Source of the DNA: a virus
Virus record (IMG/VR): IMGVR_UViG_3300042371_001175
Location: 1 to 34,879 of that record
DNA length: 34,879 nt
Strand: one strand, 5' to 3'
Below the pieces are notes generated by a model. It was given only the letters and a program-made list of their open reading frames with translations. It did not search any database and was not told the origin of the DNA. This document shows positions 1-34,879 of the stretch, one piece after another. Every line of letters begins with the position of its first letter. The stretch's first letter is position 1. A program made the translations under genes and the position numbers.

Positions 1-1365
1 CAGCTTCTATCTTTTCAGCAGTAATGGCGCCAGCGGCAATCTTACCAGCAGTGATGGCACCAGCTTCAATCTTTTCGGCAGTAACGGCACCAGCGGCAAT
101 CTTAGTGGCAGTAATGGCATTAGCAGCAATTGTATCGGCTGTAACGGCTCCAGTAGCAATCTTACCGGCAATAATAGCACCAGCTTCTATCTTAGTAGCA
201 GTAATGGCATTAGCAGCAATTGTATCGGCTGTAACGGCTCCAGTAGCAATCTTACCGGCAATAATAGCACCAGCCTCGATTTTTGTGGCCGTAACTGCAT
301 TAGTAGCAATCTTACCGGCAGTAACAGAACCAGTAACAATTGTATCAGCCACAACTGCACCAGCGGCAATCTTAGTGGCAGTAATGGCATTAGCAGCAAT
401 TGTATCGGCTGTAACTGCACCAGCAGCGATTGTACCGGCAGTAACAGACCCCGCAGTTAATGTCACGGCAGTAATGGCGCCAGCGGCAATCTTATCAGCA
501 GTAATGGCGCCAGCGGCAATCTTACCAGCAGTAATGGCACCAGCTTCTATCTTTTCGCCAGTAATGGCGTTAGCAGCAATTGTACCAGCAGTAATGGCAC
601 CAGCAGCAATCTTAGCAGTTATAATGGCACCAGCTTCTATCTTAGGAGTCGTAATAGCACCATCACTAATTTGTGTTTTAGTAATCTGACCTGTTACCTT
701 TGCTGCATCGATGCCAGCTATTTGAGCATTCGTAAGTTGACCGGCTATTTTTGCTGCAGCAATATCTGCTATTTGAGCACTCGTAAGTAGGCCTGTTGTT
801 ATTTTTGCTGCATCGATGCCAGCTATTTGAGCATTCGTAAGTTGACCGGCTATTTTTGTTGCGTCAATCGCGGCTATTTGAGCACTCGTAAGTAGGCCTG
901 TTGTTACCTTTGCTGCATCGATGCCAGCTATTTGATCATTCGTAAGTTGACCGGCTATTTTTGTTGCAGCAATGGCTGCTATCTGATCGCTGGTAAGTAG
1001 GCCTGTTACCTTTGCTGCAGCAATTGCGGCTATCTGATCGCTGGTAAGTAGACCTGTTACCTTTGCTGCAGCAATCGCGGCTATCTGATCGCTGGTAAGT
1101 AGACCTGTTACCTTTGCTGCAGTGATTGATAATATTTTATCTGAGGTAATTGTTAAAGATGCAATATTATTTGTAGTAATTGCTCCAGATGCAATATTAT
1201 TCGTAGTAATTGCTCCAGATGCAATATTATTCGTAGTAATTGCTCCAGGTGCAATATTACCTGAGGTAATTGCATTGTCCGCAATAAGATTGCCAGTAAT
1301 TGCTCCAAGCGCAATATTATCTGATGTAATAGCATTACCCGCAATAAGATTGCCAGTAATTACTC
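1..1365 (-). repeat. Tandem coding repeats in the fibre gene
   Basis: Positions 1 to about 690 consist of roughly 22 imperfect 30-bp units encoding AGAIT(A)xKIA. Positions about 690-1120 hold 51/54-bp units encoding AAKVTGLLTSDQIAAI and variants with QLTNAQIAGID. Positions about 1140-1360 return to 30-bp units (SGAITTNNIA). Several neighbouring units are nearly identical at DNA level, including the blocks at 121-180 and 211-270, which suggests recent duplication by recombination. Confidence 0.9.
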
Positions 1366-1531
1366 CAGAGGATAATACGTCTGCTATTGCGCTATCTATA
1401 AGTTGTTTAGCTGTGATTTTCTTATTAGTTCCATCAGCAGACATGCTAAGATCTGTCACATCTAAGACATGAAATAAATCTGAAGATTTAACAATGGTGC
1501 TTGTTGAAAGTTGAGTAATCTTTTTAGCCAT
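1..1531 (-). CDS. Repeat-rich tail fibre / tail-associated protein (3' end outside window)
   Basis: The frame is open from ATG at 1531 to the window edge (at least 510 codons). The N-terminus (MAKKITQLSTSTIVKSSDLF...) resembles the virion-attachment start of many phage fibre proteins. The rest is almost entirely repeats: 10-residue units of the AGAITADKIA type at both ends, and 17-18-residue units of the AAKVTGLLTSDQIAAI type in the middle. Such beta-rich repeats form fibrous trimers in phage fibres, so a role in host contact is the likely job, and the receptor-binding tip should lie beyond the window. It follows the baseplate genes and has a late octamer upstream. It is absent from simple ATG-to-stop scans because the stop is off the window. 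Product class is fairly sure; which fibre it is cannot be told. Confidence 0.8.
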   Translation of the reverse strand, partial: MAKKITQLSTSTIVKSSDLFHVLDVTDLSMSADGTNKKITAKQLIDSAIADVLSSGVITGNLIAGNAITSDNIALGAITGNLIADNAITSGNIAPGAITTNNIASGAITTNNIASGAITTNNIASLTITSDKILSITAAKVTGLLTSDQIAAIAAAKVTGLLTSDQIAAIAAAKVTGLLTSDQIAAIAATKIAGQLTNDQIAGIDAAKVTTGLLTSAQIAAIDATKIAGQLTNAQIAGIDAAKITTGLLTSAQIADIAAAKIAGQLTNAQIAGIDAAKVTGQITKTQISDGAITTPKIEAGAIITAKIAAGAITAGTIAANAITGEKIEAGAITAGKIAAGAITADKIAAGAITAVTLTAGSVTAGTIAAGAVTADTIAANAITATKIAAGAVVADTIVTGSVTAGKIATNAVTATKIEAGAIIAGKIATGAVTADTIAANAITATKIEAGAIIAGKIATGAVTADTIAANAITATKIAAGAVTAEKIEAGAITAGKIAAGAITAEKIEA

Positions 1532-1542
1532 ATTATTATTAT

Positions 1543-1550
1543 TATTTATG
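1543..1550 (-). promoter_or_regulatory. T4-type late promoter octamer (CATAAATA)
   Basis: The minus strand reads CATAAATA between the stop of the upstream gene and the fibre ATG. The gap to ATG is 11 nt, longer than at the other late genes here, and is filled by an AAT triplet run. Confidence 0.55.
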
Positions 1551-1558
1551 TAAACAAT

Positions 1559-4063
1559 TTAAAGTAAAATTATGTTATTATCATTTAAGATAATATCCGA
1601 TCCATCTTCAAATAAGATGTTTTCAAACTGTATACCTATAATTGGTTGATCTATAAGTGTACCACACTCTCCACCAGTACATACCTGCGCAGCTTCCCAA
1701 TTCAATTCGTATGGTATGTCAGTATTATTAAATAAAGCCATTTCCCATCCTAAATCTGGATACTGTATAGATTGTGTTGGAGAAACATAAGTAGTAGCTT
1801 GATCGTATTCGAACGTCGAATTGGACCATGGATACCAAGATCCTCGAACGGATCCGACATGTGTAATCTTATTCTGCATAGCGTCCGCGATAGTGATATC
1901 GGCGTATCCATCTGATAATGACGTATCATCCCAGAATTTAAGGTATTCGAGATAATCACGTTGAGATTCTTCCGAGGAAGAATTACTCGCAGCGATGATA
2001 GATTGACATATAACGTAGACCGCGCGAATGAAATTAGCTTCTGCCCCTTCGGCGATTAATGCCGCAATGATGAATCTAAGTTTTCTGTTATTTGAACTCA
2101 ACCAACCAGGTTGAAACTTAGGGCTATGAAAAGCATTCGATGATGGGTCGAGTACTCTCGGGCTGATAAAGGCATTTAGCCAAGTTAGATCTACCGTAGG
2201 ATTCGTCGAACCGTAGTTGATATAATTATCCCATACGTTCGAACGGAAAACCAATACTAACAACTCGGAAAATAGATATAGTCCAGCAGGATGTACTAAT
2301 TTTAGATACGCTTTTTCCCAATCTTCTAATTGAATACCTGTTCGAATGCCATAAGAATATTCTTGCCAACGATAGCCATCTTGAATTTTATTCCTATCCG
2401 AGATGAATCCTTTTCGATCACTATATTTCCAGGTATCGAATACATTTTTTATCGATGGTTCCCAGGTGTAATGATTAAAGTCAGTACATTCATATACGTC
2501 ATCGGTTCCTAATACAACTACTAATTCTCCTAACGATTGCGGGACAGTAGCTCCGGTATTATTTACAAAATACGTCGTGGTGAACGTCCCTATAGGAGAT
2601 AGCCATCCATTGATACCTCCGCTTAAATTAGTTGGTAATAACGTTGTCGTAATTGTTCCTGTAACATTACCTTCAGCGAAAGCCGTTACTAAAGCACTTG
2701 CCTCGGTTGAGGTGTTTATAGCCGAAATAATCTGTAGCGCACTCGATATTCCCGAGGTAACAGTAGGCGTACCATTCCCAAATGCTGCAGTATTCCATAA
2801 AATTGAACTAGGATCATCTGAAATAGTTATTTCAGAACTGCAATAATAAACAGCGTCATTAGTAATACCAACTTTAGCATTTAAGTAATATTTTGTTTGA
2901 CCAGACGCATATAATATCTCAGAATAATCATTGGTTCTATATGCACCATATGATAGCCCATCACTCGACCAATATGGTTTTTCGCCGAAAGTTCCGGCTT
3001 CTAAAAATACACCGGTAGTAATTGGTTGATTATTATCATATCTTGTCAATGATCCACTGACTATCATCCGCGCGGTTGTTCCCGGAGTCACGGTAATTTG
3101 TGTACCAGATACAGCTACACTAGTGATAGCTTGTTGTATCGCAGAGGCATATGCGATTGAAATATTATTTCCAAATAAACCCGCAACATTAGCGACATAT
3201 GTTACAGTATTATTTAACCCAAATTGGTCAATCGTTAGCGTAGCAGCAGTCGATTCTTCGTCAATTGAAGGATTCCAATTAATCGCATCTTGAGGATTAA
3301 TTACATTCGAATATGAAAACCATGCATATCCTTCTACAGTTAATACCCATCTAATATTTGATGAATCCCAATAAAGTACCTGCGAAGGATCGGTCGATGA
3401 CGCATACCGCGCTCTGCCGTTTAAATCGCTGATCCTATTCAGTGTATCAAACGTGAATATATTAATTCCGTCCAATGTCAAGGATGATTCAGTGACCGTC
3501 AAAATTTCCGGAGTCGCGGTTAAGATATCGGTATCACTTAAGATAAACGTACTATCAATTGGGTTGATCGTGATATACTCCGGTTCCGCGCTAATCGGCG
3601 CGTCAGTCAAGATTCGATCGATCTCAAATTGCGCCGGTATTACTTTACCAGAACCGTCGGATGTCTTAAACAGATAGTCTTTCGGATAGATCAATTCGAT
3701 GAGTTCATCGAAGAATATTCGAAAGAATACCATGGCGCTATCCGAGGTTCCACGGATACTATAATACTTTACGATTTTTTTATATAAAGATACTCGATCT
3801 AGCACCCGCGAATTCGGTATGCTATTCGCGATTTCTGCCTGAATCGCATCGAGGTAGGAAGCAGAGACTCGATCGATGTCATGTTCAGCGGTTATATTAG
3901 AAATAACGTTGCTCGGAAGCCCGACGGTATTCATGTATTCATAATATTGTTCCAAGAACCCGATCAACGCAGTGGCATTCTCAGATATCGCCTGAGGTAA
4001 CAATTCGCGAACTCGTTGCGATTCTTGATTTCGCGGTCTGGAATCTACTACGCTAAGTATCAT
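1559..4063 (-). CDS. Large baseplate-associated structural protein (834 aa)
   Basis: The first ~130 residues are well-ordered and helical (LPQAISENATALIGFLEQYY, then IRGTSDSAMVFFRIFFDEL), followed by a long Ser/Thr/Val-rich beta-type middle and a C-terminal region. I recognise the N-terminal pattern as typical of structural proteins in marine and freshwater T4-like phages, but cannot assign it firmly to T4 gp7, gp8 or gp10. Its ATG overlaps the end of gp6 by 4 nt, so it is translationally coupled to the wedge operon, and it lies between gp6 and the fibre gene. A role as outer wedge or fibre connector is inferred from position. Confidence 0.7.
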   Translation of the reverse strand: MILSVVDSRPRNQESQRVRELLPQAISENATALIGFLEQYYEYMNTVGLPSNVISNITAEHDIDRVSASYLDAIQAEIANSIPNSRVLDRVSLYKKIVKYYSIRGTSDSAMVFFRIFFDELIELIYPKDYLFKTSDGSGKVIPAQFEIDRILTDAPISAEPEYITINPIDSTFILSDTDILTATPEILTVTESSLTLDGINIFTFDTLNRISDLNGRARYASSTDPSQVLYWDSSNIRWVLTVEGYAWFSYSNVINPQDAINWNPSIDEESTAATLTIDQFGLNNTVTYVANVAGLFGNNISIAYASAIQQAITSVAVSGTQITVTPGTTARMIVSGSLTRYDNNQPITTGVFLEAGTFGEKPYWSSDGLSYGAYRTNDYSEILYASGQTKYYLNAKVGITNDAVYYCSSEITISDDPSSILWNTAAFGNGTPTVTSGISSALQIISAINTSTEASALVTAFAEGNVTGTITTTLLPTNLSGGINGWLSPIGTFTTTYFVNNTGATVPQSLGELVVVLGTDDVYECTDFNHYTWEPSIKNVFDTWKYSDRKGFISDRNKIQDGYRWQEYSYGIRTGIQLEDWEKAYLKLVHPAGLYLFSELLVLVFRSNVWDNYINYGSTNPTVDLTWLNAFISPRVLDPSSNAFHSPKFQPGWLSSNNRKLRFIIAALIAEGAEANFIRAVYVICQSIIAASNSSSEESQRDYLEYLKFWDDTSLSDGYADITIADAMQNKITHVGSVRGSWYPWSNSTFEYDQATTYVSPTQSIQYPDLGWEMALFNNTDIPYELNWEAAQVCTGGECGTLIDQPIIGIQFENILFEDGSDIILNDNNIILL

Positions 4064-5937
4064 ACGTCTCGATTAAATGTTGTATAGTTGATAGCTCCGT
4101 TAGATCCACCTGAGATGATCTCATCGATGTCGCCGATGATGGTAGTCTTATTAAAATCGATCAGTAACAGTTGATTTCGAACGACAGGAATATCATCGGC
4201 GGCCGGGTTGACATAGATATCTATCGTTGTATCCGAATCTGCCCTTAAGGTAGTAAATCCAACAACACCAGTCGTTGGATTTAAATTTCCGACGCTTTGT
4301 AATACTCGTACTTGATCCCCGGAAGAACTCAACGTATAGACATATACGTTACGTACCGTCGTATTTGTTGGGTCATATTCATCCGCCAAATAACATTGTT
4401 TTCCTTCAAAAATAAACGGGCTAGATCTAATGAATGATTCTGTTTTATCGAAGTTACCATATAGCTCGAAAGAAAATGATATCGACGATTGATAATCTGT
4501 CGAAGTAATATCAACCTTCTTATAAGCAAAGACTCGGGCAGTCGAGTTTAATATAGAGACGTTGCTATTATCGATCTTCGACAGAAACTTCGAATGCCTA
4601 AAGATACCGTCGAATGCGAGTAAGTTATCTTTCTCGTATTGTTTTGTGGCGGCGCTGACAACGCCTTGTAAATTTTCCCTTGAAAGAGTAGTGATTGATG
4701 GGTTATATTTGAAAAATATATTAAAATATAAATACGTGTACTCTGGATCGATCAATACTGGCGTGATAGACAGCACTCGCTTTGGTTCGAGTAAAGAAAT
4801 GATTTCTGTCTTTTGATCTTCAGTCAAGTAAAGGTTTTCATCAGTACTAGTAGTATTCGAATCATTCTTTGGTTTTATCGATATGAATACTTTACCATAT
4901 TGAGGAGGTTCATTATATTCTCCTCCCCAAACAGAGATCGAATCGACAGCCTTGAATTCCGAACGAATGATAGCTTTATAATCATCAGATGTAACTGCTC
5001 TATTTTGAGCAATCAGCGATTGAGGAGCATTTTTACGAATACTATCTAACGATTCACGAGCAGCACCACCAAATGATTTAGATTCAGTAACAACCACCGG
5101 ATTACCAGTGGTAAAACTTAATTGAGAATCAGCAAACTTAAATGTAGAACAACCATTTGATACGGCACCTTGTGTAACAATATACTCGAGTTCGATAACA
5201 TTAAGACTGCTCGGCGCTTTACCAAATATATTATTACCAAAAGTAATCTCGTAATTACCTAGTGTATTTTCATTTAAGAAATAAATCGTAGATTCTCCGT
5301 CAATGCTATCAAACGTAGAGAATCGAGTATAAAGCGTAGATTCACTTACAGTTTGGTTAGGATACACTCGTACAACCAATGTAGTGATATCAACGTTAGG
5401 ATCAGCGATAATAAATCTTTGATTCGTATTGGACGCGTCTACGCTATATCTAGAAGTAGCAAACGCACCTTGTAATAGTTTTACTCCAGAGAATGCGTAT
5501 TGATTATTAACATTAGAAGCGCTATAGGTCTTATCGGCTACGTATTGATAAGTTACGCCGTCAAGAGAAGATTTAAATTTAGTTCCTTTAGGCAATTGAA
5601 GTTCATTACTAATAGTAGTGCCAGAGGAAGAAGCTAAGAAAGAAACATCTATATATGCATATGGTGCTAATACACTATATGGAAGGTATCCAAGAAGTTT
5701 GGCGGCAGAAACAACGTTCGAACGAACTTGTGCAGTATCTAAGAAGCTTTCATTGACAGACATGTGCGCTAATACCGCATTATAATGAGTATTGTATGCC
5801 AAGACATCCATCAATAAATTTAATCCAGAACCATCATAATCCCAATCTTTGAAGGGTGAATCAGTACTCTTAAAATAACTCTTTAAATTATCTTTGATTT
5901 GATCAAAGTCGAGTTCAGTGACGTTAAGTTGTGCCAT
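4060..5937 (-). CDS. 6: Baseplate wedge protein gp6-like
   Basis: 625 aa, close to T4 gp6 (about 660 aa). The N-terminal block has the family pattern: a short segment ending in DYDGSGLNLLMDVLAYNT, then ESFLDTAQVRSNVVSAAKLLGYLP. In T4, gp6 dimers link the wedges and make the inner ring of the baseplate around the hub. The gene lies 9 nt after gp25 and overlaps the next gene, the usual wedge operon arrangement. No late octamer precedes it, so it is probably read through from the gp25 promoter. Confidence 0.92.
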   Translation of the reverse strand: MAQLNVTELDFDQIKDNLKSYFKSTDSPFKDWDYDGSGLNLLMDVLAYNTHYNAVLAHMSVNESFLDTAQVRSNVVSAAKLLGYLPYSVLAPYAYIDVSFLASSSGTTISNELQLPKGTKFKSSLDGVTYQYVADKTYSASNVNNQYAFSGVKLLQGAFATSRYSVDASNTNQRFIIADPNVDITTLVVRVYPNQTVSESTLYTRFSTFDSIDGESTIYFLNENTLGNYEITFGNNIFGKAPSSLNVIELEYIVTQGAVSNGCSTFKFADSQLSFTTGNPVVVTESKSFGGAARESLDSIRKNAPQSLIAQNRAVTSDDYKAIIRSEFKAVDSISVWGGEYNEPPQYGKVFISIKPKNDSNTTSTDENLYLTEDQKTEIISLLEPKRVLSITPVLIDPEYTYLYFNIFFKYNPSITTLSRENLQGVVSAATKQYEKDNLLAFDGIFRHSKFLSKIDNSNVSILNSTARVFAYKKVDITSTDYQSSISFSFELYGNFDKTESFIRSSPFIFEGKQCYLADEYDPTNTTVRNVYVYTLSSSGDQVRVLQSVGNLNPTTGVVGFTTLRADSDTTIDIYVNPAADDIPVVRNQLLLIDFNKTTIIGDIDEIISGGSNGAINYTTFNRDV

Positions 5938-5946
5938 ATTAGTATA

Positions 5947-6387
5947 TTATCGTAATCTGTTTAAATAGAATGAAATCTCGGCTTCACGACTATCCGCGAT
6001 GATATTAAAGGATATATTTACTACGTATGCATTCCGATCGGAATCGTCGAGAATCTCAACGTCGACTTGATTGATACGTGGTTCGTGTTCTAATAATACT
6101 TGTTCGATCTCTTGACGAATAGATATAGCCGTGAATGGAGTAGCGTTTTCGAATAACATCTCAGTTATTCGACATCCGAGTTCAGGATGAAAGGGTCTAT
6201 CAAATCTTGAACTTAAGACGAGATTTTTCACTGCATTTTTGACGGCATCAATATCAGTGATTGGTTTGATATCTTTTAATACCGGATGCTCAAAAAATAA
6301 TGTGTTTAGGTCAGCGTATAATACTTTACGAGAGACGACGCTAATCGTTCCGTTTACTGGGTTATAGTCTGATAGCGCCGAACTCAT
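5947..6387 (-). CDS. 25: Baseplate wedge protein gp25-like (GPW/gp25 family)
   Basis: 146 aa, the usual length of the gp25 family. The core is recognisable: DAVKNAVKNLVLSSRFDRPF, HPELGCRITEMLFEN, then IRQEIEQVLLEHEPRI. In T4 and related contractile machines this small protein sits in the inner baseplate with gp6 and gp53 and nucleates sheath assembly. It has its own late octamer (GATAAATA) only 5 nt upstream of ATG, lying in the 15-nt gap after the previous gene, with no Shine-Dalgarno sequence. Confidence 0.93.
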   Translation of the reverse strand: MSSALSDYNPVNGTISVVSRKVLYADLNTLFFEHPVLKDIKPITDIDAVKNAVKNLVLSSRFDRPFHPELGCRITEMLFENATPFTAISIRQEIEQVLLEHEPRINQVDVEILDDSDRNAYVVNISFNIIADSREAEISFYLNRLR

Positions 6388-6392
6388 GTATC

Positions 6393-6400
6393 TATTTATC
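6393..6400 (-). promoter_or_regulatory. T4-type late promoter (GATAAATA) for gp25
   Basis: Minus-strand GATAAATA followed by GATAC and then ATG. With the start site expected about 6 nt after the octamer, transcription would start at or next to the start codon. Confidence 0.7.
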
Positions 6401-6402
6401 CG

Positions 6403-7863
6403 TCACCAATCGACATTCGAACCACGAGTATCAATATGGACAAAAGAAGAATATAATCCTAATCCGCCACGAAACTGCCCTTGATTTCTCCATGATTTTA
6501 ATATATTATATACTTGACTAGGGGATACACCGCTCGCCTGAATATCAAGCGCCATGAACCTTGTATGGAAGCTATTCTTAGCTGACAGCTGCCGCCCTTG
6601 GTTGTCCTTAATGTTTGCATTATATGCAGGGCTTCGGTATGAACTTACAATTTTAATTTTAGTTCCAAGTTGAGTTGCAAGCTGATCGACGATTCGAAGG
6701 GTCGGTAAGATATTTGCCCATATAGAAACCGGAGGAGTTGTATTAAGTGGACGATTGAAGTAGCTTGTAAATTCGCCAGAAGAGAAATTCTTAAATCCTT
6801 GTGAGTCAAACCACGTCGCAAATGTTTGTCCTTCTATAACTTCTACAGTAGGTATTTCGATATTTTGCCCACGCTTAAGAACGATAGGTTTCCATTGTTC
6901 TCTTAATGCAGCTTGAACCGCGGTAATCGTCGGAGAACCGGCAGATGTAGCACCACCCGCAACTTGTCCAGAAGCCGAATCTACTAATGATGGTAAACTA
7001 CCAATCAAAGACTCGATAGACTCTGATGATATACTTCCCTTTGGATCAGTATAGTATACTTCTTGTACAATTTGTTCTATAACTCGGTCAGTAGAAACAT
7101 TAACTACGCTATACACACTCTTTGCGTTATCAAGTTCTTTTGAAAGAAAAATAAAATTATCTTGTATCTCTTTCTCGGAGCCGTCTAAGTTAGCAATAGT
7201 CGTATTAGAGAGTGGTTTTCCTTGACTTTTGGCTTTATCACTAAATGTTTTAAATGATGGTTGGTTCGACAAATCAGCTAATTCAGCCTCTAATGATATT
7301 TTCTTTTGACCAAGGGGACTATTGTTTATGGCTGCATAAACTTCCTCACACCCGCCTACTGCTGCATCATTCGTAGAAACATAATCCTTAGGGAGATTAC
7401 TTGTTGTTGTAATAGGTGCTTCAGCAGGAATTTCTGGACCTCCCGTAGGAGTCTTTGGCGGTGGTCCTTCTAATACAATAGAACCATCCGGGTTCATCTT
7501 AAAGTTAAGAGTCAGTAGATCACATATCGATAAGTTAGCCAAAGAGTTAATAAGATCTACGATACCACCGACGACTTTCCCCCATTTTTCGATGAGTGCT
7601 GCAGCCGCTTTTTTAAATTCGGCTATCGACCCGCTAATCTTATCTTTCAAAGCCATCAATTCAAGTAAGAATGCCGGTTTTGCAGGAAGTTGAGGTATGA
7701 GTGATGATAACGCATCTTTCAACATAGTTTTAATAGCTAATATCGCTGCGTTAATCTTTCCCATTGCCGCGGCGATCGCTTCCTTTAATTTTTTCTTTAA
7801 ATCAGCAATCAACGCATCCAAAGGATTTCCTGAACAGAGTAACTTAATCGGATCTAATTCCAT
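6403..7863 (-). CDS. Baseplate protein with C-terminal M15-type peptidase domain
   Basis: 486 aa. Residues 1-130 are helical and Ala/Lys/Leu-rich (DLKKKLKEAIAAAMGKINAA), then a Pro-rich linker (PPPKTPTGGPEIPAEAP), a middle region, and from about 375 a D,D-carboxypeptidase-like fold (VSSYRSPAYNANI). The likely zinc ligands are His433 and Asp440 in SFHTRFMALDI and His476 in FVHID, as in M15 peptidases. It probably cuts peptidoglycan cross-links during tail penetration, taking the place of the lysozyme domain that the adjacent gp5-like spike lacks. Late octamer 7 nt upstream, overlapping the spike stop codon. Confidence 0.8.
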   Translation of the reverse strand: MELDPIKLLCSGNPLDALIADLKKKLKEAIAAAMGKINAAILAIKTMLKDALSSLIPQLPAKPAFLLELMALKDKISGSIAEFKKAAAALIEKWGKVVGGIVDLINSLANLSICDLLTLNFKMNPDGSIVLEGPPPKTPTGGPEIPAEAPITTTSNLPKDYVSTNDAAVGGCEEVYAAINNSPLGQKKISLEAELADLSNQPSFKTFSDKAKSQGKPLSNTTIANLDGSEKEIQDNFIFLSKELDNAKSVYSVVNVSTDRVIEQIVQEVYYTDPKGSISSESIESLIGSLPSLVDSASGQVAGGATSAGSPTITAVQAALREQWKPIVLKRGQNIEIPTVEVIEGQTFATWFDSQGFKNFSSGEFTSYFNRPLNTTPPVSIWANILPTLRIVDQLATQLGTKIKIVSSYRSPAYNANIKDNQGRQLSAKNSFHTRFMALDIQASGVSPSQVYNILKSWRNQGQFRGGLGLYSSFVHIDTRGSNVDW

Positions 7864-7870
7864 ACGAATC

Positions 7871-7878
7871 TATTTATG
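7871..7878 (-). promoter_or_regulatory. T4-type late promoter (CATAAATA) for the M15 baseplate gene
   Basis: The octamer contains the TAA stop codon of the upstream spike gene and is separated from the ATG at 7863 by 7 nt. Confidence 0.65.
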
Positions 7879-9010
7879 GGTTTAAATCAATTTTAGGCGC
7901 AGTAATCGTCGTAGCACCAGTTGATGACATATTCGTTTCTCCAGCAACTACATTACTAAAACCTGCTCCAGTAAAATCTGAACGAACACCAAAAGTATTA
8001 AGTTCATAATCAGCAATGATATTTAATTCCGCAGCGGTGGTATCAGTCGACATCAATCCAGTGATAGTTAATTTATCATTGCCATTAATCGTCGATTCTC
8101 GATTGGCACCAGTATTTAATACTGTTAAACCACCATGCTCGCTCATGACGCTACCACCTGCTTTCGTTTTTATCGAACCCTTGACATTCACATTATAGTC
8201 TCCTTCGACTTCAAGATCATAACTACCACGAATCAAAGTCTTGCACGATCCGGCAATTGTTAGGTTGCATGATCCTTGAATAAAAACATTATCATCTTTA
8301 ACTACGATCTTATAAGAGGAACCAACAATTGTAGTAGTTGAATTACCTGAAGCATCAATCTGCCGCATTGTTCCGCTACGATGCATTTCAGATATACGTT
8401 CTGCACCTGGCGTATCATCAATTTCGATGACATGACCACTAACAGTACGAGTAGCATTATTATATGGATAGGCAGGTTTAACAGTATCTTTTACAGAAGG
8501 AGCTGTCCATGACCCGCGTTTAGGGGGTTTGGCGCTCGGGTCAATCGTACTAAGTGTCGGTGCAACTGCGGTCTCGATTGTCTGGTGATCAGTTTGATTT
8601 TGAATAGAATAACCGCTACTATTCTTATAGTTGCTTGTACCAATCTCGGGGGTATCGACACCGTTTCGTTTGGGATACGTACCGCCTGGATCCGCAAATG
8701 TGGAACCAGCGGATTGACGAGTCGAATTACCGGGTATCGATCCGACCACGATCGGATCCTGACAATTTTCACCATCTCTGAAAAATCCCATTACCCATGA
8801 TCCGGGCAAAAGACCTGTTGCCGTCTGACCTATTCCTGACATAGAAGCCGAGGTAACTGGCATTAATGGCGTTGCCCACGGTAATGAAGATGTCGGAAGT
8901 TCTCCGCTATCTTCAGTATGATAACCGATGGCTCGAACCTTTACTCTTCCCCGCTCTTCAGGGTCGCTATTATCCTCGATGACGCCCGTAAACCATTTAA
9001 GATCATTCAT
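7874..9010 (-). CDS. 5: Baseplate hub spike, gp5-like, without lysozyme domain
   Basis: 378 aa. Residues 1-100 form an OB-fold start typical of gp5/VgrG (FTGVIEDNSDPEERGRVKVR ... GSWVMGFFRDGENCQDPIVV). From about 220 on, short beta-strand repeats (SCNLTIAGSCKTLIRGSYDL) match the triple-stranded beta-helix of the needle. The lysozyme domain that T4 gp5 carries between these parts is missing, as is common outside coliphages. It sits on the gp27-like hub in the expected gene order; ATG starts 2 nt after the hub stop. The PAAR tip protein is encoded far away at 26137. Confidence 0.87.
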   Translation of the reverse strand: MNDLKWFTGVIEDNSDPEERGRVKVRAIGYHTEDSGELPTSSLPWATPLMPVTSASMSGIGQTATGLLPGSWVMGFFRDGENCQDPIVVGSIPGNSTRQSAGSTFADPGGTYPKRNGVDTPEIGTSNYKNSSGYSIQNQTDHQTIETAVAPTLSTIDPSAKPPKRGSWTAPSVKDTVKPAYPYNNATRTVSGHVIEIDDTPGAERISEMHRSGTMRQIDASGNSTTTIVGSSYKIVVKDDNVFIQGSCNLTIAGSCKTLIRGSYDLEVEGDYNVNVKGSIKTKAGGSVMSEHGGLTVLNTGANRESTINGNDKLTITGLMSTDTTAAELNIIADYELNTFGVRSDFTGAGFSNVVAGETNMSSTGATTITAPKIDLNP

Positions 9011-9012
9011 AA

Positions 9013-10374
9013 TTATGCCGAATCCCTTCCAATTGTTAGTTGTGTAGTATATAAGCCCTCTTCAAATCGATGAGAAGCCTTAAATACTATATATTTTCCG
9101 GAAAATGAAGAATCATTGAGATTTGCTCCACTGCTACCAGGTTCTCTAAATTTTTGTTGGTTATAATAACTTATCGCCTTTGGAATATCAATGTTAATTT
9201 TTCTTCCAACATTCAATGAAAAATCTCCATAAACGATAATATCATGGCTTTCATTTTGTAAATTGGCGATGACCGATTGAGCTTTATGTTGGGATTCTGA
9301 TAATGCAGAATTTGAATTTTCCGAGGAAAACCCGTAAGAAGATGGATTGGTATAAACGTAATTGATTTTTGCCGAGCTCATATCATTTAGTGTAAGTGCA
9401 GATCCGTTTTTAACTACACCAAACTCACCAGAATAGTTTTTTCCTTTACTTAAACTTAGAGCTTTACTTGACTCAGTTGAATGATTAAAAGATCTAGTTG
9501 TAATATTTTTATTGGCAATATCGACATACCGAGTTTCTGAGGCAAATGCCCCCTGTCTTGCTTGATTTATTTTATCAAGTTTTAAATTTGAAGATATTCC
9601 TAAAATACGATCAGCAAGTTCTTGAAATCCGCTCGCTTCTCCTGGGGTTTCTTGATATTCGCGGCGATAAACAAACGTTTTATAAATCGGATTAGTACTA
9701 TCTGATATCAAAGACGAGATCGATGATAGTTGAACTTTGTTTAGAATTGTTTGAAATAATATAAATGGAGAACCATGCCGATCATATGTGTGATTCACCA
9801 ACCATTGAGCATTTTTAATTGGAGTATTGATTGGTAAAACTCCGGTAAAATTAGTCGAGGGTTCTCCGGTAATTATAAATCGATCTTTTGATATAGATAA
9901 ATCTTCGACGAATATATTTTTAATATTATCTGCCGTATGACCAGTCACCGAACGACTGATTTTTGTTAAACTTGAATAATATGTTAGTTCGCTAATAGCG
10001 ATAATATCATAGTATTGAATATCGTATTTCTCACTATCGCGAGAGAAAGAAGGATATTCCTTAGTTACGAATCGTAAAGAAATCTCCTTCTCAATTTTTG
10101 ATCCAAAATCCCTTTTTAAGATCGTAAATTCTAATATTTCTTGTCCGCAAAGGCCATAATCCTCAAATAAATTAATATTATCGATAATTTGAAGATGTAA
10201 TACTAATGTCGGAGAAAAGATTTCCTCGGTGATCGTAAAATTCTTAATTAGTTTTTGTATATCAGTACTCTTGTTACGATTATTTGTTAGAGTAAACGAC
10301 TTGACCACAAATGCGCCAGGAAACTCGGCGGTTTTGCCATCTTGACCAACACCATATGAGATATTATTAAACAT
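9013..10374 (-). CDS. 27: Baseplate hub protein, gp27-like
   Basis: 453 aa. The start (GAFVVKSFTLTNNRNKSTDI ... FTITEEIFSPTLVLHLQIID) and the middle (PIKNAQWLVNHTYDRHGSPF) follow the pattern of gp27-type tail-tube-like hub proteins, which form the ring holding the spike. Its ATG lies within the end of gp53 (8-nt overlap) and it ends just before the gp5-like spike, so the three are one operon. No own late promoter seen. Confidence 0.82.
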   Translation of the reverse strand: MFNNISYGVGQDGKTAEFPGAFVVKSFTLTNNRNKSTDIQKLIKNFTITEEIFSPTLVLHLQIIDNINLFEDYGLCGQEILEFTILKRDFGSKIEKEISLRFVTKEYPSFSRDSEKYDIQYYDIIAISELTYYSSLTKISRSVTGHTADNIKNIFVEDLSISKDRFIITGEPSTNFTGVLPINTPIKNAQWLVNHTYDRHGSPFILFQTILNKVQLSSISSLISDSTNPIYKTFVYRREYQETPGEASGFQELADRILGISSNLKLDKINQARQGAFASETRYVDIANKNITTRSFNHSTESSKALSLSKGKNYSGEFGVVKNGSALTLNDMSSAKINYVYTNPSSYGFSSENSNSALSESQHKAQSVIANLQNESHDIIVYGDFSLNVGRKINIDIPKAISYYNQQKFREPGSSGANLNDSSFSGKYIVFKASHRFEEGLYTTQLTIGRDSA

Positions 10375-11443
10375 TCGAGTTCAATGCTTTTTTAAATGAT
10401 TCTTCGAATAATGATATATATGGCGGGTCAATCACGGTGATATTTCGACTCGACTCATTGATGTTGTACTCATTTTCAATAAATGAGATATAGTTGGTAT
10501 TTGTATTTTTCAATGATTCCATGGTGTATTGCCCATTCAACGGGGCGATTTGATTCAACATCAAATCATAATACGATACAGATCGAGCAGATCCATCATC
10601 TTCTTGTTTATAGAAATTATAGGCGGCATTATAAGAATCTTGCCATATGTTTGATGGCATAAACAATTGTACGGGATATGTAAACGCGGTAGGTGTATCT
10701 GTTCGAGTTTTTTCGTAGAAGTAATATGTCTCCGGATCAGAAACCTTTAATGACAATAACGCTTTTTCATTCCATTCGATCTTTAATTGTTCGACATCGG
10801 CGTATTGTTCATCTGATGGCGCAAGTGTATTTAAGAACTCGAGTTTATAATTTAATATGCTAGAATCAACATTATAGAACGAATCGTTATCTATTTTTTC
10901 GATCCACAATTGGAGTGTAGAGGCATCATATCGAATGATACGTGAAGAGGCAATCGCTGAAGTTCCGGAGTTATACGCCGAGAGGTACAGATACGGGAGA
11001 TATTTTTCGTCAAGCGGCAATCCGGTAAACGTATTATAATATTTAGTATAAGTGATTACCTGAGCATCGCTATTAAAACCTCCGATAGTAAATTCTTGAT
11101 CCGGAATCACTAATGGAACGAACGTCATGACCGAATATTTTCCATATTCATCTTTGATGAATCGTTCTAATTCAGCATTGGACATCGGCCAATTATGAAT
11201 ACCTTCTTTTAAGAAATCGTTCGTAATAAAAAATGTCCAATAATAATCTGGATTACTATATATTTTATTTGATACAATATCTGGTCTTTCTCCATCATTA
11301 ATATAATATGATCGATAAGTTGTGATGGTATCGATCAACTTATCATCCACGTCGACATTACGAAAGATATCAGTGATGACACGATATGCTTTATTATCTT
11401 GTAAGTCAAAAGACCTATACGGAAACATTGAAAAGAATGACAT
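10367..11443 (-). CDS. 53: Baseplate wedge protein gp53-like
   Basis: 358 aa. The N-terminal third has the gp53 signature: a hydrophobic start MSFFSMFPY, TDIFRNVDVDDKL, then NPDYYWTFFITNDFLKEG and NWPMSNAELERFI. T4 gp53 (196 aa) clamps neighbouring wedges; this protein is longer through a C-terminal extension. Upstream there is TATAAAATAAATT before ATG, an AT-rich sequence resembling the late octamer but not matching it. Confidence 0.85.
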   Translation of the reverse strand: MSFFSMFPYRSFDLQDNKAYRVITDIFRNVDVDDKLIDTITTYRSYYINDGERPDIVSNKIYSNPDYYWTFFITNDFLKEGIHNWPMSNAELERFIKDEYGKYSVMTFVPLVIPDQEFTIGGFNSDAQVITYTKYYNTFTGLPLDEKYLPYLYLSAYNSGTSAIASSRIIRYDASTLQLWIEKIDNDSFYNVDSSILNYKLEFLNTLAPSDEQYADVEQLKIEWNEKALLSLKVSDPETYYFYEKTRTDTPTAFTYPVQLFMPSNIWQDSYNAAYNFYKQEDDGSARSVSYYDLMLNQIAPLNGQYTMESLKNTNTNYISFIENEYNINESSRNITVIDPPYISLFEESFKKALNSNV

Positions 11444-11457
11444 AATTTATTTTATAG

Positions 11458-12606
11458 TTATGGTAAAAACCTTTTTCCTGTGTTATCAATAGTGAATGTC
11501 GGAAGCGAACCATTAGCGGGTATCATTCCATCATTATTAGGATTAAACAGTTTAACACCCGCTTGACCAGAACCTGATGATCCGACTGATCCAGGTGGTG
11601 TCAAAGGTGTGTTAGATGCTGTACCACCGACACCACCAAGTACGTTTAATGCGCGACTAACGTTTGCTGGAATAAGACCCTTAATACTAAGATTGAGTGG
11701 AGTATTTTCACCTCGATTTCTCCCATCTGCCGAAAATCCACCTTGAAGGGATGCGATATCATTCATCGTTAATGCCTTAGTCTCAACGAAAGCAACTGTT
11801 ATATCTACTTCTAACGGCGCCATATCATTTCTAAACATCTTGCTAGAAGGATTAAAGTTTGTAGAAAGGTTTTGAAGGTAGCATTCGTATGGCTGAGGAA
11901 GATGTGGTAAATCGCGAAGACCGTTGTCTAAAGATATAAACCGAATCTTCCATTTAGGTGGAAACGATAACATCATATTTGCTTTTCCGGGTATATCCAC
12001 TGGATACATTCCCGAACGAAAAACATAATGAATGTTTTTAATAGCCTGTGATTCCTCGGGAGAACGGCCAATTAGTTTAAATGTAAATGAATGTGTTCGT
12101 ATATTAATACCATCAAACGTAGTAATGGTGTTCTTATTCATCGATATTTGTGTAACTGCCGAAATACCCGCTTTTATTGCAGCATTATTAGATAACAAAC
12201 CGCCAGCAAGAGTCGCAGTTTCTGCCCTATCTTGTGGCAATGCGCCTTTTATCGCTTGACCCGCAGCATCAAAGCCTTCAGCCCAGCTAGGCGCAGTAAT
12301 TTCTGAAACGCTGGTGCCAGCTCTTACTGCTTGTTGAGCCGCGTAACCGAGTATATTAAGGTCTTGACCGTTATATGACATCGCGTCATTCATTTGGACA
12401 CCCTCTGGCATTGGAAAATATATATTTGTATATCCTTGAATCGGAACCATACATGTAAACTGAATTAGTGGGCGATTAGGCACACTAACAATATCAATTG
12501 GATAAAATAAATTATTTCCGCCAAATCCTAGCGAAGAAGGAATAGAGGCCGCCTTTTTAATCACGCCGGTGACTTCTTTTTTAATTGTTTCAAAGATGGA
12601 TGCCAT
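11458..12606 (-). CDS. 48: Baseplate tail-tube cap, gp48-like
   Basis: 382 aa from ATG at 12606 (MASIFETIKKEVTGV...); ATG at 12612 would add two residues. The family pattern appears as RPLIQFTCMVPIQGYTNIYF, then a tube-like beta core (THSFTFKLIGRSPEESQAI, PYECYLQNLSTNFNPSSKM, PLEVDITVAFVETKALTMND). gp48 joins the hub to the tail tube with gp54. The open frame extends further upstream, but those codons overlap gp4 on the other strand and the promoter at 12612-12619, so the shorter start is preferred. Confidence 0.82.
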   Translation of the reverse strand: MASIFETIKKEVTGVIKKAASIPSSLGFGGNNLFYPIDIVSVPNRPLIQFTCMVPIQGYTNIYFPMPEGVQMNDAMSYNGQDLNILGYAAQQAVRAGTSVSEITAPSWAEGFDAAGQAIKGALPQDRAETATLAGGLLSNNAAIKAGISAVTQISMNKNTITTFDGINIRTHSFTFKLIGRSPEESQAIKNIHYVFRSGMYPVDIPGKANMMLSFPPKWKIRFISLDNGLRDLPHLPQPYECYLQNLSTNFNPSSKMFRNDMAPLEVDITVAFVETKALTMNDIASLQGGFSADGRNRGENTPLNLSIKGLIPANVSRALNVLGGVGGTASNTPLTPPGSVGSSGSGQAGVKLFNPNNDGMIPANGSLPTFTIDNTGKRFLP

Positions 12607-12611
12607 ATACA

Positions 12612-12619
12612 TATTTATA
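12612..12619 (-). promoter_or_regulatory. T4-type late promoter (TATAAATA) for gp48
   Basis: Exact TATAAATA on the minus strand, 5 nt before ATG 12606. It occupies the 12-nt gap between the divergent gp48 and gp4 start codons and touches the first base of the gp4 ATG. Confidence 0.7.
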
Positions 12620-13062
12620 TGGCATATAGAGGAAAATATAGGGTAGTGAATGCCGAGAAATATGAAGGCGATCATACTCAAGTGCAATATCGCTCTCTCT
12701 GGGAGCGACAGGTTTTTCGATGGTTAGATGATAATGTAAATGTTATAAAATGGTCTTCCGAAGAAGTGGTTGTTCCGTATCGGTGCAAGACAGATAATAA
12801 AATGCATCGATACTTTGTCGATATCAAAGTGCAATTTAAAGGAGGAGTGACATACCTCATCGAGATAAAACCAAAGAAAGAGACGATACCTCCAAAGGTC
12901 CGTGAGAAGAAAACGCGCGGATACTTAATGGAGGTGATGACCTATGCGAAGAACATCTCTAAGTGGGAAAGTGCAACCGAATATGCCAAGGATCGCGGGT
13001 GGATATTTGAAATATGGCATGAGGATACGATTAAGTCTCTTGGCATTAAGCTACTAACTTAA
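12619..13062 (+). CDS. 4: Head completion protein gp4-like (nuclease fold)
   Basis: 147 aa versus 150 in T4 gp4, with an almost continuous family pattern: MAYRGKYRVVNAEKYEG, YRSLWERQVFRWLD, WSSEEVVVPY, HRYFVDIKV, YLIEIKPKKETIPP, YAKDRGWIFEIW. The E...D...EIKP arrangement fits the restriction-enzyme-like TnsA fold. In T4 this protein completes filled heads before tail joining. It starts the plus-strand operon, divergent from gp48, as in T4 where gene 4 neighbours gene 53. Confidence 0.93.
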   Translation: MAYRGKYRVVNAEKYEGDHTQVQYRSLWERQVFRWLDDNVNVIKWSSEEVVVPYRCKTDNKMHRYFVDIKVQFKGGVTYLIEIKPKKETIPPKVREKKTRGYLMEVMTYAKNISKWESATEYAKDRGWIFEIWHEDTIKSLGIKLLT

Positions 13063-13064
13063 AA

Positions 13065-13072
13065 TATAAATA
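13065..13072 (+). promoter_or_regulatory. T4-type late promoter (TATAAATA), plus strand
   Basis: Exact TATAAATA between the gp4 stop and ATG 13079, gap 6 nt (GTCTTT). It is the only exact copy I found on the plus strand and has the same spacing as the minus-strand copies. Confidence 0.72.
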
Positions 13073-13078
13073 GTCTTT

Positions 13079-13696
13079 ATGGGACGCGGTGTAGCATCAG
13101 AGGTATTCATTAACATCGAAAAGAAATTCTCTTCGACTGGATTGAAGTTGAGAACAGCGCAATCACGAGATTGGTTCATGGACAATCTTAAGAGATACTC
13201 AAACCTTACTCGAAAAAATGTATTAAAAGATCCTACCTTATTCAATAGGACCAGTATTGATACAAAACCGACAAGTATAGGCAAGATGTATATGTTTATC
13301 TACGATCCTAAACATAAAGAAGATCTTCCTTACTTCGATAAATTCCCATTGATACTTCTAGTCGGTCCCGCCAAAGGTGGTTTTTACGGGTTGAATCTTC
13401 ACTATCTTCCTCCGCGCCTTCGAGCATTACTTTTCGATCGTCTATTGCCATATACAAACAATGATAAGTTCGATCAGACCACTCGATTTCGTCTGACGTA
13501 TCAGTTACTTACATCAGTATCTAAACTAAAAATATTTCAACCATGTTTCAAACATTACTTGATGGCACATGTCAAATCATTTACGATGGAAGTACCAGCA
13601 AATGAATGGGAAATAGCGATGTTCTTACCACTCGATCAATTTGCATATAAAACTAAAAACACTGTCTGGAATGACAGTAAAAAAATAATATCTTAA
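13079..13696 (+). CDS. Conserved T4-like phage protein next to gp4 (possibly gp2-type)
   Basis: 205 aa. The central block MYMFIYDPKHKEDLPYFDKF followed by PLILLVGPAKGGFYGLNLHY and LPPRLRALLFDRLL is a pattern I associate with conserved proteins of marine T4-like phages. In T4 the gene beside gene 4 is gene 2 (DNA end protector), so a role at the packaged DNA end is possible, but I cannot show this from sequence. Basic N-terminus (RTAQSRDWFMDNLKRYSNLTR). Own late promoter. Confidence 0.6.
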   Translation: MGRGVASEVFINIEKKFSSTGLKLRTAQSRDWFMDNLKRYSNLTRKNVLKDPTLFNRTSIDTKPTSIGKMYMFIYDPKHKEDLPYFDKFPLILLVGPAKGGFYGLNLHYLPPRLRALLFDRLLPYTNNDKFDQTTRFRLTYQLLTSVSKLKIFQPCFKHYLMAHVKSFTMEVPANEWEIAMFLPLDQFAYKTKNTVWNDSKKIIS

Positions 13697-13697
13697 G

Positions 13698-14432
13698 ATG
13701 TCCATACTTTCATCAATCACCGGTCTAGTTGATAAGGCCGAAAAATATATCAATCCAAGTACGATCGACGATTTTAAAAGTACGATTGGCAAAAGGAACG
13801 GTTTGGCAATGGCCAATCGTTTCTTGATTATGGTACAACCACCGAGTCAATCGTTACTTAATTTCAATATAGGAGACCTTGTCAGTAGAGTTTTGCTAGG
13901 CAATAAGATCAACGTGTCCGATTTCGTAAACGATCCTAGGGATATCGCTATGTTGTGCGAAAGTTGTTCATTACCTGGAAGACAAATCCAAACCTTAGAT
14001 TATTCTTCGTATCGTCAATCAGTAAAAGTCCCGACAACTTATGTCAATGAGGATGTGCAAATGACGTTTCATCTCACCAACGATTATTATATTCGTAAGG
14101 TATTTGATAAATGGCATGAACTAGTTCTCAATCAAGAATCTTATCTTTTAAATTATAATAAAGATTTTTCTGCTGATATTATCATTCAACAGCTAAATGC
14201 TCAAAATAAGCCAGTTTATGCCGTTAAACTAAAGAATGCCTATCCGGTTGGGATTAACAGCATCGCGTTAGACAACACCATGAATGATACTACACAAAAG
14301 TTAGTCGTACAGATTACTTACGAAGATTTTGAACAAATGGGTACTATCGCCTCGACTGTAGAGGGTGTGAAAAATAATATAACCGGCGCCCTAAAAAATA
14401 ATATAACCGGCGCCCTAAAAAAATTGATATAA
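13698..14432 (+). CDS. Tail-tube-like protein (gp54 initiator or gp19 type)
   Basis: 244 aa. It has the tube-protein pattern MANRFLIMVQPP near residue 36, LCESCSLPGRQIQTLDYSSY, then VQMTFHLTNDYYIRKVFDKW and NAYPVGINSIALD..KLVVQITYEDFE, as in gp19, gp54 and other Hcp-fold tube proteins. Because gp48 is adjacent and T4 gp54 also has a tube fold, I favour the baseplate tube initiator; the major tube protein gp19 normally lies with the sheath gene, not seen here. It starts 2 nt after the previous stop. The C-terminus carries an exact 8-residue duplication (KNNITGAL twice). Confidence 0.72.
   Translation: MSILSSITGLVDKAEKYINPSTIDDFKSTIGKRNGLAMANRFLIMVQPPSQSLLNFNIGDLVSRVLLGNKINVSDFVNDPRDIAMLCESCSLPGRQIQTLDYSSYRQSVKVPTTYVNEDVQMTFHLTNDYYIRKVFDKWHELVLNQESYLLNYNKDFSADIIIQQLNAQNKPVYAVKLKNAYPVGINSIALDNTMNDTTQKLVVQITYEDFEQMGTIASTVEGVKNNITGALKNNITGALKKLI
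14370..14417 (+). repeat. Perfect 24-bp tandem duplication in the tube-like gene
   Basis: Units 14370-14393 and 14394-14417 are identical and in frame, encoding KNNITGAL twice just before the C-terminus. Perfect DNA identity indicates a recent slippage or duplication event. Confidence 0.95.
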
Positions 14433-14435
14433 ATC
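14428..14435 (+). promoter_or_regulatory. Near-match late octamer (TATAAATC) before gp26
   Basis: TATAAATC, one mismatch from the late octamer, 7 nt before ATG 14443; it includes the stop of the preceding gene. Confidence 0.4.
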
Positions 14436-14442
14436 ATAGCAT

Positions 14443-15153
14443 ATGGCATTACCAACAATTAGCACCCCGAAATATCAATTGAAGTTACCCTCAACCGGTG
14501 AATCAGTCTCGTACCGCCCATTTTTAGTCAAAGAAGAGAAGATCCTACTCATCGCCCAGGAAACGAAAGATCCTAAACAAATGATGGCCGCGATGGGCGA
14601 CATCATCTCGGCATGTACCTTCGACAAAGTAAAAACCTCTGAGATCACTTCGTTTGACCTCGAATATATTTTCTTAAAACTAAGAACCAAGAGCGTTGGC
14701 GAAAATGCCGATATCAAAGTTCAGTGCCAAAAATGCGAAGAATATAATGCGGTATCGATCAACCTCGATGAAATCACCGTAGAAGTTCCTGAAAAGAAAA
14801 ATGCGACGATCATGCTGACGGATTCGATCGGAGTCACGCTTAAATACATCGACGCGAAGAAGATGGAAAAGATCACTGGCCTCATCGAAACGAATCAAAT
14901 GGCAGTGATCAATGAACTTATTATCAACTCAATCGAGTCGATCTTTGACGATAGCAATGTCTATCCTGCTATTGATTCTACACCCGCCGAACTTACACAA
15001 TTCATCGAATCGTTGAATCGTCAACAAATGGAGAAGATCGAGAATTTCATCGGTAATGCTCCTAAGCTTCAACACATCTGCGAATTTAAATGCTGCAAGT
15101 GTGGAGAAGAAAATTCAATTACATTACAAGGAATTCAGTCTTTTTTCGAATAA
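14443..15153 (+). CDS. 26: gp26-like baseplate / tail assembly protein
   Basis: 236 aa with the pattern of the T4 baseplate-protein (gp26) family: ISTPKYQLKLPSTGESVSYR, PFLVKEEKILLIA, then FDLEYIFLKLRTKSVGE. Two cysteine pairs (CQKC near 100 and CCKCGEEN near 225) suggest a zinc site. In T4, gp26 and gp51 assist hub assembly. Here the gene directly precedes the tape measure gene, the position of tail assembly chaperones in other phages. The last sense codons TTT TTC lie in a canonical slippery heptamer, allowing a -1 shift into the gp51-like frame. Confidence 0.85.
   Translation: MALPTISTPKYQLKLPSTGESVSYRPFLVKEEKILLIAQETKDPKQMMAAMGDIISACTFDKVKTSEITSFDLEYIFLKLRTKSVGENADIKVQCQKCEEYNAVSINLDEITVEVPEKKNATIMLTDSIGVTLKYIDAKKMEKITGLIETNQMAVINELIINSIESIFDDSNVYPAIDSTPAELTQFIESLNRQQMEKIENFIGNAPKLQHICEFKCCKCGEENSITLQGIQSFFE
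15141..15147 (+). other. Slippery heptamer T TTT TTC for -1 frameshifting
   Basis: In the gp26 frame the codons are TCT TTT TTC GAA TAA. The heptamer T-TTT-TTC fits X-XXY-YYZ, and a -1 slip here reads TTT TTT CGA ATA AGC into the gp51-like frame. The zero-frame stop follows one codon later. No strong downstream hairpin is evident within 40 nt. Confidence 0.7.
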
Positions 15154-15332
15154 GCCTCTCGCATGAGTCATTAGAAAATTTCTATCAAACGAATTTTGCT
15201 CTGATGCAACATCATAAATATAGCCTAACGGAATTAGATGATATGCTACCATGGGAGAGGGAAATCTATACTGCATTACTCGTAGAGCATCTAAAAGAAG
15301 AAAAACGCAAAAACGAAGCTTCTAGGCACTAA
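15141..15332 (+). CDS. 51: gp51-like C-terminal extension, expressed by -1 frameshift from gp26
   Basis: The -1 frame gives 61 residues after the slip, with the conserved small-protein pattern LENFYQTNFALMQHHKYS, LTELDDMLPWEREIYTALL and a charged tail. No good start codon lies at the right place: ATG at 15090 is deep inside gp26, ATG at 15204 would delete the conserved first 19 residues of the domain, and ATG at 15163 is in another frame and stops at once. The predicted fusion is 296 aa. Lambda gpG/gpGT and many other phages make tail assembly chaperones this way just before the tape measure gene. The alternative is independent translation from 15090. Confidence 0.72.
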   Translation, partial: FFRISLSHESLENFYQTNFALMQHHKYSLTELDDMLPWEREIYTALLVEHLKEEKRKNEASRH

Positions 15333-15337
15333 CTATT

Positions 15338-16960
15338 ATGGCACAAAGACGAGGACCAACACAGGGATTATTGCTTCAGGACGTGATCCTTGAATTACAA
15401 ATCTCCAATGAAAACGTATCGGGTATAGAGACAGGAGTCACGATGCTCGTCGATTCCGTCTCTGCGTTATCGTCCTCGACGAATAAAAATGATGACATCA
15501 TCGTCGACAATGATGATAAAATGCTGTATGCATTGAAGAGCATAGGACTACTAAACCTTAGCATGTTGAGTACGTTGAATCGCCTATACATGTTTTTCAT
15601 GAACAGCGACATGATTAGAACCGAGCAACAGCAAGATTTGATCGACGCGATCGAGGATATCGGCAAAGACGATAAAAAAGTTCAGCTTGGCGGATCAAAA
15701 TCAAGTGGTCTCCTTGGATTATTGGGCGGAGTCGCTTTTTTTGCCGGAGGATTTTTATCGGGACTTTTTGAAAAAATTAAGAGTATGGTATGGTATACCA
15801 AAATCATCGATTTTTTCACAGATATCGCAACAAAATTTACTCGCATCAAAGCGATTGTGACCGGATCTAAAATCTATACAATGATAGAAGATGCATTTTC
15901 GAGGATGAGAAAAATCTTTGGAGGTATCGGTGCTTTCCTCGGTAGAATTGGTTCATTCTTAGAAAAAATCCTTGAACCAATATTTGATGTGATTCGTAAG
16001 ATGCCTATCAGTCGATTCATTAACGAAGCAATTAGTCTAATAAATAAAGTATTTGGATTTATCATGAAACCACTTAAATTCATCATTAGTTTATTAGGTA
16101 GTGTGGGAGGCGGAAGTTTCCTAAAAACGATGTTTAGTATCGGTAAAGGTCTTGCACGGGTATTTAGTAAACTCCTCTTGCCGATAACGATTATCATCGG
16201 CGTCATTGAAGGAGCGATGGGGGCGTTTGAAGGTTATAAGACCGGCGGTGTAATGGGAGCGATCAAGGGCGGTCTAAAGGGTCTCCTAAATAGTCTGATC
16301 GGATGGCTCATCGATATTCCAAAAGATCTCATCTCTTGGATGCTTAATATGTTCGGTTTTGAGAATGCCTCGAAGTGGCTCGATAGCTGGAATTTTGCAA
16401 GCCTATTTGATGATCTCTGGGAAATGTTTTCTGGATTATGGGATACAATACTTTCTACAATTTCTGCAATCACTGATTGGTGGGAAAGTTGGTCTTTCGA
16501 AGGAATATGGGAAGGCATCAAAGATTTCTTCTTTGGAATCTGGGACGGAGTTATTGATTGGTTAAAAGGTGTAGGAGGACAATTAGGTAGCGTATTAGGA
16601 AATGCTAAGGATTTCATTGAAAACTTTTATAAATCAATACTTAGAGAAATCTTACCAGATAGATCAGAAAACCGCCCATGGTATGATCCAATTGGGATGG
16701 TTACTATGGCTATTCCTGATGATGTATATCGATGGGCAAATATGCCAGTATCGACCCCAGCTATTTCTACAAATATGCAAATGATGCCTAAATCTTCTGG
16801 ACAAAATTTAATAGCAAGTGGTGGAGGATCAACTGCTGTTATTAATACTTACAACACTCATAATTATCAAACTTCGACGAATGTGACGGCAAATAACGGA
16901 GGATCGAGAGGGACGCAGTCTCCGCGCTATTCTCCAGGCGGATCCTCTATGCCAGAATAA
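15338..16960 (+). CDS. Tape measure protein (gp29-like)
   Basis: 540 aa. The N-terminus is polar and helical, then many hydrophobic helical segments rich in Gly and Phe (SGLLGLLGGVAFFAGGFLSG; VFGFIMKPLKFIISLLGSVG; LLLPITIIIGVIEGAMGAFE), a Trp-rich stretch (ITDWWESWSFEGIWEGIKDF), and a Ser/Asn/Gly-rich tail. This composition and the position right after the gp26/gp51 chaperone pair fit a tape measure, the function of T4 gp29, which sets tail length inside the tube. It is the last gene of the plus-strand block. Identity rests on composition and synteny. Confidence 0.75.
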   Translation: MAQRRGPTQGLLLQDVILELQISNENVSGIETGVTMLVDSVSALSSSTNKNDDIIVDNDDKMLYALKSIGLLNLSMLSTLNRLYMFFMNSDMIRTEQQQDLIDAIEDIGKDDKKVQLGGSKSSGLLGLLGGVAFFAGGFLSGLFEKIKSMVWYTKIIDFFTDIATKFTRIKAIVTGSKIYTMIEDAFSRMRKIFGGIGAFLGRIGSFLEKILEPIFDVIRKMPISRFINEAISLINKVFGFIMKPLKFIISLLGSVGGGSFLKTMFSIGKGLARVFSKLLLPITIIIGVIEGAMGAFEGYKTGGVMGAIKGGLKGLLNSLIGWLIDIPKDLISWMLNMFGFENASKWLDSWNFASLFDDLWEMFSGLWDTILSTISAITDWWESWSFEGIWEGIKDFFFGIWDGVIDWLKGVGGQLGSVLGNAKDFIENFYKSILREILPDRSENRPWYDPIGMVTMAIPDDVYRWANMPVSTPAISTNMQMMPKSSGQNLIASGGGSTAVINTYNTHNYQTSTNVTANNGGSRGTQSPRYSPGGSSMPE

Positions 16961-16989
16961 AAAGCGGTGGTTCAATGAAGAACCACCGC
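16956..16989 (-). terminator. Intrinsic terminator of gp32
   Basis: Perfect 10-bp stem GCGGTGGTTC / GAACCACCGC with a 6-nt loop (16964-16989). Reading on the minus strand it is followed by TTTTTATT (16956-16963). The plus strand lacks a T-run after the stem, so it ends gp32 transcription and blocks it from entering the tape measure gene. Confidence 0.9.
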
Positions 16990-17015
16990 CATGAATCATC
17001 TATCAAAGATGAAGA

Positions 17016-17930
17016 TTAGCCACGTGCCAATTTGGCGAAGTAGCTAAGGGTATCGTCTTCCTCATCGGAAGAACTACCTCCACCGACCGATTCCGGTTCA
17101 GGCTCTGCAGCCACACGACCGGCAGGAGCAGCCGAACGAGTCTCGTCGAGCGTAACGGATTCTGCAGTCGTCAGTGTCTCGCTAAGCGCCTCTTGACCCA
17201 GGACTTCACTGAGCTTACGCTTCAGTTCCGCATAGGTCTTATAGTTGGCAGGATCAGTGAAGTCCTTGAGCGAATAGATCGCATTGTAGACATTCTCCAG
17301 ACGAGTCTCGTCACCTGCATACAATTCCGAGGCGCCATCGAATTCTGACTTATCGTAGTTACGATAGCCTTCGACCTGACGAATCTTGAGCTTGAAGTTT
17401 GCACCTGCCCACAGATCGAACGGATTGATTGGCTTCTCATCCTGGAACTGGGGTTGCATGATGTCCATGACCTTATCGAAGATCTTCTTTCCGTACTTGT
17501 AAAGGAAAACTTTACCCTCATTGGCCGGATTCGAAGGATCGCTGACGACCAAGATATTCGAGACGTAGTGCAAGCGACGCTTGCGAATACGAGCGATTTC
17601 CTTATCTTCTTCGCGACCAGAATTCCAGAGCACCGAGTTGATCTCGCTGACAGGATCGGGTTGACCGATAGATGTCAATGAATTCTCAATATACCAACGG
17701 CCAGTTGGTCCTTTGAAACCGTGATCCCAGAAGCGTACCCAAGGGAGGTCTTCTCCTTCTTTTGCTGGAAGGAAACGAATGACTGCATATCCGTTTCCGG
17801 CCTTATCTACAGTAGGACTCCAGAGACGATCATCTCCATAAGTCTTAGTGGTGTTGCTAATCTTTTCCGCGGCACTCACGAGTTTATCGATGGAGGCGGA
17901 ACGATTTTGTTTTAGTTTTTCGAACGACAT
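17016..17930 (-). CDS. 32: Single-stranded DNA-binding protein gp32
   Basis: 304 aa (T4: 301). Basic N-terminus MSFEKLKQNRSASIDKLV for cooperativity, an OB-type core (YAVIRFLPAKEGEDLPWVRF, FKGPTGRWYIENSLTSIGQ, LHYVSNILVVSDPSNPANEG, KYGKKIFDKVMDIMQP), and an acidic tail (SSSDEEDDTLSYFAKLARG) that in T4 contacts replication partners. The cysteines that bind zinc in T4 gp32 are absent, as I recall for cyanophage relatives. gp32 coats lagging and recombination strands and recruits gp59. Monocistronic, with its own promoter upstream and a terminator downstream. Confidence 0.95.
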   Translation of the reverse strand: MSFEKLKQNRSASIDKLVSAAEKISNTTKTYGDDRLWSPTVDKAGNGYAVIRFLPAKEGEDLPWVRFWDHGFKGPTGRWYIENSLTSIGQPDPVSEINSVLWNSGREEDKEIARIRKRRLHYVSNILVVSDPSNPANEGKVFLYKYGKKIFDKVMDIMQPQFQDEKPINPFDLWAGANFKLKIRQVEGYRNYDKSEFDGASELYAGDETRLENVYNAIYSLKDFTDPANYKTYAELKRKLSEVLGQEALSETLTTAESVTLDETRSAAPAGRVAAEPEPESVGGGSSSDEEDDTLSYFAKLARG

Positions 17931-17932
17931 AT

Positions 17933-17946
17933 TATTACGGTGTATT
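17933..17946 (-). promoter_or_regulatory. Shared leader motif AATACACCGTAATA before gp32
   Basis: This 14-nt sequence ends 2 nt before the gp32 ATG. The same 14 nt with the same 2-nt spacing precede the start at 20433. gp32 represses its own translation in T4, so an RNA operator is one explanation. Confidence 0.5.
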
Positions 17947-17971
17947 TTGGGGTTGTATTGTTGTATTGCGG

Positions 17972-18001
17972 AGTATAACCATTCATTTGGTCAGGTGTCT
18001 A
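17972..18001 (-). promoter_or_regulatory. Sigma70-like promoter of gp32
   Basis: TAGACA (17996-18001), 18-nt spacer, TATACT (17972-17977) on the minus strand, about 40 nt before ATG 17930. Differs from the accessory-gene promoter family (16-nt spacer, TAGGAT). Confidence 0.5.
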
Positions 18002-18020
18002 TTGTACCATTTTCTTGAGC

Positions 18021-18662
18021 TCATGTAAATGTTTTAATTACGGTGAGCTTACTTTTTTCTATATTGACACGAGACTCGATGAACGGTTTGTAACGAATCA
18101 TCTTATGGAACATTTCTTCAAACATTCCTAGAGGATCAATTACGACTTTATTTATCCGAGGAATAAAGTTCAGGAGCACGTCGAGTACGACCACGGACTC
18201 GAGTGAGATTTTTTGAGATTGATAGAGTTCGATGATTAGTGGCACAGAACGACCCGAACTCAGATTGAAAGCCGCATCGAAATTGCATGATCGCCTTTCG
18301 CATTGTTCTTTGAGCGTAGCGATGTCCTCGCCGAAGCCGTAATCCAATCGCTGCATTCGAGAGATCCAATTCATCGGAGCCGAGTCATTCATCGTTCCTA
18401 CCCAGGAATTCCCTTCCAGATAATTCGCCAAGAAGAACGTAATCATGTCCGGTTTCTTTGGATATTTCTTGGCAACCTTTTCGAAGAAGTACCTATCTTT
18501 TCGGGCATTGAACGCGCTCTGACTCAACCTAGGACCTTTAAAGTTGAACTTAAAGGCATCGAACGTTCCCTTATCAAAGTGAAGCTTGATCGCCATATAG
18601 GTCGACCAGGCATCGAAGGGTGACATTCTCGACGGGGGCATTTGGGTCGTTAAGGTACTCAA
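18021..18662 (-). CDS. 59: Helicase loader gp59
   Basis: 213 aa (T4: 217). The pattern SPFDAWSTYMAIKLHFDKGT, FNARKDRYFFEKVAKKY, then FFLANYLEGNSWVGTM and KISLESVVVLDVLLNFI follows gp59. The protein loads the gp41 helicase onto gp32-coated forked DNA, so its position 90 nt from gp32 is functionally sensible. Its ATG overlaps the gp33 stop by 4 nt. ATG codons at 12 and 20 are possible but the overlap supports the first. Confidence 0.88.
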   Translation of the reverse strand: MSTLTTQMPPSRMSPFDAWSTYMAIKLHFDKGTFDAFKFNFKGPRLSQSAFNARKDRYFFEKVAKKYPKKPDMITFFLANYLEGNSWVGTMNDSAPMNWISRMQRLDYGFGEDIATLKEQCERRSCNFDAAFNLSSGRSVPLIIELYQSQKISLESVVVLDVLLNFIPRINKVVIDPLGMFEEMFHKMIRYKPFIESRVNIEKSKLTVIKTFT

Positions 18663-18928
18663 TCGTCGAAAAGGGTATTGATTCTTGGAAGTATATTGTT
18701 GCGTCGCGCCTCGGCTTCTAGCTTCTCTCGAAGAGAACCAGTGACGATCTTTGCTATATCCTCGGCATCGATGCCAGTATCATCACAGATATGAATGATC
18801 GACTCGAGGTAAGTCATATGATCTCGTGATACCAACTTTTCGACTCGGGTGGATAATTGTTCTGTGGTTAATACTACTACCTTTGGCGGAGACGCAGGGG
18901 ATTCTTTCTGTGGGATAAGTGTTGACAT
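18659..18928 (-). CDS. 33: Late transcription co-activator gp33-like
   Basis: 89 aa (T4 gp33: 112). The conserved core is MTYLESIIHICDDTGIDAED followed by IAKIVTGSLREKLEAEA and NILPRINTLF. gp33 bridges the phage late sigma factor gp55, the host polymerase and the sliding clamp. Its presence agrees with the exact TATAAATA late octamers in this window; a gp55 gene is not in view. Co-transcribed with gp59 (4-nt overlap) and starting 6 nt after the 408-aa gene. Confidence 0.82.
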   Translation of the reverse strand: MSTLIPQKESPASPPKVVVLTTEQLSTRVEKLVSRDHMTYLESIIHICDDTGIDAEDIAKIVTGSLREKLEAEARRNNILPRINTLFDD

Positions 18929-18934
18929 GATGTG

Positions 18935-20161
18935 TTAGATTTTTGATTCGATGACTCGTAGCAAAATGATATGCTCATTGATGCGACCGTTCGGAAGTTT
19001 CTTCTTGATCTTCGGATCATCAAATAGCTTCTCGAGTTGCTTAGGTGTGCTAGAGATGATTGAATTCAGTGTCGCCGGTGGCTTCCTGAGAGTCGTGGTG
19101 AAGCTCAAGGAAGGATCAAAGTTCTTGATCGAGCATCCTTTGACTTCGAACCCTGCTGCTCCCTTGGCGTGATATACGCTGAGCTGGCGATACTTCGTAT
19201 TAAAGACATAAAGCCGTTGAGCCGTAGGGATTCGAAGGGGAGAAACCGAATCGAGGTTATAGTCCTGTGAGTTCTGTTGGTACTTCATCTTAGACACTTG
19301 CTTAGTCGCGTCCTTGGTCTTCTTGACACGTGGCGCGCGTTGAGCCTTCTTGACCTTACCGTATTTCTGTACTTCTTCCATCATCGACTGAAGCGCCTTG
19401 ATGCGATTTTTCAAGGCGGGTTTGGTCAGATATGAGAAACCTTCAATAGCATCGGCATCAGTCTTATCATGAGCATGCTGATATTCTATGAGATGATTTT
19501 GAATCCAGGATTCGATAAAGACACAACCTGTGGCTGGAATGCCATTATCTCGAATGTACGAAGTCAAAGCCAGAGGAGTCACCTGGACATCTGAGGTGCA
19601 CCATGCATCCATCATCTCCTCGAGCAGCGAGATAACATCCTTATCGACTTTGATTTGTACACGTTCGATGGGAGACAAATAAAGCTCAGGAGCCTTTCTT
19701 TTGACCTCAGCCGGTATAGAACTAGCAATCACCCGAAGAGTCTGGAGCACGTCGTTAAGCTCTCGCTTGACGAGTACCTTATCATCCTTAGCGATCGCAC
19801 CCTCAGTGAAAGGGAGTTCATCAAAATATTCCTGGGCATTTGGATGGATCGAAGGCATCCCTCGATCCATCGCCCGGACTAACTTGCCAATCGTAGAAGG
19901 CATCACATTAGGATTTGCGGAGCTGATCATGCCAATGTCTTCTTTCGAATAACCTTCGCGCTTCATGAAAGCCAGGACTGCTGGTTTCATATCAGCCGTA
20001 GTGAGGTAATAGTTGTAGAAGTTCAGCATACGTGAACGCGTGCGAAAGAACCGTTCGAGGTCCCACTTTTCCCAACCTAACCATTCTGGTTCCTCACCTG
20101 TCCATTTTGAATCCGGAGCGAGGACTCGACCAGCTCTGAATGCTCCCTTTGTGATTGCCAT
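18935..20161 (-). CDS. Conserved phage protein of replication block, function unknown (408 aa)
   Basis: Start taken at ATG 20161 (MAITKGAFRAGRVLAPDSKW), 5 nt after the upstream stop; the longer frame to 20215 overlaps that gene. The N-terminal half is mixed helical with an aromatic-rich stretch (PEWLGWEKWDLERFFRTRSR); residues ~270-310 are very basic (KVKKAQRAPRVKKTKDATKQ), suggesting nucleic acid binding. I do not recognise a family. It is in one operon with gp33 and gp59, so a replication or transcription role is plausible by context only. Confidence 0.75.
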   Translation of the reverse strand: MAITKGAFRAGRVLAPDSKWTGEEPEWLGWEKWDLERFFRTRSRMLNFYNYYLTTADMKPAVLAFMKREGYSKEDIGMISSANPNVMPSTIGKLVRAMDRGMPSIHPNAQEYFDELPFTEGAIAKDDKVLVKRELNDVLQTLRVIASSIPAEVKRKAPELYLSPIERVQIKVDKDVISLLEEMMDAWCTSDVQVTPLALTSYIRDNGIPATGCVFIESWIQNHLIEYQHAHDKTDADAIEGFSYLTKPALKNRIKALQSMMEEVQKYGKVKKAQRAPRVKKTKDATKQVSKMKYQQNSQDYNLDSVSPLRIPTAQRLYVFNTKYRQLSVYHAKGAAGFEVKGCSIKNFDPSLSFTTTLRKPPATLNSIISSTPKQLEKLFDDPKIKKKLPNGRINEHIILLRVIESKI

Positions 20162-20166
20162 ATAGA

Positions 20167-20433
20167 TTACAGTAGGTTGAAGTGAGTAACGTTTTCGACG
20201 ATGAAGGAACGCCATCCTTTGGCATCGATGTCATATACAGCCACGACATCTTGATTCTCTTTGGTAGGTTTATCACCCTTAGGACGAAATTCAGCAGGAA
20301 TGAATTCTGACTTACGTGTGCATTTCATGGTACGTTCGGTGCCATCTAGCTTTTCGAAGGTAACGGTGCAAAGGCAATTGTTAAGGGTATCGACGATGAA
20401 TTCGCGATTTTGTTTTGGTGCAGTGGTGTTCAT
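20167..20433 (-). CDS. Small SH3/WYL-like phage protein
   Basis: 88 aa. The pattern LDGTERTMKCTRKSEFIP ... VVAVYDIDAKGWRSFIVENV resembles small phage proteins with an SH3-like barrel often annotated DUF2693 or WYL-type. Function unknown. It is the first gene of the gp33-gp59 operon and shares a 14-nt leader with gp32. Confidence 0.7.
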   Translation of the reverse strand: MNTTAPKQNREFIVDTLNNCLCTVTFEKLDGTERTMKCTRKSEFIPAEFRPKGDKPTKENQDVVAVYDIDAKGWRSFIVENVTHFNLL

Positions 20434-20435
20434 TG

Positions 20436-20473
20436 TATTACGGTGTATTGTGTTTTGTTGGTGAATGATTATA
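20436..20473 (-). promoter_or_regulatory. Leader motif and -10 element of the gp33-gp59 operon
   Basis: AATACACCGTAATA at 20436-20449, 2 nt before ATG, identical to the gp32 leader. A TATAAT hexamer lies at 20468-20473, at the end of the upstream gene; no convincing -35 is seen. Confidence 0.45.
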
Positions 20474-20672
20474 GAGAAATTGGATTGAAGGTCGAAGAGG
20501 TCAAGAGCTTTTCAAGCTCTTGCTCGACGATCGAGTCATAGTCATTCTCAGACGAGGTGGTCTTGCTCTCATTAACCGAGAATTGCTTGATCAGGCGTTG
20601 CTCGGCAGCGTGGCGTTGAGCGATTTCGGCGATGAGATTCTTACGAGCGGAGGTGTCAATTTTAGTTTTCAT
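20469..20672 (-). CDS. Small charged protein, unknown (67 aa)
   Basis: 67 aa, helical and charged (ARKNLIAEIAQRHAAEQRLI then SIVEQELEKLLTSS), no membrane segment or known motif. ATG lies directly behind the accessory promoter and leader at 20673-20737, which supports it as a gene. It reads into the operon starting at 20433. Confidence 0.65.
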   Translation of the reverse strand: MKTKIDTSARKNLIAEIAQRHAAEQRLIKQFSVNESKTTSSENDYDSIVEQELEKLLTSSTFNPISL

Positions 20673-20737
20673 AATATAGAGGAGGTAGGGTGGTTTCAGT
20701 TACAGGAGGATCCTATCAAAAAGAGGGGAAATGTAAA
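20673..20737 (-). promoter_or_regulatory. Accessory-gene promoter with conserved leader, copy 1
   Basis: Minus strand TTTACA (20732-20737), 16-nt spacer, TAGGAT (20710-20715). The leader contains GTAACTGAAACCACCC and no Shine-Dalgarno sequence before ATG 20672. Confidence 0.8.
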
Positions 20738-20771
20738 TGCTTTTTTTCATTAAAAGTGAAACTATTTTCGC

Positions 20772-21056
20772 TTACGCAGGGACTGCGACCACGAAATGAC
20801 CGCAGCAATTGCTGACAACATAACCGATAAAACCGTCTTCATCGAATGGCTTGATCCAATCACCGCCAACAACCCAGACTCCATTGATGCCGAGGGTGTT
20901 CTTATAACCATCGCTCTGAGTGGCAGGAGAGAATTTGCCGGAACGTTGTTCGCAACAATCAGTCATGCCATCGAAGGCGCTCTTAACGGCGACGTGTAGG
21001 TTAGGGCGATTCTTATTGATGAAGGACTTCAGAGTGGCAAGAGTTGGCTTTTTCAT
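20772..21056 (-). CDS. Small phage protein, unknown (94 aa)
   Basis: Start at ATG 21056 (MKKPTLATLKSFINKNRPNL), directly behind the promoter/leader; the longer frame to 21125 would run through the promoter. The C-terminus has SDGYKNTLGINGVWVVGGDW and FIGYVVSNCCGHFVVAVP. Similar small proteins occur in many phages without a known function. Single-gene unit. Confidence 0.65.
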   Translation of the reverse strand: MKKPTLATLKSFINKNRPNLHVAVKSAFDGMTDCCEQRSGKFSPATQSDGYKNTLGINGVWVVGGDWIKPFDEDGFIGYVVSNCCGHFVVAVPA

Positions 21057-21124
21057 AATGTAGTAGTGTTGTTGTAGTAGGTTGCTTACAAGGAGGATCC
21101 TACCATATTCTGGCCCCCTGTACA
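21057..21124 (-). promoter_or_regulatory. Accessory-gene promoter, copy 2 (divergent leader)
   Basis: TGTACA (21119-21124), 16-nt spacer, TAGGAT (21097-21102). The leader starts like the others but then diverges (GTAAGCAACCTACTACAACA). Confidence 0.75.
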
Positions 21125-21180
21125 CATCTTTTTACATAAAATGTGAAAATAATTTAGCTCCTTAGGTGGGGGAGAGGCAT

Positions 21181-21504
21181 CTAGATCGTGGCATGCAAGC
21201 TCTCAAGGATTTCTTCAAAGATTTCACAGTCAGAGAAATACGAATCAAAGGTGTAGACATAACCACCATGAAAGACGTAGCATATCATCTGAGCAGCATA
21301 GTGCGTATATAACACTTCTCCCCGATATTCGATGCGTCGGGAATCATGAATATCTGACATGAAATCCTCTTTCCAATTTTTTGTTTCTTCGGCTCCATAA
21401 AAATCTTTAAATTTATGCTTGACGGCTACTTTGCTGCCTTGTAAGATGCATTCATAGAACACATGATCCTTAAGATTATTTAGTGAGATGGCAAATTTTT
21501 TCAT
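21181..21504 (-). CDS. Unknown protein downstream of the lysozyme and small membrane gene
   Basis: 107 aa from ATG 21504 (MKKFAISLNNLKDHVFYECI). The upstream in-frame ATG at 21534 would overlap the small membrane gene. Acidic C-terminus (FDSYFSDCEIFEEILESL), Tyr- and His-rich middle. No family recognised. It starts 1 nt after the stop of the membrane ORF, so it belongs to the endolysin operon. Confidence 0.6.
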   Translation of the reverse strand: MKKFAISLNNLKDHVFYECILQGSKVAVKHKFKDFYGAEETKNWKEDFMSDIHDSRRIEYRGEVLYTHYAAQMICYVFHGGYVYTFDSYFSDCEIFEEILESLHATI

Positions 21505-21505
21505 A

Positions 21506-21670
21506 TTATTTTTTAGTGGTGGCTGAGAGCACAAGGAACAATCCTGCCAGTACGCTATAGGTATTATCCAATGAGCCGATCATTAGCAACAATCCTGCCA
21601 TAGTGGTGAATAGTTGAGGGATGACATCATTCGACTTTGGTTTCTGTTGGTTATCGGGTGGTGTAGACAT
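21506..21670 (-). CDS. Small two-segment membrane protein, candidate holin (54 aa)
   Basis: 54 aa. After a polar N-terminus (MSTPPDNQQKPKSNDVIPQL) come two hydrophobic segments, FTTMAGLLLMIGSL (about 21-34) and YSVLAGLFLVLSA (about 38-50), joined by a short turn, then a Lys-Lys end. Both segments contain the same MAG/LAGL core. Small phage proteins with two transmembrane helices next to a signal-bearing endolysin are often holins or pinholins. It starts 3 nt after the endolysin stop and ends 1 nt before the next ATG, a tight operon. Segments are rather short, so membrane insertion is likely but not certain. Confidence 0.6.
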   Translation of the reverse strand: MSTPPDNQQKPKSNDVIPQLFTTMAGLLLMIGSLDNTYSVLAGLFLVLSATTKK

Positions 21671-21673
21671 AAA

Positions 21674-22312
21674 TTAAATTTGTTTCCAAAGGTTGACTTC
21701 CCAGGCGCGCCGCCGCTCAAGTCCCTTTAGGACCTTACCTTTCACGGTACAATACTTCGGCATGAGACGAGTGACACTGTCATAGTTTCCGGAGTTAAGG
21801 CGACCTTTACCTGAGATGAGTTGAAGTAGGTTGCCTTCCCCACAGTTGTAGGTGAACGATGCGAGGGCATACATTTGCGGTTCGGTCAATTTGACCTTGA
21901 CATGCTTTCGAACGACGGCGCAATGAACGTTGAGCTTTGTGTCTAGGATACGACGGGCATCAGGAAGGGAAACGAAGTTCCTATCGACTAGTTTCTTATC
22001 GGTGAAGCCATAACCAATCGTAGGTACGCCGGCGGGGCAAATATAGGTGGTGGCAAAGTATTTTTCGAAGTTCTCGATGCCAGAGCGAGTGATTTCTTTC
22101 CAGTTGTTTTTCGGAGTGGTCAATTTACCCTTAACGAGGAGTGGCGTAGGCTGTAACTTGCCTTTGACAAGGACCGGCTCGGTCTGTAACTTGCCTTTGA
22201 CGAGGATAGCTTTTTTTGGTAAGATCTTATCTAAGGGATTCACCTTCATCGCATGAGTCAGACAAGCAATCGTCGAGGCTAATGCGATGAAGGTGATTAA
22301 CTTATATTTCAT
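21674..22312 (-). CDS. Endolysin, GH24 lysozyme with N-terminal signal and 11-residue repeats
   Basis: 212 aa. N-terminal hydrophobic stretch MKYKLITFIALASTIACLTH is a signal peptide or signal-anchor, so export could be Sec-dependent. Residues ~36-67 hold three copies of an 11-residue unit (x-LVKGKL-x4). The catalytic domain shows Glu83, Cys92 and Thr98 in the E-8aa-C-5aa-T arrangement of P21-type lysozymes, then TIGYGFT and later SFTYNCGEGNLLQL. It cuts peptidoglycan glycan strands at lysis. It lies behind an accessory-type promoter, not a late octamer, and is followed by a small membrane protein. Confidence 0.9.
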   Translation of the reverse strand: MKYKLITFIALASTIACLTHAMKVNPLDKILPKKAILVKGKLQTEPVLVKGKLQPTPLLVKGKLTTPKNNWKEITRSGIENFEKYFATTYICPAGVPTIGYGFTDKKLVDRNFVSLPDARRILDTKLNVHCAVVRKHVKVKLTEPQMYALASFTYNCGEGNLLQLISGKGRLNSGNYDSVTRLMPKYCTVKGKVLKGLERRRAWEVNLWKQI

Positions 22313-22368
22313 GATGTAGGGTGGTCTCAGTTACAAGAGGATCCTACCATATTCTGGGCCTTTGTACA
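22313..22368 (-). promoter_or_regulatory. Accessory-gene promoter with conserved leader, copy 3 (endolysin)
   Basis: TGTACA (22363-22368), 16-nt spacer, TAGGAT (22341-22346), leader GTAACTGAGACCACCC before ATG 22312. Confidence 0.8.
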
Positions 22369-22388
22369 TGCTTTTTTTCGTACAAAAA

Positions 22389-22625
22389 CTAAACTTTTTG
22401 AGCAGCATTCCAAACTGCCCGGGCGAATTCCTCGTCATTATCAAGGACGAGTGTTGGGCATCCATTATCTGGATCGTTCCACCAAACGTCAAAAGACTCC
22501 ATTACGCGTGAGTTTTTACGCCAACGTTCGGCTTCGGCTTTCCAAAGATCTCTATCGTTGATAGCGGCATCATAATCCTTTTTGAGTTGAAGGATCATTC
22601 GTGTTTCTTGTTGTTCGATTGTCAT
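22389..22625 (-). CDS. Small phage protein, unknown (78 aa)
   Basis: Start at ATG 22625 (MTIEQQETRMILQLKKDYDA). N-terminal helix rich in Lys/Asp, then SFDVWWNDPDNGCPTLVLDN and a helical end. The upstream in-frame ATG at 22670 would add a hydrophobic stretch and nearly meets the neighbour. No family recognised; no member of the common promoter family precedes it. Confidence 0.6.
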   Translation of the reverse strand: MTIEQQETRMILQLKKDYDAAINDRDLWKAEAERWRKNSRVMESFDVWWNDPDNGCPTLVLDNDEEFARAVWNAAQKV

Positions 22626-22679
22626 GATGTGTAGGTGTAGAGAATAGTGAGTGTATAGAAATAGAATCAAAAGATCATA

Positions 22680-22952
22680 TTATTTAAATATCCACACATA
22701 GATTTGAAGCAGGATGAGCACATTGAAAATGTAAAAATTTATCCTAGATGAAAAATCTTGTCCTTTCATTTGTGTGGCAAGGTTTAAGATGACCATACCG
22801 ATCCAAATAAAAACCAATTGACTTTCGAGATGAAATACTACTCGTGAAAGGTACGAGATCCAGAACGTAGGCAATATCCAAAATATAGAAAATCCCAGGA
22901 TTTGCACCGGAATTGTGTATGTTTTTTCCTCTTCAATATTCTTCTGTTGCAT
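22680..22952 (-). CDS. Small integral membrane protein (90 aa)
   Basis: Three hydrophobic segments: IPVQILGFSIFWILPTFWIS (about 14-33), LVFIWIGMVILNLA (46-59) and INFYIFNVLILLQIYVWIF (71-89). Charged loops between them. Function unknown; an inner-membrane role such as superinfection control or lysis timing is possible but not shown. The start overlaps the end of the upstream gene by 20 nt. Confidence 0.6.
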   Translation of the reverse strand: MQQKNIEEEKTYTIPVQILGFSIFWILPTFWISYLSRVVFHLESQLVFIWIGMVILNLATQMKGQDFSSRINFYIFNVLILLQIYVWIFK

Positions 22953-23229
22953 AAAAATTGGCTAGTCGATTTTGTTTCGTGATTCGCTCTTCGCGTTCGA
23001 GTAAGATCTGATTGATTCTATCTTTGATAGAAGGCCAAGAAAGATATTGCCCGGCCTGATCCTCGGTAACTGCCTGTTTGTCGGTGATGTCATATGTTCC
23101 CTTATGATAATCATGAAAATACCCGATTACTTTATATGGAATGCCATCGATGATCGCCAAATCAGTAATGGTCCTACCATTTGAGTTGATGAAGTTAATT
23201 GACTTTATTAGTTTTTGGATGTTTGTCAT
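22933..23229 (-). CDS. Unknown soluble protein (98 aa)
   Basis: 98 aa: helical start, GRTITDLAIIDGIPYKVIGY beta-type middle, and a long charged helix at the end (RINQILLEREERITKQNRLA). No family recognised. It starts 20 nt downstream of tRNA-Arg, so both may share one transcript. Confidence 0.6.
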   Translation of the reverse strand: MTNIQKLIKSINFINSNGRTITDLAIIDGIPYKVIGYFHDYHKGTYDITDKQAVTEDQAGQYLSWPSIKDRINQILLEREERITKQNRLANFYATEEY

Positions 23230-23249
23230 ATGTTGTGTCTTTAAAATAA

Positions 23250-23324
23250 TGGTGGGTCGTGTAGGAATCGAACCTACATTGGCGGATTAGAAATCCGAAG
23301 TCCTATCCGTTGAACGAACGACCC
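23250..23324 (-). tRNA. tRNA-Arg (anticodon TCT)
   Basis: 75 nt with encoded CCA. Acceptor GGGTCGT/ACGACCC, anticodon loop TTTCTAA, T-arm GTAGG-TTCGATT-CCTAC. Reads AGA; the top anticodon-stem pair (27-43) is a mismatch. Confidence 0.93.
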
Positions 23325-23348
23325 GGGACTAATTTACTTATAGAGCGA

Positions 23349-23684
23349 TCAATAATTATAAGTGCGGACATAGACGTCAAGCGTCGCCGCGTCCTTGATA
23401 GCAATCCGTTGATAGGCACCGGCACCAAAACCCCAACCAAATGAGCGTTGCTTTTTGCAAGCATCGCGATAACCTTGAGCGTTCGGGTTATTCTTGCCGA
23501 GACGACCAAAGATGTCGATCTTGGCAACCCGGCGTTGATGTCCATGCTCGCTCAGCGCTTTAATCTTTTCCTGGAGGTTAAAAATGCGAATTTCCTTTCG
23601 AAGTTGAACAATATGGGCGAGGTCATTATTGTCATTGGCGACGGAGAAGCGATATGATTCGGTGCGATTTGGATGTATTGTCAT
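23349..23684 (-). CDS. Unknown basic protein (111 aa)
   Basis: 111 aa with the sequence KIKALSEHGHQRRVAKIDIF, GRLGKNNPNAQGYRDACKK, then an aromatic/Gly stretch RSFGWGFGAGAYQRIAI. Such small proteins recur in T4-like accessory regions without known function. ATG lies behind a full copy of the promoter and leader. Single-gene unit. Confidence 0.65.
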   Translation of the reverse strand: MTIHPNRTESYRFSVANDNNDLAHIVQLRKEIRIFNLQEKIKALSEHGHQRRVAKIDIFGRLGKNNPNAQGYRDACKKQRSFGWGFGAGAYQRIAIKDAATLDVYVRTYNY

Positions 23685-23740
23685 AATGTAGGGTGGTTTC
23701 AGTTACAAGAGGATCCTATCAAAAAGAGGGGCAATGTAAA
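23685..23740 (-). promoter_or_regulatory. Accessory-gene promoter with conserved leader, copy 4
   Basis: TTTACA (23735-23740), 16-nt spacer, TAGGAT (23713-23718); leader GTAACTGAAACCACCC followed by TACATT and ATG. Confidence 0.82.
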
Positions 23741-23749
23741 TGCTTTTTT

Positions 23750-23974
23750 TCAATAGAATGTGATTCGCGAGACGAGGTGCTCAAATTCAGCCAAAGGCAC
23801 CTCGCGAACGCAGGCATCGCGCATAGATTTTTTGGCATAAGGTGACCAAGGGGTCGGTCCGTAGGCATCGACCAAAGCTTGTTGTTTGGTGTCCCCCGTA
23901 CCGAGGATGCAGGAACCGGCATGAATTCCGGATTGTTTAGATACGATGAACTTGGTAGCGGTGTTGTTTGTCAT
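23750..23974 (-). CDS. Small protein, unknown (74 aa)
   Basis: 74 aa: TKFIVSKQSGIHAGSCILGT, GDTKQQALVDAYGPTPWSPY, then a charged C-terminus. The fold looks like one small alpha/beta unit; no family recognised. Own promoter and leader. Confidence 0.62.
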   Translation of the reverse strand: MTNNTATKFIVSKQSGIHAGSCILGTGDTKQQALVDAYGPTPWSPYAKKSMRDACVREVPLAEFEHLVSRITFY

Positions 23975-24032
23975 AATGTAGTAGGTGGTCTCAGTTACAA
24001 GGGTATCCTATCACAATAAGGGCCCATGTAAA
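23975..24032 (-). promoter_or_regulatory. Accessory-gene promoter with conserved leader, copy 5
   Basis: TTTACA (24027-24032), 16-nt spacer, TAGGAT (24005-24010); leader GTAACTGAGACCACC. Confidence 0.8.
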
Positions 24033-24060
24033 TGCTTTTTTTACATAAAAGTGAAACTAT

Positions 24061-24372
24061 TTAGAAAGCATTTGCAAAAACATAGCGAGTTGAAATGCTC
24101 CACTTTTCCCAAACAATCGCATCATCTGCTTCATCAACTCCGACATAAAGAACTGTTTTGAGCAGTTTAGCGGGGCGAGTGCCACGACCAGCTGTGCCGA
24201 ATGGACCTTCGGTTTCGCCGCAATAGAGGGTATGGGTGGCTCCGCGTTCGGCAGCCCAATCGCAAGGAGCTCCTTGGAAAACAACATGCTCTTTTTTGTA
24301 TTCTTGTTCAATGACTCCAGTAATTGTTGTTTTTCTGGCGCGCAATTTGTCTTCTAAGGGATAGTAGCTCAT
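24061..24372 (-). CDS. Unknown protein (103 aa)
   Basis: 103 aa: basic N-terminus (LEDKLRARKTTITGVIEQEY), GAPCDWAAERGATHTLYCGE, Gly/Arg middle (GPFGTAGRGTRPAKLL), and VGVDEADDAIVWEKW. No family recognised. Own promoter and leader directly upstream. Confidence 0.62.
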   Translation of the reverse strand: MSYYPLEDKLRARKTTITGVIEQEYKKEHVVFQGAPCDWAAERGATHTLYCGETEGPFGTAGRGTRPAKLLKTVLYVGVDEADDAIVWEKWSISTRYVFANAF

Positions 24373-24428
24373 AATATAGGGTGGTCTCAGTTACAAGAGG
24401 ATCCTACCATATTCTGGGCCCCTGTACA
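24373..24428 (-). promoter_or_regulatory. Accessory-gene promoter with conserved leader, copy 6
   Basis: TGTACA (24423-24428), 16-nt spacer, TAGGAT (24401-24406); leader GTAACTGAGACCACCC. Confidence 0.82.
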
Positions 24429-24462
24429 TGCTTTTTTACACCTAAAGCGATTTATTTTTCGC

Positions 24463-25593
24463 TTAATCTTGACCTTTGCCATCGCGCAGGCGAGTCAGAT
24501 AAGGAAAGCGAGGAATACCATCCGGTGTCAGGTTGAAGTATTTGATGGTGGCAAAAGTTCCGACCAGAGAATCCGCCTTAGGTAGCAAATCCTTTAGAAA
24601 GTCATGAGAGCCTTTGATGTTCGAGCGAAAGGTAACTCCATCTTCTCGCTTCATCACTGCATAACCTGCCATCCCCGACTTGTTGCCATTACCTTCGTAG
24701 ATTCCGACGATCTCGTATTCCTCATCCTGAAACTCCTTACGCTTCAAGAGAGTCGCCGAGCGCTTGAACTCGTACGGTTTATCGGTGCGAATCATCTGAC
24801 CCTCGAAGCCATCCTCCATGAATTTTCCGTAGAGCTCATCCAGGGTTTCTTTGGTCGTGACCTCACTGGTTTCGACCAAGACGACACTTCCTTCATTGAG
24901 GTTGAGTTGCTCATACGCTTCTCGAATGAAGGTCGTACGTTCTTTGAAGCTACGAGTCGAGTCGGCGATGTCATACCACCAAAACTCGATGATCTCAGAG
25001 GATTCAATGATATCCGCCAAGGTCGGCTTCGTTTTCTTGATCAGGGAAGAAATCTTATTGAAGTCATCATGCAAGCCGTGGCAATAAAGTTCACCGTCCA
25101 GAATGAGGTCGGGATACTGTTCGAAGAGTGGTGCCAAATCCGCCAAGATGTGGGGGATCGTCAGCCATGGTTTACCGTTACGAGTGAAGGCTCCATGACG
25201 ACTAATCACAGCTCGCATTCCATCGAGCTTTGGCTGACAAAAGAGAGGGAACGATACCTTCTTCTCGAGGTCTTCCCATTTCTTTGCAAGCATGGGTTCA
25301 ATATAAAATGACTGATCGATGTCTGTGATTGACTCAAAGCAACCACTCTGACTTTTCTTTTTCCAAAGAGCAGTAGCCTCAAAGAGCGCCTGGGCCGATT
25401 CGTTACGTTCATTTGCACGACCAACATTGGTTGCTTTGCACACGGTCCACAGTGTAGTGACGATTTTTCCTCCAACTTGGCCATGATGGACTCGGCATCG
25501 ACCGTCTTTAACTTCAATAGTCCATTCTTGAATGGCACCAGTTGAAGTGCGGCTGTATAGTGTAGGCAGATATTCGTTCTGTGTTTGATTCAT
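24463..25593 (-). CDS. ATP-dependent DNA ligase with N-terminal WGR-like domain
   Basis: 376 aa from ATG 25593 (MNQTQNEYLPTLYSRTSTGA). Residues ~8-85 look like a WGR module (EWTIEVKDGRCRVHHGQVGG ... NERNESAQALFEATALW). The nucleotidyltransferase core follows: FCQPKLDGMRAVI with the adenylated lysine at about 122, DLILDGELYC, EFWWYDIA, DGFEGQMIR, then the OB domain from FKRSATLLKRKEFQDEEYEI. It seals nicks and can serve the role of T4 gp30. Third gene behind the promoter at 26083-26110. Confidence 0.9.
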   Translation of the reverse strand: MNQTQNEYLPTLYSRTSTGAIQEWTIEVKDGRCRVHHGQVGGKIVTTLWTVCKATNVGRANERNESAQALFEATALWKKKSQSGCFESITDIDQSFYIEPMLAKKWEDLEKKVSFPLFCQPKLDGMRAVISRHGAFTRNGKPWLTIPHILADLAPLFEQYPDLILDGELYCHGLHDDFNKISSLIKKTKPTLADIIESSEIIEFWWYDIADSTRSFKERTTFIREAYEQLNLNEGSVVLVETSEVTTKETLDELYGKFMEDGFEGQMIRTDKPYEFKRSATLLKRKEFQDEEYEIVGIYEGNGNKSGMAGYAVMKREDGVTFRSNIKGSHDFLKDLLPKADSLVGTFATIKYFNLTPDGIPRFPYLTRLRDGKGQD

Positions 25594-25618
25594 AATATTA
25601 GAGTTGTTCAAGATTATT

Positions 25619-25846
25619 TCAGCCAAGCAATTCGGCTTGTTCTACTTCATATTCACGGAAAGCGTATTCTGCATCAGACACCCAGCGTTGCAGCGATTGT
25701 TGATGGAGATAGCAAACCATGACGCTCTGACCTACTTGACCAATTTGTTCGGCGATGTCCACAAAGTAAAAATACCCGGCACCTCGATTTCCAACAATTT
25801 TAATCCCGAGATGTCGAATTGCTTTATTAATTTTTGCTTTAGTCAT
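25619..25846 (-). CDS. Small protein, unknown (75 aa)
   Basis: 75 aa from ATG 25846 (MTKAKINKAIRHLGIKIVGN). Alpha/beta start with GAGYFYFVDIAEQIGQVGQS and a C-terminal acidic helix (WVSDAEYAFREYEVEQAELL). Similar short proteins occur widely in T4-like phages; function unknown. Sits between the 61-aa gene and the ligase in one operon. Confidence 0.62.
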   Translation of the reverse strand: MTKAKINKAIRHLGIKIVGNRGAGYFYFVDIAEQIGQVGQSVMVCYLHQQSLQRWVSDAEYAFREYEVEQAELLG

Positions 25847-25868
25847 AATATAGAGAGTAAGGGGGTTA

Positions 25869-26054
25869 TTAAATTGCCTGAGCAGCTTTGCCAAAGAAAG
25901 CTAAAATTTTCTTTTGAAGCTTAAGAGTTGATTCAACGATGATATACCCACTCGCATTAGCATGGGCAATCGTGTAACTTGCTTGGCAAATGCCTTCGTC
26001 AATCGTAAACTTAATAAGATCTTGGTAAGGACGGGTGAATCTGGTGCGTTTCAT
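25869..26054 (-). CDS. Small basic protein, unknown (61 aa)
   Basis: 61 aa, basic N-terminus (MKRTRFTRPYQDLIKFTIDE) and C-terminal helix LKLQKKILAFFGKAAQAI. First gene behind promoter copy 7, upstream of the ligase. No family recognised. Confidence 0.6.
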   Translation of the reverse strand: MKRTRFTRPYQDLIKFTIDEGICQASYTIAHANASGYIIVESTLKLQKKILAFFGKAAQAI

Positions 26055-26110
26055 AATGTAGGGTGGTTTCAGTTACAAGAGGATCCTACCATATTCTGGG
26101 CCCCTGTACA
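26055..26110 (-). promoter_or_regulatory. Accessory-gene promoter with conserved leader, copy 7 (ligase operon)
   Basis: TGTACA (26105-26110), 16-nt spacer, TAGGAT (26083-26088); leader GTAACTGAAACCACCC then TACATT and ATG. Confidence 0.83.
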
Positions 26111-26136
26111 TGCTTTTTTACATAAAAGGCGAAAAT

Positions 26137-26433
26137 TTAATCGGCGCTGACTGTTCCTGCGGGGGAACCAGTCTCGCAGGTCAAGATCGGGGGACTGCCA
26201 CCAGGATGTGCCGTGATCGAATCGCCGATCCTATGAGCAGCGAGTCCATTCACAAACACCGTGCCAGAACCAGTCAAGGCAACATCTTCGCCTGCGGTTT
26301 TGTCTCCGACTCGTACCGCTGCATTGCCACCGATGAATACATCAGGTGATCCTTCGCTGAAGAGAAGGTGTGGTTCCGGAACGCCATTATGCGCCGAGGC
26401 TTTATCTACACCCTTTCGAGCAATTGCTGGCAT
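26137..26433 (-). CDS. PAAR-domain spike tip protein
   Basis: 98 aa, the usual size of single PAAR proteins. The motifs GSPDVFIGGNAAVRVGDKTA and GSGTVFVNGLAAHRIGDSIT, followed by HPGGSPP and a C-terminal Cys, are characteristic. PAAR proteins cap the beta-helical needle of gp5/VgrG (T4 gp5.4) and sharpen it for membrane piercing. It is a late gene inserted in the accessory region, with its own late octamer 6 nt before ATG. Confidence 0.9.
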   Translation of the reverse strand: MPAIARKGVDKASAHNGVPEPHLLFSEGSPDVFIGGNAAVRVGDKTAGEDVALTGSGTVFVNGLAAHRIGDSITAHPGGSPPILTCETGSPAGTVSAD

Positions 26434-26438
26434 ACGGT

Positions 26439-26708
26439 TTATTTATCGTAGAGCTTCTTGAGCATCTTCTCGAAGGCGTTTACCTTCTCGAGTCGATTAG
26501 GCCAAAAGATGTAATCTTTTTCAGGGTTTTCCTTAAGATTTTTCAATAGAGGCAAGATTGACTTATACATCTTGTCCAATTTAACCTGAGTGCTCTTTGA
26601 ATCTTCTGCCTGGGCAACGAGATTCTGTACGGTCTCAAGGTCTTCTTCATGGACAGCGGTAAAACCGAAGTCAAAGATTTCATCTGGAATTGAGGATTGC
26701 ATCGACAT
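26439..26708 (-). CDS. Conserved T4-like phage protein, unknown (89 aa)
   Basis: 89 aa from ATG 26708 (MSMQSSIPDEIFDFGFTAVH). The start IPDEIFDFGFTAV with an acidic helix after it (EEDLETVQNLVAQAEDS), then LDKMYKSILPLLKNLKENPE, is a pattern I have seen in marine T4-like phages beside thioredoxin-type genes. Its N-terminus overlaps the end of the glutaredoxin-like gene by 29 nt. Function unknown. Confidence 0.65.
   Translation of the reverse strand: MSMQSSIPDEIFDFGFTAVHEEDLETVQNLVAQAEDSKSTQVKLDKMYKSILPLLKNLKENPEKDYIFWPNRLEKVNAFEKMLKKLYDK
26440..26447 (-). promoter_or_regulatory. T4-type late promoter (GATAAATA) for the PAAR gene
   Basis: Octamer 6 nt before ATG 26433; it lies at the end of the 89-aa gene and includes its stop codon. 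Confidence 0.7.
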
Positions 26709-26955
26709 GTAATTGATTAAGTTCTTCGATTGTGAAGAGTCCACCTTTATTTACCAAAACTTTATCGGATTCATCGAAGAAGATGGTCGATGGAATGAAT
26801 GTCAAGCGATATCTAATAATTTCCTGGACATGCTGTTCGAGGTCAAGGTCGACGATTTCAAAGGGGATTTCCTGACTTTCACAGAATTGCTTGACCATCG
26901 CATGATAGGCGATGCAGTCTTTGCAATGTTCCAATGAATAGATTTTGATATGCAT
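26680..26955 (-). CDS. Glutaredoxin/thioredoxin-like protein
   Basis: 91 aa with a thioredoxin fold pattern: MHIKIYSLEHCKDCIAYHAM with the redox pair Cys11-Lys-Asp-Cys14, then IPFEIVDLDLEQHVQEII, the cis-Pro loop TFIPSTIFFD, and an end helix. T4 NrdC of similar size reduces the phage ribonucleotide reductase; the same job is plausible here but no nrd genes are in view. It starts 16 nt after tRNA-Met and overlaps the following gene. Confidence 0.82.
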   Translation of the reverse strand: MHIKIYSLEHCKDCIAYHAMVKQFCESQEIPFEIVDLDLEQHVQEIIRYRLTFIPSTIFFDESDKVLVNKGGLFTIEELNQLHVDAILNSR

Positions 26956-26971
26956 GAAGTTTAGATGAAAA

Positions 26972-27046
26972 TGGTAGGGGCGGTGGGAGTTGAACCCACT
27001 ATCTGTCGATTATGAGTCGAATGCATTAACCGTCCTGCTCCACCCC
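26972..27046 (-). tRNA. tRNA with anticodon CAT (Met, or Ile2 if lysidine-modified)
   Basis: 75 nt with encoded CCA. Acceptor 2-7 pairs GGGGTG with CGCCCC, while position 1-72 is T-T. Anticodon loop CTCATAA, T-arm GTGGG-TTCAACT-CCCAC, discriminator A. The anticodon stem lacks the three G-C pairs of initiator tRNA. Confidence 0.9.
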
Positions 27047-27054
27047 AGTTATAA

Positions 27055-27300
27055 TCAAATTGGAAAGTAACGGCCTCCGCGCTTCCAATCGACTTCCTTG
27101 ATACGATAATGGTTACGTTCCATCGACTTCTCAGAGGAGTTCGAGGCAACGATCCAACCATCGGGTTGGCGAGTCAACTGCCAGGCACGACCAAGTCCAT
27201 GCGGACCACGCTTGCGATGAATACCAAGGGCTTCAAATGGGCTACGAGCCTCAACGATTGCTTCTGAGTCGTCTTTTTGTTGGATACGATATTGTGTCAT
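27055..27300 (-). CDS. Small protein, unknown (81 aa)
   Basis: 81 aa: MTQYRIQQKDDSEAIVEARS, PFEALGIHRKRGPHGLGRAW, QLTRQPDGWIVASNSS and a basic end. The pattern suggests a short beta-strand, helix and beta-hairpin; no family recognised. Own promoter copy 8. It ends 8 nt before the tRNA, so one transcript probably covers both. Confidence 0.6.
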   Translation of the reverse strand: MTQYRIQQKDDSEAIVEARSPFEALGIHRKRGPHGLGRAWQLTRQPDGWIVASNSSEKSMERNHYRIKEVDWKRGGRYFPI

Positions 27301-27359
27301 GATGTAGTATGTTGCTTTCAGTTACGGGGTTATTCTACCATAACCTGGGAAATTGTACA
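27301..27359 (-). promoter_or_regulatory. Accessory-gene promoter with leader, copy 8 (TAGAAT variant)
   Basis: TGTACA (27354-27359), 16-nt spacer, TAGAAT (27332-27337); leader GTAACTGAAAGCAAC, a variant of the common one. Confidence 0.78.
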
Positions 27360-27479
27360 CATCTTTTTATGCCTTCGAAGATTATTTTATCTTTATTGAT
27401 AGTCAATCAGTTGAGAAACCTTAAAGGTTATTCCCCTCCCCCTTTGTGGTAGATTAACTGCGGCTGATGGATACAGATC

Positions 27480-27507
27480 ATTCTACCAAACCGGCCGGAG
27501 ATGTAAA
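27480..27507 (-). promoter_or_regulatory. Orphan member of the accessory promoter family
   Basis: TTTACA (27502-27507), 16-nt spacer, TAGAAT (27480-27485) on the minus strand. No ORF or common leader follows within the ~120 nt to promoter copy 8. The interval 27301-27535 holds nothing else recognisable apart from the palindrome AACCTTTAAGGTT (about 27417-27430) and a G-rich stretch. Confidence 0.6.
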
Positions 27508-27535
27508 CCAAAAAATGCGATCAAATGCAGCGTAA

Positions 27536-28009
27536 TCAGACCATGAATCGTATCGCCGAACGAATCTTGCTGACGTGACGTTGTTTTCGATAGACACCGT
27601 CGCCTTCGCGGGAACCTGCACCGTTCGTATTTCCTTCGACCGTAGTAACCATTCCATCGGCGTCAATATCACTCACTGCGATGCCGATATGTGAGAATGT
27701 GAAAACCACAATATCACCGCGTTTGATATTATTCTTATGTGGTTTCTTAAGCTTAACCGAGTTGTCGACCTTCCGACACCAATTCTCAAAATCCCAGGCA
27801 CCCGCTGTCTGAGGTCTAGAGAAAGTATATTTCTCGCTACCCATAGACTCGCGTACACACCAACAAACGAACGCTGCACACCATGCCCAGGCGGCAGGTG
27901 GCAGCCAAGTTGCTCGCTGGTATTCTTCAATCTTCTTACCGCCATTAGTTTTTGTTTCACGAACCCCTATCTGAGACTCTGCGATTTTAGCTAACTGTTC
28001 TGCGATCAT
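27536..28009 (-). CDS. CHAP-domain endolysin (amidase/endopeptidase)
   Basis: 157 aa, a single CHAP domain without signal peptide. Catalytic Cys44 in AWAWCAAFVCWC, His107 in FTFSHIGIAV, acidic partner Glu125 in VEGNTNG. CHAP enzymes cut amide or peptide bonds of peptidoglycan. It follows a one-helix membrane protein and a spanin candidate in the same orientation, forming a classic lysis cassette. It lacks a signal, so it would need a holin for export, unlike the lysozyme at 21674. Confidence 0.85.
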   Translation of the reverse strand: MIAEQLAKIAESQIGVRETKTNGGKKIEEYQRATWLPPAAWAWCAAFVCWCVRESMGSEKYTFSRPQTAGAWDFENWCRKVDNSVKLKKPHKNNIKRGDIVVFTFSHIGIAVSDIDADGMVTTVEGNTNGAGSREGDGVYRKQRHVSKIRSAIRFMV

Positions 28010-28033
28010 ATTTGGTAAGAAGAGATGTTTGAA

Positions 28034-28240
28034 TTATTTGCCGGTTTGCTTTGCCTTACCGATATTGAGAGCCAACGCTTCAATCAGTTTGTATGCAAAG
28101 GAAAGCGGGGTACCTTCTTTTGGAGTTGGGGTCAATGCGGTGATTGCCGAGGCCAACGTGATGACTGAGGCCACGACACCGAACCAAGGATATGATTTGA
28201 TAAGTTCGATCGCCGTCGGGATTAGTAATGTGATGTCCAT
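28034..28240 (-). CDS. Small membrane protein, candidate holin (68 aa)
   Basis: 68 aa with one clear hydrophobic helix (WFGVVASVITLASAITAL, about 19-36) followed by PTPKEGTPLSF and an amphipathic basic helix. Its place between spanin and CHAP endolysin and its size fit a holin with one transmembrane segment. I recall similar proteins beside lysis genes of other phages. The call rests on topology and context. Confidence 0.65.
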   Translation of the reverse strand: MDITLLIPTAIELIKSYPWFGVVASVITLASAITALTPTPKEGTPLSFAYKLIEALALNIGKAKQTGK

Positions 28241-28291
28241 ATTTTTGTTTTGTTAGATTTTCAAGCTTCTCATAATGTATTAGAATTGTAT

Positions 28292-28936
28292 TTATACTTT
28301 GAACCTTGAAAACGGAGACCATATCGTCAATGCTGCCTTAATCACTGCAAATAAGAATGCCATTACTCCGATTGCGATAATGATACGCTTATAAACCTGG
28401 GCATCTTCGAGGTCCAATCGAAGGTTCGTGCTCTTACTGATCTCGTCAGAGAGCCTCGAGTTTAATTCGAGGATGAATTGATCTTTTTTCTGACTAGTTT
28501 TTTTCCACTTAGCAGATTCTTCATCTTTCAGCATGCCTAATTCTATGGCTTCCTGAAGAGCATCAGAGGATTTAATCATGTCATTCACCAAAGAATCATT
28601 GCTGCCGATTAGATACGCCTGATGATCTTTGATGGATATCAAGGAATGATCGAGGCCATCTGACAGTTTGACCCCTCGTTCGTCTGCGGAAGTATAAAGG
28701 CGAATATATTTCGAATATTCTAAAGCCTTATCTGCATCTGTCCCAAGTTCCGAGATGATGACGGTTTGATCATTCAGTTTAGAAGATGCCTCGCGCATCG
28801 TATCCTTTGCTTTCTCGATCGTAGGAACTACGCTTCGTTCGATAGTCGGGTTCGAAGGATTCACGATCGGCTCCGTCGGTCCGCATGCAGTCATCGCAAA
28901 AATAATCGAAAAGATCATCAGTCGAATAGTTCTCAT
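28292..28936 (-). CDS. Candidate unimolecular spanin (u-spanin)
   Basis: 214 aa. N-terminal lipoprotein signal MRTIRLMIFSIIFAMTAC with lipidation at about Cys18, a periplasmic region of ~165 residues with predicted coiled helices (KAKDTMREASSKLNDQ; WKKTSQKKDQFILELNSRLS), and one C-terminal transmembrane helix (IIIAIGVMAFLFAVIKAAL, about 185-204) with a short basic tail. An outer-membrane lipid anchor plus an inner-membrane helix in one chain is the defining layout of u-spanins, which fuse the two membranes at lysis. It leads the lysis cassette and has an exact late promoter 6 nt before ATG. Confidence 0.82.
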   Translation of the reverse strand: MRTIRLMIFSIIFAMTACGPTEPIVNPSNPTIERSVVPTIEKAKDTMREASSKLNDQTVIISELGTDADKALEYSKYIRLYTSADERGVKLSDGLDHSLISIKDHQAYLIGSNDSLVNDMIKSSDALQEAIELGMLKDEESAKWKKTSQKKDQFILELNSRLSDEISKSTNLRLDLEDAQVYKRIIIAIGVMAFLFAVIKAALTIWSPFSRFKV

Positions 28937-28942
28937 GATCGA

Positions 28943-28950
28943 TATTTATA
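28943..28950 (-). promoter_or_regulatory. T4-type late promoter (TATAAATA) for the lysis cassette
   Basis: Exact octamer, 6 nt before the u-spanin ATG. Confidence 0.75.
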
Positions 28951-28956
28951 CGAAGA

Positions 28957-28984
28957 ATGCCGTATCCCTTTCGAGATACGGCAT
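28957..28984 (-). terminator. Hairpin upstream of the lysis cassette
   Basis: Perfect 10-bp stem ATGCCGTATC / GATACGGCAT with an 8-nt loop. Downstream on the minus strand there are only a few T residues, so termination may be weak; it could instead protect RNA ends or insulate the late promoter that begins 7 nt later. Confidence 0.55.
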
Positions 28985-29010
28985 AGTATGTAACTGTATT
29001 CTACCTTCTA

Positions 29011-29322
29011 CTACTTTTTGTTTTTCTTAGATTTTTTCTTGGTCTCGACGACTTCCTTGATGGGTTCGACAACATCCTCGACGATAATAGCTCGACTAAG
29101 GATTTTTAATAGTTCGACCCTTTTTGCGACGCTCTTCACCAAGAGTTTTTCATACGACAACCGCGACGTACGAATTGCCTGAATTTCAGCCACGAATTGC
29201 GAGGATTCATATTTCTTGAGTAATGCCGGAACCCCAATGGTTCGAATCGATTTAAGATCTAAGACGAATTCGGAAAGTTCTTTCAGATAAAGAACCGTAG
29301 TGTTGTATGTTGAGCGAGTCAT
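29011..29322 (-). CDS. Unknown helical late protein with Lys-rich tail (103 aa)
   Basis: 103 aa, largely helical (YLKELSEFVLDLKSIRTIGV; SYEKLLVKSVAKRVELLKIL), ending in a highly basic tail (ETKKKSKKNKK) typical of DNA- or RNA-binding. Exact late promoter 6 nt before ATG. No family recognised. Confidence 0.65.
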   Translation of the reverse strand: MTRSTYNTTVLYLKELSEFVLDLKSIRTIGVPALLKKYESSQFVAEIQAIRTSRLSYEKLLVKSVAKRVELLKILSRAIIVEDVVEPIKEVVETKKKSKKNKK

Positions 29323-29327
29323 ATTTT

Positions 29328-29513
29328 TTATTTATAAGTGTACGAATCGTATTCGCTCTTAGGAATATCCTTTCGAGTGAATGTGATACCGGGATTTCGT
29401 TTGATCTTCTTAATCTTAAACTCATCGATTGCTTTCGTATCATGCGCCATGAAAGCATTCGTAGATTGATCCGACCATTGAAGGATCGCGACGATAGGTT
29501 TATCGATATTCAT
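29328..29513 (-). CDS. Small unknown protein (61 aa)
   Basis: 61 aa: MNIDKPIVAILQWSDQSTNA then basic EFKIKKIKRNPGITFTRKDI. Starts inside the end of the preceding gene (14-nt overlap), so translational coupling is likely. No family recognised. Confidence 0.55.
   Translation of the reverse strand: MNIDKPIVAILQWSDQSTNAFMAHDTKAIDEFKIKKIKRNPGITFTRKDIPKSEYDSYTYK
29329..29336 (-). promoter_or_regulatory. T4-type late promoter (TATAAATA)
   Basis: Exact octamer, 6 nt (AAAAAT) before ATG 29322; it overlaps the stop codon of the upstream gene. Confidence 0.75.
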
Positions 29514-29742
29514 TGATGTATCTATCCATCAAGTCGTTTGAGACTTTTTTCTTTCGCGAGCCGGCGGTAGTACGATGCCATCCACGAATCTGTTCTCCGT
29601 TGACGTTGTAAAACGAAGATAGGTTTCCCTTCGTAGTTTCGTTGATCGATCCCCAGATATTTTTTGCCGACTTACACGACAAAGAATAACTTTCTCCGAG
29701 GGTGATCTTATAGAACGCTTTCCAGAATATTTTTCTGATCAT
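29500..29742 (-). CDS. Small basic protein, unknown (80 aa)
   Basis: Start at ATG 29742 (MIRKIFWKAFYKITLGESYS), 1 nt after the stop of the 58-aa ORF; the longer frame to 29871 overlaps that ORF in another frame. The middle GSINETTKGNLSSFYNVNGE and IRGWHRTTAGSRKKK is basic and loop-like, slightly reminiscent of DNA-binding modules of homing endonucleases, but this is not firm. Confidence 0.55.
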   Translation of the reverse strand: MIRKIFWKAFYKITLGESYSLSCKSAKNIWGSINETTKGNLSSFYNVNGEQIRGWHRTTAGSRKKKVSNDLMDRYINEYR

Positions 29743-29743
29743 A

Positions 29744-29920
29744 TTAATTAGGATCCTTTCCGCCTGGTCCGTTTGCCAAAAAATCTTCGACTTCCAATTC
29801 ACAGATCGTTCGATCAACTGCTCGTCTAAGGATTTTAAATTTAGCATCAAGATTCTCGAGAGAGTTTTCAATCTCCTCGATCAGTTCGTATTCCCGTTCT
29901 TTATATTCGTCGTGGTGCAT
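29744..29920 (-). CDS. Small acidic helical protein (58 aa)
   Basis: 58 aa: MHHDEYKEREYELIEEIENS followed by LENLDAKFKILRRAVDRTI and a short Gly/Pro end. Heptad-like spacing suggests a coiled coil. It starts 5 nt after the upstream stop and ends 1 nt before the next ATG, which supports it as a real operon member despite its size. Confidence 0.6.
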   Translation of the reverse strand: MHHDEYKEREYELIEEIENSLENLDAKFKILRRAVDRTICELEVEDFLANGPGGKDPN

Positions 29921-29925
29921 ATGTG

Positions 29926-30180
29926 TTATCGAAACTTGTTGACTGGCTTGCTCTTTGCCGATGCCGAAATTGCCGAATAAAGGTCGTCCAACGCTTCATC
30001 CAAAGAATAATAATTCTCAAGATTGACTTCCCATTCATTGCGAAGGAAAGTCGAATTAGTAGGTGTCCCGGTAATTAGCTTCGTACCTTTCTTCATCACG
30101 GTCGTGGAAATATAATCTCCGTCACGTTGCTTAACCTCGATGAGGCCGATCATCTGGTCTTTGATGTGTGTCAGTGTCAT
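29926..30180 (-). CDS. Small protein, unknown (84 aa)
   Basis: Start at ATG 30180 (MTLTHIKDQMIGLIEVKQRD). Beta-rich first half (GDYISTTVMKKGTKLITGTP), then an acidic helix (YSLDEALDDLYSAISASA). No family recognised. Starts 22 nt after the 82-aa gene and belongs to the operon led by promoter copy 9. Confidence 0.6.
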   Translation of the reverse strand: MTLTHIKDQMIGLIEVKQRDGDYISTTVMKKGTKLITGTPTNSTFLRNEWEVNLENYYSLDEALDDLYSAISASAKSKPVNKFR

Positions 30181-30202
30181 AATAAAAATTGATGAGAGAG
30201 GA

Positions 30203-30451
30203 TTAGCCTTCGCGAACGATGCGGACGGTGGTATTAGGTTCATTTGGATTCATGACGTATGTATCGCCCTTATTGTCAATAACATGCAGCGTCTCGACGT
30301 TGACTTTGACAACGGTGAAGAGGTTAGTAATCTTATGGGAACCATCCCGACCACGAAAAAACTCGGTGGTGACTTCAAGTTTATCATTGAACTTGTAGAT
30401 TTCCTTAAGGGTTGGAAGGACGGTGATCGGTGCTTTTTTGAGGAGTTTCAT
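30203..30451 (-). CDS. Small protein, unknown (82 aa)
   Basis: 82 aa, beta-rich (ELRGRDGSHK-like middle: EFFRGRDGSHKITNLFTVVK; then TLHVIDNKGDTYVMNPNEP), looks like a small beta-barrel. ATG is directly behind promoter copy 9 and its leader. No family recognised. Confidence 0.62.
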   Translation of the reverse strand: MKLLKKAPITVLPTLKEIYKFNDKLEVTTEFFRGRDGSHKITNLFTVVKVNVETLHVIDNKGDTYVMNPNEPNTTVRIVREG

Positions 30452-30507
30452 AATATAGGGTGGTTTCAGTTACAAGAGGATCCTATCAAATTTTGGGCCA
30501 AAGTAAA
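30452..30507 (-). promoter_or_regulatory. Accessory-gene promoter with conserved leader, copy 9
   Basis: TTTACT (30502-30507), 16-nt spacer, TAGGAT (30480-30485); leader GTAACTGAAACCACCC. Confidence 0.8.
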
Positions 30508-30520
30508 TGTTTATTTTTGC

Positions 30521-30661
30521 TCAATATTCTTTAAGTCGACATGACTTCTTAGAAAACTGTTTCTTTTTATCGGTAAAAAACTTAGTAGGAGGAGCGATCT
30601 TATGGCGCACTAAAGCCCTAAGAGCGATCGGAGAATAATCAAATGTCATTTTGTTTTTCAT
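30521..30661 (-). CDS. Very small basic protein (46 aa)
   Basis: 46 aa: MKNKMTFDYSPIALRALVRH then KIAPPTKFFTDKKKQFSKKS. Strongly basic. The ATG overlaps the end of the 60-aa gene upstream by 23 nt and the ORF ends just before promoter copy 9, so it fills the gap exactly. Function unknown. Confidence 0.5.
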   Translation of the reverse strand: MKNKMTFDYSPIALRALVRHKIAPPTKFFTDKKKQFSKKSCRLKEY

Positions 30662-30821
30662 AATAATCAATGTAAGCTTTGACACGAGCCAAAGATTGAA
30701 ATGTCGTAGAATGCGTCAACCACATTCCACCGCTTGTTCCAGTATTAGGCAATCGTTTGTAGATCGTATAGCCAAGATATTCAGAATGCTTTTTATATTT
30801 AGGTGGAAGGGTAATGATCAT
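30639..30821 (-). CDS. Small protein, unknown (60 aa)
   Basis: 60 aa: basic start PPKYKKHSEYLGYTIYKRLP, GTSGGMWLTHSTTFQSLARV, helical end. Pattern like other tiny phage proteins of one beta-hairpin and a helix. ATG behind promoter copy 10. No family recognised. Confidence 0.6.
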   Translation of the reverse strand: MIITLPPKYKKHSEYLGYTIYKRLPNTGTSGGMWLTHSTTFQSLARVKAYIDYYEKQNDI

Positions 30822-30891
30822 AATGTAGTAGGAAATAAGGTTGCCAGTAGCAGCAACAAGGATATCCTACCACATTCTGGGCCCCTGTACA
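30822..30891 (-). promoter_or_regulatory. Accessory-gene promoter, copy 10 (divergent leader)
   Basis: TGTACA (30886-30891), 16-nt spacer, TAGGAT (30864-30869). The leader lacks GTAACTGAAACC and resembles copy 2 more. Confidence 0.77.
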
Positions 30892-30911
30892 TGCTTTTTT
30901 ACATAAAAACG

Positions 30912-30951
30912 AAAAAAAAAATCCACAACTGAAAACCAATCAGTTGTGGAT
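30912..30951 (-). terminator. Strong intrinsic terminator after the tmRNA-like RNA
   Basis: 12-bp perfect stem ATCCACAACTGA / TCAGTTGTGGAT (30921-30951), 7-nt loop, followed on the minus strand by an uninterrupted run of nine or ten T. It starts 7 nt after the encoded CCA end of the RNA at 30959-31027. Confidence 0.93.
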
Positions 30952-30958
30952 CATAAGA

Positions 30959-31027
30959 TGGTGGACGTTGGGGAATCGAACCCCGTCCGCGACTTTTTTG
31001 AGTCACGTCGAATTCCTGAGGACGCCC
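30959..31027 (-). ncRNA. Mini-tmRNA-like RNA: tRNA-like domain without mRNA-like region
   Basis: 69 nt. The 5' end GGGCGTC and 3' strand AACGTCC form an acceptor stem (six pairs, one C-A mismatch at its base) with G1-C72, G2-C71 and a G3-U70 wobble, then A73 and CCA. After the 5' strand comes CTCAGGAATTCGACG, which matches the conserved tmRNA start CTGGATTCGACG. The 3' part CGGACGGGGTTCGATTCCCC matches the tmRNA T-arm region, with a 4-bp T-stem. Between them is only a 6-bp hairpin GTGACT-CAAAAA-AGTCGC where tmRNA has P2 plus tag reading frame and pseudoknots (about 250 nt or more). No anticodon arm with T33 can be drawn, so it is not an ordinary tRNA. G3-U70 with A73 is the alanine identity signal shared by tRNA-Ala and tmRNA. 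A degraded tRNA is the main alternative. Confidence 0.6.
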
Positions 31028-31170
31028 ATTAAAATCTTTCCTTGATCTGATCCAAACTCAAGAACATTAACAAACAGTTCAGTATTGTGTTCTGTATTTC
31101 GAACAAACGGTCGATACTTCGCGATGGCTTTATGTCCCAGATGCGGATCGGATGTGAAAAATACGCTCAT
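31003..31170 (-). pseudogene. Truncated metallophosphoesterase
   Basis: ORF of 55 codons starting ATG 31170. The first ~32 residues (MSVFFTSDPHLGHKAIAKYR then PFVRNTEHNTEL) are the N-terminus of phage calcineurin-like phosphoesterases, including the metal-binding D-x-H (DPH) motif and GHK. The rest of the family domain (normally 150 or more residues with GDV and NH motifs) is missing. The frame ends by TGA inside the tmRNA-like RNA. Probably a gene cut off when the RNA and its terminator arrived or when a deletion joined them. Confidence 0.7.
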
Positions 31171-31183
31171 AATATATTTGATT

Positions 31184-31274
31184 TGGCGGGTGAAGTAGGA
31201 TTTGAACCCACGGAGAGTTTAACACCCTCTTCAGTTTTCAAGACTGACGCAATAAGCCGCTCTGCCATTCACCC
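31184..31274 (-). tRNA. tRNA-Ser (anticodon TGA)
   Basis: 91 nt with encoded CCA. Acceptor GGGTGAA/TTCACCC, discriminator G, anticodon stem TCAGT/ACTGA with loop CTTGAAA, and a long variable arm (AGAGGGTGTTAAACTCTC) typical of tRNA-Ser. Reads UCA. Confidence 0.95.
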
Positions 31275-31281
31275 TTAAAAA

Positions 31282-31413
31282 TTATCTGCGGCCTTGTCCG
31301 CGATTTGGCTTCTTGTAATTCTTCGAACCCTTCAATCTCGATGTCTTGCTTTTAGCATGGACACCTGGACGCTTCGTGCTCTTGACCTGATCTTTCTTGA
31401 TTCCATTTTTCAT
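31282..31413 (-). CDS. Very small basic conserved late protein (43 aa)
   Basis: 43 aa with about 40% Lys/Arg: VKSTKRPGVHAKSKTSRLKG then SKNYKKPNRGQGR. I recall closely similar tiny proteins in cyanophages and other T4-like phages, of unknown function; the composition suggests DNA or RNA binding, perhaps packaged with DNA. Late octamer 6 nt before ATG 31413 supports expression. It ends 7 nt before tRNA-Ser, so the transcript continues into the tRNA and the tmRNA-like RNA. Confidence 0.75.
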   Translation of the reverse strand: MKNGIKKDQVKSTKRPGVHAKSKTSRLKGSKNYKKPNRGQGRR

Positions 31414-31419
31414 ATGTGG

Positions 31420-31427
31420 TATTTATC
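31420..31427 (-). promoter_or_regulatory. T4-type late promoter (GATAAATA)
   Basis: Octamer 6 nt before ATG 31413. It overlaps nothing upstream and is the nearest promoter for the tRNA-Ser and tmRNA-like RNA transcript. Confidence 0.72.
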
Positions 31428-31430
31428 AGA

Positions 31431-31940
31431 TCAATCTATTTTGCGAGGAGTGGAATCAGTATGCGCTTGCATAGAGGCAGAGTGCCTATCGCGAGCTTTT
31501 TCATATTCGTCCTTAGAAATTTTTTTCAGGCTTTTAAACGATAATTCTCCGCCGGCGCGTTGTCCCGAAAACGCAGTTTTAGAAGGTGGATTATTTTCTC
31601 TTTTAAAATAAACTCCGTCATCTTCAATCTTATCAACGACCCCGTAATTTGTATAATCTCCGACTTTAATGTGAAGCGCGTTAAATACTGTTTGCCCTTC
31701 TTTTTCTCTTTGTTGTTTTGCGGCATCGCCAGATTGCTTCTTCGCTTTATCTTTAGCTCTACCAACGCGTATTCTATCTTTGAATTTATCCCATGCATCA
31801 ATTGCAGCATTAGATGGAAAATCGCTAAATTCTAATTTAGCCAATTCGGAATCATTCATATTTACTATTGTACTCATTGCCTTTTGCTCCGAGATGAATA
31901 GTTTAAATGGAATAAGTTTCTTTAGAGAAGAAGTGGACAT
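31431..31940 (-). CDS. Unknown late protein (169 aa)
   Basis: 169 aa. N-terminus MSTSSLKKLIPFKLFISEQK resembles the start of phage virion proteins that are processed; then a charged helical part (RVGRAKDKAKKQSGDAAKQQ) and GDYTNYGVVDKIEDDGVYFK, a small beta barrel-like stretch. C-terminal Lys-rich helix. Exact late promoter 6 nt upstream, so probably a structural or morphogenesis protein. No family recognised. Confidence 0.65.
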   Translation of the reverse strand: MSTSSLKKLIPFKLFISEQKAMSTIVNMNDSELAKLEFSDFPSNAAIDAWDKFKDRIRVGRAKDKAKKQSGDAAKQQREKEGQTVFNALHIKVGDYTNYGVVDKIEDDGVYFKRENNPPSKTAFSGQRAGGELSFKSLKKISKDEYEKARDRHSASMQAHTDSTPRKID

Positions 31941-31946
31941 ATCACT

Positions 31947-31954
31947 TATTTATA
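31947..31954 (-). promoter_or_regulatory. T4-type late promoter (TATAAATA)
   Basis: Exact octamer, 6 nt before ATG 31940. Confidence 0.76.
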
Positions 31955-31957
31955 TTA

Positions 31958-32257
31958 TCAACACTCCACCACCACAAAGTAGCGATCACCCGCGATAGGA
32001 ATCACTGTCTCATTGGTCGAATCTCCAAATTCACCCTTCTTGACATCTTCCTCGGAAAGTGTATAGATGAAATGATTCGGCAACGTGTATCGCAAGAATC
32101 CTTGATCATCGAGGTCAAGGGAAGACTCCGAGAAAAGTTTTTCTCCCTCGGCAGGCTCGACTCCAATTTCATGGAAAACGATCAATAGGGCATTTAGAAA
32201 TTTGTCGATGTTCTCATCGATCACTGCGTTGTTTTGTGTATCTTCGGTAGGGTTCAT
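31958..32257 (-). CDS. Unknown acidic protein (99 aa)
   Basis: 99 aa, acidic throughout (VIDENIDKFLNALLIVFHEI; EGEKLFSESSLDLDDQGFLR), with NHFIYTLSEEDVKKGEFGDS and a beta end. No family recognised. The ATG overlaps the stop of an 18-codon ORF, suggesting coupled translation. Confidence 0.58.
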   Translation of the reverse strand: MNPTEDTQNNAVIDENIDKFLNALLIVFHEIGVEPAEGEKLFSESSLDLDDQGFLRYTLPNHFIYTLSEEDVKKGEFGDSTNETVIPIAGDRYFVVVEC

Positions 32258-32310
32258 GGTTGTAGATCTTGATATTCGTAGTTCTGGGCGATGTATTGTT
32301 TCTTAGTCAT
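32254..32310 (-). CDS. Possible 18-aa coupled peptide ORF
   Basis: ATG 32310 to TGA 32254, MTKKQYIAQNYEYQDLQP. Its stop overlaps the next ATG as ATGA. Too short for composition to be informative; kept because of the coupling geometry and because it starts 10 nt after the upstream gene. Confidence 0.3.
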   Translation of the reverse strand: MTKKQYIAQNYEYQDLQP

Positions 32311-32320
32311 AGATTAAAGT

Positions 32321-32545
32321 TTAGTTGAGTGCAGAATGGATGTCATCAACGATGTATTCGCTGATGGAATAGTCATCATAGTCATGGACGCTGTATACTT
32401 CGGCGATCAGATCCGTTGCAATCTTGGCCAAACGATCATCGAGCACTTCGCGAGCTTTATTATAAGAGGAGAAAACACCAAGCACTTCGAATCCGGAGTG
32501 AGTGATGCCAAAGAGAAGGAACATTGCAGATTTAGTAGTATTCAT
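32321..32545 (-). CDS. Small protein, unknown (74 aa)
   Basis: 74 aa: MFLLFGITHSGFEVLGVFSS then YNKAREVLDDRLAKIATDL and an acidic Tyr-rich end. The layout (strand, helix, acidic tail) is common among T4-like accessory proteins. ATG behind promoter copy 11 with leader. Confidence 0.62.
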   Translation of the reverse strand: MNTTKSAMFLLFGITHSGFEVLGVFSSYNKAREVLDDRLAKIATDLIAEVYSVHDYDDYSISEYIVDDIHSALN

Positions 32546-32601
32546 AATATAGGGTGGTTTCAGTTACAGGAGTATCCTATCATAATAGGGGCCAAAGTAA
32601 A
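32546..32601 (-). promoter_or_regulatory. Accessory-gene promoter with conserved leader, copy 11
   Basis: TTTACT (32596-32601), 16-nt spacer, TAGGAT (32574-32579); leader GTAACTGAAACCACCC. Confidence 0.8.
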
Positions 32602-32650
32602 TGCTTTTTTACGTAGAAAGCGAAAATACTTTGGCCCCTTTGATTATCAA

Positions 32651-33049
32651 TCACTTATGAACGATGACCTTCATATAGGCGGGATTCGTCTTGGCATAAG
32701 CCTGAACTTCTTTTTCGTTTTTCACGTAGACATCGAAAACGAATGCCTTTCCTCGCGCTGCCTTTTTGCTGGTCACCGCTGGTCCTCGATCGTGAACTAC
32801 AAACTCAGCGTCTTGATCCAACTTTCCCTTCAAAGCAGGAATGGATACCTTTGTCCCGAATGGGAACCTCGGATGAGCAGCGAGGCTATCACCTCGTATG
32901 GCTCGTTTGGTTTTGGGATCCGCAACCTTACCTGAACCGTCATGGTAATAGGTGATTCGCGCCCAATATGTTTCTTCTTGTTTTGCAGACCCTAGCGTTG
33001 TAGTGCATATGCTTAAGGCCAACATTGTCAATAGGAATATGTTTTTCAT
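32651..33049 (-). CDS. Secreted double-psi beta-barrel (RlpA/3D-like) protein
   Basis: 132 aa from ATG 33049. Signal peptide MKNIFLLTMLALSICTTTLG. The mature part reads ARITYYHDGSGKVADPKTKR, then SLAAHPRFPFGTKVSI and FVVHDRGPAV with FDVYV, the pattern of RlpA and 3D domains of peptidoglycan lytic transglycosylases and related proteins. It may act on the cell wall in the periplasm, as an accessory lysis or entry-blocking factor. Start at 33088 would place extra polar residues before the signal, so 33049 is chosen. A TATACT hexamer lies near 33075, but no good -35. Confidence 0.75.
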   Translation of the reverse strand: MKNIFLLTMLALSICTTTLGSAKQEETYWARITYYHDGSGKVADPKTKRAIRGDSLAAHPRFPFGTKVSIPALKGKLDQDAEFVVHDRGPAVTSKKAARGKAFVFDVYVKNEKEVQAYAKTNPAYMKVIVHK

Positions 33050-33112
33050 ATTTTCTCGTTTCTTGTTGGTTTCAGTATATTGCAGCATCCGTTTGATACC
33101 GCGATATGAGAA

Positions 33113-33187
33113 TGGTAGTCCGTCTAGGTTTCGATCCCAGTATCTCCCGCTTATAAGGCAGGTGCATTCCCATCCTGCTCACGGACA
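33113..33187 (-). tRNA. tRNA-Ile (anticodon TAT)
   Basis: 75 nt with encoded CCA. Acceptor positions 2-7 GTCCGT/ACGGAC pair, position 1-72 is T-T. D-stem GCAG/ATGC type, anticodon stem CCTGC/GCGGG, loop CTTATAA, T-arm CTGGG-ATCGAAA-CCTAG, discriminator A. Reads AUA. Confidence 0.92.
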
Positions 33188-33198
33188 ATTTGAAAAAA

Positions 33199-33273
33199 TG
33201 GAGCCTCCTGTCAGAGTCGAACTGACGACCGCTTGATTACAAATCAAGAGCTCTACCACTGAGCTAAGAAGGC
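33199..33273 (-). tRNA. tRNA-Thr (anticodon TGT)
   Basis: 75 nt with encoded CCA. Acceptor GCCTTCT/AGGAGGC, D-arm GCTC-AGTGGTA-GAGC, anticodon stem CTTGA/TCAAG with loop TTTGTAA, T-arm GTCAG-TTCGACT-CTGAC. Reads ACA. Confidence 0.95.
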
Positions 33274-33275
33274 GA

Positions 33276-33350
33276 TGGCTCCCAGTTTCTGAATCGAACA
33301 GAACTCACACGGATTAACAGTCCGGCCGCACGCCTTGTGCGTTACTGGGA
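33276..33350 (-). tRNA. tRNA-Asn (anticodon GTT)
   Basis: 75 nt with encoded CCA. Acceptor TCCCAGT/ACTGGGA, anticodon loop CTGTTAA, T-arm TTCTG-TTCGATT-CAGAA, discriminator G. Only 2 nt from tRNA-Thr. Confidence 0.93.
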
Positions 33351-33354
33351 TTTA

Positions 33355-34023
33355 TTATACACCGGAATGTATAAAGGATATAGAATTATATATAAGGGTT
33401 TTGGGATCATTAAAAAGATCTTTCCAAGCGATGCGTAACACGGACCATCCACTATCACGAATGAAAGCATCTTTACGATTATCTCTGTCAATGTATTCTT
33501 GAAATCGCTGGTGTTGTTCTCCATCTATTTCAATGGCTTTTTTAAGGTGTGGCCAAGCAAAATCAAGAGAGTAGATACCCATCGGATATTCCCGCGTATA
33601 TTGCTTATCGGTAAATTCATTTTCAATAACGCGCATAAAGAAAGTTTCAGGGTAACTTGGTTCATTGTTCCATCTCGATTTGCCAATATTCCATGCACGT
33701 CCTTCTGAATGAGCAATTTTCATCGATTCTGAAATTTTTTGTCTACTTTCAATCGATGGCGAATTATTGTTTAATTCAAACTCGTTATTTGCGTAGCGGC
33801 GTTTAAAGGTTTCTGCCCCTTTAGCAATGCGACAATCAGATTTTTTGGTTTTGTCTTTATTCCAAGGTTCACGTGATCCGTTAATATAACCCGAATTAGG
33901 ATCGTAATCAATACCCCTAATCTTTTTAATTTTAGGCCCCTTGCACGAATCGATATGTCTTTGAAAGTTGCTGTATGAAATTTCACGTTTGCATTTTTCG
34001 CATTCTTTACAAGTTCTTTTCAT
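33355..34023 (-). CDS. Vsr-like homing endonuclease with zinc finger and NUMOD3-like repeat
   Basis: 222 aa. N-terminal C-x2-C-x11-H-x3-C finger (Cys8, Cys11, His23, Cys27). Middle segment SRQKISESMKIAHSEGRAW with WNIGKSRW resembles NUMOD3-type DNA-binding repeats; an earlier EPWNKDKTKK fits too. The C-terminal ~90 residues are a Vsr/DUF559-type nuclease: YSLDFAWP (Asp154), AIEIDGEQH (Glu165, His171), then SGWSVLRIAWKDLF. Such free-standing phage homing enzymes (I-Bth0305I family) spread by cutting an uninterrupted cognate site. It ends 4 nt before tRNA-Asn and starts behind an exact late promoter. Confidence 0.85.
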   Translation of the reverse strand: MKRTCKECEKCKREISYSNFQRHIDSCKGPKIKKIRGIDYDPNSGYINGSREPWNKDKTKKSDCRIAKGAETFKRRYANNEFELNNNSPSIESRQKISESMKIAHSEGRAWNIGKSRWNNEPSYPETFFMRVIENEFTDKQYTREYPMGIYSLDFAWPHLKKAIEIDGEQHQRFQEYIDRDNRKDAFIRDSGWSVLRIAWKDLFNDPKTLIYNSISFIHSGV

Positions 34024-34028
34024 ATAGT

Positions 34029-34036
34029 TATTTATA
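34029..34036 (-). promoter_or_regulatory. T4-type late promoter (TATAAATA) for the homing endonuclease
   Basis: Exact octamer, 5 nt before ATG 34023; it can also drive the tRNA-Asn/Thr/Ile cluster downstream. Confidence 0.74.
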
Positions 34037-34879
34037 CAGAATAGCGCTCTACATTCACACTATATAAGAAAGATTTTTGAACAGGTGAGTCGCTACTCTC
34101 ACTTCTTACATTTATTACGAGTCCGAAGATTCAATGGCCATCACACCATATCTACATCTTCTACCATGCATCGCTGCATTGTCACCGTTTTAGAGACCAA
34201 CCAAAGGGTGATGCCCTTACAAGCTGTAAGCTGCCTCGTCTCAACCTGATGCTCAGGTCACTGTTCAAAAGCTGATCTATCGCTGAAGAGGTGTGGCGTC
34301 ATTTTGCAGACTCTCACTTTTCATTGATCCCTCTTCACTTTTCTACAAGTACTGTCTCGCTGGAGAGTTTGACCACGCGCGGCGTAGCTACACTCATTTT
34401 CCGGTCCGTTTTCTCTGAATACTTCGGGCGATCAAAACCGCGATAGAAAATATTTGTCCATAGAGTATGCGCTCTCAATGCGTTATGCAGGACTGGCACT
34501 ATCTAGGGAACCGCTCCTAGCTGCGTCATACTTTATCGCGTATGAATACGAATTACGAGGGGGAGGAATTTAACCTCCTCTCTAGACTATGGGCCTAGCG
34601 ATCTCCGTATGATCCCTCTCGTAAAGTTGACCAATTCCTGACCTACTGCGCACTACTTTATCAGGTATAGCCGCTTGCAGTCAGGCAATTGGAAATGGTT
34701 TTGCGGCTCAGGTCGCTATATCGTGCAATGTGTTCCCAACCGAATAATCGTCTCGAAAGACTCGATTTCTATCAACTGCATTAATCCATTTCTGAATCGT
34801 GCGTTTTATGTTGACTACCTTGCACAAACGTCTTAGTGACGAATACCCCTCAATGACCGCAAAAATTGGTGAGGTTTTT
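34037..34879 (-). ncRNA. Large structured non-coding RNA candidate (GOLLD/ROOL-like)
   Basis: No ORF of note on either strand for ~850 nt in an otherwise packed genome. On the minus strand I see many hairpins: ATGCA-GCGA-TGCAT with a GNRA loop (34166-34179), a C(UUCG)G loop (34119-34132), ACCTGA-GCA-TCAGGT (34244-34258), GTGAG...CTCAC (34085-34102), AAGGG-CATCA-CCCTT (34204-34218), and a 12-bp long-range stem of 34631-34642 with 34680-34692 (one bulge). The stable GNRA and UUCG loops are correct only on the minus strand, which fixes the orientation. Size, phage origin and placement next to a tRNA cluster fit the giant RNAs GOLLD and ROOL. Family membership is not shown, and the 5' end may lie beyond the window. 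Confidence 0.5.
34554..34622 (-). other. tRNA-like cloverleaf inside the large RNA candidate
   Basis: Acceptor ACGAGAG/CCCTCGT (one mismatch), D-stem GATC/GATC, 5-bp arm CTAGG/TCTAG with 7-nt loop CCCATAG, and arm GGAGG-TTAAATT-CCTCC. Geometry is that of a tRNA, but T33 is replaced by C, the T-loop lacks TTC, and CCA is absent, so it is probably a structural module, not a translating tRNA. Confidence 0.4.

Follow-up and report, generated by a model that had tools for sequence, protein, structure and literature searches.

Gene order and the gp26-gp51 junction

The window, meaning the whole 34,879-nucleotide stretch analysed here (positions 1 to 34,879 of IMG/VR record IMGVR_UViG_3300042371_001175), comes from a T4-like marine virus, and the genes and signals described below all lie on its plus strand. 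A tail tube gene of the gp19/gp54 type (13698-14432; PHROG 45 tail tube, E 2.6e-33; Pfam Phage_T4_gp19, E 6.6e-8) adjoins gp26 on its upstream side. The gp26 gene itself (14443-15153) encodes 236 amino acids that match PF12322 T4_baseplate (E 2.2e-61) and PHROG 150 (E 8.4e-65), and its 3' end reads CAG TCT TTT TTC GAA TAA, with the stop codon at 15151-15153. Within these last codons lies T TTT TTC (15141-15147), a heptamer that fits the X XXY YYZ pattern when read in the gp26 frame and stands two codons ahead of the stop. The -1 frame, followed from 15144, remains open through 15332 (stop codon 15330-15332), reads FF-R-I-S-L-S-H-E-S-L past the slip, and encodes a gp51 domain matching PHROG 634, baseplate hub assembly catalyst (E 7.9e-28). 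A gene for a tape measure protein of 540 amino acids begins at 15338 and ends at 16960 (PHROG 58 tail length tape measure, E 1.2e-11, with several further tape measure families). Profile matches to PHROG and Pfam thus give the order tail tube, gp26/51, tape measure, which also matches the order around lambda-type tail chaperone genes.

An earlier note on this DNA had read the junction as a programmed -1 frameshift fusing gp26 to gp51, and the heptamer, the open -1 frame and the tape measure gene directly behind it are all present as that note had described them. Its further statement that gp51 lacks a suitable start is not literally correct, as an in-frame ATG occurs at 15090-15092, the very position at which the note's interval begins; what stands is that this ATG is not conserved. 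It forms 'aATGc' within AAA TGC, the Lys-Cys codons of the gp26 zinc ribbon, whose juxtaposition creates it by coincidence.

Two repeat features were also observed. Long tandem-repeat arrays with periods of 15, 30, 90 and 105 bases occupy window positions 9-1367, and a perfect 24-base tandem repeat of 2.2 copies, AAAAATAATATAACCGGCGCCCTA, lies at 14370-14422 in the 3' end of the tail tube gene.

Conservation of the slippery site among relatives

Two scans of viral contigs returned 161 sequences with both genes, a set in which the window itself appears twice and a few contigs were fetched by both scans; removal of sequences more than 85% alike left 105 non-redundant loci. The gp51 domain lies in the -1 frame in 161 of 161 sequences, and TTTTTT[C/T/A] stands in register in 160. 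Because a search with gp26 alone does not touch the heptamer, the 80 loci retrieved in that way involve no selection for it; 79 of them extend as far as gp51, and all 79 carry the heptamer. As background, other Phe-Phe pairs in the 105 loci take the slippery form in 30 of 428 cases (7%). The run at the junction comprises six to eight T, with exactly six T followed by C in 76 of the 105 loci. The sole relative without six T (L138, around positions 2990-3030) has TGTTTTC in place of TTTTTTC, which could reflect an alternative slip site or an error in the sequence.

The two reading frames exchange their constraints at this point. Across the 105 loci, the most variable codon position is the third position of the gp26 frame before the heptamer and the third position of the -1 frame immediately after it, and purifying selection acts on both frames. 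The gp26 frame closes within 30 bases past the heptamer in every one of the 105 loci, none of which has a -1-frame stop within 140 bases past it, and 98 have a -1-frame stop 30-60 bases ahead of it. When the -1 products are aligned, conservation begins at FF. The heptamer is kept, in the window's own lineage and in wider relatives, wherever a -1 gp51 domain follows gp26, as the earlier note's reading called for, with the exception of Ackermannviridae-type phages, in which the junction is different.

The strongest of the competing explanations holds that ribosomes begin gp51 as an independent gene at a start of its own, either the ATG at 15090 or a codon close to the gp26 stop, perhaps through coupled re-initiation. 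In P-SSM2, S-PM2 and others, annotators have placed a start just past the gp26 stop, and a chance ATG does occur there in some relatives. TGATG or TAATG overlaps of the kind present in YB07, phiM9, EniLVp02 and nt-1 set a -1-frame ATG directly on the gp26 stop in four loci (L168, L170, L172 and L176), and in these phages a free gp51 domain might accompany the joined form. Against an independent start, 64 of the 105 loci have no ATG, GTG or TTG between the preceding -1 stop and about 35 bases past the heptamer, 84 have no ATG in reach, and upstream starts of whatever kind are confined to seven loci, only two of which have ATG. The absence of a gp51 start codon that the earlier note had asked to see in relatives is thus found in most of them. 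A separate gene would also leave unexplained both the fixed, in-register heptamer of six T and the conservation that starts at FF, and T4 gp51 is an in-frame fusion of the two parts. This explanation is very unlikely at this locus; a separate gp51 is possible in those relatives that have a chance ATG just behind the gp26 stop. Public annotation omits gp51 where a start codon is absent and otherwise begins it 2-54 bases past the gp26 stop (ACG-2014j, Aeh1, S-CAM1, P-SSM2, Mosig and Melnitz-3).

Less probable still is slippage by RNA polymerase on the T run, by which some mRNAs would acquire one extra base and yield the same joined protein. A run of six to eight T at the junction is what this would use, but most loci (the 76 noted above) have six T and then C, and a run of six T is usually too short for transcriptional slippage. 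Such a process would not need the X XXY YYZ register, yet the T run keeps it, although the Phe-Phe codons could also fix the register. Finally, homopolymer runs are prone to error, but a sequencing or assembly artefact, or a broken gene, is refuted by the comparison among relatives and deserves almost no credence, as the same arrangement recurs in 161 metagenomic sequences and some 18 isolate genomes of several families, with purifying selection on both frames.

With high probability, this locus encodes a tail assembly chaperone of the gpG/gpGT type and expresses it by -1 frameshifting. The evidence is comparative throughout, consisting of the heptamer, the frame, the pattern of conservation, the lack of a separate start in most relatives and the homology of the joined product to T4 gp51; from it we infer slippage, its rate and a function in assembly. 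On this model, most ribosomes would reach the gp26 stop and release the short form of 236 amino acids (TAC-N), while a minority would slip by -1 on T TTT TTC, where each of the two Phe tRNAs would pair anew with TTT, and would read on through the gp51 domain to give a long form of 296 amino acids (TAC-NC).

Elements that could stimulate the shift were sought on both sides of the heptamer. In the window, the Shine-Dalgarno-like sequence AAGGA (15128-15132) lies 8 bases 5' of the heptamer and is a candidate stimulator. Among the 105 loci, anti-Shine-Dalgarno pairing peaks about 7 bases 5' of the heptamer (mean -6.1 kcal/mol), coincides with codons for a conserved Glu-Gly, at which GAG and GGA are over-used, and exceeds that of synonymous-codon controls in 85 of 105 loci (paired Wilcoxon P 2.6e-11). 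This internal element possibly helps the frameshift, a role suggested by its position and strength. On the downstream side, alifold found no pseudoknot or hairpin shared by the 105 loci; the minimum free energy of the 70 bases past the site is on average about 3 kcal/mol below that of synonymous controls, an excess that is weak and scattered and has no shared fold. A conserved structural stimulator was therefore dropped as a candidate.

Relationship to T4 and other isolates

The same heptamer is present in P-SSM2, S-PM2, S-CAM1, ACG-2014f, ACG-2014j, P-HM1, MA10, C48C1, Mosig, Melnitz, Aeh1, nt-1, EniLVp02, OLIVR5, YB07, X1 and Milchi, and phiM9 carries the variant T TTT TTG. These isolates span Kyanoviridae, Straboviridae (Aeh1, nt-1 and EniLVp02), Pootjesviridae, Menderavirus and others. 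Tevenvirinae gp26 genes have no heptamer at the junction, their ends reading TTC TTT, TTC ATT or similar. Comparison of the isolates with Tevenvirinae shows that the heptamer and the -1 extension occur together, and that the heptamer is absent where a separate gene encodes the long form.

T4 gp26 and gp51, which have been listed as hub assembly chaperones (PMC3004832), belong to the same protein family as the products described here. Both the window gp26 and T4 gp26 match PHROG 150; T4 gp26 (208 amino acids) matches positions 14-235 only, whereas T4 gp51 (249 amino acids) matches positions 13-280. A profile built from the 105 virtual joined products aligns with T4 gp51 over profile positions 74-280 (E 9.7e-11) in one stretch across the junction, with related gp51 proteins matching down to 2.5e-14, and it aligns with T4 gp26 up to the junction only. 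T4 gp26 is thus the counterpart of the short form and T4 gp51 that of the long form, but in T4 they are encoded by two separate genes on opposite strands, and gp26 has no slippery heptamer. The two T4 proteins look like the two frameshift products after separation into different genes. This is the pattern expected if a gene duplication in T4 split the two products, the direction of change being deduced from that pattern. The earlier note had remarked that gp26 and gp51 of T4-type systems are usually treated as separate genes; in the T4 clade the long form does have its own complete gene. The reading is less new than the note implied, since PMC10885494 and PMC12846349 credit the recognition of tail assembly chaperones in T4-like phages to work from 2022.

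Ackermannviridae (L174 and L195-L212) and Vibrio phage K448 present another arrangement, in which a -1 gp51-like domain with an MPWHLD motif is conserved after gp26 and the junction reads GA(A/G) ATT TTC ATT TAA or CTT TTC AAG TAA in place of the canonical heptamer. These phages seem to use a different shift or restart site. A frameshift from gp26 to gp51 at the six-T heptamer, aided by the internal Shine-Dalgarno-like element, might then be the original and prevailing chaperone route in T4-related phages, with the two-gene state of T4 derived and Ackermannviridae-type phages having switched, at the corresponding junction, to another, non-canonical site of shift or restart; this scenario is put forward tentatively, as possible rather than probable.

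Probable chaperone function and wider significance

The role of the gp26 product was approached through its AlphaFold model (pLDDT 90). Among 999 realigned PDB chains, the best two were YqbN (3klu), which matched residues 117-208 (Z 7.2, rmsd 3.3, 85 aligned), and, on residues 1-90, the HK97 tail assembly chaperone (2ob9; Z 6.9, rmsd 4.8, 83 aligned), both below Z 8, a level at which a fold match alone can mean a common arrangement; the next chains scored Z 4.8, 3.2 and lower. YqbN is a tail assembly chaperone of the XkdN type (Pfam Phage_TAC_5). PF08890 (Phage_TAC_5) was itself considered as the family of gp26/51 and rejected, as it has no sequence match to the window. Since the two top fold matches have the expected function and the gene order agrees, gp26/51 is likely a tail assembly chaperone even with moderate Z-scores, and the gpG/gpGT layout proposed in the earlier note gains support from the same two observations. 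The zinc-ribbon-like cysteine pairs of gp26 (C95/C98 and C217/C220), taken together with its two differently matching halves in the model, suggest two chaperone-like domains in one protein. The gp26 and gp51 profiles gave no credible match to PDB chain sequences, the gp51 domain matched no known chaperone family in Pfam, and a fold search with the gp51 domain alone, for which the model is weak (pLDDT 70), gave no usable match.

In the lambda model, the tape measure protein carries a coat of the short form, and the long form, the rarer of the two, brings in the tail tube subunits (PMC5009743). By analogy, the gp26 part shared by both forms would attach to the tape measure protein, and recruitment of tail tube subunits would fall to the gp51 part. 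The locus is comparable in layout to lambda gpG/gpGT and the conserved frameshift of long-tailed phages, and differs from them in its T TTT TTC site and in a gp26-type chaperone of about 235 amino acids with a zinc ribbon. A conserved -1 frameshift in a chaperone gene just ahead of the tape measure gene also occurs in Vandenendeviridae and Andersonviridae (Pseudomonas phage Adele; PMC12846349), in a different phage lineage and with the slippery motif GTTTTT.

Vladimirov, Gautam and Davidson (2022, Virology 566:9-15) are cited as having recognised a short and a long form of the chaperone in T4-like phages (PMC10885494 and PMC12846349). According to these citing papers, some T4-like phages have a short gene and a longer fusion gene in place of frameshifting (PMC10885494), and TAC-N genes of T4-like phages contain polyT slippery sequences (PMC12846349). 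The window fits the short and long forms and the polyT site so described; judged from these citations, the kind of system is already known and the window adds a member to it.

For many public cyanophage and T4-like genomes, these observations mean that the annotation lacks gp51 or gives it a wrong start. They also provide the poorly understood gp51 with a clear, testable role. A 2016 review described the tail chaperone frameshift as conserved 'except T4' (PMC5009743), whereas T4's own relatives carry the frameshift signal.
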